Of a stretch of 64,000 bases of DNA, positions 1 through 64,000 are shown in pieces (positions within the stretch are counted from its first letter, which is position 1; each line of letters begins with the position of its first letter). The translations under genes and the position numbers were made by a program. The notes below the pieces were generated by a model. It was not told the origin of the DNA, made no database searches, and worked only from the letters and a program-made list of their open reading frames with translations. The stretch is taken from positions 1,462,001 through 1,526,000 of the forward strand of contig NZ_CP136419.1 of NCBI RefSeq assembly GCF_039233145.1, given 5' to 3'. Source of the stretch: Moorella humiferrea. GTDB taxonomy: Bacteria; Bacillota; DSM-521; Neomoorellales; Neomoorellaceae.

Positions 1-252
1 CGGGTAAAGTTTCTCGCGGATCACCTCTTCCAGGTGCCAATTAGCAGGTCCTTTCGTTAGGATTAGTATATCATAGTCCGAATCTGGTTCGGCATCACCA
101 CGAGCTCTGGAGCCATACAGGATTACTGTTGCATCGGGAACAACTTCGCGAATAAGATCACGGCAGCGTTCTAATAAGCGTTGTCCCTCATCGCTTGGGT
201 AGTGGCGAATAACTCGGGAGCTTGTCGGGTTGCTCTTGTTCTCAACGACCAC
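1..252 (-). CDS. MNT-type nucleotidyltransferase, 3' part outside window
   Basis: Partial minus-strand gene; about the first 84 codons are visible and the rest lies beyond base 1. It carries the nucleotidyltransferase signature GSRARGDAEPDSDYDIL, with G46-S47 followed by the metal-binding D58 and D60 (GS-x10-DxD). I chose a GTG start at 252 because AGGGGTGA lies 8 nt upstream; in-frame GTGs at 264 and 273 have poorer spacing. Small proteins of this family either pair with HEPN toxins (antitoxins of the MntA type) or transfer nucleotides to other targets. No HEPN partner is visible, so the role is open. It sits next to two decayed genes, which suggests an eroding accessory region. Confidence 0.75.
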   Translation of the reverse strand, partial: MVVENKSNPTSSRVIRHYPSDEGQRLLERCRDLIREVVPDATVILYGSRARGDAEPDSDYDILILTKGPANWHLEEVIREKLYP

Positions 253-339
253 GTCAGTAATCACCCCTGCCACTATTATACACTATGACTACAACTGCAT
301 ACCAGTATTTTCAAATTCGTCATGTCGTTAAATTATTTT

Positions 340-647
340 TCATTCCAGCCCGGCCACCAGGGCGTCATCTATCCCTTTTCCTCTTTCGATCTAGCTCTCC
401 ATATAGCGTCCCTGACCGTTATACCCAGTTTCTTTAATTCTGCCACCAGCATTCTTTTACCCCTGGCCACTTCTTTGTTGGTTTTCTGGTCCCTGTCATA
501 AGCGATAATTACTTTTTTTACCCAAGTTCCAGTACTTCTGGGCCCACCGGTTTCCAGGAGGTGGCGCCCTGATGGGGAGATGCCCGCTATAACCTGAACT
601 ATAGCCGCATTTTCGTAACGTTCCCGGTTATCGCCCCACTCTGCCAG
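340..647 (-). pseudogene. Frameshifted remnant of a DUF3854/Toprim-like protein
   Basis: Reading the minus strand from 647 gives an open stretch that includes VKKVIIAYDRDQKTNKEVAR and reaches a TAG at 369-371. Shifting by one base at that point restores KGIDDALVAG and a stop at 340-342. The order 'aYDxDxxtN ... KGiDDALxxG' resembles the Toprim-like DUF3854 domain found in plasmid and phage primase-type proteins, as I remember it. The N-terminal side is closed by a TAG just upstream of 647 and there is no start codon with a ribosome site. I read it as a fragment that lost a base and its N-terminus, and not as an active gene. Confidence 0.55.
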
Positions 648-706
648 CTACCAGCTTCCCTACCGCCTCCGGCAGGTGGGGGCTATTTTACGTTTACCAA
701 AAATAC

Positions 707-1050
707 TCACAGAGGTATCCCCTCTTCCTGGATGGACTTATAGAATAATGTTTCCCGGAAAAGTGGACCTGAATAACGAGCCGCTGACATGATTATTGGT
801 GAGATTACCACGTCATACTTTAAATTAATTTCTACTGCCGCGTCGATTACTATTTCCCTCGTTGGCTTATCCTCGTTTTCTACAACGACAAGTATATCAA
901 TATCCGACTCGGGTGTAGCAGTACCCCGGGCCACCGAACCAAACAGGCGAGTTGCTAGAATTTTTCCCCCAACTGTTGCTTCAAAAGTTCACAAAAATCT
1001 TTGATAGCCTTATCGTTCCTACCGGATATAGTCTTTTTCATGGTCACCAT
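707..1050 (-). pseudogene. MNT nucleotidyltransferase disrupted by a frameshift
   Basis: The 75-codon open frame 707-934 begins inside the catalytic motif, so it cannot be the whole gene. Upstream, an ATG at 1050 behind AGAGG opens a frame whose N-terminus includes KAIKDFCELLKQQLGEK and then hits TAG. Adding one A to the A5 run near 960 joins the two frames and gives LGEKILATRLFGSVARGTATPESDIDIL, shown here as overlapping halves LGEKILATRLFGSVARG and GTATPESDIDILVVV, with the GS-x10-DxD motif intact. The product would be about 113 residues, normal for the family. A sequencing error in the homopolymer is possible; otherwise it is a young pseudogene. Confidence 0.6.
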
Positions 1051-1305
1051 CCTCTTTTCGGCTTCTTTAAACTTCGCCCGCCGGTAGATAATGTCCTGCC
1101 TATACCCTGCCTAACCGGTATACTACTGATAACATATTTTTCCATCATATATGTTATAGTATCATAAGGTATCGCAGAAGGCAATCATCCTGGTTTTGCA
1201 TTTCCTTCCAAAGGGCATTACCCTACGTTCTGTAATATATGGCCAGACTTTGGACGGAATCTTCTCCTGGAAAGCAAGGCCAAGCACATTTGGATTTTTT
1301 ACCTC

Positions 1306-1334
1306 TTGTCGTATCCCTTCATCTATAGTATTAT
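1306..1334 (+). promoter_or_regulatory. Sigma-A-type promoter of the fluoride operon
   Basis: TTGTCG (1306-1311) and TATTAT (1329-1334) are separated by exactly 17 bp. The predicted transcription start near 1341 falls just ahead of the fluoride aptamer, which is what a riboswitch leader needs. Confidence 0.55.
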
Positions 1335-1347
1335 GTAATATATAACG

Positions 1348-1402
1348 TCTAGGCGATGGAGTTCGCCTTTAAATCTGCGTTATCGCAGTGATGACTCCTA
1401 CC
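1348..1402 (+). promoter_or_regulatory. Fluoride riboswitch aptamer (crcB motif)
   Basis: The RNA contains GGCGATGGAGTTCGCC, then a CTGCG-x4-CGCAG helix, then TGATGACTCCTACC. This is the crcB-motif consensus (GGCGATGG-GTTCGCC, a variable stem, and the conserved TGATGACTCCTAC 3' part). It lies upstream of two fluoride channel genes, as expected. Binding of fluoride stabilises the pseudoknot and leaves the downstream terminator unformed, so transcription continues into crcB. Confidence 0.93.
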
Positions 1403-1440
1403 CCGAAGGGTATCTTTATGCCTGAGAGGTAGGATTTTTT
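1395..1440 (+). terminator. Riboswitch-controlled intrinsic terminator
   Basis: TCCTACC at 1396-1402 can pair with GGTAGGA at 1428-1434, which is followed by six Ts. The left arm is also the 3' end of the aptamer, so ligand binding and terminator formation exclude each other: the standard expression platform for an ON switch. Confidence 0.85.
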
Positions 1441-1472
1441 GTGGTTTTGCTAATCTGGGGGAGGAGTTTAAG

Positions 1473-1892
1473 TTGGTCTACATATATATCGGGATTTTCG
1501 GTTTTCTGGGAGCCATAGCCAGGTTTGAGCTTGGTCGCTTTATTACCGCTTTTTGGCCTTCAACTTTTCCTTTAGGAACATTAATTATAAACATCGTAGG
1601 ATGTTTTGCCATGGGTTTAATCCTTACCTACAGCTTGGAACGTTTGACCTTAAGTCCTGAATTAAGATTGGGTTTAACTACAGGCTTTATAGGCGCCTTT
1701 ACGACCTTTTCCACCTTTAGCGTAGAGACGATAAACCTTTTGTTCGGGGGCCTAATAACTTCTGCCATAATGTATATGCTGGTATCTACTATTGGGGGAT
1801 TAATAGCGGTGAGGGCAGGAACAGTCCTGGCTAGAATGCCAATTTTACTGGTATTTAAGGGACAGGAAACTGAGTTGGAAAATAACAGGTAG
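1473..1892 (+). CDS. crcB: Fluoride channel CrcB/Fluc, subunit 1
   Basis: 139-residue, four-helix membrane protein of the CrcB/Fluc family, which exports fluoride through a dual-topology dimeric channel. Family signatures are visible: an early G-A-x-A-R-F segment, the NIVGCFAMG helix, and the phenylalanine-rich TTGFIGAFTTFSTFS segment that lines the pore. The start is TTG at 1473 behind GGGGGAGGAG. It is the first gene after the fluoride riboswitch. The C-terminus is about ten residues longer than the second copy and ends in a charged tail. Paired crcB genes often encode a heterodimer; whether these two do is inference. Confidence 0.92.
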   Translation: MVYIYIGIFGFLGAIARFELGRFITAFWPSTFPLGTLIINIVGCFAMGLILTYSLERLTLSPELRLGLTTGFIGAFTTFSTFSVETINLLFGGLITSAIMYMLVSTIGGLIAVRAGTVLARMPILLVFKGQETELENNR

Positions 1893-1904
1893 GCGAAAAT
1901 CGAA

Positions 1905-2291
1905 ATGCACTATCTATATATAGGGCTGGGCGGATTTTTAGGTGCAATAGTTCGTTTTACTTTAGGCCAGGCATTATCAAAAAGAAGCAAGGGTACCTTC
2001 CCTACCGGCACCCTGATAATTAACCTGACCGGAGCTTTCTTGTTGGGATTATTTTTAGGCACACCGGCATTTGCCCATATATTTGGCAACGGCTTATTGC
2101 TGGCGATAACCACAGGTTTTTTAGGTGCCTACACGACTTTTTCTACTTTTTCATATGAGGTCGTCCGTTTGGCAGAAGACGGGGAAATTGTAAATGCATT
2201 GACTTATTTAACAGGCACACTCATTTTGGGGCTCCTCTTCGCCCTGGCCGGGCATGCTCTAAGTGGAATGCTAATGCAATTAACCCGGTAA
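1905..2291 (+). CDS. crcB: Fluoride channel CrcB/Fluc, subunit 2
   Basis: 128-residue paralogue of the preceding gene, 12 bp behind it and in the same transcript. It keeps the same landmarks: GAIVRF near the N-terminus, the NLTGAFLLG helix, and TTGFLGAYTTFSTFSYE. The two copies differ clearly in sequence, so this is not a recent duplication. Its 3' end overlaps the convergent DUF190 gene by 12 bp, so the two transcripts are complementary at their ends unless termination is tight. Confidence 0.92.
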   Translation: MHYLYIGLGGFLGAIVRFTLGQALSKRSKGTFPTGTLIINLTGAFLLGLFLGTPAFAHIFGNGLLLAITTGFLGAYTTFSTFSYEVVRLAEDGEIVNALTYLTGTLILGLLFALAGHALSGMLMQLTR

Positions 2292-2603
2292 AATCATCTC
2301 TACATCAGACACCGTTATCAACCCCTGGGATACCATGGCCTGTACCTGCGGTAAGACCGAAGCAATCTTTTCAGGAGTATCAACTGCCTCGACGATTACA
2401 GGTAAATCGTAAGAAAGATCTAAAATTCGAGCGGCATATATGCTATTTCGCTTACCGTAGCCTTCAATGCCCCGGCTAACAGTCACCCCTATCAAACCGG
2501 CTTCTTTTAATTTTAATACCAGGGCATGATAAAGGGCCTTGCCCTGCCACTTAACACCTTCGCCAACGTATATTGTCAAACGTTTAGCCGGTATGCTTTT
2601 CAT
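2280..2603 (-). CDS. DUF190 family protein (PII-like fold)
   Basis: 107-residue soluble protein. The start KRLTIYVGEGVKWQGKALY, the central VTVSRGIEGYG and the late LPVIVEAVDTPEKI match the DUF190 family, which is predicted to fold like PII signal proteins and is often encoded beside crcB. The reported association suggests a role in fluoride or ion homeostasis, but no activity is established to my knowledge. Here it is convergent with crcB instead of co-transcribed, and has its own promoter, so it is not under the riboswitch. Confidence 0.85.
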   Translation of the reverse strand: MKSIPAKRLTIYVGEGVKWQGKALYHALVLKLKEAGLIGVTVSRGIEGYGKRNSIYAARILDLSYDLPVIVEAVDTPEKIASVLPQVQAMVSQGLITVSDVEMILPG

Positions 2604-2642
2604 TATAAATAAAATGTCCCTCCTCGTTTCTATCTTAGTCTA

Positions 2643-2671
2643 ACCATAATATTTTTAATAGTAATTGTCAA
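2643..2671 (-). promoter_or_regulatory. Promoter of the DUF190 gene
   Basis: On the minus strand TTGACA (2666-2671) and TATGGT (2643-2648) are spaced by 17 bp, about 40 bp upstream of the DUF190 start. The -35 is perfect and the -10 matches four of six consensus positions. Confidence 0.5.
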
Positions 2672-2744
2672 TTTCTTTCACCTTGACAGGCCATTTTAAA
2701 AACGCGTCATTCTAGGAGATCTCCTGGCCGGGGAAAGGAAACGA

Positions 2745-3011
2745 ATGGCGGAGTTTCTGAAGGAACAAGCCGAAACCTTACGCCAGAAGGCCAGGAAACA
2801 CCTGCAAGGGATTGTCCGTAAACACGTCGCAGCAATGGGCAACGCTATTAATGAAAATGCAATTCGCGAAACCATTGCCCGGGCCATACCCGACTTTTTT
2901 GAGCCAGAGCTTATTGAAATGGCCCGTGTTTTTGACCAGCGAGTTACGACGTCTAATATTGCAAGCTTTTTTAAGATGCTTTACAAAACGGTGTTGCAAA
3001 AAATCCATTAG
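2745..3011 (+). CDS. Small uncharacterised protein, 88 aa
   Basis: I do not recognise this protein. It begins at ATG 2745 behind GGGGAAAGGAAACG. The first half is highly charged and predicted helical (MAEFLKEQAETLRQKARKHL), the second half carries ARAIPDFFEPELIEMARVF and a basic C-terminus. There is no signal peptide, membrane span or cysteine. A TTGACA at 2683 could be its -35, but the matching -10 is poor. The neighbouring kinase gene converges on it. The RBS and helical composition favour a real gene, though an antisense frame is also open. Confidence 0.5.
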   Translation: MAEFLKEQAETLRQKARKHLQGIVRKHVAAMGNAINENAIRETIARAIPDFFEPELIEMARVFDQRVTTSNIASFFKMLYKTVLQKIH

Positions 3012-3039
3012 CTTTTATCTTAGACTGTGCTTTAAAGGT

Positions 3040-4176
3040 CTATTGCTGTCGTAAGGGAATTATAATGCTAATATGGGTTCCCTTACCCGGGGCAGTATCG
3101 ACTACCATTTCACCGTTTAACAGCTGAACCCTTTCCCGCATGCTGACAAGTCCGTATCCCCTGCCGTCTTTTCTGTCCTGAACGGAGCTTAGATCAAATC
3201 CCCGGCCGTTATCGCTTATTGAGACCATCACTTTATCCGGTTGTATTTCCATTTTGACCTTGGCGTTTGTCGCCTGGGCGTGTTTCTTAATGTTGTTAAT
3301 AGCCTCTTGGATGATGCGGAATAAGGCTATCTCCACCGTGCTTTCTAAACGCCGCTCTTTTCCAAAAAAGATAAATTCGATTTCCAACCCGTACTTTTCA
3401 TTATAAATGGTGAAAAATCGCTTCAATGCAGGCACCAGTCCCAGATCGTCGAGAACCATAGGCCTGAGATCGAAAATAATCTTGCGGACATCCTGGAGGC
3501 TAATTGCAACCATATTCTGAAGGTCTGCAAGTTCCTGCCTTACCTTTGCCGGGTCTTTATCCAAAAGTTTCAAGCAGTACTCGGCCCGCATGGCCAAGTT
3601 GGCCATGGACTGGGCCGGGCCGTCGTGGATTTCCCGGGCCACGCGCTTACGCTCTTCTTCCTGGGCCCGGATGATGTTGTAGGCCATTTGCTGCGTTTCC
3701 TGCAGTTCATCTATTTTTAAACTCAAATCATGGAGTCCGTCATTCAAATAGGCGAGGACCACCCCCACCTGAGAGATGAGTTTTTCGGCCCGCTCCAAGG
3801 TCGTCCGCAGACGGCGCAGGCTTATTTCCAAATGGTTGCGTCGATATTGGAGTACCTTTTCCTTTTCCCTGAGCTTAATTAGTTCAATCTGGAGATTATA
3901 GGCTCTATCATAGGCGGCTTTGATGTCCTGTTCTGTATAGCGGTTAAATTCCCTGCTGACCTCGGCCAAACGCAGACGCGCCTTTTTTTCCGCCACTTCC
4001 AGTTTGTCTACCTCGGCCATTACCGCCTCCAGCTCGTTTCTGACCGCCGCCAGCTCTCTACCGACGGCATCGGCTTCTAACCTGGTATTTTCCGCAATCT
4101 CATAAATCTGGGCCTGGCTGCGCTCAATGGCCACGATTGTTTCCTTAATAATCAAGTCCAGGGTACTGAGGTCCAC
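3040..4176 (-). CDS. degS: DegS-like sensor histidine kinase
   Basis: 378-residue cytoplasmic kinase with no membrane segment. Residues 1-165 are a long coiled-coil sensor region like that of DegS. The HisKA_3 phosphoacceptor box AREIHDGPAQS places the phosphorylated histidine at H184, close to H189 of Bacillus DegS as I recall it. The HATPase part follows, with NNIKKHAQA (N box) and SISDNGRGFD (G1 box). DegS-type kinases phosphorylate NarL-family regulators controlling motility and exoenzymes. No response regulator gene is adjacent, so the partner must lie elsewhere. It is transcribed alone, toward the 88-aa gene. Confidence 0.85.
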   Translation of the reverse strand: MDLSTLDLIIKETIVAIERSQAQIYEIAENTRLEADAVGRELAAVRNELEAVMAEVDKLEVAEKKARLRLAEVSREFNRYTEQDIKAAYDRAYNLQIELIKLREKEKVLQYRRNHLEISLRRLRTTLERAEKLISQVGVVLAYLNDGLHDLSLKIDELQETQQMAYNIIRAQEEERKRVAREIHDGPAQSMANLAMRAEYCLKLLDKDPAKVRQELADLQNMVAISLQDVRKIIFDLRPMVLDDLGLVPALKRFFTIYNEKYGLEIEFIFFGKERRLESTVEIALFRIIQEAINNIKKHAQATNAKVKMEIQPDKVMVSISDNGRGFDLSSVQDRKDGRGYGLVSMRERVQLLNGEMVVDTAPGKGTHISIIIPLRQQ

Positions 4177-4282
4177 TCAGAATCCACCTCAAGGAGATAT
4201 TTTCGTCCATATTTTAACATCTATATTACCATAAAAGTGGAACCTCAGAATATTTATTTTTAATTGCCGTCTCTTTTTGTTC

Positions 4283-4531
4283 CTATTCCGGGGGACCCAG
4301 AAGCAGCCGCGCCCAAGGTTCAAAAAACTTGATTAGCGCCTCGGAGGGAAAGAATATTTTATGCCCCAGGGACCAGGGAACGCTTAAACCTAAGGCCGCC
4401 AGGGACATTATCACGAAGGCCAGAAGTTCCCGCCAGGACTGGCGCCGCACCAGAGAAGGGACCTCCAAAAAAAATATAATTAAATATAAGGCTACCAAAA
4501 TCAACAATCTACCCATAAAGGATTTGCGCAC
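4283..4531 (-). CDS. Small membrane protein of the germinant receptor operon
   Basis: 82-residue protein with two or three hydrophobic helices (LLILVALYLIIFFL near the start, LLAFVIMSLAALGLSV in the middle). It lies 8 bp after the gerC-type gene on the same strand, so it is very likely co-transcribed with the germination genes. I do not recognise a family. Some ger operons carry an additional small membrane subunit of about this size (D-type), and that is the most economical reading. The GTG at 4531 overlaps its own AAGGA; an ATG at 4516 is the alternative start. Confidence 0.6.
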   Translation of the reverse strand: MRKSFMGRLLILVALYLIIFFLEVPSLVRRQSWRELLAFVIMSLAALGLSVPWSLGHKIFFPSEALIKFFEPWARLLLGPPE

Positions 4532-4539
4532 TCCTTATT

Positions 4540-5793
4540 TTAACTGCCCCCGCCGGGCTTTAAGGGCCGGCCCGTCATTCCCGTCCGCCTCAGCTTTGCT
4601 TCAATTTCAATGGTTACAGGCAAGCGTTGAAATTCATCCCTCCAGTTATTTTCCACCTGACGCCACACTTTGGGATAGCGGCGGTGCAGGGCGCCGGCGA
4701 AACCGAAGACGTCCGTACCCGCCTTCTGTGCCGCCCGCAGGGCCTCAGTGATTTCCGCCCTTATCCTGGCGGCGGCCTGTTCTTCCAGGTATTTCACCGC
4801 CTCTTCTTTGGTAAAATCCTGGTATCCCTGCTCTTCCAGGAGGTTACCTTCCACCTTAACCTTAATATTCCCCCGGATTAGGCCATCCCGATATTCTACT
4901 TCTGTTTTTGCACGGGAGTCGGTTATATTTAAAGATACCAAACTACCATTCTGGTCGCTCAGGGTCAGGACGGCATTTTTCACCTTATTGCGCACCCAGG
5001 ACCAGCCGCGGGTCTGCTCGGCGTTTAGCCACGCCACCAGTTTGTCACGGTAAAAAAGGCCGGCGCCATTGAGGCGCGCCGTCAGCAGCGTTTCTGCTTT
5101 TGGGGCCGTTGCGCCTCCAGTACCGCCGGCAGTGCCTCCCCGCCCCAGAAGGGGTGGATAGGGTTGGGGGGCCAGTTCCAGCACCGGCAGGACGGTACTC
5201 CCCGCCTCCCCCGACAGGTCGTAAAAAACGTGGTTTACATTGGGAATAAAACCGTAGCCGCTGACCTGGACCCATTTGTGAAGCCCGGTTATTTCCCTCC
5301 CCAAATTTTTTTCCAGGCCGCTCTGGGCCATAATCACTTCGTCCCGGGCGGGGCCGCGGGTTAATAAAATAAGGGTGGTGCGGCGGAATTCCGGGATGCG
5401 GTCGATGTGTTCCAGAACCTCTTTAATGCCGTATCTGGCCATTTCCTCCCCGATGAGTATGGCGGCCGCATGGGCCAGATAGGCCCGCCGGGGCATGCCC
5501 AGGGCTCCTTGGCGACCGGCCTCTAAAAAAGTAGCTCCCTTTTCGCTATCTATAATTGCTTGACGCTGGGGCAGGGTTTCCCTGCCGCCCCCTTCTCCCC
5601 CGCCACCGGCGGGGGATGGTTTGATGTATTCAACGGTTAAAACCCGCTCCTGGCCCTCCAAATCAAAGGCGGCAGAGGAAAAAAAAGACAGTTCGTTAAT
5701 CTCCCGCCGATCCCAGCAGCCGCCGGCGCAGATCGCCACCACTACGGCCACCAGCACCAATGGCCTTGTAAAACCTTTTCCCCTTTTACCCAT
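4540..5793 (-). CDS. gerC: Ger(x)C-type spore germination lipoprotein
   Basis: 417-residue lipoprotein of the GerAC family. A basic N-terminus and hydrophobic stretch lead to the lipobox AGGC with the lipidated cysteine at 26, followed by the family signature CWDRREINEL. The body fits the three-domain C subunit of GerA-type receptors that sits on the outer face of the spore inner membrane. An insertion rich in G and P (around residues 215-235) is unusual but not disruptive. The A-subunit gene ends immediately upstream at 5794, so translation is probably coupled. Confidence 0.9.
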   Translation of the reverse strand: MGKRGKGFTRPLVLVAVVVAICAGGCWDRREINELSFFSSAAFDLEGQERVLTVEYIKPSPAGGGGEGGGRETLPQRQAIIDSEKGATFLEAGRQGALGMPRRAYLAHAAAILIGEEMARYGIKEVLEHIDRIPEFRRTTLILLTRGPARDEVIMAQSGLEKNLGREITGLHKWVQVSGYGFIPNVNHVFYDLSGEAGSTVLPVLELAPQPYPPLLGRGGTAGGTGGATAPKAETLLTARLNGAGLFYRDKLVAWLNAEQTRGWSWVRNKVKNAVLTLSDQNGSLVSLNITDSRAKTEVEYRDGLIRGNIKVKVEGNLLEEQGYQDFTKEEAVKYLEEQAAARIRAEITEALRAAQKAGTDVFGFAGALHRRYPKVWRQVENNWRDEFQRLPVTIEIEAKLRRTGMTGRPLKPGGGS

Positions 5794-7473
5794 CTACCTC
5801 TTCGGCCTTCCTTTGCGCTTTCTGCCTTTTCTGTAGCTGTTTTTTACGTTGCCGTTCCCTAAAAAAGTTTCCAGTTCTTCTTCGGGTTCTCTTTCCCGGG
5901 CGTTGACTGCGGGGTTAAGCCCGATAGCCATACGCCGCAGGTTGCGCCGGCCGGTAAGAAGGGGGCGTCTTACCATGGCCCACCACGGCACCCTTTCAAT
6001 GAGGTCCTTATGCCCTTCCCATATAAAGGGGGCCAGCGGGGTTAAATATGGTTGCCCGAAATTTCTCAGGCTCACCAGGTGAATCAAAATTATCATGAGG
6101 CCGGCGAAAATGCCCAACAGACCCAGGGTGCCGGCCAAAAAAATCATGGGCAGGCGTAACAGCCGCACGGCCTGGCCCAGGCTGAAGGTGGGTACGGTAA
6201 AGGAGGCGATGGCCGTGGCGGCAATCACAATAATCATGGGCGCCGACATCAGCCCCGCCCGAACGGCCGCTTCCCCGATGACCAGGGCGCCGACGATGCT
6301 GATGGTCGTGCCGATGGCTCGCGGCAGCCTGATGCCGGCCTCGATAAGTATTTCAAAAAGGACCTGCATGATTAAGGTTTCCACCACGGCCGGATAGGGC
6401 ACGGGCTCCCGCTGGGCGGCAATGGATATGGCCAGGGGTGTAGGTATCATTTCCTGGTGAAAGGAAACCAAAGCTACGTACAAAGAGGGAAGCAGCAGCG
6501 AAATCAACAGGCCCAGATAACGAAAAAGGCGCACCCCCATGCTCAGGGGCCAGCGTTCATAATAATCGTCGGGGGCCTGCATTTGGTCCGCAAGACTCCC
6601 GGGAAGGACCAGGACGAAGGGGGTGCCGTCGGTCAGGATGGCCACCTTGCCTTCCAGCAAATCGGCCACCAGTTTGTCCGGCCTTTCCGTGCGGTTCAGC
6701 TGGGGCATGGGGGAAAAGGGGGCCTCCTCCAGAAGTTCCTCCAGATAACCGCTTTCCAGAACGCCGTCGATGTCAATTCGCTCTAGACGCCGGCGGACCT
6801 CTTCAACAATCTCGGGCAACGCCAGCCCTTCCAAATAGCAGATGGCTATTTTAGTATGGGTGCGCCGTCCGATATTCAGAGTTTCAAAACAGAGGTCAGG
6901 GGTACGCAACCGCCGCCTGATTAAGGAAATGTTGGTGGCGAGGTTTTCGGCAAAGCCCTCCCGGGGGCCGCGCACGGACACCTCATTGACCGGTTCTTCC
7001 ACCGGCCTTTTTTCCCACCCCTCAATGCTGAGGAGCAGGCAGCGCGTCGAACCCTCAACCAATAACGCCGCTTTGCCGTCTAAGAGGCCGTTTATGACCT
7101 TAGACCTTAAAACCTCTTCCTCTAAATCGCCTACGGCTAGCTTTGCGCGGATTAAACGGAAAAGTACCGCCTCATCCTTCACCAGGGTAGCGGCCGGCAG
7201 GGTGATTAAAGAGCGGAGGATGTCCCGCTGGACCACATCCCTGTCGACCAGGGTTTCAATATATATCAGTGCTGTTTGCCTGCCGTAGAGTTCAATCTCC
7301 CTGATTACCAGGTCTTCGCTGGGGCCGAAAGCTTCTTTGATATAGGCAATGTTGATGTCCAGCCGGGGATGGAGGAGTTGGGAGGATTGCCTCCCTTTTG
7401 GCAGGGAAATTTCCCCACCACCCCCCTTTTTCCGGCGGCGCAGCCAGCGCCACATGGGGTACAGGGCCGGCAC
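5794..7473 (-). CDS. gerA: GerA-family spore germination protein, A subunit
   Basis: 559-residue A subunit. Residues 40-290 form the soluble N-terminal domain (start LDINIAYIKEAFGPSEDLVI), followed by at least four membrane helices between about 320 and 490, including SLLLPSLYVALVSFHQEMIP, a typical family segment, and a basic cytoplasmic tail. A subunits act with B and C subunits in the spore inner membrane to sense germinants. Here the B subunit is not in the same operon but starts divergently 124 bp away, an uncommon arrangement for the usual A-B-C or A-C-B order. The C-terminal tail ends with a cluster of K and R. Confidence 0.93.
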   Translation of the reverse strand: MPALYPMWRWLRRRKKGGGGEISLPKGRQSSQLLHPRLDINIAYIKEAFGPSEDLVIREIELYGRQTALIYIETLVDRDVVQRDILRSLITLPAATLVKDEAVLFRLIRAKLAVGDLEEEVLRSKVINGLLDGKAALLVEGSTRCLLLSIEGWEKRPVEEPVNEVSVRGPREGFAENLATNISLIRRRLRTPDLCFETLNIGRRTHTKIAICYLEGLALPEIVEEVRRRLERIDIDGVLESGYLEELLEEAPFSPMPQLNRTERPDKLVADLLEGKVAILTDGTPFVLVLPGSLADQMQAPDDYYERWPLSMGVRLFRYLGLLISLLLPSLYVALVSFHQEMIPTPLAISIAAQREPVPYPAVVETLIMQVLFEILIEAGIRLPRAIGTTISIVGALVIGEAAVRAGLMSAPMIIVIAATAIASFTVPTFSLGQAVRLLRLPMIFLAGTLGLLGIFAGLMIILIHLVSLRNFGQPYLTPLAPFIWEGHKDLIERVPWWAMVRRPLLTGRRNLRRMAIGLNPAVNAREREPEEELETFLGNGNVKNSYRKGRKRKGRPKR

Positions 7474-7507
7474 CTTCTTTACTTCCTGTTTTAATCTAAC
7501 CTGGAAT

Positions 7508-7538
7508 TATTATGATGCCAGTTCAGGGGTAATATACC
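7508..7538 (-). promoter_or_regulatory. Candidate sigma-G-type promoter for gerA
   Basis: Minus-strand GGTATA (7533-7538) and CATAATA (7508-7514) with an 18-bp spacer resemble the forespore sigma-G pattern TGAATA-N17/18-CATACTA. Ger operons are expressed in the forespore, so the placement is sensible. The match is imperfect. Confidence 0.3.
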
Positions 7539-7597
7539 GCCGTACCCACCCGCATATCTTACCGGTCGTGGGAAATATTAGATGGGGAGGATGGGTC

Positions 7598-8698
7598 ATG
7601 ATGGAAAAGGGCAGGATTTCCCACTGGCAGCTTTTTGTTTTATTTTCAGGGTTTCTGATTGGAACTTCTACGTTAATCGTTCCCGTCGGACCGGCCAGGC
7701 AAGATGCGTGGATCTCATACCTGCTGGCAGGAACAATAGGTCTGGGAGAGGCTTATATTTACTGCGCCCTGGCCCGCCGTTTCCCGCGGGAAACCCCCGT
7801 CCAATATGCCGCGCGGATCCTGGGAAGGTGGGTCGCTGCCTTCTGCAATGCTATTTTCCTCTGGTACGCCCTGCACCTTTCAGCCTTGGTGCTGCGCAAC
7901 GTCGTTGAATTGTATAAACTGGCGATTCTCCCCCAAACACCGACGGTGGTAGTGGCCGGGGTTTTTGCCGGCCTTGCATCTTACGCCGTCCGCCTGGGAA
8001 TTGAAGTACCGGCCCGTTTGAGCGAGCTCTTGATACCCCTGGTTTTTATCGCCATTTTTATCCTCACCATAATGGCAGTAGCCATCCCGGGATTGGTTCA
8101 CTGGGAAGCCCTTCTACCTGTGATGGAAAGGGGAGTGCTGCCCGTCCTCCGCGGCGCTGTGCCGCCCCTAGCCTTTCCCTTCGGGGAAACAGCTTTTTTT
8201 CTATTCATTTTACCTTTTACCACCGAGCCGAAAAAAAGCTTTCTCCCCTTTGCTGCCGCTATAATCACGGCCACCCTGCTTACCACCATGGTGCTAGTTC
8301 GAAACATTATCGTCCTCGGCGCCGCCGAGGTTACACGCCTTAATTTTCCCAGCCTCATTGCCATTCAAATGATCAACATCGGCGATTTTTTACAGCGCAT
8401 GGAGCCGGTCATCATCTTCGTTTGGAGCTTTACCATATTATTAAAATTAATCATCGTCTATTATGCCTTCGTTATAGGTACGGCCCAGCTTTGGGGCCTT
8501 AAAGACTACCGTCCCCTGGTGCTGCCGACGGGTCTGCTACTGGCCTTTTTTAGCCTCAGTCTTTACGAAAATTTTGCCCAAATGATGTTATTTGCCAGCC
8601 GCGTATTTGCATTTTATTTCTTACCTGCCTATCTGCTCTATCCCGCTATATTGCTATTAGTGGCTAAAATACGTAACGTTAAAGGAAGGATACGCTAA
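7598..8698 (+). CDS. gerB: GerB-type endospore germination permease
   Basis: 366-residue, ten-helix membrane protein of the spore germination branch of the amino acid/polyamine transporter superfamily; it forms the germinant-binding or transport B subunit. The start MMEKGRISHWQLFVLFSGFL is typical of the family, and ATG 7598 follows GGGGAGG with good spacing. The frame stays open upstream to 7349 but that part is antisense to gerA and has no family similarity. Family length is about 365, which fits this start. It is divergent from gerA-gerC, so the three subunits require two promoters. Confidence 0.92.
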   Translation: MMEKGRISHWQLFVLFSGFLIGTSTLIVPVGPARQDAWISYLLAGTIGLGEAYIYCALARRFPRETPVQYAARILGRWVAAFCNAIFLWYALHLSALVLRNVVELYKLAILPQTPTVVVAGVFAGLASYAVRLGIEVPARLSELLIPLVFIAIFILTIMAVAIPGLVHWEALLPVMERGVLPVLRGAVPPLAFPFGETAFFLFILPFTTEPKKSFLPFAAAIITATLLTTMVLVRNIIVLGAAEVTRLNFPSLIAIQMINIGDFLQRMEPVIIFVWSFTILLKLIIVYYAFVIGTAQLWGLKDYRPLVLPTGLLLAFFSLSLYENFAQMMLFASRVFAFYFLPAYLLYPAILLLVAKIRNVKGRIR

Positions 8699-8750
8699 AT
8701 AAAGTATAATATACGGCCGATTCCGGAAGAATAAAACCCGGGGTGATAAA

Positions 8751-8993
8751 ATGGGGCACAAAAAGGATAACGATCAATTACGTACAGAGCGCCAGCTCGA
8801 CAAGCTAAAATGGGAGACGGCCAAAGAGCTGGGCCTCGACGACGATCTGGCAAACGCCGGCAATGAATTGACCACCCGGGAGGCCGGAAAAATCGGCGGT
8901 AATATGGTGCGCAAACTGGTTAAGTCCGGGGAAAAGGCCCTGGCGGAAGAAGGAGACCGTAAGGCCCGATTAAACCTGAAGGATGATCTATAG
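8751..8993 (+). CDS. Alpha/beta-type small acid-soluble spore protein
   Basis: 80-residue SASP, a DNA-coating protein of the forespore that protects against heat and UV and is degraded on germination. Both family helices are visible: LDKLKWETAKELGLDDDL (residues 16-33) and LTTREAGKIGGNMVRKLV (40-57). The segment WETAKELG contains the site normally cut by the GPR protease. The protein ends in a charged tail. It begins at ATG 8751 behind GGGGTGA and follows gerB by 52 bp, so it may be read from the same forespore transcript or from its own promoter. Confidence 0.93.
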   Translation: MGHKKDNDQLRTERQLDKLKWETAKELGLDDDLANAGNELTTREAGKIGGNMVRKLVKSGEKALAEEGDRKARLNLKDDL

Positions 8994-9019
8994 CGGCCAG
9001 AATTAAGGCAAAAAAATTA

Positions 9020-9062
9020 CCTCCCGGCATAAAGTTTAGTATGGAAGCAAAATGCCGGGAGG
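9020..9062 (+). promoter_or_regulatory. Inverted repeat covering the regulator's ribosome site
   Basis: CCTCCCGGCAT (9020-9030) and ATGCCGGGAGG (9052-9062) are perfect 11-bp complementary arms around a 21-nt loop. The right arm is the GGGAGG Shine-Dalgarno sequence of the DtxR-family gene when GTG 9070 is used as start. The hairpin would hide that site. No T-run follows, so it is not a classical terminator for the SASP gene. Confidence 0.6.
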
Positions 9063-9069
9063 GAGTGCC

Positions 9070-9543
9070 GTGCTTACAGAAAGCATGGAAGATTATCTGG
9101 AAATGATCTATAGGTTAAACGAAGAAAAAGGATACGTCCGGGCCGTCGACCTGGCGGAGGCCCTGAACGTCCAGCCGTCTTCTGTTACCAGAATGATCCA
9201 GAAGCTTCGCGAAGAAGGCTTGATCCAGTACGAAAAATATCGTCACATCGCCCTTACGGATAAAGGCCGGCGACTGGGGTATTTCCTAGTCTGGCGTGAT
9301 ACCGTGTTGAAAGAGTTTTTGACCCTTCTCAACGCTAAGGTAGGTGTTGAAGAACAGGTAGAAGGCATCGAGCATTACATTACGCCGCCTACCATGTGCC
9401 TGATCCGCAACCTAATCATGTATTTCCGCGCCCATCCTGAAGGCCTGGAAGAAGTCCAGGCAATGAGCAAGCTGAATAAATATCCAGAAGGAGAAAAGCT
9501 GGAGGAGCTGAGGGCCTGGCTTTTCCGCCATAGCTGCGATTAA
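9070..9543 (+). CDS. DtxR/MntR-family metal-dependent transcriptional regulator
   Basis: 157-residue repressor: winged helix-turn-helix (VRAVDLAEALNVQPSSVTRM) then a metal-binding dimerisation domain. Aligned by eye to Bacillus MntR, metal ligands D8 and E11 and the E-x2-EH set (VEGIEHY) are kept, but the position of MntR H77 is aspartate (VWRDTVL). It converges on feoA-feoB, which suggests that ferrous iron is the sensed metal and the feo genes a target; both are inference. I prefer GTG 9070 (GGGAGG six bases upstream) over ATG 9052, which lies inside a hairpin arm. Confidence 0.85.
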   Translation: MLTESMEDYLEMIYRLNEEKGYVRAVDLAEALNVQPSSVTRMIQKLREEGLIQYEKYRHIALTDKGRRLGYFLVWRDTVLKEFLTLLNAKVGVEEQVEGIEHYITPPTMCLIRNLIMYFRAHPEGLEEVQAMSKLNKYPEGEKLEELRAWLFRHSCD

Positions 9544-9549
9544 ATGCCC

Positions 9550-10950
9550 TTATCCTGCCGCCATTATTCCCATAAGCCCCGCCAGGAGTTTTACGAGAAA
9601 ACATAAGGCAAACCCTATTACCGTAGGAACGGCCGCCGCCAGCAGCGGCCACTTCCAGTTCTTTGTTTCTTTATATATGGTCAGCAGAGTAGTGCCGCAG
9701 GGCCAGTGCAGCAGGGAAAAGAGCATGAAGTTTATGGCGGTAACCAGTGTCCACCCCTTATCCATCAATATCTCTCCCAGGGCCCTCAAGCCATCCACCT
9801 CCATGAGCATACCCGCTGAAAGATAACTCATTAGTAAGATGGGAAGGACGATCTCATTGGCGGGCAGTCCCAGGATGAAGGCCAGGAGAATATAGCCGTC
9901 AAGGCCCATCATTTTTCCGATGGGCTGGAAAATGCAGGCAAGATGGTCGATAATGGTGCCCTCGCTAAGGCGCAAGTTGGCCAGTACCCAGGTGAAGGCG
10001 CCGGCTGGCGCGGCCACCAGAACGGCCCTGGCCAGGACGTAAATTGTGCGGTCGAGGAGGGAGCGGACGATTACCCTCAGCACCTGGGGCGGTCGATAAG
10101 GAGGCAGTTCCAAGATAAAGAAAGACGGCTCCCCTTTCAAGACGGTGCGGGAGAGGAACCAGGTGGTAAAAAACATAAGGAGGATCCCCACCCCGATAAT
10201 TGCGGTGACGGTGAGAACGGCCAGCATCGTACCTGACCACGTCGTTAAAAAACCGCCCATGAAGATACCGCTCAAGGCAATGAGGGTGGGAAAACGACCG
10301 TTACAGGGAGAAAAATTATTAGTCAGAACGGCCAGGAGCCTTTCCCGAGGCGAATCGATAATACGGCAGCCGACAACGCCGGCGGCGTTGCAGCCAAAGC
10401 CCATACACATGGTCAAAGCCTGCTTACCGTGGGCCCCGGCCTTTTTGAAGAAACTATCCAGGTTAAAGGCGATGCGCGGCAAATAACCCAGATCTTCAAG
10501 CAGAGTAAATAAAGGGAAAAAGATGGCCATGGGCGGTAACATAACGGCGACCACCCAGGCCAGGGTACGGTACATGCCCGCAACGACGATGCCGTGAAGC
10601 CAATCAGGGGCCCCCAGGTGGTAAAAAAATGCGGAAAGAACGTCCTGGAAAGCAAAGAATAAATTGGCCAGGATGCCGGAAGGGTAATTGGCGCCCTTTA
10701 AAGTCAACCAGAAAACAAAGGCCAGCAGGGCCAGCATGATGGGGTAACCCCAGACCCTGGAGGTGACAATGGCATCCAACCGCTCCTCAAGTGCAAAAAA
10801 TCCGCTGGCGTTTTTTTTAACGACCCGGGAGGCAATGGCTTCTGCCCGGGCATAGAGGGCGGTGACCATCCGGTCGCGGTAGGAAGTATCTATATAACCT
10901 TGCGGATGACGGGCTGCCGCAAAAGCCCGGTCATTTGTCCGGCCGCACAT
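9550..10950 (-). CDS. feoB: FeoB permease domain as a separate protein
   Basis: 466-residue membrane part of the ferrous iron transporter FeoB, encoded apart from the GTPase. Gate and core motifs are present, including MGFGCNAAGVVGCRIIDSP and NNFSPCNGRFPTLIALSG, with roughly eight or more helices. The start ATG shares its A with the TAA stop of the upstream GTPase gene, so translation is presumably coupled. There is no residual G domain at the N-terminus; residues 1-60 are a hydrophilic linker. The split falls at the natural domain boundary and both halves look intact, so this is a fission, not a frameshift. Confidence 0.9.
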   Translation of the reverse strand: MCGRTNDRAFAAARHPQGYIDTSYRDRMVTALYARAEAIASRVVKKNASGFFALEERLDAIVTSRVWGYPIMLALLAFVFWLTLKGANYPSGILANLFFAFQDVLSAFFYHLGAPDWLHGIVVAGMYRTLAWVVAVMLPPMAIFFPLFTLLEDLGYLPRIAFNLDSFFKKAGAHGKQALTMCMGFGCNAAGVVGCRIIDSPRERLLAVLTNNFSPCNGRFPTLIALSGIFMGGFLTTWSGTMLAVLTVTAIIGVGILLMFFTTWFLSRTVLKGEPSFFILELPPYRPPQVLRVIVRSLLDRTIYVLARAVLVAAPAGAFTWVLANLRLSEGTIIDHLACIFQPIGKMMGLDGYILLAFILGLPANEIVLPILLMSYLSAGMLMEVDGLRALGEILMDKGWTLVTAINFMLFSLLHWPCGTTLLTIYKETKNWKWPLLAAAVPTVIGFALCFLVKLLAGLMGIMAAG

Positions 10951-11747
10951 TAAGTCAGCACCTCTTTTAGCTGCAACTTTATCCCTGGAGATTTTAACTC
11001 CGTATCTAAAAAGTTCTTGATAGCATCAATTATGCTGTCGTCGCCTTCCAGCAGACGCAGGGCCACCCAGCGGGCGTTGAGGCGGCCCCTTAAAATTGGT
11101 TCCAGTGCCTTTGCCATTCGGCCTACGGCCGCTTCAATATCATCATCATAAACAATGGGATTGGGTGTCGGTTGCAGGGCGCCCGTAGCCACGGCGGTAA
11201 TTACGTCCTTTAGCCTGGTCAAGCCTTCTCCCCTTCTGGCCGCCGTCGGCACCACCGGTAGTCCCAGCTCGCTGGCCAGGATTGAGACATCAATAACGAT
11301 TTTTTTCCGCCGGGCTTCATCCATAAGGTTCAGGCAGACTACCACTTTACTTGTTACTTCCGTAACCTGGAGGACCAGGTTGAGATGGCGTTCCAGGCAG
11401 GTGGCATCGACCACCACCACCGTGACGTCGGGCCTGCCGAAGCAAATAAAATCCCGGGCCACCTGTTCCTCTACGGAGCTGGCTAATAAGGAATACGTGC
11501 CGGGGAGGTCCACCAGGGTAAAGCTATGCCCCTGGTGGGTAAATTTACCCCGGGCCTGTAAAACCGTTTTTCCCGGCCAGTTGCCGGTATGCTGTTTTAA
11601 GCCGGTCAGGGCGTTAAAAATCGTACTCTTACCGGCATTGGGATTCCCGGCCAAAGCAACCACGTAACCATTACTCCCGGCCGGGAGAAAGTTTTCTTGT
11701 AATGTGAAAAATCCGGTGGCCTGCCTGGTGAGCCCCATGTTAGTCAC
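10950..11747 (-). CDS. feoB: FeoB GTPase domain as a separate protein
   Basis: 265-residue soluble G protein equal to the N-terminal domain of FeoB. All motifs are visible: G1 GNPNAGKST (about 34-42), G2 around NWPGKT, G3 DLPGTYS (80-86) and G4 NLMD. The C-terminal part corresponds to the helical GDI-like domain. It powers or gates ferrous iron uptake with the permease protein encoded directly downstream, one base of overlap away. FeoA is encoded 8 bp upstream. The remaining question is how a soluble G domain stays attached to the permease. Confidence 0.9.
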   Translation of the reverse strand: MTNMGLTRQATGFFTLQENFLPAGSNGYVVALAGNPNAGKSTIFNALTGLKQHTGNWPGKTVLQARGKFTHQGHSFTLVDLPGTYSLLASSVEEQVARDFICFGRPDVTVVVVDATCLERHLNLVLQVTEVTSKVVVCLNLMDEARRKKIVIDVSILASELGLPVVPTAARRGEGLTRLKDVITAVATGALQPTPNPIVYDDDIEAAVGRMAKALEPILRGRLNARWVALRLLEGDDSIIDAIKNFLDTELKSPGIKLQLKEVLT

Positions 11748-11755
11748 TCCCCTTT

Positions 11756-11992
11756 TTATACCGGCCGCACCAAAACCTGCCGGCTTTCTTCCCGCCGCAG
11801 GGCAATGGCAGCCCCGCGGATGAAAAAGGCGGTAGGATCACCGCTGGGACTACGGCGTAAGGCTACCACCCTGGTACCCGGTACCAGCCCGAGATCCATG
11901 AGGCGGCGCCGGGTCAGGCCCCATGCCTGCAAGGAAACAACTTCCCCGGTACTGCCCGGCTTGAGGTCGCTGAGGCTGGTAACTGCCCCCAT
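11756..11992 (-). CDS. feoA: FeoA, small SH3-like partner of FeoB
   Basis: 78-residue FeoA with the family body LSDLKPGSTGEVVSL ... RRLMDLGLVPGTRVVALRR. FeoA binds the FeoB G domain and is needed for iron uptake. The open frame runs further upstream to 12100, but ATG 11992 has GAGGGGAG at the right distance and gives the usual family length of about 75. It heads feoA-feoB(G)-feoB(permease). Confidence 0.9.
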   Translation of the reverse strand: MGAVTSLSDLKPGSTGEVVSLQAWGLTRRRLMDLGLVPGTRVVALRRSPSGDPTAFFIRGAAIALRREESRQVLVRPV

Positions 11993-12086
11993 TGGCACTC
12001 CCCTCTTTTCCCTCATACCTGTCCGCCGGGGTTCCCCCAGAGGGGCTATTGCCCGGCGTCCATATTTTTGCTTGCTCCACAATCCC

Positions 12087-12263
12087 TTGCCGGCCGGCAA
12101 CTTTCTGATATCAGGCTATGCCGCCCCCCGGGGCATTGTTACCCTGTTTTTAAACCGACAGGGAAAATTTTATTGCCAGGGACGAGGTGATGCCGGCGAG
12201 GCCTTAAAAAAAGCCCTGGGATTAACCCAGGACCACAAACCCATTGCCTGCTTTTATTCCTAA
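12087..12263 (+). CDS. Possible 58-aa protein between feoA and DUF3343
   Basis: An open plus-strand frame in otherwise empty sequence, ending in IACFYS and stopping at 12261-12263, four bases into the convergent DUF3343 gene. The segment RGIVTLFLNRQGKFYCQGRG followed by DAGEALKKALGL reads like a real small domain with a beta hairpin and a helix, but the only start is TTG 12087 without a clear ribosome site. I do not recognise it. Confidence 0.3.
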   Translation: MPAGNFLISGYAAPRGIVTLFLNRQGKFYCQGRGDAGEALKKALGLTQDHKPIACFYS

Positions 12264-12520
12264 TCCGCCTCGAGGATCAGAAAGCGGCCGCGCTCTTTTT
12301 GAGCCTTCACCCTTTTTTCCAGCTTAACACCTGCTGCTATCAAAAGTTTTGCAGCTTCCTCGTCAACTGTCGGATCTAGTTCCAGTGCCAAACCGCATAA
12401 AGAACTAACTTCCCGGGGCATGGGTATAAGGCGTCCCGTAAGCCCCGCTCCCTGAATGACCTTTTCCGCCTTCAGGGCTTGGTAGGTTGAAGGAAAGGTT
12501 AGCAATACTACCTCAGGCAC
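12260..12520 (-). CDS. DUF3343 protein, putative sulfur/selenium carrier
   Basis: 86-residue protein of DUF3343, with the conserved cysteine segment REVSSLCGLALEL and an alternating beta-alpha pattern. Members of this family are commonly encoded next to class V aminotransferase-like desulfurases and are suspected to accept persulfide sulfur or selenium; the chemistry is not proven. The GTG start at 12520 follows GAGGTGG and overlaps the end of the desulfurase gene by 8 bp, so the two are translationally coupled. An ATG at 12535 is possible but lacks a ribosome site. Confidence 0.8.
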   Translation of the reverse strand: MPEVVLLTFPSTYQALKAEKVIQGAGLTGRLIPMPREVSSLCGLALELDPTVDEEAAKLLIAAGVKLEKRVKAQKERGRFLILEAD

Positions 12521-13664
12521 CGCCAACCACCTCAATTAATTTTTTAATCGCTTCCAGGGCGGTCTCTATTTCCGCGGGGGTATTGAAGTAGCCCGGACTC
12601 AACCGCAGGGTCCCTGTATTTAGCGTACCTATAGTCCGGTGGGCCAGGGGGGCACAATGGAGCCCCGAACGGGTTACAATATCATAATGTTCAGCCAGCC
12701 AGATGGCGGCTTCCCCTGCCCCCAGACCGCGAATATTGATGGACACCACCGCCACCCTCTTTTCCGGTTGCGCCGGACCGTACACGGTTACTCCCGGCAT
12801 ACCTTTAAGCCCCTCTAAAAGCATGGCGGTAAGTTCTAATGTATGCCGGCGTATCTTTTCCAGGCCGGTTTCTTGGATAAACTTTATCCCCGCCCCTAGG
12901 GCGGCTATGGCCGGGGCGTTTATTGTACCACTCTCGTATTTGTCGGGGAGTACTTCCGGCTGCTCCGGCAGTTCGGAATGGCTACCCGTTCCGCCGTAAA
13001 TCAGGGGAGAAACGACGTCCGGATCGCGAATATATAGGCCGCCGGTTCCCGGCGGACCCAGAAGCCCTTTGTGGCCGGTAAAGGCCAGCAGGGTAATGCC
13101 CGCCGCCTCTACGTCAATGGGAATTTCCCCGGCCGTCTGGGCCGTGTCTACCAGGTACTGAAGACGATGGCGCCTGGCGATTTCCCCCACCTCTACAATG
13201 GGCATGATGGTCCCCGTTACATTGGAAGCATGGGTAAGGCAAATGAGCCTGGTATGGGGTTCTATGGCCCTTTCTACCGCCCCGGGATCTAGAGTGCCGT
13301 CGGCACTGCAGGATACGACCGAGAAATCTATTCCCTTTTCTTGCAAAGCATACAGGGGACGTACCACCGCATTATGTTCCATACTGCTGATGATTACATG
13401 GTCGCCCTTTTTTAAAAGACCCTGGAGGGCCAGGTTCAAAGCCTGGGTGGCATTGCCGGTGAAGATTATTTTTTCCGGTTCGCGGATATTAAAAAAAGCA
13501 GCCAGCAGTTCACGGGTTTCCAGGACGGCCAGCCCGGCGTCTAACGCCCCCTTGTTAACGCCCCGGTTGACGCTGCCGCTGAGGTTGCGCAAAAAAACAT
13601 CGGCCGTTTGATAGACTGTTTCCGGCTTTGGCCATGAAGTGGCGGCATTGTTTAAATAAATCAT
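12513..13664 (-). CDS. Cysteine desulfurase, class V aminotransferase family
   Basis: 383-residue PLP enzyme of the SufS/CsdA-like group that removes sulfur from cysteine (or selenium from selenocysteine) as an enzyme persulfide. It shows the start MIYLNNAATSWPKPE, the PLP lysine in FTGHKGLLGPPG near residue 200, and the catalytic cysteine in SGLHCAPLAHRT near 335. This short-loop subgroup typically pairs with DUF3343, as here. No iron-sulfur scaffold genes are adjacent, so the sulfur acceptor is probably the DUF3343 protein. Product specificity cannot be read from the sequence. Confidence 0.88.
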   Translation of the reverse strand: MIYLNNAATSWPKPETVYQTADVFLRNLSGSVNRGVNKGALDAGLAVLETRELLAAFFNIREPEKIIFTGNATQALNLALQGLLKKGDHVIISSMEHNAVVRPLYALQEKGIDFSVVSCSADGTLDPGAVERAIEPHTRLICLTHASNVTGTIMPIVEVGEIARRHRLQYLVDTAQTAGEIPIDVEAAGITLLAFTGHKGLLGPPGTGGLYIRDPDVVSPLIYGGTGSHSELPEQPEVLPDKYESGTINAPAIAALGAGIKFIQETGLEKIRRHTLELTAMLLEGLKGMPGVTVYGPAQPEKRVAVVSINIRGLGAGEAAIWLAEHYDIVTRSGLHCAPLAHRTIGTLNTGTLRLSPGYFNTPAEIETALEAIKKLIEVVGGA

Positions 13665-13817
13665 GGCTTTGTTGCTCCTCTAAAGGCTTAATTGGTGCTT
13701 TTATATAATATTCTTTCCTTTACATGAATACCCTGTCATTTTTATATAACCGTTCGTTATACGCCGCTGGTATAAAAAAACCGTCAGTTTTTAAAAATAA
13801 AGGCGGGGGTAAAATTC

Positions 13818-14348
13818 ATGCTCGACAAATACGGCCGTCTCGATAAAGTCATTAAAGTTTACAGCCGCCAGCCCGGACAGCTGATCCGCATCCTGCAACA
13901 GGCCCAGGAAATTTTCGGCTACATTTCCCCGGAGGTTCAGGCCTACCTGGCGGCCAGGCTTAATCTTCCCCTGGCAGAAATCGCCGGGGTGGTGTCCTTT
14001 TATTCCCTTTTCAATTCCGAACCCAAAGGTAAATACACCATTAGCATCTGCCTGGGGACGGCCTGCTATGTTAAAGGCTCCCAGGAAATTTTCCGCGCCT
14101 TTAAAAACGAACTGCATCTCGATGACGACGACACCACGGTGGACGGCCTGTTCACCTTAAGGTCGACCCGCTGCATGGGAGCCTGCGGCCTGGCGCCGGT
14201 GGTGGCCGTTAATGATGATATATACGGCCAAGTTAAAGCTGTAGATGTCGCCGCCATTATATCACGGTACCGAAAAAAGGAGTTAGCAGATGATTACGAG
14301 CGTCAGCGAACTTACCAGGATCCGGCAGCAGCACCTCCCCCTCATTGA
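13818..14348 (+). CDS. hydC: HydC, NuoE-like subunit of electron-bifurcating hydrogenase
   Basis: 176-residue thioredoxin-fold [2Fe-2S] subunit. The four ligand cysteines are C78, C83, C119 and C123 (CLGTAC ... CMGAC). ATG 13818 follows GGCGGGGGT. It is the first gene of hydC-hydB-hydA; the complex couples NADH and reduced ferredoxin to H2 formation, or the reverse, and was characterised in Moorella thermoacetica. The last 20 residues (proline-rich, ending APPPH) extend past the normal domain and are encoded inside the hydB start region, a 59-nt overlap. Confidence 0.93.
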   Translation: MLDKYGRLDKVIKVYSRQPGQLIRILQQAQEIFGYISPEVQAYLAARLNLPLAEIAGVVSFYSLFNSEPKGKYTISICLGTACYVKGSQEIFRAFKNELHLDDDDTTVDGLFTLRSTRCMGACGLAPVVAVNDDIYGQVKAVDVAAIISRYRKKELADDYERQRTYQDPAAAPPPH

Positions 14349-16002
14349 AGCCCGCCTGAACAGGGAAAAGGCTAAAGAGGAACGTCACATCCTCGTCTGC
14401 GCCGGCACCGGGTGCAGTTCTGCGGGAAGCCATGCTTTACGTGAGGAATTAAAAAAACAGGTTGAGAAGCTGGGCCTCGGTGGAAAGGTAAAGGTCTTTA
14501 AGACCGGGTGCTTTGGTTTCTGCAAGCTGGGACCCATTGCCGTGGTTTATCCGGAAGGTATCTTTTACTGCCGTGTTCAAAAGGAAGACGCCGCCGACGT
14601 GGTGGAAGGTGTGGCTTCCAACCGCATTGTCGACCGTCTCCTCTATCGCGACCCGACCACCCAAAAAGCGGTGCGGCATCTGAAAGAAATCCGCTTTTTC
14701 CAGGCCCAGCAGCGGATCGCATTACGCAACTGCGGCGTTATTAATCCCGAAGACATAAACGAATACATAGCCCGCGACGGCTATCAGGCCCTGGCCATGG
14801 CTCTGGAACGCCGGCCGGAAGAAATAATCGCCGCCGTCACCGCTTCCGGTTTAAGGGGGCGCGGCGGCGCCGGGTTCCCCACCGGCCGTAAATGGGCGCT
14901 GATGGCCGCCGCGCCGGGGCAGCCCAAATACGTGGTATGCAACGCCGACGAAGGTGATCCGGGCGCCTTCATGGACCGCAGCATCCTTGAGGGCGATCCC
15001 CACAGCGTTCTGGAAGGAATGGCCATCGCCGGTTACGCCACCGGAGCCCGTCAGGGCTATGTCTATGTGCGGGCCGAATATCCCATCGCCGTCGACCGCC
15101 TGGAAAGGGCCATCCGCCAGGCCCGCCGCGCGGGATTGTTAGGGGACAACATCCTCGGCAAAGGCTTTTCCTTTGACATTGAAATACGCCTAGGAGCCGG
15201 CGCCTTCGTATGCGGCGAGGAAACGGCCCTCCTGCGCTCCATTGAGGGGCGCCGGGGCGAACCGCGGCCGCGGCCGCCCTACCCGGCCCAGGCGGGTCTT
15301 TGGGGTAAACCCACGGTCATCAACAACGTGGAAACCCTGGCCAATGTGCCGGTAATCATCCGCCGCGGGCCGGAATGGTACGCCTCTATGGGCACCGTCG
15401 GCAGCAAAGGTACCAAGGTCTTTTCCCTGGCCGGAAGCATCAACAACACCGGTCTTATCGAAGTGCCTATGGGTACCACCCTGCGCCAGATAATTTTCGA
15501 TATCGGTGGCGGTATCCCCGGCGGTAAAAAATTTAAGGCCGTGCAGACGGGTGGCCCTTCCGGGGGCTGCCTGCCGGAGGAAATGCTGGATACTCCCGTC
15601 GATTATGAAGCTTTAGCGGAAGCCGGCTCCATCATGGGCTCCGGCGGGCTGATTGTCATGGATGAAGGCGACTGTATGGTGGACATCGCCCGTTTTTATC
15701 TGGAATTTTCCCAGGATGAGTCTTGCGGCCGCTGCACTCCCTGCCGCGTAGGCACCAAACGCCTGCTGGAAATTTTGAAGCGCATTACCTCCGGAGAAGG
15801 CTCCATGGACGATCTGCAACTCCTGGAAAACTTAAGCCGTGACGTTAAAGAAGCCTCCCTCTGCGGTCTGGGCCAAACGGCTCCCAATCCCATCCTTTCT
15901 ACCCTGCGGTATTTCCGCCACGAGTACGAGGCCCACGTCCGCGATAAATACTGCCCGGCCGGGGTTTGTCCCAATTTAACGCGGCGGCCGGTTTTACATT
16001 AA
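14290..16002 (+). CDS. hydB: HydB, NuoF-like NADH-binding subunit
   Basis: 570-residue flavoprotein subunit that exchanges electrons with NAD(H) via FMN. Order: N-terminal [2Fe-2S] thioredoxin-like domain (C37, C42, C74, C78), NADH/FMN domain with GLRGRGGAGFPTGRKW and CGEETALLRSIEGRRGEPR, and the [4Fe-4S] motif SCGRCTPCR near 480-490. The protein stops soon after YCPAGVC and lacks the two-cluster ferredoxin domain that many HydB and HndC relatives carry at the C-terminus. ATG 14290 has AAGGAG nine bases upstream and overlaps hydC by 59 nt. Confidence 0.93.
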   Translation: MITSVSELTRIRQQHLPLIEARLNREKAKEERHILVCAGTGCSSAGSHALREELKKQVEKLGLGGKVKVFKTGCFGFCKLGPIAVVYPEGIFYCRVQKEDAADVVEGVASNRIVDRLLYRDPTTQKAVRHLKEIRFFQAQQRIALRNCGVINPEDINEYIARDGYQALAMALERRPEEIIAAVTASGLRGRGGAGFPTGRKWALMAAAPGQPKYVVCNADEGDPGAFMDRSILEGDPHSVLEGMAIAGYATGARQGYVYVRAEYPIAVDRLERAIRQARRAGLLGDNILGKGFSFDIEIRLGAGAFVCGEETALLRSIEGRRGEPRPRPPYPAQAGLWGKPTVINNVETLANVPVIIRRGPEWYASMGTVGSKGTKVFSLAGSINNTGLIEVPMGTTLRQIIFDIGGGIPGGKKFKAVQTGGPSGGCLPEEMLDTPVDYEALAEAGSIMGSGGLIVMDEGDCMVDIARFYLEFSQDESCGRCTPCRVGTKRLLEILKRITSGEGSMDDLQLLENLSRDVKEASLCGLGQTAPNPILSTLRYFRHEYEAHVRDKYCPAGVCPNLTRRPVLH

Positions 16003-16027
16003 AGTCCCTGCGTAAAGGAGCAGTTTT

Positions 16028-17875
16028 ATGCCTGCGGACAACCTTACTTTTGATCCCGTTTCCCCCGTCAGCCCGGAGGAAAAAAACACCCGTCCCTTCC
16101 CGGCCAAAAAGGTACGCTTTTGGATAGACGGGCGGGAAGTGGTTGCTGAGGAAGGAATTTCTATCCTGGAAGCAGCCCACCGGGTAGGCATCGAAATACC
16201 CAGTCTATGTTACCTTAAAAACATCAATGAAATCGGCGCCTGCCGGGTATGCCTGGTTGAGATCGAAGGTTCCCGCAACCTCCAGGCCGCCTGCGTCTAT
16301 CCCGTCACAGCGGGCCTTAAAGTTCACACCCGCACTCCCCGGGTCCTCCGGGCCCGCCGTACAGTGGTAGAGCTTCTCCTTTCCGACCACCACCGGGAGT
16401 GCACCAACTGCATCCGCAATCTCAACTGCGAATTGCAGCACCTGGCCGATACCCTGGGCATCCGCAACATTCCCTACACGGGGGAAACTCCCAACTATCC
16501 CATCTACAATAAAAACCCTTTTATCGTCAGGGATTATAATAAATGCATCAAATGTCGGCGCTGCGAGGCCATCTGCAGCAAGGTACAAGAAGTCCACGTC
16601 TACGCGGCCCAGAACCGGGGATTTAATACCGTCATTGCCCCCGCCTTTATGAAAGATCTGGCGGAAGTGGCCTGCATAACCTGCGGCCAGTGCGTAATCG
16701 CTTGTCCCACGGCTTCCCTGGTGGAGAAGGAGTTTATTGACGAGGTCTGGCAGGCCCTGGCCGACCCCGACAAGTATGTCGTCGTCCAGACGGCTCCATC
16801 CATTCAGGTAACCCTGGGCGAGGTCTTCGGCCTGCCGGTAGGTACCGTAGTGACGGGCAAACTGGTAGCCAGCCTGCGCCGCCTGGGCTTCGATCGGGTG
16901 TTCGCTACCGACTTTACGGCCGATTTAACAATTATGGAAGAGGCCCATGAACTTTTAGAAAGGCTGGAAGGCCGCGGCGGCCCCCTTCCCCTCCTCTCCT
17001 CGTGTAGCCCAGGGTGGATTAAGTTCTGCGAACATTTTTACCCGGAGTTTCTACCCAACCTCTCCACCTGCAAATCCCCCCATGAAATGTTCGGGGCCAT
17101 CACCAAGACGTATTTCGCCCAGAAAGAGGGGCTTGACCCTAAAAAAATTGTGGTAGTGGCCATCATGCCCTGCACGGCCAAAAAGTTTGAAGCCAGCCGC
17201 CCGGAAATGAGCAGCGGTGATTGGAAGGACGTCGATTTTGTCCTCACCACCCGGGAGCTGGCGCGGATGATCCGCCAGGCAGGACTCAACTTCCGCCAGC
17301 TGCCGGATGAAGAATACGACGCGCCATTAGGAATGGCCAGCGGCGCCGGCACCATCTTCGGCGCAACGGGCGGTGTCGTGGAAGCGGCTGTCAGGACGGC
17401 CTATTCCCTGACCCACGGCCGGGAAATGGGAATAATCGATTTTGAAGAGTTCCGGGGCATTAGCGGGGTCAAAGAAGCGTGGGTGGAGTTAAAAAACAGA
17501 AAGATTAAGGTGGCCATCGCCCACGGCACCGGCAACGCCCGTAAAATCCTTGACCGCATGAAGGCCGGCGAGCAGTTCGATTACGTCGAAATCATGGCCT
17601 GTCCGGGCGGCTGCGTCGGCGGAGGCGGACAGCCCATTTTCGGCAGCCGGGAACATAAAGAGATCTCCCTTGACTACCGCCACAACCGCGCCGATGCCCT
17701 TTACCGCATCGATTATTCCCGTCGCATCCGCCTGTCCCATGAAAACCCAGCGGTCCAGAAAATATACGCCGAGTTCCTGGGCGCTCCTTTAAGCGAAAAA
17801 GCCAAAAAGCTGCTGCACACCTACTATACCCCCCGGGGGCCCCTGCCGGGGTATGCGGCCAATCCCGTTAACTAG
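16028..17875 (+). CDS. hydA: HydA, [FeFe]-hydrogenase catalytic subunit
   Basis: 615-residue catalytic subunit. Clusters in order: [2Fe-2S] (C61, C72, C75, C89), the His-Cys site (H121/H122, C125, C128, C134), two ferredoxin clusters (C173/176/179/183 and C216/219/222/226), then the H-cluster domain with L1 SSCSPGW (324-330), L2 MPCTAKK (380-386) and L3 MACPGGCVGGG near 530. L1 differs from the textbook TSCCPxW at the first and fourth positions. It lies 25 bp behind hydB. Maturation genes hydEFG are not in the window. Cytoplasmic: no Tat signal. Confidence 0.95.
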   Translation: MPADNLTFDPVSPVSPEEKNTRPFPAKKVRFWIDGREVVAEEGISILEAAHRVGIEIPSLCYLKNINEIGACRVCLVEIEGSRNLQAACVYPVTAGLKVHTRTPRVLRARRTVVELLLSDHHRECTNCIRNLNCELQHLADTLGIRNIPYTGETPNYPIYNKNPFIVRDYNKCIKCRRCEAICSKVQEVHVYAAQNRGFNTVIAPAFMKDLAEVACITCGQCVIACPTASLVEKEFIDEVWQALADPDKYVVVQTAPSIQVTLGEVFGLPVGTVVTGKLVASLRRLGFDRVFATDFTADLTIMEEAHELLERLEGRGGPLPLLSSCSPGWIKFCEHFYPEFLPNLSTCKSPHEMFGAITKTYFAQKEGLDPKKIVVVAIMPCTAKKFEASRPEMSSGDWKDVDFVLTTRELARMIRQAGLNFRQLPDEEYDAPLGMASGAGTIFGATGGVVEAAVRTAYSLTHGREMGIIDFEEFRGISGVKEAWVELKNRKIKVAIAHGTGNARKILDRMKAGEQFDYVEIMACPGGCVGGGGQPIFGSREHKEISLDYRHNRADALYRIDYSRRIRLSHENPAVQKIYAEFLGAPLSEKAKKLLHTYYTPRGPLPGYAANPVN

Positions 17876-17989
17876 GCCGCCTTCTTATATATTTGGCATA
17901 ATATTTAATATAAAATTTCATGGGCAAATGACGAAAAAAGGTATATAATAATTTTTAGTGTGACTTCGAGCAAAAAAGGAGGGGCTTTT

Positions 17990-18355
17990 TTGTTGTCCCA
18001 GGAAACCTCACGCTCGCCGGAACCCCAGCGCAAGGCCGATATCAACATAAAATTGTCAGAATTTGAGATTCCACCAATGCAGGATATTCTCCTAGTAGGT
18101 AAAAGGGCTCCCATCGGCCCCGAAGCCGTCAGGCGAATGGTGGACGCAGTTTCGCCGGAGCAATATGAGATTGTCCGCCTAAATCACGATGTCTTTGAAG
18201 CCGTCGTGGTAAAAAAATCCCTTTTAAGGCTTCTACCCAAGGAAAAACTCCTACCCGTGGTAGTCGAAGAAGGAACACGCATCGCCGACGAGGGCATGGT
18301 GGTAAAGGCTCAAATCAATATTACCATCCACATCAGCAGGACGGTGGATATTTAG
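17990..18355 (+). CDS. Uncharacterised protein coupled to a CBS-GGDEF gene
   Basis: 121-residue soluble protein that I do not recognise. TTG 17990 (or 17993) lies behind AAGGAGGGG. After a polar, proline-containing N-terminus comes LSEFEIPPMQDILLVGKRAP, a central IGPEAVRRMVDAVSPEQYEIVRL, split here for reading as IGPEAVRRMVDAVSP and EQYEIVRL, and a beta-rich C-terminus ending in INITIHISRTVDI. No membrane span or cysteine is present. Its TAG stop overlaps the GTG start of the GGDEF gene (TAGTG), so expression is tightly coupled and a sensor, partner or regulator of that enzyme is a reasonable guess. Confidence 0.75.
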   Translation: MLSQETSRSPEPQRKADINIKLSEFEIPPMQDILLVGKRAPIGPEAVRRMVDAVSPEQYEIVRLNHDVFEAVVVKKSLLRLLPKEKLLPVVVEEGTRIADEGMVVKAQINITIHISRTVDI

Positions 18356-19227
18356 TGCCTAAGGTGGAAGGCCTGATAAGCCGGGAGCTTTACACCATCG
18401 GACCCCTCGCCGGCGTAGCCCGGGCGGCTTATATTATGGAACATTACGGTATAGGCTGCCTTCCGGTCATAGATGATGGCAAACTGGTGGGCATAGTTAC
18501 TTCCAGGGACATTCGTAGGGCCCATCCCAACCGTCTGGTGGCCGATGCCATGACCCGTCAAGTGATCACCATTTCACCCACGGCTTCCCTCCTGGAAGCC
18601 CAGAGGTTAATGGTTAAGCATAACGTGGAACGTCTGGTGGTCGTCCAGGACGAACATGTCGTAGGCATTATTACCAGTTCCCAGGTTTCCGCCGAAATGG
18701 CCAAATATACCGATAGTCTCACCGGGCTGTATAAAGCAGAGATCTTTTGCGAAAAAGCCCTGGAGATATTAAAAAATAGCCAGGAGATTGCGGTGATCTT
18801 CCTGGACTTGGACAACTTCGGCTTTATTAACAAGGAATACGGACACATCTTCGGCGACAGGGTTTTGATCCGGACGGCAGCAGTATTAAAAAATCTAATG
18901 GACGTTAAAAAAGAAGCCCTGTGCCGCTACGCCGGCGATGAGTTTGCCGCCGCCACCTGCCGTTCCTTAACTGAAGCAGAAAAATTGGCCCGTGAGATGA
19001 CATCGGCCCTTGCCGGCGAAAACTGGCCGGACAAGATAGAGGTCACCGTTTCTGCCGGTATCGCGGGCGGCGCTTGTGAAGAACTCCGCCGCGCCCATAA
19101 CGATGCCGACTACATAATTAAATATCTGGTAAATTTGGCCAGCCTGGCTTCTTCCCGGGCTAAAACAATAAAACAACCGGTAGTGGTCGCTAGGGCTTGT
19201 GCAACTGAATTTTTGCCCGGCGCCTAA
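18355..19227 (+). CDS. CBS-domain diguanylate cyclase (GGDEF) protein
   Basis: 290-residue soluble protein. Residues 5-115 hold a pair of CBS domains (LPVIDDGKLVGIVTSRDI and LVVVQDEHVVGIITSSQV), which usually bind adenine nucleotides. Residues 119-275 form a GGDEF domain starting DSLTGLY, with FLDLDNFGFIN and signature AGDEF at 193-197; alanine in the first place is tolerated in active enzymes. No RxxD inhibitory site precedes it. Expected product: c-di-GMP. The gene is coupled to the 121-aa protein and faces a chemoreceptor gene controlled by a c-di-GMP riboswitch. Confidence 0.88.
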   Translation: MPKVEGLISRELYTIGPLAGVARAAYIMEHYGIGCLPVIDDGKLVGIVTSRDIRRAHPNRLVADAMTRQVITISPTASLLEAQRLMVKHNVERLVVVQDEHVVGIITSSQVSAEMAKYTDSLTGLYKAEIFCEKALEILKNSQEIAVIFLDLDNFGFINKEYGHIFGDRVLIRTAAVLKNLMDVKKEALCRYAGDEFAAATCRSLTEAEKLAREMTSALAGENWPDKIEVTVSAGIAGGACEELRRAHNDADYIIKYLVNLASLASSRAKTIKQPVVVARACATEFLPGA

Positions 19228-19256
19228 CCGTTAAAGTCGCAGGGCGCCGGGCAAAA
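19211..19256 (+). terminator. Long hairpin at the end of the GGDEF gene
   Basis: TTTTGCCCGGCGCC (19211-19224) pairs with GGCGCCGGGCAAAA (19243-19256), 14 bp, overlapping the last codons and stop. A T6 run follows nine bases later (19263-19268). It separates two convergent genes and probably terminates the plus-strand transcript. Confidence 0.6.
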
Positions 19257-19269
19257 CTGCCTCCTTTTT

Positions 19270-21306
19270 TCATACCTTGAAACGTTCCACCTGTTCTTCT
19301 AAGCGTTTGGCTATCCTAAGGACATCCTGGGCGGTGGAGGCTATTTCCTGGGTAGAGGCCGACAGTTCTTCGGCGGAAGCCGATATTTCCTCGGCCGAAG
19401 CAGAAGTTTCCTCCGCCACAGCGCTGATGCTCTGGATGCGGTCGAGCATAACGTCCTTGGCCTGCACTGTGCCGTCGACCTGGCGATAGGTCTCTTCGAT
19501 CATGGGGGCCACGGCGGCTACAGAACTTAAAATGCGGTCAAAGGACGCCACCGTTTTTTCTACATTATCCAGCTGCACCATTATTTGCCCTTTTACTTCC
19601 TCCGAGGTGCTTACAACCTCGTCGGTGCCGGAAGTTATGGTTGCCAAAAGTTCCCCGATTTTATCAGAGGATGCACGGGATTGTTCCGCCAGCTTACGAA
19701 CCTCTTCGGCAACCACCGCAAACCCGCGCCCGGCTTCTCCAGCGCGCGCCGCCTCGATGGCTGCGTTCAAGGCCAAAAGGTTGGTTTGCTCGGCAATGCC
19801 GTTGATCACGGCCAGGATCTCGCTTACCTGATTTACCGCCCCCTGGAGCCCTGTAATTTTATCGGTAACTGTGTTAAAGGCCTCCCGTACGCCCTTAATA
19901 GAATTTATAAGGACGTCCAGCTCCGCCTTGCCCTCCCCGGCCAGCCTGGAGGTTTCTTCGGTGTTGGCCTTGACGCTGCCCACGGCGCTGTATACCTTTT
20001 CAAGGTTGGAATTTATATTTTCCACCAGACCCAATATCTCCTGCAGGTGACCTGCCTGCTCGGACGCTCCGGAGGCCACCTGCTGAACAGCCTTGGCCAC
20101 CTCGCCGGAAGAAGCGGCAATCTCTTCGGCGGCAGCATTCAACCCTTCGGAACTGCCGGCCAGGGTTTTTGCCTCTTCCTTTACCCCGGCCAGGAGGGGT
20201 TTCAGGTTGGTCTGCAGGGTATTAACTGCCACCATGAGCCGGCCGATTTCATCCCGCATCTTTAAAAACCTGTCCGGCACCGTCCGGGTGAAGTCGCCGG
20301 CGGCCAGATGGCCCAGCTCATCCACGGCCAGTTTTATCGGATTTGTTATGGCCCGCGCCATAATAAAGGTCAAAAGGAGGGCCGCCGCAATGATTATCAA
20401 TGATAACGTCATAAGGTACCATTTGAGGCCGGCCGTTCTCTCCAGCACCTCGACTTCGGGGGCGGCGATGGCCAGGGACCACCCGGTGCTGCTGACTGGC
20501 GCAAAGGCGACCATTTTCTTCTGTCCCTGGTAGGTGTATGCCCCTACCCCCTTTTCCCCTTGCGCCATCCTGGCGATGACTTCCGCCAGGGAAGCGAGGG
20601 AGGAATCGCTTTGGCTCGCCTTCAGGATATTTTCTTCTGCGGCAACTTTTTCTTGATCCTTATGACCGATAGTCTTGCCTGTTTTATCTACGGCAAAGGC
20701 ATACCCGCTGCGGCCGTATGTAATATCGCTGATGAGCTGGCTGAACTGGGACGCGTCAACTATACCGATTAATACCCCGATTATTTCATTGGTGGCATAA
20801 TGGCGAATGGGTGTGGTGTAGGCGAAGATGACGGATTTGTCGATTTTACTGACAATGGTGCTGGAAACGAAGGTCTTACCCTCCAGAGCAGCCCGGAAAT
20901 GTTCCCGATCAGCAATGTTGGCCTTGCTGCCGTCGGTATAGAAGGCGTTTCCCTCTTTATCGGCAATGCCGAAACGCCTGAAGCCCATGCCTTCTGTTGC
21001 CTTCAACTCCTGCTGCAGGGCTTTAAGCTTATCTTCCAGGGTGGCTTCCCGTTCGCCGACACGGCCGCGAATTATCTCCATATTGGCCATGGTTTCCACA
21101 ACATACATCCTTGCTTGTACACGGCTGTTCACGGTTGCTGCGGCCTGCTCAATAATCTTTTCCATAGCTTCCCTGGCTGCGGCATCCAGAGTTAAACTCG
21201 CGCGGTTCTGGCTCACCAGGGTCAGCACCAGACAGCCTACCAGCACGATGGCCCCAAAAAAGAGGGTCATTCTAATCCGCAGGCTTCCTGTCGATTTTCC
21301 CTTCAT
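19270..21306 (-). CDS. Methyl-accepting chemotaxis protein with Cache sensor
   Basis: 678-residue transmembrane chemoreceptor (702 if the upstream in-frame start at 21378 is used). TM1 near residues 10-30, an extracytoplasmic dCache-type sensor (about 35-280, with [20 protein letters not shown] and [15 protein letters not shown]), TM2 near 300-320, HAMP, and the signalling hairpin tip [21 protein letters not shown] start at ATG 21306 ([13 protein letters not shown]) because the upstream codons overlap the riboswitch terminator; it lacks a close ribosome site. No che genes are adjacent. Expression is under the c-di-GMP-I riboswitch upstream. Confidence 0.9.
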
Positions 21307-21380
21307 AAGTTTAAAATGGTCGTTCTCCCCCAAGGGCAAAATTGGCTCCCGGGGACGACCTATCCCCCCTTTTACCAAAA

Positions 21381-21411
21381 TTTAAAGGCCGCCCCTCTAG
21401 GCGGCCGCCGA
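21381..21411 (-). terminator. Terminator stem of the c-di-GMP riboswitch
   Basis: On the minus strand GGCCGCC-TAGAG-GGGCGGCC is followed by TTTAAATTTT. It lies directly after the aptamer. The 5' GGC of the stem neighbourhood can also pair with aptamer 3' sequence, so ligand control of termination is likely; whether c-di-GMP turns the gene on or off is not clear by eye. Confidence 0.6.
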
Positions 21412-21424
21412 GAACCAGCCTCCG

Positions 21425-21512
21425 GCGGCCCGGCTGCCTTATCCCCTAAAAAAGGGACTTAGGCCCGTAGCTTTGCGCCCCCGCCTTTCGACGGGTTTGC
21501 CTTGAGCGGTAA
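21425..21512 (-). promoter_or_regulatory. Cyclic di-GMP-I (GEMM-I) riboswitch
   Basis: The minus strand reads CAAGGCAAACCCGTCGAAAG, then GCGGGGGCGCAAAGCTACGG, GCCTAAG, a CCCTTTTTTAGGGG hairpin and GGCAGCCGGG. These are the GEMM-I landmarks: the P2 arm with the GAAA tetraloop, the CGCAAAGC-ACGGGCCTAA core, and the GGCAGCCGGG element that forms the P3 side of the ligand pocket. It sits 120-200 nt upstream of the chemoreceptor gene, a classical target. Confidence 0.93.
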
Positions 21513-21549
21513 CGGCTGCAGGTATGTAAAACGCTGGCAAGCGTTTTTT

Positions 21550-21579
21550 AATTTACTATATCTTGACGACATTTGTCAA
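21550..21579 (-). promoter_or_regulatory. Promoter of the riboswitch-chemoreceptor transcript
   Basis: Minus-strand TTGACA (21574-21579) and TAAATT (21550-21555) are 18 bp apart, about 40 bp upstream of the aptamer. The -35 is perfect; the -10 matches four of six positions. Confidence 0.5.
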
Positions 21580-21603
21580 CAGTTTTTAACGAAAAAGAAG
21601 AAA

Positions 21604-21626
21604 GCCGGCGAAGGCGTTTCGCCGGC
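21604..21626 (-). terminator. Terminator of the sigma/NEW3/ABC operon
   Basis: GCCGGCGAA and TTCGCCGGC arms with a five-base loop, followed on the minus strand by TTTCTTCTTTTT, immediately after the ABC permease stop codon. It closes the run of genes that starts with the ECF sigma factor. Confidence 0.85.
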
Positions 21627-22628
21627 TCATCCTGCCCTTATTTCCTGACGCATAAAGTAGTAATAAGCCAGGGCGAAGATCAACATTGTGGCCGCTAAAA
21701 GACTTACCATATGGGGCCAGATGAGGAGCAGACTCTGACCCAAGGGCAGAGGGCCTGGTATGGCTCCTTCCAGCTGTTCCACCATGACGGGCCCCAGGGT
21801 CCGCACCCCTGGATTTAAGAGAGTTACCGTGGCTTCATCATAGAGGTTGGTCGTCGAAAGGCGGCTTAAATTTTGTTTTAAAACGGCATTTTGCAAGATG
21901 CGGGCCGGTGCGGCATCTTCGCTCGCCGGCAAAAGGCCGTCGGCGACAAGACCTGCCAGCATTCCAACAAAAAGGGCAAAAAAGAGCCACAGGGCAATGC
22001 CCGCCAGGGCCGAAGTAGCCGTCTGCCGGAATAACAAGGAAAAGAGCAGGGATACGCTCAACCAGAAGGCTACATAAACTATGGTTACCAGAAGATAGAT
22101 CAACAGCCGCCCCAATTCCTCGGCCGTAGGTGGTACGCCGATTAGCATCAATCCCAATCCGGCAACTAGAAATCCCAGGGCCAGGATGACCACGGCAAGA
22201 ACAGCAAGCCCGGCCAGAAACTTGCCGTTAATGACGTCATCCCGGTAAATCGGCTGGGCCAGGAGCCGGCTCAAGGTGCGTTTATTATGCTCGCCGTTGA
22301 TGGCGTCAAAGCCCAGGGCCAACCCTAACAAGGGGCCTAAAAACGATACAAAAGTGACAAAGGGGGGCAAGGAACCGCCACCGGTGGTAAACAGGCGGAG
22401 GAAGATAAATTCCGGATCTGTTTCCCCAGCCACAGAGCGAATGTTTTGCGCTGCAACGTAAAAGGCACCTATACCTGCTACGGCCACCAGCGAAACCAAG
22501 ATGGTAAAACGGGTGCTGCTCAAATGGTCCGCCAGTTCCTTGCGAAATACGGTTTGCAAACCACCGCTCGACCATTCCTGCTCCCGGAACCAGTGGAGCC
22601 AATCGCGCACCTTATGCCAGACCGTCAT
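21627..22628 (-). CDS. ABC-2 type permease
   Basis: 333-residue membrane protein with about six helices and a large extracytoplasmic loop between helices one and two. The segment [20 protein letters not shown] followed by [14 protein letters not shown] is typical of ABC-2 transporter permeases of the NosY/GldF kind. ATG 22628 follows AGGGGGAGGG; the frame is open upstream to 22676 without support. It overlaps the ATPase gene by 17 bp. With the ATPase it forms an exporter whose substrate cannot be read; position behind the NEW3 surface protein suggests a role at the cell envelope. Confidence 0.85.
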
Positions 22629-23580
22629 TATATCCCTCCCCCTGGAAATACTGGCGGTAAATGTCGTCCAAATCATAACCCCGTGCCCGAAGGTATAAAA
22701 GGGTATAGCCTCTGCCTGCGAGATAGGGTGTGAGTTCCGAACGGACGTCGCAACCGGGAGCGCAGCGGAGGCGGATATAGGCCCCCTGGCGCTCGACGCC
22801 GGTTACCCCCTGCAGGGAGCCGAGGGCGGCCATGAGCCCGTCGTCGTCAGGAGCGGCCTGAAGCTCGACCTCCAGAGGCTTTCCGGCCATAACTTGCTGT
22901 CCCAATAAAGCCACCGGTCCAACCGCCAGAAGCCTGCCGCCTACAAATATTCCTACCCGGTCGCATATCTGCTGTACCTGGTGCAGGAGATGGGAAGAAA
23001 GGAGGACCGTTTTACCTCCCTCCCGGGACAGGCGCACAATGAGGGACAGCAGCTCCCGCACCCCTTCGGGGTCTATACCCAAGGTGGGCTCATCGAGGAT
23101 AATGACGTCAGGATCCTTGACCATGACGTCGGCAATCCCCAGCCGCTGGCGCATCCCGCGCGAAAACTCCTTCACCTTGCGGTTAGCTTCATTGCCTAAG
23201 CCCACCTGTTCCAGGCACAGGGCCACGCGCTTTTCAGCTTCTGCCGGGGGAATTTGGTTCAACCCGGCGGTATAGAGGAGGTTCTCCCGGGCCGTAAGGT
23301 CGTCGTAGAAACCGACATTGTCGGGGAGATAGCCCACTATCCTCTTAACCTCCAGGGGGTGACGGGTGGCGTCCAGGCCCTTTACCAGGGCCTGCCCGGA
23401 CGTCGGCTCGGTCAACCCAAGAAGCATTAATATCGTCGTCGTCTTGCCGGCGCCATTGGGGCCGAGGAGACCGAATATCTCCCCTTCTCTGATTTCCAGG
23501 TTGAGATCCTGGACGGCAGTTATAGCACCATAGCGCTTGGTAAGGTTTTTGGTGACAATGACTGCTTCTTGTGTTGCCAT
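22612..23580 (-). CDS. ABC transporter ATP-binding protein
   Basis: 322-residue ATPase. Walker [10 protein letters not shown], signature [16 protein letters not shown] in place of a plain LSGGQ, Walker [17 protein letters not shown]-loop [10 protein letters not shown]. The last 100 residues are an accessory domain seen in COG1131-type exporters. ATG 23580 (MATQEAVIV) starts 2 bp after the NEW3 gene stop; the open frame continues upstream but is not coding. Operon partner of the permease. Confidence 0.9.
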
Positions 23581-23582
23581 GG

Positions 23583-24767
23583 CTATCGCCGTCCGTACTT
23601 CCGGAAAATCCACCCTACGGCGCCAATAACGGCAAGAACCAGGATCACACCTACCAGGCCCCACAGGGTCGAAGTCTTCACCGTTACGCGCAAATCGGCG
23701 GTGCCGCTCGTTTCCTGGGTGCTGGCGGTGAGACTCACCACATAGTCGCCGGCAATGGCCTTGGGCGACGGTTTGATAAAGGCCGTAACTTGCTGACTGG
23801 CGCCGGCCGGCAGGAGGTCGATCTTCTCCGGCTTAAAGGTTACCGCCCAGCCGCTGGCCGCATTGGCGGCAAAGGTAATGTTGGCCAGATCGGCGCTCCC
23901 GTTGTTCTTTACCACCAGGGTTACCGGGCTGTCCTTTCCGGCGATGGCATCGGCATTCAACCGCCCAGTAGGTGTGGTCAATTCCAAACTATAAGTGCCG
24001 GTTATGTTAACCTTCAGTACCACCCCGGCTTTGCTGCTTCCCGCTATGGCCTCGACAGGGATGTTATAGGTCCCCGCCTTAACGTCCTGGGGAGGCTTAA
24101 CGGTTACATCCAGGTCCTGACTTTTGCCTGGACCGAGGCTTAAACTGGCTATCTGCTTGCTGTCATAGGCCGGGCTAAAGGTTACCTGCCAGCCGGGAGG
24201 GGCTTGGGCGCCGAGGCTGTAGGAACGTTCTTGGGCACCATTGTTGGTCAGGGTCACCCGGAATTGAAAGCTAGTGCTGCTAGTGCCGCTCAATACCGGA
24301 TAGTCGGTGGTCATTTTGTCGCTGCCGGAGGCCACCTCTTTTATAATCACCTGCAGTTCAAGGCGAGAAGTGGCCTGGGGACCGGCGGCCTGGACCACAA
24401 AGGCGTATTTACCGGGTTGGGCGTCGGCTGGTACCTCTACCTGAAAATCCACATTTGCCGGCTTATCTGTAGAAGCAAAGGCCTGGCTGACAACCATACC
24501 GCCCCCTTTAAAGAGGGCCTGCCATCCCTTCGGGGCCGAAACGATCTTTAGATCGACCTTCTGGGGTGCCCCGCTGTTGCTTAGCTCCAGGGGAAAGGTT
24601 ACCGTTTCCCCGGGTTGGGCTTCTATGCCCGGAAAGGCCGTAGACAGCAGCAGACCATTATCCGCCCTGGCCGTTCCTATAAAGGGACTGAAGGCCAGGG
24701 TCAGGAAAAATAAAAGGGTTGTCAGGGCTAACCTTAAGCGGTGACGAAGCAAAACGATTCCCCCCAT
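23583..24767 (-). CDS. NEW3-domain surface protein with C-terminal anchor
   Basis: 394-residue secreted and membrane-anchored protein. Signal peptide about 1-35 ([21 protein letters not shown]), then three successive Ig-like NEW3 (COG1470) domains, each with the pattern '[15 protein letters not shown] ... PKGWQALF', recurring near residues 45, 165 and 275, and a final helix [19 protein letters not shown] with a basic tail. Such proteins usually sit next to an ABC-2 exporter, as here. Binding partner and substrate are unknown. Confidence 0.85.
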
Positions 24768-24831
24768 CTGCGATATCAGTAAATAAATCCTAATACTATA
24801 GACGTCCGGCTAAAGGGGGTGGTTACATTTT

Positions 24832-25443
24832 TTAGCGCCCCGTCCCCGTAATCTTATCCTGCTCCCGGTAGGGTATGACCTTGTCGCCGTCGAACTCCAA
24901 AATTAGGTAGCGGTATTCCGGCCCCCATTGCGCTTGGTAGGTAATCAGAATCAAAGCGTTCCTGCTGGTATCCGAACGTATCACCTGCACGGGTAAGACC
25001 AGGTAGGCATCCAGGGGCTGCGTGTAGATAAGCTGCCAGCCCGCAGGCCGCCGCTTGCTGATGGAAACCAGGAACTGGTTAAAAGCTTCTACCTGGCCAA
25101 TGCTTACCAGGGCATCGGGCTCCGGGCCGTTCAAGCTAACCATGTAGTGGTATTGCATGGGCGTAACTTTAAATCCCGCCGGGGGCTCAGGGACAGGAGT
25201 CGGCCTGTGCCACCAGATCAGGAACAAAAGGACCAGCCCCAAGACGACCGTCCCGACCAGGGACCATTTCAACCGTCGCTGCCGGCTAGATACGGTAGTC
25301 CCCCCCGTCATAGGTAAGGAAGCCACCCTTTCCTGTACCCGTTGCCGCATAACGGCCGTAAAATGCCAGCCGGCCAAAGGCGGCGGCACTTTTCCCGCCA
25401 GTCCGGCAAGGAGCTTATCCAAGTCAGACCGCCGTTCAGGCAT
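24832..25443 (-). CDS. Putative membrane anti-sigma factor
   Basis: 203-residue protein with one membrane helix (WSLVGTVVLGLVLLFLIWW, about residues 62-80), an N-terminal cytoplasmic part with no zinc-finger cysteines, and an extracytoplasmic C-terminal domain. No family recognised. The gene overlaps the end of the ECF sigma gene by 8 bp, the standard place for an anti-sigma factor. That it restrains the sigma factor is inferred from context and topology only. I use ATG 25443; GTG 25452 is an alternative. Confidence 0.6.
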   Translation of the reverse strand: MPERRSDLDKLLAGLAGKVPPPLAGWHFTAVMRQRVQERVASLPMTGGTTVSSRQRRLKWSLVGTVVLGLVLLFLIWWHRPTPVPEPPAGFKVTPMQYHYMVSLNGPEPDALVSIGQVEAFNQFLVSISKRRPAGWQLIYTQPLDAYLVLPVQVIRSDTSRNALILITYQAQWGPEYRYLILEFDGDKVIPYREQDKITGTGR

Positions 25444-25996
25444 TGCCCTCACCCGCCTTTAAAAGTTTTTGCAGGTGCCCGCGGGCGCGATAAAGGCGGA
25501 TTTTAACGGCCGGCAGGGAAATACCCAAAATTTCGGCAATCTCTTTCAAACTCAATTGCTCGTAATAATGAAGCCATATTACTTCCCGGTAAATGACCGG
25601 TAAATTTAAAACAGCCTGCCATACCTCCTGCTGCTGCAGGTTTGCCAACACTTGCTCTTCAACTTCGGTGGCAACATAATCCTCACCTTCTACAGGTTCT
25701 AGGTCGCGGCGCCGGTTCTTGGCCCGCAGTTCGTCCCGGCAGAGGTTGACGGTTATATGGTAAATCCAGGTATAAATAGAGCTATTACCCCGGAATTTAT
25801 CCAGATTAGTAAAGACCCGGATAAACACCTCCTGGGCAACATCTTCGGCCCAGTGGCGGTCGCGCAAGTAAGAATAAGCCAGGTACAGGACTTTGTCGCC
25901 GAAACGCCGCATCAAATATTCTAGTTGTTGCCGGCGATTATCTCCCTCCGTTAAAACCTTTTCTTCAGCATGGATAAAAGGTTCGGACATGCCCAC
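25436..25996 (-). CDS. ECF RNA polymerase sigma factor
   Basis: 186-residue extracytoplasmic-function sigma factor. Region 2 (AYSYLRDRHWAEDVAQEVFI, TWIYHITVNLCRDELR) and region 4 (YYEQLSLKEIAEILGISLP followed by AVKIRLYRARGHL) are complete. GTG 25996 lies behind GGGGAGGG. It leads an operon-like series: sigma, anti-sigma candidate, NEW3 protein, ATPase, permease, terminator. Autoregulation by an ECF promoter upstream of 25996 is expected for the class, but I could not define the site. Confidence 0.92.
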   Translation of the reverse strand: MGMSEPFIHAEEKVLTEGDNRRQQLEYLMRRFGDKVLYLAYSYLRDRHWAEDVAQEVFIRVFTNLDKFRGNSSIYTWIYHITVNLCRDELRAKNRRRDLEPVEGEDYVATEVEEQVLANLQQQEVWQAVLNLPVIYREVIWLHYYEQLSLKEIAEILGISLPAVKIRLYRARGHLQKLLKAGEGNA

Positions 25997-26099
25997 CGCC
26001 GTTTCCCTCCCCGGAAACCTACCTGAAAAGGCCGGGGATTAATCCCAGGCCTTCTTTAGTAAAGTCCCCGCCCTTCCCTTGGCAGCATTAACGCCCGTT

Positions 26100-26546
26100 T
26101 TAAGGCGCAGGCGTTACCGGGCTGCGTTTGCCGTTGATTTCATAGCAATAGCTTATGGGCATGGCTTTTTTAAGGGTGTTGACCATGCCGCAGTATTTGC
26201 TCAAGGAAAGCTCGATGGCGTGTTTTACCTGTTCCTCGGGAAGCTCGGGGCCGTTCAGGCGGTAAATGAGGGTAGCTGCGGTAAAGACCTTTGGATGCTC
26301 GGCTGCCCGTTCGGCCTCGACGTCGATGGCAAAAGAATCCAGGGACAGGCGTTTCTTTTTGAGAATACTTAAAACGTCAAGGGCCGTGCATCCGGCCATT
26401 CCCATAAGCAGAACCTCGGAAGGCCTGGCTCCCAGGTTCTGACCGCCGTGCTCGGGAGCGGCGTCCATTACCACCGTTTGACCGGAAGAACCTCCGGTAC
26501 CACGAAGAGCCATGCCTTCACCGGTCCAGGATACAGTTACTTTCAC
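26100..26546 (-). CDS. OsmC/Ohr-family peroxiredoxin-like protein
   Basis: 148-residue OsmC-family protein of the YhfA-like branch. The first active-site cysteine is in GMAGCTALDVLSILKKK and the second in LSKYCGMVNTL, the spacing expected for thiol-dependent hydroperoxide reduction. Single gene with its own ribosome site; downstream of it lies only the sigma gene leader. Confidence 0.85.
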   Translation of the reverse strand: MKVTVSWTGEGMALRGTGGSSGQTVVMDAAPEHGGQNLGARPSEVLLMGMAGCTALDVLSILKKKRLSLDSFAIDVEAERAAEHPKVFTAATLIYRLNGPELPEEQVKHAIELSLSKYCGMVNTLKKAMPISYCYEINGKRSPVTPAP

Positions 26547-26613
26547 GTTTTTCCCTCCCCTGCTTTTAATGCCTATTATATACCAGTTCCCCTAAAGAAG
26601 GCATTTTTATACC

Positions 26614-27804
26614 TTATTGCAGTTCCCGCACAAAGGCCGCGAGTCGTTCCAAGCCGGCTTCAATCTGTTCCATGGAGGTGGCATACGACAGGCGTAGATA
26701 CGGGTCCGTGCCAAAGGCAACGCCAGGAACTACGGCCACCTGATACTCTTGCAAAAGAACAGCAGCCACGTCGGTAGAATTGTTTAACACCCGGTCGCGG
26801 AAGCGGCGGCCGAGGAGTTTACCGATAAAGGGAAAGACGTAGAAGGCGCCTCCGGGCTGGTTGCATTCAACCCCGGGAAGTTCCCGCAGTCCTGTCAGGA
26901 TGCGATCGCGCCGCCTGGCAAACTCGTTACGCATCGCCGCCACAGGTTCCTGGCTGCCGGTCAGGGCGGCCAGTGCCGCCTTTTGCGCGATGGAAGTGGG
27001 ATTGGAAGTCGAGTGACTCTGCAGGTCGGTCATGGCCGTGGCAATCGCTCGAGGGGCGGCGGCATATCCTATGCGCCAGCCAGTCATGGCGTACGTCTTG
27101 GATACACCGTCGATAACAATGGTACGCTCCTTAATTTCCGGCCCCAAGGAGGCAATACTGGTGTGGTTTAGGCCGTCGTAAAGGAGGGCGGCGTAAATTT
27201 CATCGGAGATAACCATCAAATCGTGGGCTAAGATTACTTCGGCCAGGGCTTCCAGCTCACTCCGCGAGTATACTACTCCCGTTGGATTGCAGGGCGAATT
27301 GAGGATTAAAAGTTTGGTGCGGGGAGTTAAGGCTGCCTTGAGGGCATCCGGGGTTAACTTGAAATCCGTAGCAGCATCGGTATTTACTACCACCGGAACC
27401 CCGCCGGCCAGTTTAACCTGCTCGTAATAACTTACCCAGTAAGGGGCGCAGAGGATTACCTCATCCCCTTCGTTAAGTAACACCTGCATGGCGTTGTACA
27501 GGGAGTGTTTGGCCCCGCAGGACACGACTATATCTGCGGGTTCGTAGCTTAAACCGCGGGCTTTAAGACAATCACAGACCGCCTGGCGCAGTTCAGGAAT
27601 GCCGGCCACCGGCGTGTAACGGGTAAAGCCGGCCTTTAGGGCAGCAACGGCCGCTTCTTTAATATGTTCGGGCGTGTCGAAGTCGGGCTCACCGGCGCTA
27701 AAATTGATCACTTGAATCCCTTTAGCCTTCATGGCCTTTGCCTGGGCGTCAATGGCCAGGGTAGGCGATGGGCTAATGCCGGCAGCCCGCCGGGCGATTT
27801 CCAC
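26614..27804 (-). CDS. aspC: Class I aspartate aminotransferase
   Basis: 396-residue PLP aminotransferase of the Ib subgroup, transferring the amino group between aspartate and 2-oxoglutarate or related pairs. SPCNPTGVVYS precedes the PLP lysine in DGVSKTYAMTGWRIGYAA near residue 235, and the substrate-carboxylate arginine is in YLRLSYATS near the end. Full length. It stands alone between an OsmC gene and an FAH gene with short gaps. Confidence 0.92.
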   Translation of the reverse strand: MEIARRAAGISPSPTLAIDAQAKAMKAKGIQVINFSAGEPDFDTPEHIKEAAVAALKAGFTRYTPVAGIPELRQAVCDCLKARGLSYEPADIVVSCGAKHSLYNAMQVLLNEGDEVILCAPYWVSYYEQVKLAGGVPVVVNTDAATDFKLTPDALKAALTPRTKLLILNSPCNPTGVVYSRSELEALAEVILAHDLMVISDEIYAALLYDGLNHTSIASLGPEIKERTIVIDGVSKTYAMTGWRIGYAAAPRAIATAMTDLQSHSTSNPTSIAQKAALAALTGSQEPVAAMRNEFARRRDRILTGLRELPGVECNQPGGAFYVFPFIGKLLGRRFRDRVLNNSTDVAAVLLQEYQVAVVPGVAFGTDPYLRLSYATSMEQIEAGLERLAAFVRELQ

Positions 27805-27872
27805 CTGTGAATCCCTCCAGCATTGATGTTATTTTTATTATTTATCCTCTCTTTGGCTTTGTAAAGGATTTT

Positions 27873-28643
27873 TTACCCTTCCACGCCAACAATTCGATTA
27901 ACTAAACTTCCTACCCCTTCTATCCTGATTTCAATGGTATCCCCTATCTGCATGGGCCCAACGCCTTCCGGCGTACCAGTTAAAATTACGTCTCCGGGTA
28001 ATAAAGTCATCACCCGGGAAATAAAACTCACTAAAAAGGGAATGGGGAAGATTAACTGGGAAGTACGGCCGTCCTGCCTTAATTCCCCATTTAAAAAAGA
28101 CTGGACGCGAAGATCAGAGGCGTCGATACCCCGCACAATATGGGGTCCGAGGGGCAAAAACGTATCGAAGCTTTTCGCCCGTGTCCACTGGCCGTCTTTC
28201 TGTTGCAGATCGCGGGCCGTAACGTCGTTTCCCACGGTGTAGCCGAAAATATACTCCCAGGCTTCTTCTTCTTTAACGTTATGGCATCTACTGCCTATGA
28301 CCACGGCGAGTTCTGCCTCATAATCAAGGCGTTTAACCATGGGCCAGTAAATTATATTGTCATTTGGGCCAATAACACTGGTTGAAGGTTTTATAAAGAT
28401 AACCGGCTCATCCGGTACTTTATCACCCATTTCTTGTATATGGTCCCGGTAATTAAGACCTACACATACAGCTTTACTGGGCCGGCAGGGAGCCAGAAAA
28501 GAAACTTCGTTTAAATTAAAACGCCGGCCGCTTTCCCGGTATTCACCAAATATATCCCCTTCCAGGGCGATAATCGTCTCGCCATCTATCCGGCCGTAAA
28601 AGATTTCTTTGCCCGTGGTAAAACGTATAAATTTCTCTACCAT
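27873..28643 (-). CDS. Fumarylacetoacetate hydrolase family protein
   Basis: 256-residue FAH-superfamily enzyme. The metal triad E-E-D is visible in KRLDYEAELAVVIGSRC and the downstream aspartate in FGYTVGNDVTARDLQ. Conserved LTGTPEGVGPMQIGD closes the fold. Family members hydrolyse or decarboxylate acylpyruvates and oxaloacetate; substrate cannot be assigned. The gene is single and divergent from the dodecin gene. Confidence 0.88.
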   Translation of the reverse strand: MVEKFIRFTTGKEIFYGRIDGETIIALEGDIFGEYRESGRRFNLNEVSFLAPCRPSKAVCVGLNYRDHIQEMGDKVPDEPVIFIKPSTSVIGPNDNIIYWPMVKRLDYEAELAVVIGSRCHNVKEEEAWEYIFGYTVGNDVTARDLQQKDGQWTRAKSFDTFLPLGPHIVRGIDASDLRVQSFLNGELRQDGRTSQLIFPIPFLVSFISRVMTLLPGDVILTGTPEGVGPMQIGDTIEIRIEGVGSLVNRIVGVEG

Positions 28644-28820
28644 AAATTTTTCCTCCTGCTTGTTTTATTTTTGCGGGCTCAACTCAATTATTTTAGTTCA
28701 AACTTTGAAGAAGAAATCCTTCCGGTTTTAAAAAAAATTGCGTCCCTTAATTATTTCATCTCGCCGGGGAATAATAAAAGCAGCAGGATTGAGTTAAAGC
28801 AAGGAAAGGAGGTTTTTTCT

Positions 28821-29030
28821 TTGCACGTTAAAGTAGTGGAACTTGTGGGCGAATCGCCCCATAACTGGAAGGATGCCGTCCAGCAGGCCGTTGCTGAAGC
28901 CAGCCGGGAGGTAAAAAACATTTCCGGCGTCGAGGTTTATAACCTCACTGCCAATGTTAAAGACGGCAAATTAACCGAATTCAAGGCCAATGTGAAAATA
29001 GCTTATGCCGATCACAGTGCCGATCTATAA
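28821..29030 (+). CDS. Dodecin family flavin-binding protein
   Basis: 69-residue dodecin, a small protein assembling as a dodecamer that stores or buffers flavins. Start VKVVELVGESPHNWKDAVQQ and DGKLTEFKANVKIAY agree with the family. TTG 28821 follows AAGGAAAGGAGG at normal distance; the open frame upstream to 28671 is noncoding. The family's flavin-stacking tryptophan is present (NWKDA). Confidence 0.88.
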   Translation: MHVKVVELVGESPHNWKDAVQQAVAEASREVKNISGVEVYNLTANVKDGKLTEFKANVKIAYADHSADL

Positions 29031-29041
29031 ATAATTTTGAA

Positions 29042-29065
29042 AAGCCCCGGTAAACGCCGGGGCTT
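29042..29065. terminator. Bidirectional terminator
   Basis: AAGCCCCGG and CCGGGGCTT flank a six-base loop between the convergent dodecin and hepT genes. A-rich sequence precedes it, T-poor sequence follows on plus, so it is stronger for the minus transcript. Confidence 0.65.
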
Positions 29066-29073
29066 AATGTCAG

Positions 29074-29499
29074 TTAAAAACTCCAACCCAGGTACTTAAC
29101 AATATAACGGGCATACTGACGAAAATCATCAAGGTGATGGTTCATGATATCGGCCACTTTTTCCATATCTACCTTGCCATATTCATGAACTAATATATTT
29201 CTAAAACCTGCCATGCCGGAAATATCTTGAGCGAATTTTTCGGGTAAAACCCCTAGTTCGGCAAGTTCACCAAAAATATTGCTGTATTCATCCACAATAA
29301 TTCCTTCCTCAGCCAGGATATGCGTTCCTATATCCAGCACAACTTGAATGCTGAGTTGCAAACCGTGTTCTACGATCCAGGCTAGTTCCATATTTTTTTC
29401 TAGGTCAGAAGCTTTAACATGTTTATACTTCTCAAGTTGACCTAGATAACTTTCCAACTGCTGCAATTTTCGTTTGATAACGGCAGCATCAACCATCAC
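29074..29499 (-). CDS. hepT: HepT-like HEPN toxin (DUF86)
   Basis: 141-residue all-helical HEPN protein. The R-x4-H motif RNILVH places R100 and H105 at the expected end of the fold, with the usual tyrosine right after (HEYG). In type VII systems the HEPN protein is an RNase-type toxin neutralised when the MNT partner adds AMP to the tyrosine next to this motif. The gene overlaps mntA by 11 bp and is translated behind its GGAGG; ATG 29496 may be the real first codon. Confidence 0.88.
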   Translation of the reverse strand: MMVDAAVIKRKLQQLESYLGQLEKYKHVKASDLEKNMELAWIVEHGLQLSIQVVLDIGTHILAEEGIIVDEYSNIFGELAELGVLPEKFAQDISGMAGFRNILVHEYGKVDMEKVADIMNHHLDDFRQYARYIVKYLGWSF

Positions 29500-29932
29500 C
29501 TAAACCTCCAAATCCTGCGGCCAATCTCTTATACAGAACCTGCTCCTGTATCTTCTGCAAAGGTCGGAAATCAAGATAATCCCGCATGGTTTTTTCATGG
29601 AAAGTTATCCGAGCCCGGACATCACGACAGAATAGGAGTTTTCCATCCCGCAGAACACGAAAACGTAGGGGTAAAGGGGCTTCATTAAGGATGACAAAAT
29701 CCAGCGGTTCCCGCAACTTCTGCCTCATGACAACAAGCAATTCACTTTTATAACCAAAGTGACCGACCGGCGGTAAACGGAGTTCATCCAGAAAAACGGC
29801 CACATCGACGTCACTCAATTTATTTGCCGTTCCCCTGGCGTGGGAACCAAAGAGATAAGCGAATATAATTTCCTGTCTAGTTATCAGGGCCTTCCGTAAG
29901 CGTTCTTCCAGCGAAAGGGAGGTATTTTCCAT
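29489..29932 (-). CDS. mntA: MntA-like nucleotidyltransferase antitoxin
   Basis: 147-residue minimal nucleotidyltransferase with LFGSHARGTANKLSDVDVAV: G29-S30 and D41, D43 form the GS-x10-DxD site. It is the first gene of a two-gene MNT-HEPN (type VII) toxin-antitoxin operon with its own good promoter. Of the three MNT-type loci in the window only this one has a HEPN partner and an intact frame throughout. Confidence 0.88.
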   Translation of the reverse strand: MENTSLSLEERLRKALITRQEIIFAYLFGSHARGTANKLSDVDVAVFLDELRLPPVGHFGYKSELLVVMRQKLREPLDFVILNEAPLPLRFRVLRDGKLLFCRDVRARITFHEKTMRDYLDFRPLQKIQEQVLYKRLAAGFGGLGDG

Positions 29933-29977
29933 TTAACTCACCGCTTCATTTCTGCTATTATCTTACGTTATAGGTAT

Positions 29978-30006
29978 ATTATACCATCGACCTCCCACCA
30001 TGTCGA
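29978..30006 (-). promoter_or_regulatory. Promoter of the mntA-hepT operon
   Basis: Minus-strand TCGACA (30001-30006) and TATAAT (29978-29983) with a 17-bp spacer, 46 bp ahead of mntA. The -10 lies inside the palindrome GGTATAATATACC, which could be an autoregulatory operator. Confidence 0.65.
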
Positions 30007-30019
30007 GCGGCTTTTATCG

Positions 30020-30415
30020 CTATCCATGCCATACCTTAATATGCACCTTGCGCCGACGGGGACCGTCGAATTCGCAAAAATATATGCCCTGCCAGGTCCC
30101 GAGCACCAGGCTGCCATTATGGACAATTACCGTCTGGCTGCCGCCTACGAGAGACGCTTTAATATGGGCCGGTGAATTGCCTTCACCGTGCCGGTAACCT
30201 CCCGCCGGGACAATTCTGGCCAGAGCCGATAGGATATCAGCCACCACATCCGGGTCAGCATTTTCATTGATGGTCACCCCGGCCGTCGTGTGGGGTACGT
30301 AGACCAGGCAGAGGCCTTCCTTTACATCCGCCTCCTGTACTGCTTTTACCGCCAGATGGGTGATGTCAACCATGGCCTCTTTGCCCGGCGTCTGAAGATC
30401 AAAGGTAAAAAGCAT
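30020..30415 (-). CDS. YjbQ/UPF0047 family protein
   Basis: 131-residue beta-sandwich protein. HTTAGVTINENADPDVVADI and the metal-binding histidines in YRHGEGNSPAHIKASL identify YjbQ/UPF0047. Members have weak thiamine-phosphate synthase activity in vitro; the physiological role is unclear. Single gene. Confidence 0.87.
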   Translation of the reverse strand: MLFTFDLQTPGKEAMVDITHLAVKAVQEADVKEGLCLVYVPHTTAGVTINENADPDVVADILSALARIVPAGGYRHGEGNSPAHIKASLVGGSQTVIVHNGSLVLGTWQGIYFCEFDGPRRRKVHIKVWHG

Positions 30416-30521
30416 CCTGGCCTGCCTCCCTAAAAATTGCTACCGAAACCATACTGTCTTTTTCTTAAGGGCCTGTGTCCCTGCCCACCATTATCACTAT
30501 CGTCAACCATGTTTTGTTGTC

Positions 30522-31202
30522 CTATAGTACGGCCCGCCGGTTGCCTTTCAAAGCCCTTGCTTCTTCCAGGTAATTATAAATGGTGTACTTGGAAACTGCC
30601 AGGGCCTGGGCCACCACATCCACCGCTCCCTTGACCAAAAAAATACCCCGGTCATCGAGCATTTCCACGGCCTTTACCTTTTCTTCCTTGGTCATGACCG
30701 GGACCGGTTTGCCCAATTCCTGCAGCACGCTTTCCACCACATTGTCAACCACTTCGTTGATGTCCCGGGCAAACTGCTCCTGGGTTCGCTCAAAACCTGC
30801 TTCCGCCAGGTCCTTCAGTTGGCAGAATTCTTCTAAAATATTTTTCGCCACCTGAAACTCGGTAAGGTCAAAATTGATACAGAGGCAGCCAATAATTTTA
30901 CCGGCGTCATCGCGGATAAAGATAGTCGATGACTTCAAAACTTTACCGTCCTTAGTACGGTTAAGATAACCTATCAGATCTTCAGTAGCGTCGCCGTAAC
31001 GCTGCAGGGCTTCCAGCACGAGATTAGTAACCGGCGCGCCGATTTCTCTATTAGTAACCGATCCTGCTTTAAAAATGAGGGATCGGGACGGCTCGCTGAG
31101 ATCATGGAGAACGACTTCGCAGTTTTTGCCGAAGGTTGCCGCTATGCCTTGGGCTATAGGTTTCATAGCCTCCAGGGCCGGGTGGATTTTAGCCTCTCCC
31201 AT
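30522..31202 (-). CDS. YheO/DauR-like transcriptional regulator
   Basis: 226-residue regulator with an N-terminal YheO-like PAS domain (GKNCEVVLHDLSEPSRSLIF) and a C-terminal helix-turn-helix (VVAQALAVSKYTIYNYLEEA). DauR of Pseudomonas, a family member, controls D-arginine catabolism, so amino-acid sensing is a reasonable guess. The dicarboxylate/amino-acid symporter is the next gene and may be its target. Confidence 0.82.
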   Translation of the reverse strand: MGEAKIHPALEAMKPIAQGIAATFGKNCEVVLHDLSEPSRSLIFKAGSVTNREIGAPVTNLVLEALQRYGDATEDLIGYLNRTKDGKVLKSSTIFIRDDAGKIIGCLCINFDLTEFQVAKNILEEFCQLKDLAEAGFERTQEQFARDINEVVDNVVESVLQELGKPVPVMTKEEKVKAVEMLDDRGIFLVKGAVDVVAQALAVSKYTIYNYLEEARALKGNRRAVL

Positions 31203-31280
31203 AGTTAGCCCCCTTGCACACCTTTAAGGTTAGTTCATTTTACACTCAGTATTATACAAAAAAATAACTGTCTAATGAAG

Positions 31281-31303
31281 AAAAAAGCCAGCAAAGCTGG
31301 CCT
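31281..31303 (-). terminator. Terminator of the symporter gene
   Basis: GCCAGC-TTT-GCTGGC followed by TTTTTT on the minus strand, 27 bp after the symporter stop. Confidence 0.85.
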
Positions 31304-31329
31304 TACAACATTTAAATTGTTATATCTGC

Positions 31330-32547
31330 TTAAGAATTTAGTTGTTCTGATTTTAGTTCTCCTTCAGAACGAGCAACTACTACTGCACCTACTGCATCAC
31401 CTAAAATATTCAACGGCGTCCTGGCCATGTCTAAAATACGGTCAACACCGGCCACCAGGCCTATACCTTCTATAGGGAGGCCTACAGATTGAAAGACCAT
31501 AGTCATAACAATCAAAGCAGAGCCAGGTACACCAACGGAACCCACGGAAGCCAGAATAGCCATGAGAATAATAGTTAACTGCTGGTTAATGCTGAGATGT
31601 ATTCCGAACACTTCAGAGATAAAGACCGCTGCAATCCCTAGATAAATAGCCGCTCCATCCATATTAATGGTATTCCCGAGGGGAATACTGAAACTGCTGA
31701 TTGATTTGGGCACACCTAATTTTTCTACCGAGCGCATATTAAGCGGCAATGCAGCAGCACTTGAACACGTTGTAAAGGCTACCAACAATGGCTCCGCTAC
31801 GCCTTTAAAAAAGGTACCAGGTCGCATTTTGCCGATTAACGTAATAAATGGAGTATACACGAATAAAATATGAAGCAAGGCGACTACATACATTACGATA
31901 ATCAATTTAAATAGTGGCAATAAGACCCCTATTCCATAAACACCAACCGTCACAGTAATTAAAGCAAAGATACCAAAGGGAGCGTATTCCATTACATAAC
32001 CTGTAACTTTAATCATGACATTCATTACAATTTCAAAGAACTTTAAGACCGGTTGCCCGGCCTCGCCAAGGGAACTTAAGGCGAAGCCAAAGATTATGGC
32101 AAAGAAGATCATTGGTAGTAGATCGCCTTTAGCCATAGACTCTATAGGATTTATAGGAACAATATTAAGCAACGTTTGTACCATTGAAGGTGGTGTTACC
32201 TCTTGGGCCTTTAATCCGGTTGTACTCAGGTTAACACCAATGCCTGGATGAACAATATTAGCTACGATTAAACCTAAGGTTACAGCAACTGCGGTGGTAA
32301 AAAAGTAATAAACAAGAATTTTAACTGCAACCCGTCCGAACTTGGCAGCATCGCTCATACCGGCCGCGCCTGCAATTAAGGAAGAGACTACTAAGGGAAC
32401 TATCACCATTCGGATTAAACGAATAAATAAATCTCCAAATGGTTGTAATATTTTTGCATTCCAACCAGTAAACTGAAAAATTAATCCGGCCACAATACCA
32501 AGAATAAAGCCGATAGCCAATTTTTGCGGTAATTTCAAGCTCCTCAC
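31330..32547 (-). CDS. Dicarboxylate/amino acid:cation symporter (DAACS)
   Basis: 405-residue glutamate/aspartate-type symporter with eight helices and two re-entrant hairpins. Landmarks: serine-rich CSSAAALPLNM (HP1), NTINMDGAAIYLG (TM7, NMDG) and SVGSVGVPGSALIVM (HP2). Substrates in the family are C4-dicarboxylates, aspartate or glutamate. Its AT-rich composition differs from the GC-rich genes around it. GTG 32547 overlaps the stop of a possible 24-codon leader frame (32544-32618, ATG with no clear ribosome site), so coupling is possible. It lies downstream of a truncated ridA copy. Confidence 0.92.
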   Translation of the reverse strand: MRSLKLPQKLAIGFILGIVAGLIFQFTGWNAKILQPFGDLFIRLIRMVIVPLVVSSLIAGAAGMSDAAKFGRVAVKILVYYFFTTAVAVTLGLIVANIVHPGIGVNLSTTGLKAQEVTPPSMVQTLLNIVPINPIESMAKGDLLPMIFFAIIFGFALSSLGEAGQPVLKFFEIVMNVMIKVTGYVMEYAPFGIFALITVTVGVYGIGVLLPLFKLIIVMYVVALLHILFVYTPFITLIGKMRPGTFFKGVAEPLLVAFTTCSSAAALPLNMRSVEKLGVPKSISSFSIPLGNTINMDGAAIYLGIAAVFISEVFGIHLSINQQLTIILMAILASVGSVGVPGSALIVMTMVFQSVGLPIEGIGLVAGVDRILDMARTPLNILGDAVGAVVVARSEGELKSEQLNS

Positions 32548-32628
32548 CTCTCTTCAATATAACTTTCGTTCAATAGTTTTTGAAAGTGATTATATTCACT
32601 AATGATATTCACCTCCATTACTTTTATT

Positions 32629-32823
32629 TTGGAGCCCCCTGCAAAACCCCAGAATGATTGAGATACAAGGGAATTTGCAGGCTTTTAAAGCAGGGTTCCC
32701 TTCAGTTTTATTTGAATTACTTGGAAAAAATTATCTGGATGTGAATCCCAATGCCTAAATATAAGCAAATTTCTTTTTGTGATCTCAATGAAGAATTTGA
32801 ACGCGCCATCAAACAAGGATAAA
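32629..32823 (+). mobile_element. Possible left end of an insertion sequence
   Basis: GGAGCCCCCTGCAAAACCCC begins a stretch followed about 120 bases later by an ATG frame reading MPKYKQISFCDLNEEFERAI, which resembles the N-terminus of IS4/IS5-group transposases, and then stops. The rest of the element is missing. It is flanked by the symporter leader and the ridA remnant. No right end or target duplication could be identified. Confidence 0.35.
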
Positions 32824-32903
32824 CTGAAAATGCGCACCGATTACGTAGACATTGAAGAGATCGACCATTCCCTTGGCAATCCACTGGTTGCCCTCCTTAT
32901 TCT

Positions 32904-33067
32904 TTAGGCCAACTGGGCGTCGACTCCGTCTTCTACCACGTGGCGCTTTTCGGATCAATGGGTATCTGTCCGAAGGTAAAAGTTATGTTACCGACCTTAT
33001 TGGCCTGGGAATAGGGACCGATAGCTGCCGGTGCGTCATCGGTAGCAATTACCTTTTTGAACTTCAA
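32904..33067 (-). pseudogene. ridA: Truncated 5' copy of ridA
   Basis: The first 40 or so codons of ridA in a second place: TTG 33067 opens [20 protein letters not shown], then [16 protein letters not shown], closely matching the intact gene at 41710 ([20 protein letters not shown]). A one-base loss after DPKS puts TAG in frame; in the shifted frame [12 protein letters not shown] continues the similarity to [10 protein letters not shown] and then ends at TAA. Not functional. Confidence 0.85.
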
Positions 33068-33161
33068 CCTTGCATCATTTTTTCACTGTTTATTGTTCTT
33101 GTGGTAATTATTATTCGCCATAGCTTTAAAATTTCCTGCTATTATATTATAATTTTTTTGT
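32905..33161. repeat. Direct repeat A: ridA 5' end and promoter region
   Basis: This block matches 41549-41806 in the same orientation, including long identical runs such as GGCCTGGGAATAGGGACCGA and TTGTGGTAATTATTATTCGC. Homology covers the start of ridA and about 90 bp upstream. Borders are approximate. Confidence 0.85.
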
Positions 33162-33336
33162 TATGCTTACACTAATTTTGGTGGTTAATAAACATAAATA
33201 TTCGCTTTTAAATGTAGAGTTGGCCTTCGCATATCGTCTTTAAGTCCGGCCTAGTTATTTGTCACCTTGTTTCCAATGGAGTATTCCATTATCTTAAAAA
33301 CTCCTCGCTACTTTCTTTTTCATCAAGAATTAAGGT

Positions 33337-33412
33337 GATTGAGTAGAGGTATGCCTCGAGGCATACCTCTCTCACAGAACCATGCTTGCGCAATAAACGC
33401 ACATGGCTCCTC
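33337..33412 (-). mobile_element. Group IIC intron 3' remnant (domains V-VI)
   Basis: Minus strand: a 33-nt domain V (33377-33409) with GAGCCATGTGCG pairing to CGCAAGCATGGTTC, then the perfect palindrome of domain VI (33345-33370; arms AGAGGTATGCC/GGCATACCTCT) and the end CTACTCAAT. The full intron nearby ends CTACTCGAT, so this is the 3' end of a third, different intron copy. Its 5' part is missing. Confidence 0.65.
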
Positions 33413-33480
33413 AAGGAAACCTTCACGTATGTAGGCCGACGGCAACCAGATATCCATGATATTTACGTATATCCTTGGGC

Positions 33481-34070
33481 TTAAGGATGAGGCGGCTAGC
33501 CCCGTCCTCTCACACCACCGGACATGCGAGTCCGTATCCGGCGGTTCAATAAGCTTTACGAAGACTAAGATAACGTTCGGTTAAGCTCATGAGGACATGG
33601 GATTGCCAGCAGGTATTGCCCAGGGCTCTATTCATTGGCCCGTGGACCATCCGCCATGGCCCTTTGCGGGTATTGGCGTATTCGTGTACTACCCATTCCG
33701 GTAATCCTAAAGCTCGTAGTTCGCGGTACCTGGTCCGTACTCGCTTCCACTGCTTCCAGAGGCACATGAGTAGCCTCCTCCGCATCCAGCCTTCTTAACC
33801 ATCCCCCCGATTTGTAGGACACAGAGTAAAGAGAACGCCCGCCCAATATACTCTATAGTCCCTTGGCAGCCTGGGATTTCGCTGTGTTTCGCCAGCTCAT
33901 CCGGACGTTCCAGCCTCGTATGGGGTTCTTGTTCATCGGGCCGTAGCTTTGCCTCCGGCTTCCTTCGGATCCCACCTCGCGGTGGGCACCCTTGCCTTTG
34001 GCTAGCAGACTCGTGCTGCCTCGCCTGCAGTGGACTTTTACCACCTAGTTAACACCCATGCCGGGAGCAC
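33481..34070 (-). mobile_element. Internally deleted group IIC intron copy
   Basis: Starts at 34070 with GTGCTCCCGGCATGGGTGTT, closely similar to the first 280 nt of the full intron, then jumps to the 3' end of the maturase gene and a domain V (CCGGATACGGACTCGCATGT). Domains II-III and most of the maturase are lost; the 3' end lacks the CTACTC terminus. It follows the full intron with no base between. Non-mobile by itself unless helped. Confidence 0.8.
33546..33785 (-). pseudogene. C-terminal fragment of group II intron maturase
   Basis: 79 codons matching the last part of the intact maturase: MCLWKQWKRVRTRYRELRAL, then LGLPEWVVHEYAN and SLTERYLSLR. Only the end of the maturase domain is left; the reverse transcriptase is missing. 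Confidence 0.85.
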
Positions 34071-35979
34071 ATCGAGTAGGAGGGGGCGGCTAGCCCCCGT
34101 CCTCTCACACCACCGGACATGCGGGTCCGCATCCGGCGGTTCACCAAGCTTGACGAAGACTTTGATAGCGTTCGGTTAAGCTCATCAGGCCCTGGGACTG
34201 CCAGTAGGCATTCCCCAGGGCTCTATTCATTGGCCCGTGGGCCATTCGCCATGGCCCTTTGCGGGCATTGGCGTATTCGTGTACTATACATTCCGGTAAT
34301 CCTAAAGCTCGTAGTTCGCGGTACCTGGTCCGTACTCGCTTCCACTGCTTCCAGAGGCACATGCGCAGCCTCCTCCGCATCCAGCCTTCTATGTTCTTGA
34401 AAGTACTGGGCGTGTCGGCCAGGGCGAAGTATCCTATCCACCCACCCAGGTAGGTGTTCAGGCGTTCTATGCGTTCCGCCATCTTTACGGGTTTATTCCG
34501 GGAGGTTATTTCCCGGATTTTCGTTTTCACCCGGTCGAGGGTCTGCGGTGCCAGGCGGATAAGGATTTGCCCTGCTCTGGCTTTATACATGCTAAACCCC
34601 AGGAATTTCAGTTTCCACGGCCGGTCTACCGCGCTCTTTTCCTTGTTTATCTTGAGCTTCAACCGTTCCTGCAGGAACTTGCGGATACTTGCCATGACCC
34701 TTTCTCCCGCCCGTTTGCTTTTGACGTAAATGTTGCAGTCATCGGCGTAACGGACGAATTTGTGGCCCCTCTTTTCCAGTTCTTTGTCCAGGTCGTCCAG
34801 GAGGATGTTGGCCAGAAGAGGGCTTATTGGTCCGCCCTGGGGCGTCCCTTCCGCCGTCTCTATGACCACCCCGTTCACCATGACGCCTGCCTGGAGATAG
34901 CGGCGGATAAGGGTAAGTACCCTCTTATCCGTTACTCTCCGGGCCACCCGGGCCATGAGTATGTCATGGTTTACCCGGTCAAAGTATTTCTCGATGTCCA
35001 GGTCCACCGCCCATTCGTATCCTTCTTCCACGTATTGTCGCGCCTTCCTTACCGCGTCATGGGCTCTCCTTCCGGGTCGGAACCCGAAGCTTGCCTCTGA
35101 AAATTGCGGTTCGAAGATGGGCGTCAATACTTGCAGAAGGGCCTGCTGGATCAGGCGGTCCATTACGGTGGGTATCCCTAGTAGCCGTTTGCCTCCCCCG
35201 GGTTTCGGGATTTCGACCCGGCGTACGGGCATCGGTCTGTAGGTTCCCGCGAGCAGTTCTTCCCGGATGCGCGGCCATTCGGCGCGAATTTGGTCCCGCA
35301 ACCGTTCGGTCGGGATGCCGTCCACGCCGGGTGCGCCTCCGTTCCGCTCTACCCGCTTTAGGGCGGCCAGCATGTTACTCCTGGCCACCACCTGTTCCAT
35401 CAGGCCGCTACCTTGGCCTTCGCGAGGTGACGTTCCGCTTTGTGCCGGAGAAGAACTCGGCCCTCCCTCGGTCCCCCGTGGCTTCACCACTTCCTCCCGC
35501 GGGCAGGCCCCTTCCGGGGAAATCTCGCGTCTTCGCCCTTCTCGCGAACGCATCGGTTTCACCTCTGACTTGATGTTCGGGCCTTCCCCTGCGGTTCATG
35601 ACCCCCAGGGTACTATGCCCAAAGCTTCCTCCTGCCGGTTCAGCCGTGCCTTTCAGCACGGGTTACCAGCTTCGCTTGGCTTATCCGGCAACACCCACCT
35701 TCGGTGGGTCCCCGCCCGGGTAAGAACGTTAACCTTCACCCCGCGCCCGCCCCATATACTCTACCGCCCTTATGTCTGCCTTGGATTTCGCTGTGTTTCG
35801 CCAGCTCATCCGGACGGTCTAGCCTCGTATGGGTTTCTTGTTCATCGGGCCGTGGCTTTGCCTCCGGCTTCCTTCGGATCCCACCTCGCGATGGGCACCC
35901 TTGCCTTTGGCTAGCAGACTGGTGCTGCCTCGCCTGCAGTGGACTTTCACCACCAAGTTAACGCCCATGCCGGGCGCAC
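34071..35979 (-). mobile_element. Full-length group IIC intron with maturase
   Basis: A 1909-nt retroelement. The 5' end GTGCGCCCGGCATGGGCG with the downstream GAAGGAAGCCGGAGGCAAA segment resembles the Oceanobacillus iheyensis IIC intron domain I. Domain V is at about 34106-34143 (CCGGATGCGGACCCGCATGT), domain VI follows, and the 3' end is CTACTCGAT at 34071. It sits directly after the T5 tract of the pdxT terminator, the target choice of IIC introns. All parts needed for splicing and mobility appear present. Confidence 0.9.
34141..35562 (-). CDS. ltrA: Group II intron reverse transcriptase/maturase
   Basis: 473-residue intron-encoded protein. RT blocks are complete: GAPGVDGIP, the PQGGPISPLLANILLDDLD block and the catalytic YADDCNIYV. 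The X/maturase domain follows (GWIGYFALADTPSTFKNIEG, RELRALGLPE). There is no HNH endonuclease domain, typical of class C. The stop codon lies at the edge of domain V. The product helps splicing and retrohoming of its host intron and may act on the deleted copy next to it. Confidence 0.93.
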   Translation of the reverse strand: MKPMRSREGRRREISPEGACPREEVVKPRGTEGGPSSSPAQSGTSPREGQGSGLMEQVVARSNMLAALKRVERNGGAPGVDGIPTERLRDQIRAEWPRIREELLAGTYRPMPVRRVEIPKPGGGKRLLGIPTVMDRLIQQALLQVLTPIFEPQFSEASFGFRPGRRAHDAVRKARQYVEEGYEWAVDLDIEKYFDRVNHDILMARVARRVTDKRVLTLIRRYLQAGVMVNGVVIETAEGTPQGGPISPLLANILLDDLDKELEKRGHKFVRYADDCNIYVKSKRAGERVMASIRKFLQERLKLKINKEKSAVDRPWKLKFLGFSMYKARAGQILIRLAPQTLDRVKTKIREITSRNKPVKMAERIERLNTYLGGWIGYFALADTPSTFKNIEGWMRRRLRMCLWKQWKRVRTRYRELRALGLPECIVHEYANARKGPWRMAHGPMNRALGNAYWQSQGLMSLTERYQSLRQAW

Positions 35980-36006
35980 AAAAATAGAGGGCTGATATCG
36001 CCCTCT
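35980..36006 (-). terminator. pdxT terminator, target of the intron
   Basis: AGAGGGC-GATATCA-GCCCTCT followed by ATTTTT on the minus strand, starting at the pdxT stop codon. The intron begins at the next base (35979). Confidence 0.85.
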
Positions 36007-36572
36007 TATTTTATCATCTCCAGGAAATAGCGATGTATCCGCAGATCGTTGGTCAGTTCCGGGTGAAAGGCCGTCGCCAGGAGGTTTCCCTGTCTGGCCA
36101 TTACGCTTTTACCCATAAAGGTGGCCAGGGATTCGGCCGGGGGCTCTACCTCCTCAAGGTAGGGTGCGCGGATAAAGACGGCACGAAATGGTTTTTCACC
36201 CAGGACCGGAATATCCAGATCAACTTCAAAGCTGTCCACCTGGCGGCCGAAGGCATTACGTTTCACCTTTACGTTCATCAGTCCCAGCCGCGGCTGGTCG
36301 CTGCCGATTATATCCCTGGCCAAAAGTACCATTCCGGCGCAGGTGCCGAACACGGGCATACCCCCCGCTGCCAGTTCGCGGATGGGTTCTAAAAGATTGA
36401 ATTCTACCAGGAGTTTACCGATTGTTGTGCTTTCGCCGCCGGGAATAATCAGGCCGTCTATACCTTCGAGATGTCTCTCCCGCCGGACTTCTATGCCTTC
36501 AACACCCAGGGACGCCAGGGAGGTAATATGCTCCCGAAAGGCGCCCTGCATGGCCAGCACACCGATCTTCAT
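36006..36572 (-). CDS. pdxT: PdxT, glutaminase subunit of PLP synthase
   Basis: 188-residue class I glutaminase that feeds ammonia to PdxS for pyridoxal phosphate synthesis. GGESTTIGKLL (oxyanion), nucleophile in FGTCAGMVLLA and the His-Glu pair in FHPELT are present. 24 bp after pdxS, same transcript. Confidence 0.95.
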   Translation of the reverse strand: MKIGVLAMQGAFREHITSLASLGVEGIEVRRERHLEGIDGLIIPGGESTTIGKLLVEFNLLEPIRELAAGGMPVFGTCAGMVLLARDIIGSDQPRLGLMNVKVKRNAFGRQVDSFEVDLDIPVLGEKPFRAVFIRAPYLEEVEPPAESLATFMGKSVMARQGNLLATAFHPELTNDLRIHRYFLEMIK

Positions 36573-36596
36573 TTTTATCTCGCCTCGCTGTTTAAT

Positions 36597-37484
36597 TTAC
36601 CAACCTCGTTCCTGCATGCGTTCTTCTTTTCTGATGGTGGCAATATCCAGACCCGGCATGGCTTCCCCCAGGTCCTTCGATATCTCGGCCAGGACTTCCG
36701 GTTCCCGGAAGTGGGTGGTGGCCGCAACTATTGCCCGCGCCCGTTTCATGGGGTCGCTGGATTTAAAGATGCCGGAACCTACAAAAATGCCGTCGGCCCC
36801 TAGCTGCATCATTAATGCGGCGTCGGCCGGGGTGGCGATGCCGCCGGCGGCAAAGTTGACTACCGGCAGCCGCCCCAGTTCCTTGACTTGCTTGACCAGT
36901 TCATAGGGGGCCTGGATTTCTTTAGCAAAGGTCATCAACTCTTCGTCGGGTAGGTTCTGCACCCGCCGGATCTCGCTCATCACCCGGCGCATATGCCGCA
37001 CGGCCTCTACGACGTTGCCGGTGCCGGGCTCGCCCTTCGTGCGGATCATGGCCGCCCCTTCGCCGATTCTCCTTAAGGCTTCGCCGAGGTTACGGGCGCC
37101 GCAGACAAAGGGCACCTTGAATTCATGTTTATTGATATGGAACTCTTCGTCGGCTGGGGTTAAAACTTCGCTTTCGTCAATGTAATCGACACCCAGGGCC
37201 TCTAAAATCTGGGCTTCTACGAAGTGGCCGATTCTAGCTTTGGCCATCACCGGGATGGTTACGGCGTCCATAATCCGTAAGATAACCGTCGGGTCGGCCA
37301 TGCGGGCCACCCCGCCGGCGGCACGGATATCGGCCGGTACCCGTTCCAGGGCCATGACGGCGCAGGCGCCGGCTTCTTCGGCTATTTTTGCCTGTTCCGG
37401 AGTGGTTACGTCCATAATGACGCCGCCTTTGAGCATCTCCGCCAGGCCTTTCTTTACCGTCCATGTTCCTTTTTCTGCTGCCAT
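36597..37484 (-). CDS. pdxS: PdxS, PLP synthase
   Basis: 295-residue (beta/alpha)8 synthase that makes pyridoxal 5'-phosphate from ribose 5-phosphate, glyceraldehyde 3-phosphate and ammonia. [32 protein letters not shown], the catalytic lysine segment VMAKARIGH and [16 protein letters not shown] are all as expected. First gene of pdxST. The PLP it supplies is needed by several enzymes of this window. Confidence 0.96.
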
Positions 37485-37818
37485 TTTTCTTCCCTACTCG
37501 TATAATTTAACTTGGATATTATCATAGAAACCCGAACTAAAAATTAGGTCAATGATTCTTGATAATCTGATATACCTTTCGAAGATCAACATAGGTTGGT
37601 CCGGGGTCACTATTAGAAGCTCCTAGCTATTTGTCGTCGCAGGTTTTCCTTTCTTCCTAACATCGAAATCCTCTCCTGTAAATTAGATGTCATTACTATT
37701 TTGGTTATATAATACATGCTATTTAGATTGGTTTTTTCATAACGCTTTTAGTATAGGCCTTTAAAAAAAGGGCTTTTAGTTAGCCCTTTTTCCTTGTTAA
37801 ATTTGGGGAGATTCTATT
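37485..37818. other. Gap between pdxS and nhaC
   Basis: No full gene. Minus-strand promoter-like sequence for pdxST lies close to pdxS (AT-rich, TATGATAATAT near 37515-37525). A 16-codon minus frame (MLGRKENLRRQIARSF) has an AGGAGAGG ribosome site around 37600-37680, a possible leader or remnant. The rest is AT-rich and shows nothing I can assign. Confidence 0.35.
37765..37792 (-). terminator. Terminator of nhaC
   Basis: AAAGGGCT and AGCCCTTT arms around TTTAGTT, with A- and T-runs on both sides, so it can work in both directions. It lies 27 bp after the antiporter stop. Confidence 0.8.
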
Positions 37819-39213
37819 TTATCTTTCGATATACTTACGGTTCCAACCAGTAAAAACTGAAAATAATAATACCGCAAGTAGTGTCCAGGTATAGGGGTTC
37901 ATCATAGCAACCCAAATTGAAGGTAGTGGTATATTAAAAGACTGAGCAGCAGAAGTCAAAGCTCCATACCAGACTATAACACAAATGTGCCAGGGTAGAG
38001 TAAAGAAAAGCGTACAGACAGAGCAGTCCATCAAGTTAGCCCTTCGAGCTGGAGCGAGTTTAAACTTTTCACCAATAGGTTTAACAAAGCTTGGTCCGAC
38101 AAGCAATTCCGCTGGTGCATTAGCTGCAATTGGAATAGAAGCCAAAATGGTTACAAATATAATTGATAATTCTGCTTGTTTTACATTTCGGGCAATGGTC
38201 TTTTCCGCCCAACGCAAAATACTGTCCATGACACCGCTTTCTACTAAGATTTGCGTAACTGCTAGCACTAATAAAGCAAAGATTATCGCTCCAACCACAC
38301 CGGATATACCATCTTCAATCAAGCCCGTTGACATTCCACGTTTTTCTGGTATATGAAAGAGAGTGGTCAACTGAATTTTACCTATTAAACCTCCAATAAC
38401 CGCCGCAGAAATATTGCCCCAAATTAATGATTCAACAATATGTCTCCCTGCAAGAGCCAACCCTACGACTATACCAAAGCTAACCAGCATCAAAAGACCA
38501 CGGGGATCAACTTTAGCAGTCAACTCGGGCAAACCGGCAATATTTCCACCACCACCAAATATTAGAAGAATAACACCTGCAATTGCTGCTGCTGAAACTG
38601 AAAGAGGAAAACGACTACGGACCACATCTCTCATAGTCGCTTCTTGCGTATAAGCAGAAACAATGGTTGTGTCTGAAACGGGGGCTAAATTATCGCCAAA
38701 AGCAGCACCAGCTAATATACCAGCTGCCAGCATAGGTGGATTGGCCCCCAAATAAACACCTGCAGGATATAATACTGGAATAAGGGAAAGCACTGTACCT
38801 GTACTCGTCCCAGTACCCAAAGAAAATAAGCAAGCAGCGATGAAAGCTAAAAGGGTAAAAATAGCTCCTTGCGCCCCAGTTTTTAAACCAAACCAGAGCA
38901 ATCCCTCAACCAAGCCGCCAGCAACCATTAACTTGCCGAATACACCAGCAAAAAGCCAAGCAGTAACTATCACAATGCCATTCTTATCACCTAGTCCACG
39001 CATTACTGTTTCACAAAATTTATTTTTGTCTTTAGCGAAAAGTAATCCGGCTACTATTGCTAACCAACCCCCTGCCCAAAAGGCCTGGGTACCACCTCTT
39101 TCGGCTATCGATAACCAAATTAAAATAGCAATTAAAACTAATATAGGAATCAAACCACCTAATAGCCCGCCATACATTTCCAATTTTCTGCTATTATTTG
39201 TATTATTAACCAT
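37819..39213 (-). CDS. NhaC-family Na+/H+ antiporter
   Basis: 464-residue, about twelve-helix transporter of the NhaC family, whose members exchange sodium or a carboxylate/amino acid against protons (MleN-like). GTGTSTGTVLSLIPVLYPAG and AGAAFGDNLAPVSDTTIVSA are the family core. AAAGGGAGGCG precedes ATG 39213. Base composition is more AT-rich than the gene block beyond 40 kb, as is the next gene. Co-directional with the racemase; substrate could be an amino acid. Confidence 0.85.
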   Translation of the reverse strand: MVNNTNNSRKLEMYGGLLGGLIPILVLIAILIWLSIAERGGTQAFWAGGWLAIVAGLLFAKDKNKFCETVMRGLGDKNGIVIVTAWLFAGVFGKLMVAGGLVEGLLWFGLKTGAQGAIFTLLAFIAACLFSLGTGTSTGTVLSLIPVLYPAGVYLGANPPMLAAGILAGAAFGDNLAPVSDTTIVSAYTQEATMRDVVRSRFPLSVSAAAIAGVILLIFGGGGNIAGLPELTAKVDPRGLLMLVSFGIVVGLALAGRHIVESLIWGNISAAVIGGLIGKIQLTTLFHIPEKRGMSTGLIEDGISGVVGAIIFALLVLAVTQILVESGVMDSILRWAEKTIARNVKQAELSIIFVTILASIPIAANAPAELLVGPSFVKPIGEKFKLAPARRANLMDCSVCTLFFTLPWHICVIVWYGALTSAAQSFNIPLPSIWVAMMNPYTWTLLAVLLFSVFTGWNRKYIER

Positions 39214-39308
39214 TTGCTCGCCTCCCTTTAAAGTTCAGTTTTGTAAGCGCCTATTGATTAATTGAGTACCAAAATGTTCCTGCATCGATTAGATCGTTAA
39301 ATATTTTC

Positions 39309-40007
39309 TCATCCTTTCACAATACGAACCACCTCTTCAGCAAGGATTTGTGCGGCATCAAATACTGGAACATTAATATGTTTGATACTCTTTGCTATAA
39401 CGGATAGTTCAGTACAGGCAAATAATATTGCTTCCGCACCTCTGGCAACTAGCTGACTTATTATTTCTCGTAAATCTTGCAAATGATTATTTGTTAATTG
39501 GTTGGCTTTAACTGCAAAAATAACTTCCATTACCTTTTGTTGTTGTTCTTCATCTGGGGTTACTAGGTCTATATTATCTTCATTAAAAACATTGTGATAA
39601 AGTTTTGTAACAACCGTTGCCTTAGTTGCAAGTAAACCAATTTTTTTTATGTGTGGAAGTTCACTTAAAATCCTGTTACGAGCACTTTCAACTATATTTA
39701 ATACAGGTATATTTACAGCATTTTTTATTTCTGAATAATAAATATGAGCTGTATTGCATGGTATAGCTAAAAAATCGGCACCCCATTTTTCTAGATTTTG
39801 GGCCATTTGTATTAGTACAGGTGCGGGACTCTCGCCTGAACCCAAAATAGCCTGAACTCTTGAAGGTACTTGTGGGTTATTATCTACCAGCATATGGATA
39901 TGGTCGCAATCATCCTTCGCCGGTGTAGCCTTAATAATTTTATCCATAAAGTCAACAGTAGCCTCCGGGCCCATTCCACCTATTATACCGAGAACTTTTT
40001 TTGTCAT
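39309..40007 (-). CDS. Aspartate/glutamate racemase family protein
   Basis: 232-residue cofactor-independent racemase fold. MTKKVLGIIGGMGPEATVDF begins it, and the two catalytic cysteines are in IPCNTAH and FACTELS, as in aspartate racemases; IPVLNIVESA and NVPVFDAAQI are conserved strands. It interconverts L and D forms of an acidic amino acid, most likely aspartate. AT-rich like the antiporter. The context (symporter, RidA, PLP lyase-like enzyme) points to amino acid use. Confidence 0.85.
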   Translation of the reverse strand: MTKKVLGIIGGMGPEATVDFMDKIIKATPAKDDCDHIHMLVDNNPQVPSRVQAILGSGESPAPVLIQMAQNLEKWGADFLAIPCNTAHIYYSEIKNAVNIPVLNIVESARNRILSELPHIKKIGLLATKATVVTKLYHNVFNEDNIDLVTPDEEQQQKVMEVIFAVKANQLTNNHLQDLREIISQLVARGAEAILFACTELSVIAKSIKHINVPVFDAAQILAEEVVRIVKG

Positions 40008-40040
40008 TTCTCAACATCCCCTAACGAATGCATTTATTGA

Positions 40041-40081
40041 GCTAGTTGGATGCTATTATCAACAAATAGCATCCAACTAGC
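40041..40081. repeat. Perfect 17-bp inverted repeat
   Basis: GCTAGTTGGATGCTATT (40041-40057) and AATAGCATCCAACTAGC (40065-40081) with a 7-nt loop, between the threonine-synthase-like gene and the racemase gene. It is not followed by a T-run on the minus strand, so a simple terminator reading is incomplete. Confidence 0.8.
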
Positions 40082-40094
40082 ATAGTTTTATTAC

Positions 40095-41294
40095 CTAAAT
40101 CTCCGCCTCTTTCTCCAGTACCGGCAAATCTAAATCCACCAATTCCGGATACTTCAAGCCGCTGCCGGTGTTTAAAACAACTACCCTTTCTTCAGGTTTG
40201 AGGAAACCGCTGTTCAAGAGTTTCTGGGCGGCGGCCACGGCGGCGGCGCCCTCGGGGCAGATGAACATGCCTTCGGTCCTGGCGACCAGTTTTACCGCCT
40301 CCAGGATCTCAGCATCACTTACGCTTACCGCCGTTCCACCGCTTTCATAAACCGCCTCTAACACCAGGAAATCACCCAGGGCCTTGGGTACGCGGATCCC
40401 GCCGGCAATAGTCTGGGCCCCATGGAAAAACTCTGATTCCTTTTTACCTTCACGGAAAGCCTTAACGATGGGAGAGCACCCTTCCGCCTGCACCGCTATC
40501 ATTTTAGGCATAGGACCCTTAATCCAGCCGATGGCCTGGAGCTCCTGCAGGGCCTTCCAGATACCTATAATTCCCACTCCGCCACCGGTAGGATAAAGAA
40601 CTGCATCGGGTAATTCCCAGTTAAATTGCTCGGCAATTTCCAGCCCCATGGTCTTCTTGCCTTCGATACGGTATGGTTCTTTTAAAGTCGAAGCTTCAAA
40701 CCAGCCGTATTTTTTCACTCCTTGGGCGATGATCTTTCCGGCGTCGGAAATTAATCCTTTCACTAGATAAGTCCGAGCTCCGGTGGCAACGCATTCTTTT
40801 TTAGCCAAATCGGGAGCATCAACCGGCATGGCAATAATCATTTCCATACCCGCTTTAGCACCATAGGACGACCAGGCTCCCCCGGCGTTGCCGGCAGTGG
40901 GCATGGCAATGGTTTTGATGCCCAGTTCTTTAGCTTTAGAAACGCCAAGGGCCGCGCCGCGGGCTTTAAAGGTACCTGTGGGATTTAATCCTTCATCTTT
41001 GATATAAAGATGCTTAAACCCCAGTTCGCGTCCTAAGTTGTCGGTATTAAAGATAGGGGTAAAGCCTTCTCCCAACGATACGATGTTTTCTTCATGTTCC
41101 AGTGGCAAAAACTCCCAGTAACGCCAGAGGTCGGCCCGCCGTCCCTTCAAGTCTTCTTTCTTTACTGACCGGCCCAGCCGTTCCAGATCATAACGTACCA
41201 GAAGAGGCGAACCGCACTGGCAGAGATTGTGCACTTCATTTGCGTTATAGGTACTGTGGCATTTCGGGCACTCCAATTCACGGACAAAGCTCAT
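40095..41294 (-). CDS. Threonine synthase-like PLP enzyme
   Basis: 399-residue fold type II PLP enzyme with an N-terminal zinc-ribbon-like piece (CPKCHSTYNANEVHNLCQCG). The PLP lysine is in NPTGTFKARGAALG near residue 107 and the phosphate loop is PTGGGVGIIG. By sequence it is a threonine synthase (O-phosphohomoserine to threonine). No homoserine pathway gene is nearby; instead RidA, a racemase and transporters surround it, so a catabolic ammonia-lyase or related beta-elimination role is possible. Confidence 0.8.
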   Translation of the reverse strand: MSFVRELECPKCHSTYNANEVHNLCQCGSPLLVRYDLERLGRSVKKEDLKGRRADLWRYWEFLPLEHEENIVSLGEGFTPIFNTDNLGRELGFKHLYIKDEGLNPTGTFKARGAALGVSKAKELGIKTIAMPTAGNAGGAWSSYGAKAGMEMIIAMPVDAPDLAKKECVATGARTYLVKGLISDAGKIIAQGVKKYGWFEASTLKEPYRIEGKKTMGLEIAEQFNWELPDAVLYPTGGGVGIIGIWKALQELQAIGWIKGPMPKMIAVQAEGCSPIVKAFREGKKESEFFHGAQTIAGGIRVPKALGDFLVLEAVYESGGTAVSVSDAEILEAVKLVARTEGMFICPEGAAAVAAAQKLLNSGFLKPEERVVVLNTGSGLKYPELVDLDLPVLEKEAEI

Positions 41295-41317
41295 AACTTT
41301 TAGCCTCCTTTTATAAA

Positions 41318-41710
41318 TTAACCCTCTTTAACGACGGCGACGGCCTCAATCTCTACGAGAACATCCTTGGGGAGCCGCGCCACTTCCACGCAGGAACGCG
41401 CCGGAGGTTCTTTGGTGAAGTAGCGTCCGTAAACTTCATTAATGGTACCGAAATCATTCATGTCCTTAATGTACAGGGTTGTTTTTACAACGTCATCAAG
41501 ACTGGCCCCGGCGGCGGCGAGCACGGCCTGCAAATTTTCTATAACCCTGGTCACCTGAACGGCGACACCGCCTTCTACTACCTGGCCGCTTTGCGGATCA
41601 ATGGGTATCTGTCCAGAGGTAAAAATTATATTGCCAACCTTAATGGCCTGGGAATAGGGACCGATAGCTGCCGGTGCGTCATCGGTAGCAATTACGTTTT
41701 TGAACTTCAA
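41318..41710 (-). CDS. ridA: RidA family enamine/imine deaminase
   Basis: 130-residue YjgF/YER057c/UK114 protein that hydrolyses reactive enamines made by PLP dehydratases. [20 protein letters not shown], the catalytic arginine in [16 protein letters not shown] and VEIEAVAV are conserved. TTG 41710 is the start. It lies 24 bp ahead of the PLP enzyme gene, a meaningful pairing because RidA protects against the products of such enzymes. Its 5' end and leader are repeated at 32905-33161. Confidence 0.93.
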
Positions 41711-41806
41711 CCTTGCATCATCCTTTCACGGCTTATTGTTCTTGTGGTAATTATTATTCGCCGTAGCTTTAAAATTTCCTGCTGCCTCTTACAATTTTTT
41801 TGTAAG
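41549..41806. repeat. Direct repeat B: ridA 5' end and promoter region
   Basis: Intact partner of repeat A at 32905-33161, same orientation, about 8.6 kb apart. Near its upstream edge is an inverted repeat CTTACAA-N5-TTGTAAG (41787-41806), partly changed in the other copy, a possible operator between ridA and uxaA. Confidence 0.8.
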
Positions 41807-41961
41807 TTTTATTTGTTTTTTGTTTGGGGTTTTCCTCCTAAATTTTTTCCTTGACATCACATGGGGTTGGCCGTAAAATAAAAGTGGTCCTACCACCGAC
41901 CTCACACTTTATGCCTTTTGAAGAAAGGCTTACTTACACACCTGGGGAGGGGGAACCTGCA

Positions 41962-42240
41962 ATGGAAAAATTCTTTGTCCATGACAAACGGGACACCGTG
42001 GGCGTGGCCGTGGCCGACATCCAGGCCGGTGAAACGGTAACCGGCTGGGTGATGGAAGATAACTCCATCGTAACCGTAACGGCCATAAGCGACATTAAAC
42101 TCGGCCATAAAATCGCCCTCAAAGACATCGCTAAAGGCGAAACGGTAATTAAGTACGGCGAACCCATCGGCAAAGCCGTCGCCCCCATTGCCAAAGGCGA
42201 GCACGTCCATGTTCATAATCTAAAAACTGCGAGGTGGTAA
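41962..42240 (+). CDS. UxaA-family dehydratase, small SAF subunit
   Basis: 92-residue SAF-domain protein equal to the N-terminal part of altronate dehydratase (UxaA) or the small subunit SuyA of sulfolactate sulfo-lyase. [20 protein letters not shown] and [20 protein letters not shown] are typical. ATG 41962 follows GGGGAGGGGG; the open frame to 41851 is leader. Divergent from ridA. Confidence 0.85.
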
Positions 42241-42242
42241 AG

Positions 42243-43409
42243 ATGACCTGGACTAAAACCAAATTTTGGGGTTATCGTCGGGAAAACGGCAGCGTCGGTG
42301 TACGCAACCGCGTAGTTATTCTCCCCTTGGACGACCTTTCCAATGCGGCTGCCGAAGGAGTGGCCAAGCTAATTGACGGTACCATCGCCCTGCCCCATCC
42401 GTATGGGCGCCTCCAATTCGGTGAAGATCTGGAGCTCTTTTTCCGCACCTTAATCGGGACCGGTTCCAATCCCAACGTGGCAGCCTGCATTGTTATCGGT
42501 ATTGAACCCAACTGGACCAACCGCGTGGTGGAAGGCATCGCCAAAACCGGCAAGCCCGTAGCCGGCTTTGCCATTGAGCGTTACGGTGACCTGAAGGTCA
42601 TTGAAATGGCCTCCCGGAAGGCCATCGAATTCGTCCAGTATGCCACTGAGCTGCAGAAAGAGGAATGCGACATTTCCGAGCTGGTCGTCAGCATTAAATG
42701 CGGCGAATCCGACACCACCTCCGGTCTTGCCTCCAATCCTTCCATAGGTAACGTAGTGGACCGCCTGGTCGATATGGGCGTGACCGTCCTCTTCGGCGAA
42801 ACCTCTGAGCTTACCGGCGGCGAACACCTGGTAGCCGCCCGCTGCGCCACGCCTGAAGTCCGGGAACAGTTCATGCAGAGCTTTAAGTCCTACAGCGACT
42901 TTATTATCTCCCAGGGCGTCGATCTCTGCGGCTCCCAGCCAACGGAAGGCAATATTGCCGGCGGCCTGACCACCATTGAGGAAAAAGCCCTCGGCAACAT
43001 CCAGAAAATCGGTAAAAGGGCTATGATCCAGGGTGTCCTCCAACCGGCTGAAGCTCCTAAAGGTAAAGGCTTATGGTATATGGAAACCTCATCTGCCGGT
43101 GCCGAAGCCGTTACCCTTTTCGCCGCCGGCGGCTCGGTGCTCCACTTCTTTACCACCGGCCAAGGGAACGTTGTCGGCAATCCCATAATCCCGGTAATTA
43201 AGATTTCGGCCAACCCGATAACCGTCAGCACCATGAGCGAGCATATCGATGTCGACCTGACCGGACTGCTGCGTCGCGAAATGGACTTAGATGGAGCAGG
43301 CGATGCCATTCTCGAGAAGTTTATCCGCACCCTCAATGGCCGCTACACCTGCGCCGAAGCCCTTAACCATAAAGAATTCATCCTGACCAAACTTTACCGC
43401 AGCGCGTAA
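42243..43409 (+). CDS. UxaA-family dehydratase, large subunit
   Basis: 388-residue C-terminal UxaA domain as a separate chain. Metal-binding [18 protein letters not shown] and [19 protein letters not shown] are conserved. Two-chain enzymes of this type include (2R)-sulfolactate sulfo-lyase and other sugar-acid or hydroxyacid dehydratases; which one this is cannot be decided. ATG 42243 has GAGGTGG upstream and starts 2 bp after the small subunit. Confidence 0.87.
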
Positions 43410-43443
43410 AAAGCAATACAACCATATACAAGGAAATAACAAC

Positions 43444-43470
43444 AAATGGGAGGTCCCGCCTCCCATTTTT
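43444..43470. terminator. Terminator between uxaA and sigF
   Basis: AATGGGAGG-TCCCG-CCTCCCATT followed by TTTT on plus. It ends the dehydratase operon and can also act for the convergent sigF transcript (A-rich on the other side). Confidence 0.88.
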
Positions 43471-43494
43471 TATACCTTTTTATCCCCTTCCGTC

Positions 43495-44286
43495 TTATTG
43501 CGTCTGTACATCTTTTTCTCCTTCTGCCAGGAGCATTTCCCGAATTTTCTGCAGGGCCTGGCGCTCAATGCGGGAAATTTGCACCTGGGACAATCCCATG
43601 CGGGCCGCCACCTCGGCCTGGGTTTTATCCTGGAAAAAGCGCATGACCAGCACCCGCCGATGTTTTTCCGGAAGTTTTTTTAAGACTTCCTTTAAGGCTA
43701 TTTTATCCAGCCAGGCAGGCTCATCCCTTTCCTCGGCAGCCAGTTGATCCAAAACATATATGGGATCGCCGTCATCTTGATAAATGGTGTCGTGGATGGA
43801 TCCGGGCATCTGGACGGCTTCCATGGCGGCTACTATTTCTTCACGGGATAAGTCTAGGTTTTCGGCAATTTCGCTGATGGATGGTTCCCGGCCCAGTTTT
43901 TTAGCCATTTCTTCGCGGGCGCGGTTAACCTTGAAGGCAGTTTCCTTTAAAGAGCGGCTCACCTTTACGGCGCTGTCATCCCGTAAAAACCGCCTGATTT
44001 CTCCCAGAATCATGGGCACGGCATAGGTGGAAAAGCGCACCTGGTAATTTAAATCAAATTTATCTATAGCTTTAATGAGACCTATGGTGCCGATCTGGAA
44101 AAGATCTTCCAGGTCGTAGTTGCGATTTTCAAAACGCTGGACAAGGCTGAATACCAGCTTGAGGTTGCAGTTAATCAGCCGCTCCCTGGCTTCTTTATCC
44201 CCCGCTTTGGCCCGGCGCAGCAATTCTTCGGTTTCGGCTTCCGACAGGAGAGGAAAGCGGGGTAGATTCATTTCTGACAAACGCAT
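43495..44286 (-). CDS. sigF: Sporulation sigma factor F
   Basis: 263-residue forespore sigma factor. Region 2 (DLFQIGTIGLIKAIDKFDLN, RFSTYAVPMILGEIRRFLRD), region 3 and region 4 (TQAEVAARMGLSQVQISRIE) are complete. Last gene of dacF-spoIIAA-spoIIAB-sigF, 17 bp after spoIIAB. Held inactive by SpoIIAB until asymmetric septation. Confidence 0.96.
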   Translation of the reverse strand: MRLSEMNLPRFPLLSEAETEELLRRAKAGDKEARERLINCNLKLVFSLVQRFENRNYDLEDLFQIGTIGLIKAIDKFDLNYQVRFSTYAVPMILGEIRRFLRDDSAVKVSRSLKETAFKVNRAREEMAKKLGREPSISEIAENLDLSREEIVAAMEAVQMPGSIHDTIYQDDGDPIYVLDQLAAEERDEPAWLDKIALKEVLKKLPEKHRRVLVMRFFQDKTQAEVAARMGLSQVQISRIERQALQKIREMLLAEGEKDVQTQ

Positions 44287-44303
44287 TTAAATCGCCACCC
44301 TGG

Positions 44304-44750
44304 TTACTTACCGGCCTCTCCTTTAAAGGCTTTAAACATCCTGACGCGCGTGCCACGATTGACCTCTGAAGTGACTTCCAGCTCGTCCATGAAAGACTGC
44401 ATGAAAGAAAATCCCAAACCCATGCGTTCGGGATCGCTGGAATAGGCCGGCTGCATAGCCAGGGCAATATCGGGTATGCCGCAGCCCTTATCCTCCACGA
44501 TGATTACCAGCCCCGTTGTCGTCCGCTCCGCCGCCACCCTTACTATACCCGAAGGCTCGCCACGATAACCATGGATGATGGCATTGGACACTGCCTCGGA
44601 AACGGCAACTTTAATTTCTTCCAATTCATTCAAGGTCATATCCACCTGGGCGGCGAAGGTAGCCACCGCCACCCTCGCTAGCCCAACATTTTCCGGGAGA
44701 CTCAAAAACTCCAGGGCCATGCTGTTTTTGACCTGCATTTCACCGGCCAT
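44304..44750 (-). CDS. spoIIAB: SpoIIAB anti-sigma F factor and kinase
   Basis: 148-residue GHKL kinase. N box AVSEAVSNAIIHGY, G1 VEDKGCGI, G2 MGLGFSFM. It binds sigma F and phosphorylates SpoIIAA. Overlaps spoIIAA by 11 bp. Confidence 0.96.
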   Translation of the reverse strand: MAGEMQVKNSMALEFLSLPENVGLARVAVATFAAQVDMTLNELEEIKVAVSEAVSNAIIHGYRGEPSGIVRVAAERTTTGLVIIVEDKGCGIPDIALAMQPAYSSDPERMGLGFSFMQSFMDELEVTSEVNRGTRVRMFKAFKGEAGK

Positions 44751-45087
44751 CCTTTATCCCCCCCAGGGTTTCCGGTCCTTCGGGATGGATGGTCATAATT
44801 TTGCTCAGGCCGGATATTTCCAGCAGCCGCCTTACCTGGGGCTGGGGACGGCAGATCACTACCCGGCCGCCTTCTTTTTTAAGCCGCCGGTAACGTCCTA
44901 AAATTACCCCCAAACCGGAGCTATCCATAAAAGTCACTCCCTCTAAATCCAGCAGCAAAACTTGCGGGCGGGCGTGGTCCAGGCTGGCTTCCAGTTCCCG
45001 GCGCAAAAGGTCGGCGTTCTCCAAATCAACCTCCCCCTTTACCCTCGCCCATAATTCTTTACCTTCGCTACTAAAGAATACTTGCAA
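44740..45087 (-). CDS. spoIIAA: SpoIIAA anti-anti-sigma factor
   Basis: 115-residue STAS-domain protein. The phosphorylated serine is in TFMDSSGLGVILGR. TTG 45087 (QVFFSSEGKELWARV) follows GAGGGGG with a 7-base spacing and gives the normal length; the frame is open to 45165 but that part is leader. Confidence 0.93.
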   Translation of the reverse strand: MQVFFSSEGKELWARVKGEVDLENADLLRRELEASLDHARPQVLLLDLEGVTFMDSSGLGVILGRYRRLKKEGGRVVICRPQPQVRRLLEISGLSKIMTIHPEGPETLGGIKDGR

Positions 45088-45167
45088 AAGCAAAACCCCC
45101 TCGCCACATTCTACGAAGGGGTTTATTCGCCCTTGAGGGGCCGACTTCCTGCTAAATAATGGCAAAA

Positions 45168-46406
45168 TTATTGTCGAACGGTGAAAACGGCGCGCATAAC
45201 CCTGACGACTTCCTGGCCCAGGGAAGCTCTGGATACTTCTTCGGCCGTCAGCAAATCAACATGATCCACGGCCACGGTATCGCGATAGACGGTTACCTGG
45301 CCGATTTTTTGGCCCTTCTTGATGGGGGCATTTAAAATGGGCGGTATTTCCACTTCAGCCCTTACCTTTTCTCCCTTGCCCCGGATGCGGCTGACCCGCG
45401 CCCCTATCGGCGCCGCCGCAACGGCATTTACCTGTTCGAGGCGGCCCTTCCCGACGGGTACCGTGGCCACCACCTGCCCCTGATCGTAAAGGCGCTGGAA
45501 GGCCCACTGTTTATAGGCCCAGTTGTAAAGTTTCATGGAATCGGTAAAATGGCCGTTGGGCGTCTCCACCCCCATTACTACGGCAATTAACCTTAAGCCC
45601 TCCCTTTCCACGGTGGAGACGAGATTCAGACCGGCGGCATCGGTAAAACCGGTTTTAAAACCGTCAGTTCCCGGATACCAGTAGAGCATTTTGTTGGTAT
45701 TGTCCAGGATGGACAGGGGTTCTTTACGGAAGGTGTAACGTTTGATGGAAGTCCATTCCCTTATTTTTGGGTATTTTAAAGCATAGCGGGCGATAACGGC
45801 CATGTCATAGGCGGAAGTGTAGTTTTGCTCATCATGAAGGCCGTGGCAGTTGGCAAAATGGGTATCCTTTAATCCCAGCTCCTGGGCCTTGGCGTTCATC
45901 ATGGCAACAAAGGCTTCTTCCGAACCGGCCAAATGCTCGGCCACCGCTACGGCCGCGTCGTTGGCCGAGGCTACGGCGATGGCGATGAGCATCTGCTCCA
46001 GAGGGAAGGTCTCTCCGGCCGCCAGAAAAACTTCGGAACCGCCGAAGCTTTCGGCCCTTTCGCTGGTCTGCACCGGTTCATCCAACCGCGCCTGGCCGTT
46101 GGCCACCATATCCATGGCCACAACCATGGTCATCAGTTTAGTCATGCTGGCCGGAAAATAACGGGCATGAGCATTTTTTTCCCAAAGAATCTCCCCAGTC
46201 TGGGGATCCATAAGAACGGCACCTTTGGCATCCAAATTCAGCGCCGCTGCCGCTTCACTACCCGCTGTAGCCTCTACCGGCCGGGCATCCGCCGAAAGGT
46301 CGCCAGCGGCAAAGGATGCCTGCTCTGATGCCGGCAGAAAAACCTGAAGCATGCATATTCCCAGGATGATCGCCAGTATTAAAAATCCTGTTTTACGCAC
46401 CCCCAC
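45168..46406 (-). CDS. dacF: DacF-type D-alanyl-D-alanine carboxypeptidase
   Basis: 412-residue penicillin-binding protein 5 family enzyme. Signal peptide about 1-30, catalytic SMTK in YFPASMTKLMTMV, SAN in AVASANDAAVA, KTG in DGFKTGFTDAAG, then a C-terminal beta domain. First gene of the spoIIA operon, as in Bacillus, where it is read in the forespore. Confidence 0.93.
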   Translation of the reverse strand: MGVRKTGFLILAIILGICMLQVFLPASEQASFAAGDLSADARPVEATAGSEAAAALNLDAKGAVLMDPQTGEILWEKNAHARYFPASMTKLMTMVVAMDMVANGQARLDEPVQTSERAESFGGSEVFLAAGETFPLEQMLIAIAVASANDAAVAVAEHLAGSEEAFVAMMNAKAQELGLKDTHFANCHGLHDEQNYTSAYDMAVIARYALKYPKIREWTSIKRYTFRKEPLSILDNTNKMLYWYPGTDGFKTGFTDAAGLNLVSTVEREGLRLIAVVMGVETPNGHFTDSMKLYNWAYKQWAFQRLYDQGQVVATVPVGKGRLEQVNAVAAAPIGARVSRIRGKGEKVRAEVEIPPILNAPIKKGQKIGQVTVYRDTVAVDHVDLLTAEEVSRASLGQEVVRVMRAVFTVRQ

Positions 46407-46468
46407 CGCCCCCTTCGCCAGGCTTGCTCTTCTTTACTATATTAGCGAAGGGGAAAAAATATGAAAGA

Positions 46469-47638
46469 CTATTTTAACAAGCGGCGGGCAAAACTCTCCC
46501 CGGCCAAATCATAGGGTACATCCAGCATTTCGGCGACCGTAGCTCCCAGGTCGGCAAAGGTGGGGCGCACGCCGATGTTTATCTTTCTTATCTTATCGCC
46601 GTAAATTAATAACGGTACGTACTCCCGGGAATGATCGGTACTGGGGGTTGTAGGGTCGCACCCGTGATCGGCGGTAATGACCAGAACATCCCCTTCATTT
46701 AAAGCCTCAATGAGCTCCGGCAGGCGACGATCAAAGGCTTCCAGGGCCCCGGCATAGCCGGTAACGTCGTTGCGATGGCCGTAGCGCATATCAAAATCCA
46801 CCAGGTTGGTAAAGATGAGGCCCCGCCCGCCTTCACGCATGAAGTTGCAGGTCTGGTCGATGCCATCCATATTATCGTGGGTATGGATCCAGCGGCTTAT
46901 ACCGCGACCGGCAAAAATATCTTTAATTTTACCGACGGCCATAACCTGCAGTCCTGCATTTACGACGGCATCAAGCAGAGTAGGCCTGGGCGGCTCCAGG
47001 GAAAAATCCTGCCGCCTGTCCGTCCGGATAAAATGACCCGGTTCTCCGATAAAAGGCCGGGCGATTACCCGTCCCACGGCGTGTTCGCCCGTCAAAAGCC
47101 GCCTGGCAATCTTGCAGTAACGATACAACTCCTCCACGGGGATGACGTCCTCATGGGCGGCTATCTGGAAAACGCTGTCGGCCGACGTATAAACAATGGG
47201 GTAGCCGGTACGCATATGTTCGGCTCCCAGCTCTTCGATGATCACCGTACCCGAAGCGGGTTTATTGCCCAGCACCTTGCGGCCGATGGCCCTTTCAAAG
47301 GGCTCAATTATTTCCGGCGGAAACCCATGGGGATAAAGGGGAAAGGGTTTCTCTAAAATCAGCCCGGCCAGTTCCCAGTGACCGCTGGTGGTATCTTTTC
47401 CGGCCGACTTGGAAGCCATTTTACCATAGGCAGCGGTCGGGGAGCCTACCGGCGCGATCCCCCTTAAAGGGATAATATTGCCCAGGCCCAGCCGGGCCAT
47501 ATTGGGCAATTTAAGGTTTACCCGGGCGGCGATATTGCCCAAGGTGTTGCTGCCAGCGTCGCCGAATGCAGCGGCATCAGGGAGTTCACCGACTCCGACG
47601 CTGTCGAGGACTATTATTATTACGCGGTCGATGACCAT
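46469..47638 (-). CDS. deoB: Phosphopentomutase
   Basis: 389-residue metal-dependent mutase interconverting ribose 1- and 5-phosphate (and deoxy forms). [20 protein letters not shown], the phosphothreonine region [13 protein letters not shown] and the metal site [20 protein letters not shown] are present. Between xerD and dacF, the same order as in Bacillus (ripX-drm-...-dacF). Confidence 0.95.
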
Positions 47639-47665
47639 ATATTTTTAACGCCTCCTGTTTGGGCT

Positions 47666-48553
47666 TCATGCCCGGGGGTGAGTCCGATCGTAAACCTCGC
47701 GGACTTTCTTCCTGGTAAGATGGGTATAAATCTGGGTCGTACCGATGTCGGCATGGCCTAAAAGTTCCTGCACCGCACGTAGGTCGGCGCCGTTTTCCAG
47801 CAGATGGGTGGCAAAGGAATGGCGCAGGGTATGGGGAGTAATTTCTTTATTTAAATTTGCCGCCCGGGCATAGCCTTTAATAATTTTCCAGCAGCCCTGG
47901 CGCGAAAGGCGGCGGCCATGCTGGTTGACGAACAGGGCCGTTTCCGCCTTTTTCTTAATTAATTTTCCCCTGCCGTTCTCTATGTATGTCCTTACATAAA
48001 AACAGGCCATCTGCCCCATGGGAACCACCCTTTCTTTGGCTCCTTTGCCCAGGCAGCGGACAAACTCGCCCTCCAGATTAACCTGGTCCACATTAAGGGC
48101 AATCAGTTCCGAAACGCGCAGGCCTGTAGCATAAAGGAGTTCCAGCATGGCCTTATCCCTTAAACCCGCCGGGGTGTCCACACGCGGCTGGCTGAGGAGC
48201 CTTTCCACTTCTTCCAGCGTCAATACCTGGGGCAGTTTCTTAGCCTGCCTTGGGGATTCCAGATTGACGGTAGGATCGTTGTCTACCAGGCGTTCCCTTA
48301 ACAGAAATTGATATAACGCTCTTATCGCGGCCATGTGCTGGCAAATCGTGGCCGGCGCCCTGCCTTCCCGTTGCATTTTGACCAGATAGGCCACCAGCAA
48401 ACCGTGGTTGACGTCACGAAAAGATTTTATTTTACTGCTTTCCAGGTATTGAAGAAATTGCTGCAGGTCGCTGTTGTATGAGGCCAGGGTGTTTTCCGCC
48501 AGCCCCCTTTCCACCACCAGATAGTATAGGAACTCGTCCACCAGCTCACGCAC
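47666..48553 (-). CDS. xerD: XerD-type tyrosine recombinase
   Basis: 295-residue site-specific recombinase for resolving chromosome dimers at dif. N-terminal SAM-like core domain, then catalytic R in YATGLRVSELIAL, HxxR in TPHTLRHSFATHLLE, H in LGHADIGTTQIYTHL with the nucleophile tyrosine. 27 bp ahead of deoB. Confidence 0.94.
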   Translation of the reverse strand: MRELVDEFLYYLVVERGLAENTLASYNSDLQQFLQYLESSKIKSFRDVNHGLLVAYLVKMQREGRAPATICQHMAAIRALYQFLLRERLVDNDPTVNLESPRQAKKLPQVLTLEEVERLLSQPRVDTPAGLRDKAMLELLYATGLRVSELIALNVDQVNLEGEFVRCLGKGAKERVVPMGQMACFYVRTYIENGRGKLIKKKAETALFVNQHGRRLSRQGCWKIIKGYARAANLNKEITPHTLRHSFATHLLENGADLRAVQELLGHADIGTTQIYTHLTRKKVREVYDRTHPRA

Positions 48554-48641
48554 GGCGCACCACCATTCTTCTTACCGTTTTACCAAATTATTTCCACATA
48601 GAAAGACAAAACTCCTCCATTCCCCAACCAAAAAAAGCCAT

Positions 48642-48664
48642 AAAAAACCGCCTCCAAGAGGCGG
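48642..48664 (-). terminator. Terminator after the spoIIM transcript
   Basis: CCGCCTC-TTG-GAGGCGG followed by TTTTTT on the minus strand, just behind the 81-aa gene. Confidence 0.9.
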
Positions 48665-48675
48665 GGGTGATAGTT

Positions 48676-48921
48676 CTATTCACCGCGGTAAAAACCCCTC
48701 AATCTCTCCAGTAATCCCTCCAGGGAACGGCCGGTGCCGCTGGCAGGGGCGACTGCCGGTTGTTGGGTTTGCTGAATTTTAGGCAATGTTTCCCTCTGCC
48801 CCGCCGTTTTTGAATTCCCGCCGCGTGCCAGCTGACCCAATAGTACGGCAGCCACCAGGATCGCCGCCAAAATTAAGACCAGTTTTTGCCGCCACCTGCT
48901 GATAGTTACTACAATCATCAA
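48676..48921 (-). CDS. Small membrane protein, 81 aa
   Basis: One helix (LVLILAAILVAAVLLGQLA, about 14-32), then a Q/P/A-rich linker and a short amphipathic end (LEGLLERLRGF). Not recognised. It follows spoIIM by 15 bp and precedes a terminator, the slot where Bacillus has another small membrane gene beside ripX. Possibly sporulation-related by context. Confidence 0.7.
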   Translation of the reverse strand: MMIVVTISRWRQKLVLILAAILVAAVLLGQLARGGNSKTAGQRETLPKIQQTQQPAVAPASGTGRSLEGLLERLRGFYRGE

Positions 48922-48936
48922 CTATCCCCCCATCAT

Positions 48937-49548
48937 TTAAATATAGGCGAGGACCAATCTGATAAAAACCGGGGCAAGGTATGCTTCAACCAGCCCCCCG
49001 CCAGCCAGGAGCACCGCTACCAAAAGCATACAAAGGGAATAGTTTAACAGGCCGGGCAAAATCCCCCTTTCCCATATTCTTCCGCGAATTAAACCGGTAG
49101 AAAAGGAAATGCCGAGCATGGCAGCCAGAAATAAGGCCGGAATTTGCAGAAGATTGGCAGGCATGACGGCCGTCAAGGATAATGCCAACCCATGGACGGC
49201 CTTTTGTTTAATCAAAAAACCTACAGTAAATCCAAGTACAAAGCCCTTAATAAACACAAAGATTATAATTAACGGAATGCCGATTACCGTTAAACCTAAA
49301 AACCATATCAGTCCCGTTTCTTGAAGAGCGTCAAGGGCGGCATGATAGAAGAGGTTATCACTTTTTATTGTTCCGGTATTAAATTGCCTAAGGAGGTTAT
49401 CCAGGTAGGCGGCCAGCTGTATGAGCTGCTGTTCCCCAAGAAAATTAAGGGAAATTGTTCCAAAAACGATCCCGCCCAGGAAAAAGAAAAATATGACCAT
49501 GTATATTCCCAGGTTGTCCTTGATATGCCTGGCAAGGAGCTTTTCCAC
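48937..49548 (-). CDS. spoIIM: Stage II sporulation protein M
   Basis: 203-residue, five-helix membrane protein of the SpoIIDMP engulfment complex, which degrades septal peptidoglycan. FFFLGGIVFGTISLNFLGEQ, the FKGFVLGFTVGF segment, and the amphipathic YLDNLLRQF are family features. Starts at 49548. Confidence 0.93.
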   Translation of the reverse strand: MEKLLARHIKDNLGIYMVIFFFFLGGIVFGTISLNFLGEQQLIQLAAYLDNLLRQFNTGTIKSDNLFYHAALDALQETGLIWFLGLTVIGIPLIIIFVFIKGFVLGFTVGFLIKQKAVHGLALSLTAVMPANLLQIPALFLAAMLGISFSTGLIRGRIWERGILPGLLNYSLCMLLVAVLLAGGGLVEAYLAPVFIRLVLAYI

Positions 49549-49625
49549 CCCATTACCCCCCGGACCCTCCGTTTAAAATAAATCTTTATCTCCTAAATAA
49601 GTATGCCGGCCGCCTATTTTTATAA

Positions 49626-50156
49626 CTACAAAATGCGGGCGGCTGCCAGCAAACCGACCATGCTCTTGGCGTCCTGGACGGTACCTTTAAATACTTGGGA
49701 AACAGCCTCGTCTAAAGGCATGCGGACCACCTCAATAAATTCATCAAAATCCGCATCTTTTTTGTGATTTTCCAGGCCGGTGGCCAAAAAAAGATACATA
49801 ATTTCGTTTGAAAAGCCCGGCGTGGTGAAAAAAGTTAAAAGATGCCGCCATTCTTTACCCTTTAGGCCTACTTCCTCCGCTAGCTCCCTTTGAGCGCATT
49901 CCAGGGGATCTTCACCGACGTCGAGTTTACCGGCCGGTATTTCCAGGGTTTCCCGGTTAATCGGATATCGATACTGGCGTACCAGAAATACGTTTTTCTC
50001 GTCATCCAGGGCTATTATCGCCACAGCGCCGGGATGCTCAACGACCTCCCGGCTAGCCTCCCTCCCGTTGGGCAGCCTTACCAGATCGCGCCGCAGATTG
50101 ATGATCCGCCCTTCATAAATGCGTTCGCTTTTTAATTTTAATTCTGTAAGATCCAT
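49626..50156 (-). CDS. nudF: ADP-ribose pyrophosphatase, Nudix family
   Basis: 176-residue Nudix hydrolase. The box runs GKLDVGEDPLECAQRELAEE and VGLKG, near residues 76-100, and the preceding ETLEIPAG is typical of ADP-ribose enzymes. Single gene between spoIIM and spo0A. Confidence 0.92.
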   Translation of the reverse strand: MDLTELKLKSERIYEGRIINLRRDLVRLPNGREASREVVEHPGAVAIIALDDEKNVFLVRQYRYPINRETLEIPAGKLDVGEDPLECAQRELAEEVGLKGKEWRHLLTFFTTPGFSNEIMYLFLATGLENHKKDADFDEFIEVVRMPLDEAVSQVFKGTVQDAKSMVGLLAAARIL

Positions 50157-50184
50157 TTCCGTCCCTCCACAGCTAAAATATAAG

Positions 50185-50205
50185 AAACTGGCATTACGCC
50201 AGTTT
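50185..50205 (-). terminator. Terminator of spo0A
   Basis: AAACTGGC-GTAAT-GCCAGTTT on the minus strand, followed by CTTATATTTT, beginning at the spo0A stop. Confidence 0.75.
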
Positions 50206-50977
50206 AACTTACTTTGGTCCCAATCCTGATCTTGTCGGCCACCATGGCTATAAATTCTGAATTGGTAGGTTTGCCGCGCTCAACATTGATAGTATAACCG
50301 AAGAATTTATTCATCATGTCCACATTACCGCGGTCCCAGGCGAGCTCTATGGCATGACGAATGGCCCGTTCAACCCGGCTGGGGGTCGTCATGAATTTAC
50401 GCGCCACCAGAGGATAAAGCTCCTTTGTAACCGCCCCTAAAAGGCCCACATCTTCGATCACCATGAGGATGGCTTCACGTAGATACTGGTATCCCTTGAT
50501 ATGGGCCGGAACGCCCATTTGATGGATAATCTTGGTAACCTCGACGTCTAAATTGCGGCCGTTGCGATTTACCTGTACCGGCGCCGCCGGCGGTGTATGG
50601 CCGTTGGCCAGTTGGCGGAGCCGGGTGCCCAGAACCTCAAGATCAAAGGGCTTTATTATGTAATAATCGGCTCCGAGCTCTATAGAGCGCATGGTCATGT
50701 TTTCCTGGCCCAAAGCCGTTAAAATAACTATCTTCGGCCGCGGTTCATAATTTAGATCGTTTAATCTTTCCAGCACGCCGATACCGTCGAGATGTGGCAT
50801 TATAATATCTAATATTACCACATCCGGCTCCTGTTCCTGGATGAGCTGCAGGGTTTCATGGCCGTTGTGGGCTATTCCCGATAGGACAAAATCCTGCTGC
50901 TCATTAAAAAATTCTTCTAGAACCTCGCAAAATTCCCGATTATCATCGGCAATCAACACTTTAATCGGTTCTTTCAT
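50204..50977 (-). CDS. spo0A: Spo0A, master regulator of sporulation
   Basis: 257-residue response regulator. Receiver acid pocket D11-D12, phosphorylated D57 ([13 protein letters not shown]), lysine near 106, then the Spo0A DNA-binding domain ([34 protein letters not shown]). Downstream of spoIVB as in nearly all endospore formers. A candidate 0A-box pair lies upstream. Confidence 0.97.
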
Positions 50978-51015
50978 AGTATTTCATCCCGCCTCCTAAA
51001 GCTCCGTGTCAGTTG

Positions 51016-51033
51016 GTCGAAATAGTTTTCGAC
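51016..51033. promoter_or_regulatory. Candidate 0A boxes upstream of spo0A
   Basis: GTCGAAATAGTTTTCGAC is a perfect inverted repeat with 7-bp arms around TAGT. Each arm carries GTCGAA, six of seven bases of the 0A box TGTCGAA. Position 40-55 bp ahead of the spo0A start suits autoregulation. Confidence 0.55.
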
Positions 51034-51082
51034 GCGAGGAGGGGATAATCCTTCCAATCGCAAAAAGAGGCAAAACTTTTGG

Positions 51083-52369
51083 TTATCCAACATTGTTTTC
51101 CATTATATGTAATTTACCAGGGGTTTCGACGGCACTTCCCCTGGTCGGCGCAACGAGATCTGTCTCTTCCAGCATCCATTCCGCCAGGACGCCGTAGCCC
51201 CTGGCAGGATCGTTGATAAAAACATGCGTCACGGCACCTATTAATTGCCCGTCCTGGATGATAGGGCTGCCGCTCATGCCCTGGATGATTCCCCCGGTTA
51301 AGGACAGCAGCCTGGGATCCGTAATTCGTAAAATCAACCCCCGTCCGCTTGTCCGCTGGTTAAGCATAACCCGTTCAATTTCCACCTGAAAGCTTTCCAC
51401 CTTTTCCCCTTCCACCACCGTTAAAATCTCGGCCGGTCCCGGGTGAACCGTTTCGGCCAGGGCCACCGGCAAGGGTTGAGTATAAAAGGCGGGTATCTCT
51501 CCAGATATAGTCCCAAATATGCCTACTGTTGTATTTTTTTGTATAATGCCACTAAACTTGCTATTTTCCAGAAACACGCCGATTTTTTCTCCGGGTTGAC
51601 CCCGACGGCCCTGGTGAATGCCTTGAATGGCCGCAGCGACTATCCTCCCGCCGCTGATATTTCCCCCATTTCGTCCATCGCCCGTCACCATATGGCCGAG
51701 GGCGCCGAAAATATGCTTTTCCTGGTCATAAAAGGTTAAGGTACCGACGCCGGCAGTACTGTCCCGCACAAAAATTCCAATACGGTATCTTTTCGTTTCC
51801 CGGCAGTAAATCGGCTGGATGTTTAAATTTAACAACCGCCCTTCCCTTTGGACGCTTAACTTTACAGGGCGACGGGCCCGGCCGGCGGCGTCCACCAGGT
51901 CGGCCACCTTTTGATCGTTCTCTACCTTGACGCCGTCTATGGCGACAATGACATCCCCTATCTCCAGACCTGCCTGCCGCGCCGGATAAAGCTTATTGCC
52001 CATTTCATCGGTAACGGCGGCCTGTCCGACGACCATTACTCCTTCAGTTTTAAGCAAAACTCCTATTGCCTGTCCCCCGGGGTTAACCCACACCGGCCGC
52101 ACCATCTGGACGGTAATATTTTTCAAGGGAATAAAACCCAGCAATTTTATCTGTAACTGCCGCCACCCTGGCTCTTCCCGATCCACCTGCATTTCCACCT
52201 GACGAACCAACCCTGCCGGTAAATCCCAATGCAGCTGTAATGGAGCTTCGGTTGATAAGCGCATTACCGGGGGCAGACTAAAAAAGCCGCGTACCGGCGG
52301 AAGTAGTCCACCATATAGCAGCAATGACGCCAGCACCAGGCCTACAACCTGGCGCCCAAGGCGTTTCAA
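51083..52369 (-). CDS. spoIVB: SpoIVB serine protease
   Basis: 428-residue signalling protease of the mother cell/forespore checkpoint, which triggers pro-sigma-K processing. N-terminal membrane anchor (VVGLVLASLLLYGGLLPPV), PDZ domain (about 130-210; YPARQAGLEIGDVIVAIDGV), SA peptidase with serine in GGIIQGMSGSPIIQDGQLIG. I start at TTG 52369, which has GGAGG 8 bases upstream; ATG 52384 and 52375 overlap that site. Confidence 0.92.
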   Translation of the reverse strand: MKRLGRQVVGLVLASLLLYGGLLPPVRGFFSLPPVMRLSTEAPLQLHWDLPAGLVRQVEMQVDREEPGWRQLQIKLLGFIPLKNITVQMVRPVWVNPGGQAIGVLLKTEGVMVVGQAAVTDEMGNKLYPARQAGLEIGDVIVAIDGVKVENDQKVADLVDAAGRARRPVKLSVQREGRLLNLNIQPIYCRETKRYRIGIFVRDSTAGVGTLTFYDQEKHIFGALGHMVTGDGRNGGNISGGRIVAAAIQGIHQGRRGQPGEKIGVFLENSKFSGIIQKNTTVGIFGTISGEIPAFYTQPLPVALAETVHPGPAEILTVVEGEKVESFQVEIERVMLNQRTSGRGLILRITDPRLLSLTGGIIQGMSGSPIIQDGQLIGAVTHVFINDPARGYGVLAEWMLEETDLVAPTRGSAVETPGKLHIMENNVG

Positions 52370-52484
52370 GGGCATCACCTCCATGAAATTTTTTTGCCTT
52401 CAAAACATAAAATAACCCCAGGCCGCAGCTTTTATGCTGTTAAAAACGACCTGAGGAGGAGATATAGCCTGTAAAAGGAAGATT

Positions 52485-54146
52485 TCAAGGGTTATTTTCT
52501 AATAGCGCCGCCGCATGGCTTTTAGCTATCGCCGTCGTTTCGCCGGAGAGCAGTCGTGCTAATTCCTCTATTCGGGCTTCGCCGGTAATTTTTTCAATTT
52601 GAGTAAAGGTCCGCCCTTCGCGGACAACTTTGCTCACCCGGTAATGGTGGGCGGCCGCGCCGGCCAACTGTGCCGAGTGGGTGACACATAAGACCTGATG
52701 ACGCCGGCTGATAGCCGCCAGGGTTTTAGCCACCGCCCGGGCGGCGGCGCCGCCAATTCCTGCATCAATTTCATCAAAAATCAATGTGGGAATGGCGTCA
52801 ACTTCCGCCAGAATACTTTTACATGCCAGCATAACCCGTGCCATTTCTCCGCCCGAAGCGATCTGGGCCAAAGGGCGGCTCCCTTCGCCGGGGTTGGGCT
52901 GGAAAAGAAAGGTTATCGTATCCAAACCGGTAGGTCCGGGCCGACCGGCCTCCGCACAATCTATTGTAATCCGCGCCGCCGGCATGGCCATCTCCTGTAA
53001 AACTTTAGTTATCGCATCCGCTATATCCCGGGCCGCCTCCAGTCGTCGCCGGCGTAAAGTTATGGCCGCTTCCCGATACTCGGCTTCGGCCGCCGCTATT
53101 TCCTTTTCCAGGGCGGCCATTCGCCCGGACATCCGATCCAGATCCTCTAACGCCGCCGCCACCTGTTCTTTATATTGTAACACTGCCTCGATTGTGCCGC
53201 CGTATTTACGTTTTAAATTTTTAATCACCTCCAAACGTTCCTCTATTTCCTGTAACCTTGCGGGATCGTACTCCAATCCCTCTTGATAACGGAGAATACT
53301 GCGGGCCACTTCTTCTACTTGCACGGCTGCCGTTTCCAGTAAACTCTGCCATGATTTTAAAGCATCATCAATCCCGGCTATGTTGGATAGTATCGTTGCC
53401 GCCCGGCTGATACGGTCATAAGCCCCATCTTCTCCGAAAAGGGCGGCGTAAACGGCTGCAGCCCCTTCGGCCAACCTGACTGCGTTTTTTAGAATTTCCC
53501 TTTTCCGCAGCAATTCTTCTTCTTCCCCGGGCGATAGATTGGCCGCGTCAATCTCCCGGTACTGGTAGTTCAACAAGTCCCGCTGCCGTTCCAGCGCCCC
53601 TTCGTCCCCGCCCAGATCATTTAAATCTTTGAGCAGGCCCTGCCATTTTGTATATAGCTCTTTTACCCGGCGCCGCAAATCCATTAATCCAGCTGCGCCA
53701 TCGAGGAGATCCATCTGAGCCGCCGGTCGTAGAATCGATTGATAGGTATGCTGGCCGTGGATGTCTACCAGCATCTGTCCGATTTGCTGGTACATGCTTA
53801 AAGTTAGGCTGCGCCCGTTGACGCGGCAGGAGTGGCGCCCGCTGCGGGTGATTTCCCGACTGAGTAAAAGGCTGCCGTCTGCTTCCACCGGTACGCCGAA
53901 TTCGGCCAGAATTTCTGCCAGTCCCGGTACGTCACCTGCTCGAAAAAGACCGCGCACCATACCTCTTTCGGCACCGGCACGTATGTATTCCATAGAAGCG
54001 CGGGCGCCTACCAAAAGGGCAACGGCATCGACGATAATGGATTTTCCGGCACCGGTTTCCCCTGTAAGGACCGTCAATCCCGGTTCCAATTCCAACTCCA
54101 GGGATTCCACCAGGGCCAAATTTTCAATATGCAATTCCTGGAGCAT
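52485..54146 (-). CDS. recN: DNA repair protein RecN
   Basis: 553-residue SMC-like ATPase for double-strand break repair. Walker A GETGAGKSIIVDAVALL, long coiled coil between about 160 and 360, signature QIASGGEMARVMLACK, Walker B TLIFDEIDAGIGG. 4 bp after argR. Confidence 0.95.
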   Translation of the reverse strand: MLQELHIENLALVESLELELEPGLTVLTGETGAGKSIIVDAVALLVGARASMEYIRAGAERGMVRGLFRAGDVPGLAEILAEFGVPVEADGSLLLSREITRSGRHSCRVNGRSLTLSMYQQIGQMLVDIHGQHTYQSILRPAAQMDLLDGAAGLMDLRRRVKELYTKWQGLLKDLNDLGGDEGALERQRDLLNYQYREIDAANLSPGEEEELLRKREILKNAVRLAEGAAAVYAALFGEDGAYDRISRAATILSNIAGIDDALKSWQSLLETAAVQVEEVARSILRYQEGLEYDPARLQEIEERLEVIKNLKRKYGGTIEAVLQYKEQVAAALEDLDRMSGRMAALEKEIAAAEAEYREAAITLRRRRLEAARDIADAITKVLQEMAMPAARITIDCAEAGRPGPTGLDTITFLFQPNPGEGSRPLAQIASGGEMARVMLACKSILAEVDAIPTLIFDEIDAGIGGAAARAVAKTLAAISRRHQVLCVTHSAQLAGAAAHHYRVSKVVREGRTFTQIEKITGEARIEELARLLSGETTAIAKSHAAALLENNP

Positions 54147-54150
54147 GGCC

Positions 54151-54609
54151 TCACCCTTCCCTGAGCTCTTGAAAGCGCCGCAAAACCTCAGGTACCGCTT
54201 CTTTCGGCTTTACGATAACCAGTATTGTATCGTCGCCGGCCACTGTCCCGATGATTTCCGGCCATGCGACGTTATCCAGACAAGAGGCGACGGCATGGGC
54301 CGTACCCGGCAGGGTGCGAATCAAGATCAAATTTTCACTGTCGTCAATCTTAACAACAGAATCTTCAAAGAGACGCTGTAACCGACCATAAACGTTCACT
54401 GGGGGTTGGCCAGGCGGAGGCGCGTAGCGGTAAAGGTTCTCGCCCGCAGGCACTTTAATCAACCCCAGTTCTTTAATGTCCCTGGAAACGGTCGCCTGGG
54501 TTACTTTAAGGCCGTGTTCAACGAGTTCCCGGGCCAGCTGTTCCTGGGTAGTCACCGGCTTCTTGGCTATAATTTCCAATATCAGTTGCTGGCGCCTGGC
54601 CTTCGTCAT
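54151..54609 (-). CDS. argR: Arginine repressor ArgR/AhrC
   Basis: 152-residue hexameric repressor. N-terminal winged helix with TQATVSRDIKELGLIKV, C-terminal arginine-binding domain with GTAHAVASCLDNVAWPEIIG and GTVAGDDTILVI. ATG 54609 is confirmed by the family start and by GGGGGG ahead. Its first 92 bases lie within the nadK gene in another frame. Confidence 0.95.
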   Translation of the reverse strand: MTKARRQQLILEIIAKKPVTTQEQLARELVEHGLKVTQATVSRDIKELGLIKVPAGENLYRYAPPPGQPPVNVYGRLQRLFEDSVVKIDDSENLILIRTLPGTAHAVASCLDNVAWPEIIGTVAGDDTILVIVKPKEAVPEVLRRFQELREG

Positions 54610-55468
54610 ATTGCCGGTTCCCCCCTTCCCGCAGTTTTTCCCGCACCAGGCTGTAGAAGGTATTATTTTTTAAACGTATCAGGCGTGTAGGTACCTGGGC
54701 CTTGGTAACGGCGACCACATCGCCGTTGGCCAGATGCCATCCCTGCTGGCCGTCAACGGTCAGCATGACTTCCGCACCCTGGGCATGGACGTGAACCCTG
54801 ATGGGCTGTTCCGGTGGAACTACCAGGGGGCGACTGTAAAGGGTATGGGGACAAATAGGGGTCACGATCATTACTTCCAGCCGCGGTGAAACCAAAGGGC
54901 CGCCCGCCGATAGGGAATATGCCGTTGAACCCGTAGGGGATGAGATAATAAGGCCGTCGGCCGGATAAGTATCCAGGTAGGCCGGGCCAATATATACTTC
55001 CAGACGGAGCATGCGGGAAAAGGCCCCTTTGGTAATGACCAAGTCATTTAAAGCCTGGCAGCTAATTACTTCTCTGCCCTTTCTATTTACACTCCCTTGG
55101 AGCATCATCCTCTCTTCCAGGCGGTAATCGCCGTGGAGGAGCCTCTCCAGGGAGGGATAAAGTTCGGCCAGTTCTATCTCAGTCAAAAATCCCAGATGCC
55201 CGAGGTTGACGCCCAGAATGGGTGTAGCACTGCCGGCAACCAAGCGCGCCGCCCTTAGGAGTGTACCGTCGCCGCCCAGGCTCAACAGGCAGTCGGCCTG
55301 GGCCAGTTCCTTTTCCGCTACGCCTTTATCTGGGCAACCCAGATGTACCGCTTTGGCTCTAGAAACCAATACCTTTACACCACGGCCTTCCAGGTAGGCC
55401 ATAGTTTCCAGGGCAACTTCCCTGGCTCTGGGTTTTTCCAGGTTGGCCACCAGACCTATCTGTTGCAA
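54518..55468 (-). CDS. nadK: NAD kinase
   Basis: 316-residue NAD kinase making NADP. GGDGT in LSLGGDGTLLRAARL, NDLVITKGAFSRML and YPADGLIISSPTGSTAYSLS are the conserved elements. The normal domain ends near YSLVREKLREGG; about 32 further residues, rich in G, P, T and Q, are encoded inside argR, giving a 92-nt overlap. Confidence 0.94.
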   Translation of the reverse strand: MQQIGLVANLEKPRAREVALETMAYLEGRGVKVLVSRAKAVHLGCPDKGVAEKELAQADCLLSLGGDGTLLRAARLVAGSATPILGVNLGHLGFLTEIELAELYPSLERLLHGDYRLEERMMLQGSVNRKGREVISCQALNDLVITKGAFSRMLRLEVYIGPAYLDTYPADGLIISSPTGSTAYSLSAGGPLVSPRLEVMIVTPICPHTLYSRPLVVPPEQPIRVHVHAQGAEVMLTVDGQQGWHLANGDVVAVTKAQVPTRLIRLKNNTFYSLVREKLREGGNRQYDEGQAPATDIGNYSQEAGDYPGTAGPGTR

Positions 55469-55489
55469 TTATCTCCCCCATTTCACGAC

Positions 55490-56299
55490 TTACTGAACTT
55501 CATTGTGGGCAGCAGCAACTACCCTTTGAATCAAGGCCGGCCACTCTTCCTGTGGCAGGCCGACACCCTTCATACCCATCCAGAGGAGGAATTCCAGATT
55601 GCCTTCCGGGCCGCTTATTGGCGACCAGGTTAAGCCGTATATCTTTAGGCCCAATCCTGCGAGGGCACTTATTACCTCTTGTAAAACCTCACGGTGCACG
55701 GCGGGATCGCGCACCACCCCTTTCTTGCCCACCCGGTCGGGACCAGCCTCAAACTGGGGCTTGACCAGGGCAATAACTTCTCCCTCCGGTTTTAAGCACC
55801 CCAGAACGGCGGGCATGACCTTCACGAGGGAGATAAAGGAAACGTCGATGGTGGCGACGTCGACCGGTTCCCCCAGCTTATCCCGATCCAGGTAACGGGC
55901 ATTGGTCCTTTCCAGAACTACTACCCGCGGGTCACTGCGCAATGACCAGGCTAGTTGACCGTATCCCACGTCTACCGCATAAACCTTTGAGGCACCATGT
56001 TTTAAAGCGCAATCGGTAAAGCCCCCAGTAGAGGCGCCTACGTCTAAAACTACTTTTTGCCTCAAATCTATATTAAAATCCCGGAGTGCTTTTTCCAGCT
56101 TTAAACCGCCGCGGCTCACATAGGGTAAAGGCCTGCCCGTCAGGCGTATTTCCGCTTCCAACGGAACCTTCGCCCCCGGTTTGTCCATAGGAACGTCATT
56201 TACCAGCACTTCGCCGGCCATTATCGCCGCCTGGGCCTGCTGACGGCTGGGGAAAAGCCCTTTACTCACCAGCAGAACGTCTAATCTTTGTTTAACCAC
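55490..56299 (-). CDS. tlyA: TlyA family rRNA 2'-O-methyltransferase
   Basis: 269-residue protein with an N-terminal S4 RNA-binding domain ([20 protein letters not shown]) and FtsJ-like methyltransferase ([27 protein letters not shown]). GTG 56299 has GGGAG 7 bases upstream and overlaps dxs by 8 bp. The family methylates rRNA and is known as YqxC in Bacillus. Confidence 0.92.
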
Positions 56300-58214
56300 C
56301 GGAGATCTCCCTGGCGCTAAGTTTACGCGCAACAGTTTTCTTTCGTCCCGCCAGCGCTTCTTGAACGGATGCGGCGATGCCCGCGGGTGTCAAACCTAAG
56401 TGTTCCCGCAAAACGTCCGCCTTACCATGTCCAACAAATTTGTCGTCAATGCCCAAGCAGTGCACCCTGACGCCCGTTTTGCCCATGGCTGCCAGGAGTT
56501 CTAATACGGCACTGCCGAAACCGCCCGCCAGGACGTGTTCTTCCACCGTTACCAGGCAGCCGGTTTTATCGGCCCAGGTAAGAATTAAATCAGCATCCAG
56601 GGGTTTGACAAAACGTGGATTGATGACCGCCGCCTCTATACCCCGGCCGGCCAGTTCTTCCGCGGCCGCCAGAGCGGCATAAACCAGGGGGCCGAGGGCC
56701 AGGATGGCAACGTCTTTCCCCTGGCGCAAAACTTCACCCTTACCGATGGGGAGGGGTTGGGCGGGACCGGTCAGGGGAACGCCGATCCCTTCACCCCGCG
56801 GATATCGCAGGGCCGCCGGACCGTTATACTGGATGGCCGTGGCCAGCATATGCCGCAGTTCCTGCTCGTCCTTGGGAGCCATGACTACCATGCCCGGAAC
56901 ACAGCGCAGAAGGGCCAGATCGAAAAGGCCCTGGTGGGTTTCGCCGTCTTCACCAACCACGCCGGCGCGATCGATGGCCAGAACGACCGGCAGTCCCATT
57001 AAAGCAATGTCGTGGATTACCTGATCCACGGCCCGCTGTAAAAAGGTAGAATAAATGGCGACTACGGGTTTAAAACCTGCAGCTGAAAGGCCAGCGGCCA
57101 GGGTCAAAGCGTGCTGTTCGGCAATACCCACGTCAAAAAAACGTTTGGGGAAACGCCGGGCGAAGGGCATAAGGCCCGTACCTTCGGGCATGGCCGCCGT
57201 AATGGCCACCAGTTGGCTGTTTTTTTCTCCCTGGCGTACCATTTCGGCGCCGAATACGGAAGTATAGGTTGGGGGTCCTTCTTTCTTTAAAGGCTCACCC
57301 GTTTCCGGGTCAAAGGGGCCGATGCCGTGGAAGCGACCGGGATTGACTTCCGCCGGACGGTAACCTTTACCTTTGGTGGTAATCACGTGGACCAGTACCG
57401 GTCCCCGGGTAGCCCGGGCGCGCTGCAGCACTTCCTTTAGCAGGGCGACGTTATGCCCGTCAATGGGTCCTAAATACGTAAAACCCAGCTCTTCAAATAG
57501 CATTCCCGGAACGACCAGGTACTTAAAACTGTCTTTAAGGCGCTCAATGACCTTCAAAACCCGCGGGCCAACGTGGGGAAGGCGGTTCAAAAGGTTTTCC
57601 AGCTCTTCTTTACTCCTGGAGTACATGGGGTCTGTGCGCATGCGGGAAAGATAGGCCGCCATGCCACCAACAGGAGCAGAAATGGACATTTCGTTGTCAT
57701 TGAGAATGACTATCAAGTTGGTCTTCAAGTGACCGGCATGATTCATGGCTTCAAAGGCCATGCCGCCGGTCAGTGCTCCGTCACCGATGACTGCGACTAC
57801 CTGGTAGTCATCACCCTTTAAATCCCTGGCCAAGGCAAAGCCCAGGGCGGCAGATATGGAGGTGCTGCTGTGTCCTGTATCGAAGGCATCATAAAGGCTT
57901 TCGGCGCGTTTGGGAAAACCGCTCAACCCGCCATATTGGCGCAGGGTGGCAAAACGGGAAAGACGGCCCGTGAGGATTTTGTGTACGTAACACTGGTGGC
58001 CGACATCCCAGATAATTTTATCCCTGGGCAGGTCGAAGACGCTGTGCAGGGCCAAAGTAAGTTCAACCACGCCGAGGTTAGGAGCCAGATGGCCGCCGGT
58101 GCGCGCCACCGTCCGGACGAGTTCCCTGCGAATTTCTGCGGCCAGCTTCTCAAGTTCCGTATTATTTAATTTTTTTACGTCGGCCGGCTCCCTTATTTTA
58201 TCCAGCAGGTTCAT
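56292..58214 (-). CDS. dxs: 1-deoxy-D-xylulose-5-phosphate synthase
   Basis: 640-residue thiamine-dependent first enzyme of the MEP isoprenoid pathway. TPP motif [18 protein letters not shown] ... [10 protein letters not shown], transketolase domain with [20 protein letters not shown] and the C-terminal domain. ATG 58214 starts right after the oapA stop. Its pathway links to ispA upstream. Confidence 0.96.
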
Positions 58215-58802
58215 TCATGGCCGCCGTCCTTTCTGGGATGGATAATTAAAGGGGTACCATCCGGTAACCCTTTCCAGGGCATATAATAAACGGCCTACAA
58301 AAAAAATTATATCATTGGCCTGCCGCAGGGCAAATCCTTTGCCCAGGGCTTTTCCCCCAACGGTTACGGCCGAAACGGCGGCCGTCATGAGGGTGCTGAC
58401 CAGCATGTCTTCGGCGCCATGCCGCCCTACCAGGCGGATAATAATTACCGCCCCGACGGCACCGCTTAAAGTGCTGCACACATCGCCCACCACGTCGGTG
58501 GCAAAACTGGTCACCCTTTCGGCATTGCGCAGCAGCCCTAAGGCCTGGCGGGCTCCGGGTATCTTTCTGGCCGCCCGGGCGTTTAAAGGCGCCTCGCTTG
58601 CTGCAGCCGTGGCCACGCCGATAATATCAAAAACTATGCCGGCCAGGATGATTATTAAGAGCAGGAAAAAAGACAAAACAATGGAGGTTATGCTCCCCAA
58701 AAAGGCCTGGGAGCCATACCCCACGGCCAGGGCTATAAAAAAAGTCCCCCCGCCCATAGTCAGGGCATTTCGCCAGGAGGAACGTCCTAGGTTTCTGGCC
58801 AA
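58215..58802 (-). CDS. oapA: OapA, OLE RNA-associated membrane protein
   Basis: 195-residue membrane protein with about four helices (FLGSITSIVLSFFLLLIIIL, IVFDIIGVATAAASEAPLNA, GAVGAVIIIRLVG) and a DUF21/CNNM-like pattern. Its place between the OLE RNA and dxs is that of OapA, which binds OLE RNA at the membrane. The start is TTG 58802, GGAGG 13 bases upstream. Assigned by context, topology and RNA neighbour. Confidence 0.85.
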   Translation of the reverse strand: MARNLGRSSWRNALTMGGGTFFIALAVGYGSQAFLGSITSIVLSFFLLLIIILAGIVFDIIGVATAAASEAPLNARAARKIPGARQALGLLRNAERVTSFATDVVGDVCSTLSGAVGAVIIIRLVGRHGAEDMLVSTLMTAAVSAVTVGGKALGKGFALRQANDIIFFVGRLLYALERVTGWYPFNYPSQKGRRP

Positions 58803-58829
58803 ACTTATTTTCTGCCTCCATGTTGAAAT

Positions 58830-59460
58830 ATTATGTATTCCCCGGTGGGTGGCAGCCGCTCGGGTAAACGTTATGGCTTAGGTCCAGTAGGTTTTCCCGA
58901 TACCCTACCACGCGTCGCCGCCGTGGCGGTTTCCCTTTAAAGGGTATCCTGCGCCGTCGCCGGTGGCAGGACTGGATTACCACTTAGCGCATACTTTAAT
59001 CCCCGACCGGCCTTACCGGACGGTAAACAGTCTAGGAGTTTTCCTCGGCAGAACCAGCCATCTTCTAGCCTCTTTTGCAGTAGGGGTTTCCGCTTGAGCC
59101 GGAAATCTTCGGCGAAGACCCCGGCGGGCGTTTGCCACCCGCATCCACCACTACCGCTCAAGGCAGGCTACGCTGCAGCCAGCACCCTCCGTACCGACTG
59201 CAGGTTTCTACCCCAGGCCATAGTATTCATTCCTGCCGGAGGAACTTTCCCACGCACCTGGGTCTCCACGGAGGGAGGGTCCACGCCTACATGCCATTGT
59301 AGATCGCCCCCCCTCCTTAACTCCCAGTACCAACCCCCGACTGGGCGTCGGCAGCCAGCACCAGGAACTTCATCGGTGTGCCCTTGACGGATTTTTAGGC
59401 CCGTCTTCAAAGATGGTGGTTCTGACTAGAATACTGCGCCACCCACCTTATGGGCTAAAC
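58830..59460 (-). ncRNA. ole: OLE RNA (ornate large extremophilic RNA)
   Basis: A 600-nt-plus gap without coding potential, rich in G+C and helices. The ends pair: GGTGGGTGGC (59438-59447) with GCCACCCACC (58844-58853), 10 perfect bp, enclosing about 600 nt. The 3' end reads CCACCCACCGGGGAATACAT. Size, position between ispA and the oapA-dxs genes, and the terminal helix agree with OLE RNA, a large structured RNA of extremophile and anaerobic Firmicutes that forms a membrane ribonucleoprotein with OapA. Exact ends are estimated. Confidence 0.88.
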
Positions 59461-59485
59461 AAAAATTCTGTCCTTGGTAGAATGT

Positions 59486-59514
59486 ATTATAAGTTATTTG
59501 CCCCAAAACGGCAA
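59486..59514 (-). promoter_or_regulatory. Promoter of OLE RNA
   Basis: Minus-strand TTGCCG (59509-59514) and a perfect TATAAT (59486-59491) with a 17-bp spacer; start predicted near 59478, some 30 nt ahead of the terminal helix. It lets the RNA be made independently of the isoprenoid operon upstream. Confidence 0.7.
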
Positions 59515-59626
59515 GGGCCGTAGGCAAAAGCCCTGGATTACCTCGGACCGTTTAAAAGTCTTGCTGGCAGCCAGCGCGGGTATGCCTTTTCTCCCTGACC
59601 CGGTCCCCATAATGCTCTTGATTTGA

Positions 59627-60520
59627 CTATCCTTGACGATTTAAAACATAACCGGCAAGGTAAATTAAGGGTTCTGCCTTCGTTCCTAGGCTCCTCGCCA
59701 ATTCCTGGGCTTCTTTACAAAGTTGGCCGGCAATCTCTTTTGCCTGTGCCAATCCTAAACAGGCAGGATATGTTGCTTTACCTCTGGCCATATCCACGCC
59801 GCCTTTCTTACCCATATTGGCAAAATCGCCTTCTATGTCCAGGATGTCGTCTGTTATCTGAAAGGCAAGGCCCAGATTTTCGCCGTAGCGGGTTAAAGTG
59901 TCTAATTGCTCTTCATCGGCGCCCCCCAGAATGCCGCCCATGCGCAGGCAGGCGCGGATAAGGCTGCCGGTCTTATGGGTATGGATGTAATTTACCGTCT
60001 CCAGAGTAACCTGCCGCCCTTCGGCCTCCATGTCCACCACCTGGCCGCCGATCATCCCCTGGCTGCCGGCGGCGCAGGCCAGCTCGCCAATGGCCTGAAG
60101 GACCTTCTCCGTCGGGACGCCTTCCGGTACCTGGCTTAATACGGCAAAGGCATGGGTGAGCAGGGCATCGCCGGCCAGCAGGGCCACTGCCTCGCCAAAC
60201 ACTTTGTGGCAGGTAGGCCTCCCGCGGCGAAAATCATCATTATCCATGGCCGGCAGGTCATCGTGAATAAGGGAATAGGTATGAATTAACTCTACGGCGC
60301 AAGCTGCCGGCAACAGAGGCTCCGGCGGGCTACCCACAGCTTCACCTGCCGCTAGGACCAGAAGGGGCCTCAATCTTTTACCGCCGGCAAAAAGGCTGTA
60401 ATGCATGGCCTGATGCACTGCCGGTGGATAACTCTCCGGCGGCGGCAGGCAGCTTTCAAGGGCTTTCTGAATTAACTCCCGGCGGGAAGCCAGATAGCTT
60501 TTAATTTCCGTTACCTTCAC
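59627..60520 (-). CDS. ispA: Polyprenyl (farnesyl) diphosphate synthase
   Basis: 297-residue all-helical prenyltransferase. First aspartate motif LIHDDLPAMDNDDFRRGRP, second FQITDDILDIEGD; KRLRPLLVLA at the start. Overlaps xseB by 20 bp. Confidence 0.95.
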   Translation of the reverse strand: MKVTEIKSYLASRRELIQKALESCLPPPESYPPAVHQAMHYSLFAGGKRLRPLLVLAAGEAVGSPPEPLLPAACAVELIHTYSLIHDDLPAMDNDDFRRGRPTCHKVFGEAVALLAGDALLTHAFAVLSQVPEGVPTEKVLQAIGELACAAGSQGMIGGQVVDMEAEGRQVTLETVNYIHTHKTGSLIRACLRMGGILGGADEEQLDTLTRYGENLGLAFQITDDILDIEGDFANMGKKGGVDMARGKATYPACLGLAQAKEIAGQLCKEAQELARSLGTKAEPLIYLAGYVLNRQG

Positions 60521-60752
60521 CCCCGGATAGGGAAATTTCTTTCAGGACGACTTCCCCTTCTTGGACAAAGATGGCCTGCAGCTTGCCCTCTACTTCTTGA
60601 AGGCGTTGGCGACATAGGCGGACAAGTTTTACGCCTTCTTGATAACGTTCCAGGGCTTCTTCAAGGGTAAGGTTTTCGCCTTCCAGGGCGCGGACGATGC
60701 CCTCGAGTTGCTGCAAAGCCTCTTCAAATTTTAAATTTATACCTTCAGACAC
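60501..60752 (-). CDS. xseB: Exodeoxyribonuclease VII small subunit
   Basis: 83-residue helical subunit, FEEALQQLEGIVRALEGENL and LTLEEALERYQEGVKLVRLC match the family. Partner of XseA; overlaps it by 8 bp. Confidence 0.95.
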   Translation of the reverse strand: MSEGINLKFEEALQQLEGIVRALEGENLTLEEALERYQEGVKLVRLCRQRLQEVEGKLQAIFVQEGEVVLKEISLSGGEGNGN

Positions 60753-61965
60753 AATCTGTTTCCCCCTCTACATCCTTGACCTCGCACTGAAGGCGCCCTT
60801 CACTCAATACGACTTCCACCCTCTCGCCAGGGACAACCTCCAGGCTACGCCGCAGGGAGGGGCCGCCTGGCCGACGGCAGACGGCATAGCCGCGGCTTAA
60901 TATTGCCAAAGGACTGGCGGCTTCCAGGCGGGCCGTCAAAAGCTGCAGCCTTTGTTCCCTTGAGGTGACCTGCCGCTGCCAGGAGGTCTGCAGGCGCTGT
61001 TCCAGGCCGTCTAAATACTGCTGACGGTAGTATAGTTCCTGCTCCGGCCGGGCCAAGCCCCGGCTTTTAATTAGGCGTTCCAGCTTGGCCCGGGCCATCT
61101 GCAGACGGTGCTCTATACCCTTGCGGGCACGGAGGGATAAGACCTCCAGGCGTTCTTCCAGCTCTTTTTTCACCGGCACGGCCATCTCGGCGGCCGCCGA
61201 TGGCGTCGGAGCCCGGCGGTCGGCTACCAGATCGGCCAGTGTGAGATCCGTTTCGTGCCCCACAGCGGCAATGACCGGTACCGGACAAGCATAAATGGCC
61301 CGGGCGACAATTTCGGTATTGAAGGCGCTTAAATCTTCGGCCGAACCGCCGCCGCGGCCGATGATGATGACGTCTACCCCACCCAGGTTTCCTAAAAGCT
61401 CTAGGGCCCTGGACAATTCAAAGGGAGCGGCGTCACCCTGAACGGTTGCCGGTGCCAGTACCAGGTCAATTCCGGGAAAACGGCGCCGGCTGACGGTAAC
61501 CATATCCCTTAAGGCGGCACCGCTTAAGGAGGTCACCAGTCCTACCCGCCGCGGCAGGAGGGGCAGGGGGCGTTTGCGTTCGGCGGCAAAAAGGCCTTCC
61601 CGCTCCAGGCGGGCTGCCAGCTCCTTGAGGGCCAAAGTGGCCATACCAACGCCGGCCGGAAAAACCTCGGCTACATAAAGCTGGTAAACGCCGTCGCGGG
61701 GATAGATGGCGATATGGCCCCTTGCCACTATTTCCAGGCCGTCTTGCAGGGATATGTTTAAATTGCGGCTACGGTTTTGGAACATTACGCAGCGTAGGGC
61801 GGCCACCTGGTCTTTCAAGGTAAAATATAGGTGTCCTGAGGCCGGACGGCGTAGATTGGAGATTTCCCCCTTGACCCAGACGTTGGCCAGAAGGCCGTCG
61901 CTGCCAATCATACGTTGCAAATAGGCGGTGAGTTCCCTCACCGCCAGCACCCGCTGCCCGACCAC
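60745..61965 (-). CDS. xseA: Exodeoxyribonuclease VII large subunit
   Basis: 406-residue nuclease subunit. OB domain (VWVKGEISNLRRPASGHLYF), catalytic core with IIIGRGGGSAEDLSAFN, AVGHETDLTLADLVADRRAP and a coiled-coil C-terminus. Its GTG start overlaps the folD stop. Confidence 0.95.
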   Translation of the reverse strand: MVGQRVLAVRELTAYLQRMIGSDGLLANVWVKGEISNLRRPASGHLYFTLKDQVAALRCVMFQNRSRNLNISLQDGLEIVARGHIAIYPRDGVYQLYVAEVFPAGVGMATLALKELAARLEREGLFAAERKRPLPLLPRRVGLVTSLSGAALRDMVTVSRRRFPGIDLVLAPATVQGDAAPFELSRALELLGNLGGVDVIIIGRGGGSAEDLSAFNTEIVARAIYACPVPVIAAVGHETDLTLADLVADRRAPTPSAAAEMAVPVKKELEERLEVLSLRARKGIEHRLQMARAKLERLIKSRGLARPEQELYYRQQYLDGLEQRLQTSWQRQVTSREQRLQLLTARLEAASPLAILSRGYAVCRRPGGPSLRRSLEVVPGERVEVVLSEGRLQCEVKDVEGETDCV

Positions 61966-62807
61966 TAGCGCCGGGCCGCCTCGACTGTATTTTTCAGCAG
62001 CATGGCAATGGTCATGGGACCGACACCGCCGGGCACCGGGGTAATCCAGGAGGCCTTCTGGGCGGCGCTTTCAAAGTGGACGTCCCCTACCAGTTTTTTC
62101 TCGCCTACCCGGTTTATACCCACATCGATCACTACCGCGCCTTCCTTAATCATGTCGCCGGTGATCATCTCCGGCTTGCCCACGGCCGCCACCAGTATGT
62201 CAGCCTGGCGGCACTCCTCGGCCAAATTTTTAGTTCGTGAATGGCAAATGGTCACCGTGGCGTGGCGGGCCAGAAGCATCATGGCCATGGGTTTGCCCAC
62301 GATATTGCTGCGACCGACAACCACCGCCTTTTTGCCTTTAATATCTATGCCCGTCTTGTCCAGGAGCACCATGCAGCCGTGGGGCGTACAGGGATAAAAA
62401 CACCTGTCTCCTATTACCAGATTGCCCACATTGGCTGGGCTGAAACCGTCGACGTCCTTTTCCAGGGCGATGGTGTCGATGACGGTTTTTTCGTTGATGT
62501 GTTCGGGTAGAGGGAGCTGAACCAGAATGCCATGAATGCGGCGGTCATTGTTGAGCTGTTTGATGAGGTCCAGAAGTTCTTCCTGGGTGGTTTCCGCCGG
62601 CAGACGGTGGACTTCCGAGTAAATGCCCACTTCCTCGCAGGCCTTGTGTTTATTGCGCACATACACCTGGGAAGCCGGATCGTCGCCGACCAGGACGACG
62701 GCCAGGCCGGGAGTAATGCCCCGTTCTTTTAAACCGGCCACCTCCGCTTTGACTTCTTCCCGCACTGCCGCGGCAATCTGTTTGCCGTCTAAGATCTGGG
62801 CCGCCAT
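61965..62807 (-). CDS. folD: Methylene-THF dehydrogenase/methenyl-THF cyclohydrolase
   Basis: 280-residue bifunctional enzyme of the folate C1 branch, in acetogens part of the methyl branch of the Wood-Ljungdahl pathway. Catalytic lysine in [33 protein letters not shown] site [33 protein letters not shown]. 27 bp after the NfnB-like gene. Confidence 0.96.
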
Positions 62808-62834
62808 GGATTTGGACCTCCTTTAAGGAATTGA

Positions 62835-64000
<1,166 letters not shown>

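Follow-up and report, generated by a model that had tools for sequence, protein, structure and literature searches.

The ole locus lies in the window, the 64,000-nucleotide stretch of Moorella humiferrea DNA analysed here, in a neighbourhood of folD, xseA, xseB, ispA, ole, oapA, dxs, tlyA, nadK, argR and recN (Table 1). A large structured RNA in the noncoding gap of an isoprenoid operon, namely OLE, had been predicted from the DNA letters, and the Rfam covariance model RF01071 (OLE), the check proposed beforehand, matched the minus strand from 59458 to 58833 with 505.9 bits (E 1.9e-145) against a gathering score of 50. The match covers positions 1-616 of the 616 in the model, i.e. the full length. 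The identification rests on this score, and the locus holds a true representative of a known and well-studied RNA class in the isoprenoid-gene setting that the original prediction described. The predicted range of 58215-59514 does contain OLE but also takes in oapA, the RNA proper occupying about 59478-58833. Similarly, OLE borders ispA (which ends at 59627) as predicted, whereas its other flank is oapA, with dxs directly after oapA. One OLE copy is present in the 2.67 Mb genome, and OLE was found in 77 of 101 relatives, in 284 of 398 genomes of the phylum and in none of 14 control genomes.

Elsewhere in the window, a c-di-GMP-I-GGC riboswitch aptamer (21420-21510, minus strand, 71.7 bits) is located just upstream of a methyl-accepting chemotaxis protein gene (19270-21378, minus strand), and a fluoride riboswitch (1343-1407, plus strand) upstream of tandem crcB-like genes, of which the first (1473-1892) matches TIGR00494 and the second (1905-2291) was assigned by reading only. 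A group II intron (33338-35895, minus strand) carries a reverse transcriptase/maturase (34141-35562); a second set of intron domains (33338-33986) has no reverse transcriptase of its own and is possibly a partial second copy.

Table 1 Features of the ole-oapA locus, with positions in the window
Feature	Positions	Strand	Basis
dxs, beginning directly after the oapA stop	56292-58214	-	TIGR00204, 859 bits
oapA, CNNM/DUF21 membrane protein, 195 aa, TTG start, GGAGG 12 nt upstream	58215-58802	-	Pfam CNNM
OLE RNA (RF01071), full length	58833-59458	-	Rfam covariance model
P1, 3' strand, GCCACCCACC	58844-58853	-	Complementarity; pair covaries in relatives
P2, 3' strand, CUAGACUG	59028-59035	-	Complementarity
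P3, 3' strand, GAAGAUGGCUGGUUCU	59050-59065	-	Predicted pairing and covariation
P9 apex, UUCGCCGAA, carrying GCCG, complementary to CGGC of L7	59108-59116	-	Sequence reading
P7 apical hairpin, UUCCU-CCGGC-AGGAA, loop with CGGC	59230-59244	-	Local fold
L6 loop, CAAUGGCAUG	59290-59299	-	Motif in 108/113 relatives
L5 loop, GACGCCCAGUC	59339-59349	-	Motif read in the window
L4 A-rich loop, CCUAAAAAUCC	59389-59399	-	CUAAAAA motif in 106/113 relatives
P3, 5' strand, AGAACCACCAUCUUU (proposed membrane-spanning helix)	59409-59423	-	Predicted pairing with 59050-59065
P2, 5' strand, CAGUAUUCUAG, partner 59028-59035	59426-59436	-	Complementarity
P1, 5' strand, GGTGGGTGGC (RNA GGUGGGUGGC)	59438-59447	-	Perfect complement of 58844-58853
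ole promoter: TTGCCG (59514-59509), 17-nt spacer, TATAAT (59491-59486)	59486-59514	-	Consensus scan
ispA-type farnesyl diphosphate synthase gene, upstream of ole	59627-60520	-	NF045485, 380 bits

Promoter of ole

The TATAAT element 17 bp from TTGCCG, noted in the original prediction, was recovered by the consensus scan and proved to be conserved in the genus Moorella. TATAAT is invariant in nine of nine aligned Moorella loci, within a gap that is otherwise drifting or diverged, and the -35 element starts with TTGC in all nine. Scanning up to 75 nt upstream at 111 loci gave a promoter-like score of at least 10 in 53%, compared with 2.6% of shuffles. From the sequence, transcription of ole is predicted to start near 59479. 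A search for an intrinsic terminator between OLE and oapA returned none that was convincing.

Covariation of helices P1 and P3 and the contact loops

In the Rfam structure of OLE the first 53 positions are unpaired and both P1 and P3 are absent, while published models place P1, P2 and P3 in this 5' region (PMC12265935). The 10-bp pairing ends predicted for the RNA are exact and correspond to helix P1, which covaries in relatives. Counted outward, each of P1 pairs 2-4 takes a standard form in 56-58 of the 63 distinct sequences (shuffle maximum 43), and P1 strands taken from the same genome pair with a mean of -21.8 kcal/mol, against -13.7 kcal/mol when strands are swapped between genomes (87 loci). 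P2 is nearly invariant in sequence, and its predicted pairing was read from complementarity.

P3 is predicted to form 15 bp with one bulge in the window. Same-genome P3 strands average -15.9 kcal/mol versus -6.8 kcal/mol for strands swapped between genomes (113 OLE loci), and for P3 pairs 5 and 6 a standard pair is found in 98 and 95, respectively, of the 104 distinct sequences, with shuffle maxima of 57 and 58. Taken over the 63-104 distinct sequences, most P1 and P3 pairs exceed all 500 shuffles. The 5' strand of P3 is 14-15 nt long in 111 of 113 loci, with its sequence free to covary, while lengths elsewhere range from 25 to 88 nt for P9 and from 31 to 74 nt for the P7 region. This constraint of fixed length and free sequence is one of two testable ones from the comparison; it agrees with the proposed membrane-spanning role of P3 (PMC12265935) but would equally follow from any fixed tertiary geometry.

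The dimer-contact motifs L4 and L5/L6 and the J4a/5 k-turn motif are intact in the window; in the published structures, L4 forms dimer contact B1 and L5 touches the L6 of the partner. A full Shine-Dalgarno sequence, AAGGAGG, is present in the P6 region (59312-59318, minus strand) opposite CCCUCCCUCC. P6 of Halalkalibacterium halodurans OLE contains the anti-Shine-Dalgarno mimic CCUCCU, which has been linked to bS21 binding (PMC12054373).

OapA and the partner proteins

The gene following ole had been predicted to encode a DUF21-like membrane protein in the OapA position, and both parts of this assignment hold. Its product scores 33.4 bits with Pfam CNNM (cut-off 28.4), a profile also matched by 46 of 65 OapA-like relatives, and shares 33-83% identity with the ORFs located after OLE in the sampled relatives; an OapA-like ORF lies downstream of OLE in 100 of 113 loci. 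A sequence-profile search of solved structures found no relative, but a fold search with the AlphaFold2 model (mean pLDDT 85) did, giving a probability above 0.9 solely for the CNNM/CorC structures 7m1t, 7m1u, 7cff and 7cfg, with Foldseek E-values of 5e-3 or worse. Position, profile, fold and identity to the relatives' proteins thus identify the gene as oapA. D59, D103, D107 and K151 are invariant, and the conserved basic cluster of K80, R92, K151 and K155 is basic in more than 90% of relatives. OapA shares the CNNM transmembrane fold (7m1t, 7cff) with the CNNM/CorC and MpfA magnesium transporters. These transporters also have cytoplasmic domains, whereas OapA is a 195-aa membrane domain alone. 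No CNNM-family gene other than oapA was found in the genome, in line with a published report that OLE and the MpfA transporter are anticorrelated (PMC11332333).

Genes for the other known partners are present as well. The OapB gene is located between map and infA and matches the OLE-associated protein B structure 7k9b (E 1.2e-6), and a bS21 gene was found. The genome encodes two L7Ae paralogues, one of them between rpoC and rpsL, an interval which we take, from the gene order of B. subtilis, to be the YbxF/OapC position. By its L7Ae family and gene position, this protein is a putative OapC-like protein. ArgR, encoded in the neighbourhood of ole, has been named as a candidate OLE partner from unpublished work (PMC12265935).

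An alternative is that OLE is no more than a leader of the isoprenoid operon mRNA, or an intergenic piece processed from it, and functionless in this lineage. OLE does lie within the operon, no convincing terminator precedes oapA and dxs abuts the oapA stop codon; however, ole has its own conserved promoter, some 600 nt, in which P1 and P3 covary and the loops are nearly invariant, are maintained across the phylum and the partner genes are present in the genome, making such a leader very unlikely. That the stretch encodes a conserved small protein instead of an RNA can be practically discounted, since its overlapping ORFs of 74 to 97 codons stand against a full covariance match with covarying helices, and the open sense-strand frames vary among species and do not exceed 88 codons in nine Moorella genomes, which gives no support to a conserved ORF inside OLE.

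Loss of the L9 palindrome in Moorella

In the published dimers, two L9 loops pair via a palindrome such as GGCC, GAUC or AGCU (PMC12286853). The window L9 contains no 4-nt palindrome, and the same loss was observed in eight congeners, of which seven have the CGCCG apex in common and the eighth has UAGCCAA. As this published dimer contact is absent, the dimer may differ in Moorella. The P7 loop contains CGGC in nine of nine Moorella loci, and the P7 region measures 55-56 nt in the genus versus a median of 47 nt in other lineages. The P9 apical hairpins of several loci were read by eye.

Published OLE variants 1 and 2 also vary in the P7-P9 region (PMC11332333), but they shorten or lose P7, P8 and P9, whereas the P7 region (56 nt) and P9 (76 nt) of the window are full length and differ in loop sequence only; the window OLE was therefore not assigned to either variant. 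A compensating palindrome in L7 was likewise rejected, as the CCGG found in the window's L7 is absent from most congeners, and loss of the palindrome is not a trait of the whole family, given that genome G011 (locus L079) retains GGCC. A palindromic L9 is not required for the OLE class, P9 being shortened in published variant 1 (PMC11332333) and in sister genera. In these sister genera of the window's family (L066, L068, L071 and L081), P9 is much shortened, to 34-58 nt, with the rest of OLE kept. The P9 arm of Moorella, e.g. in L015 and L020, has an extra small hairpin (GGGUG/CACC, AGGC/GCCU, AGGCC/GGCCU), which the Rfam structure lacks and whose stem seems to covary among the loci of the genus.

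Complementarity of L7 and L9

In a first comparison, L7 tended to be complementary to L9 in those few full-length OLEs whose L9 is not palindromic, the match extending over 7 nt in L013 (UGGCUCC/GGAGCCA), 5-6 nt in L027 and 4 nt in Moorella. The relatives of genome G043, a class-level clade of 24 genomes in seven families, served as the test clade. All 24 full-length OLEs of this clade have a UUGGUC-like L7 and a GACC-like L9, and L7 (UUGGUCG) is complementary to L9 (CGACCAA), with a match of 4-7 nt and compensatory changes. At least five exact nucleotides match in 83% of the clade, compared with 7-9% in letter-shuffled and swapped controls. All 24 form the four core pairs (GG-N-C). At the central position 21 have U-A, L191 has C-G, L196 A-U and L206 U-G, including two double changes. 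Permutation over all seven pairs gave 163 of 20,000 arrangements as good or better when standard pairs were counted and 567 of 20,000 with Watson-Crick pairs only.

Among OLEs from neither this clade nor the window's family, complementarity between L7 and L9 stays at the chance level (7.7% versus 5.8%), in a count that includes the clade member L100 as well as L013. A strong palindrome is present in the P9 apical region of 141 of 142 such OLEs, L013 being the exception, by a permissive criterion, as a random stretch of this length often holds such a tetramer. Among 28 further OLEs, the 26 with a full-length P9 are all palindromic there, and none has an L7-L9 match longer than 5 nt.

We consider it likely that OLEs with a non-palindromic L9 close the dimer, or the monomer, via L7-L9 pairing, a proposal that adds to the identity of the RNA and does not compete with it. 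The frequent complementarity, the complete set of core pairs and the double changes in the G043 clade all argue for such docking, as do the independent 7-nt match in L013, which is also the lone palindrome-less OLE of the 142, the 6-nt match in L027 and the published finding that the loops of P4-P8 and P9 all face the dimer interface (PMC12191101). On the other hand, covariation support in the clade is moderate (163 of 20,000 for standard pairs), the palindrome count depends on the permissive criterion, L019 has neither contact and the hypothesis was formed partly on the sequences that support it. The 6-nt match of L027 has a 28% chance of arising by itself because both loops are G+C rich, and the 4-nt match of Moorella has a chance of 10-12% by letter shuffling, with one of the nine species keeping 3 nt. 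The L7-L9 contact is thus well supported by sequence comparison in the G043 clade and plausible in L013, while in Moorella it is suggestive, given the chance level of a 4-nt match and the fact that nine species represent one lineage.

Discussion

The window OLE shares with that of H. halodurans (PMC9723947, PMC12054373, PMC11332333) a full-length RNA, an adjoining oapA, its own promoter, the OapA, OapB, OapC and bS21 genes and clustering with genes of fundamental processes. It differs in its Moorella-type host and in a P9 without the palindrome of the structural papers. In H. halodurans, OLE forms a membrane-located particle with OapA, OapB, OapC and bS21, and the cells depend on it during ethanol, cold, magnesium and carbon stress (PMC9723947, PMC12054373, PMC11332333, PMC12265935). 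To the RNA identity, the P1 and P3 covariation, the conserved promoter, the OapA fold and the OapB, OapC-like and bS21 genes obtained here, this homology adds a membrane location, protein binding and a stress role, which we infer for the window OLE from the H. halodurans work.

In the proposed mechanism, a sigma-70-type promoter of its own, located in the xseAB-ispA-ole-oapA-dxs-tlyA-nadK-argR-recN cluster, would drive transcription of OLE, which would fold into domain 2 (P1, P2 and P10-P15) and domain 1 (P4-P9), with P3 as the connecting helix. The RNA would bind the CNNM-like membrane protein OapA together with OapB and OapC, and the resulting ribonucleoprotein at the membrane may help the cell to withstand ethanol, cold, excess magnesium and poor carbon sources. 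In Moorella, L9 without its palindrome may dock on L7 instead. With high confidence, this part of the window can be read as the ole-oapA locus of a Moorella-type acetogen, its RNA having an own promoter, a two-domain fold and a probable place in an OapA/OapB/OapC-bound membrane particle for stress. No result spoke against the OLE identity. Few structured bacterial RNAs are as large as OLE, which has been proposed to cross the membrane, and to its known copies the locus adds a clean one from an acetogen genus.

The dimers of Clostridium acetobutylicum (9MCW) and C. botulinum (9LCR) (PMC12286853, PMC12265935) have L4, L5/L6, the J4a/5 k-turn and P3 in common with the window OLE. Unlike these dimers, the window OLE cannot make a 4-nt L9-L9 kissing loop (bridge B3), and the P7 loop of Moorella is complementary to L9. 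One published account excludes both P7 and P8 as dimerisation contacts (PMC12265935), and L7 has been placed near the dimer interface (PMC12286853, PMC12191101). The main texts of the OLE papers surveyed, one of the two structure papers among them, make no mention of an L7-L9 contact, and a prior description is possible. The addition seems unreported and provides a comparative lead on the dimer interface.

On balance, we favour two interchangeable dockings for the tip of P9, L9-L9 or the heterotypic L7-L9, the latter having been adopted in several lineages after loss of the palindrome, including one class and probably Moorella. If this is true, L7-L9 pairing between monomers would re-wire the dimer, while pairing within one monomer would make the L9-L9 bridge dispensable. 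The P9 dimer contact appears to be replaceable by L7-L9, which would tell the essential part of the dimer from the rest and can be tested by compensatory mutation.
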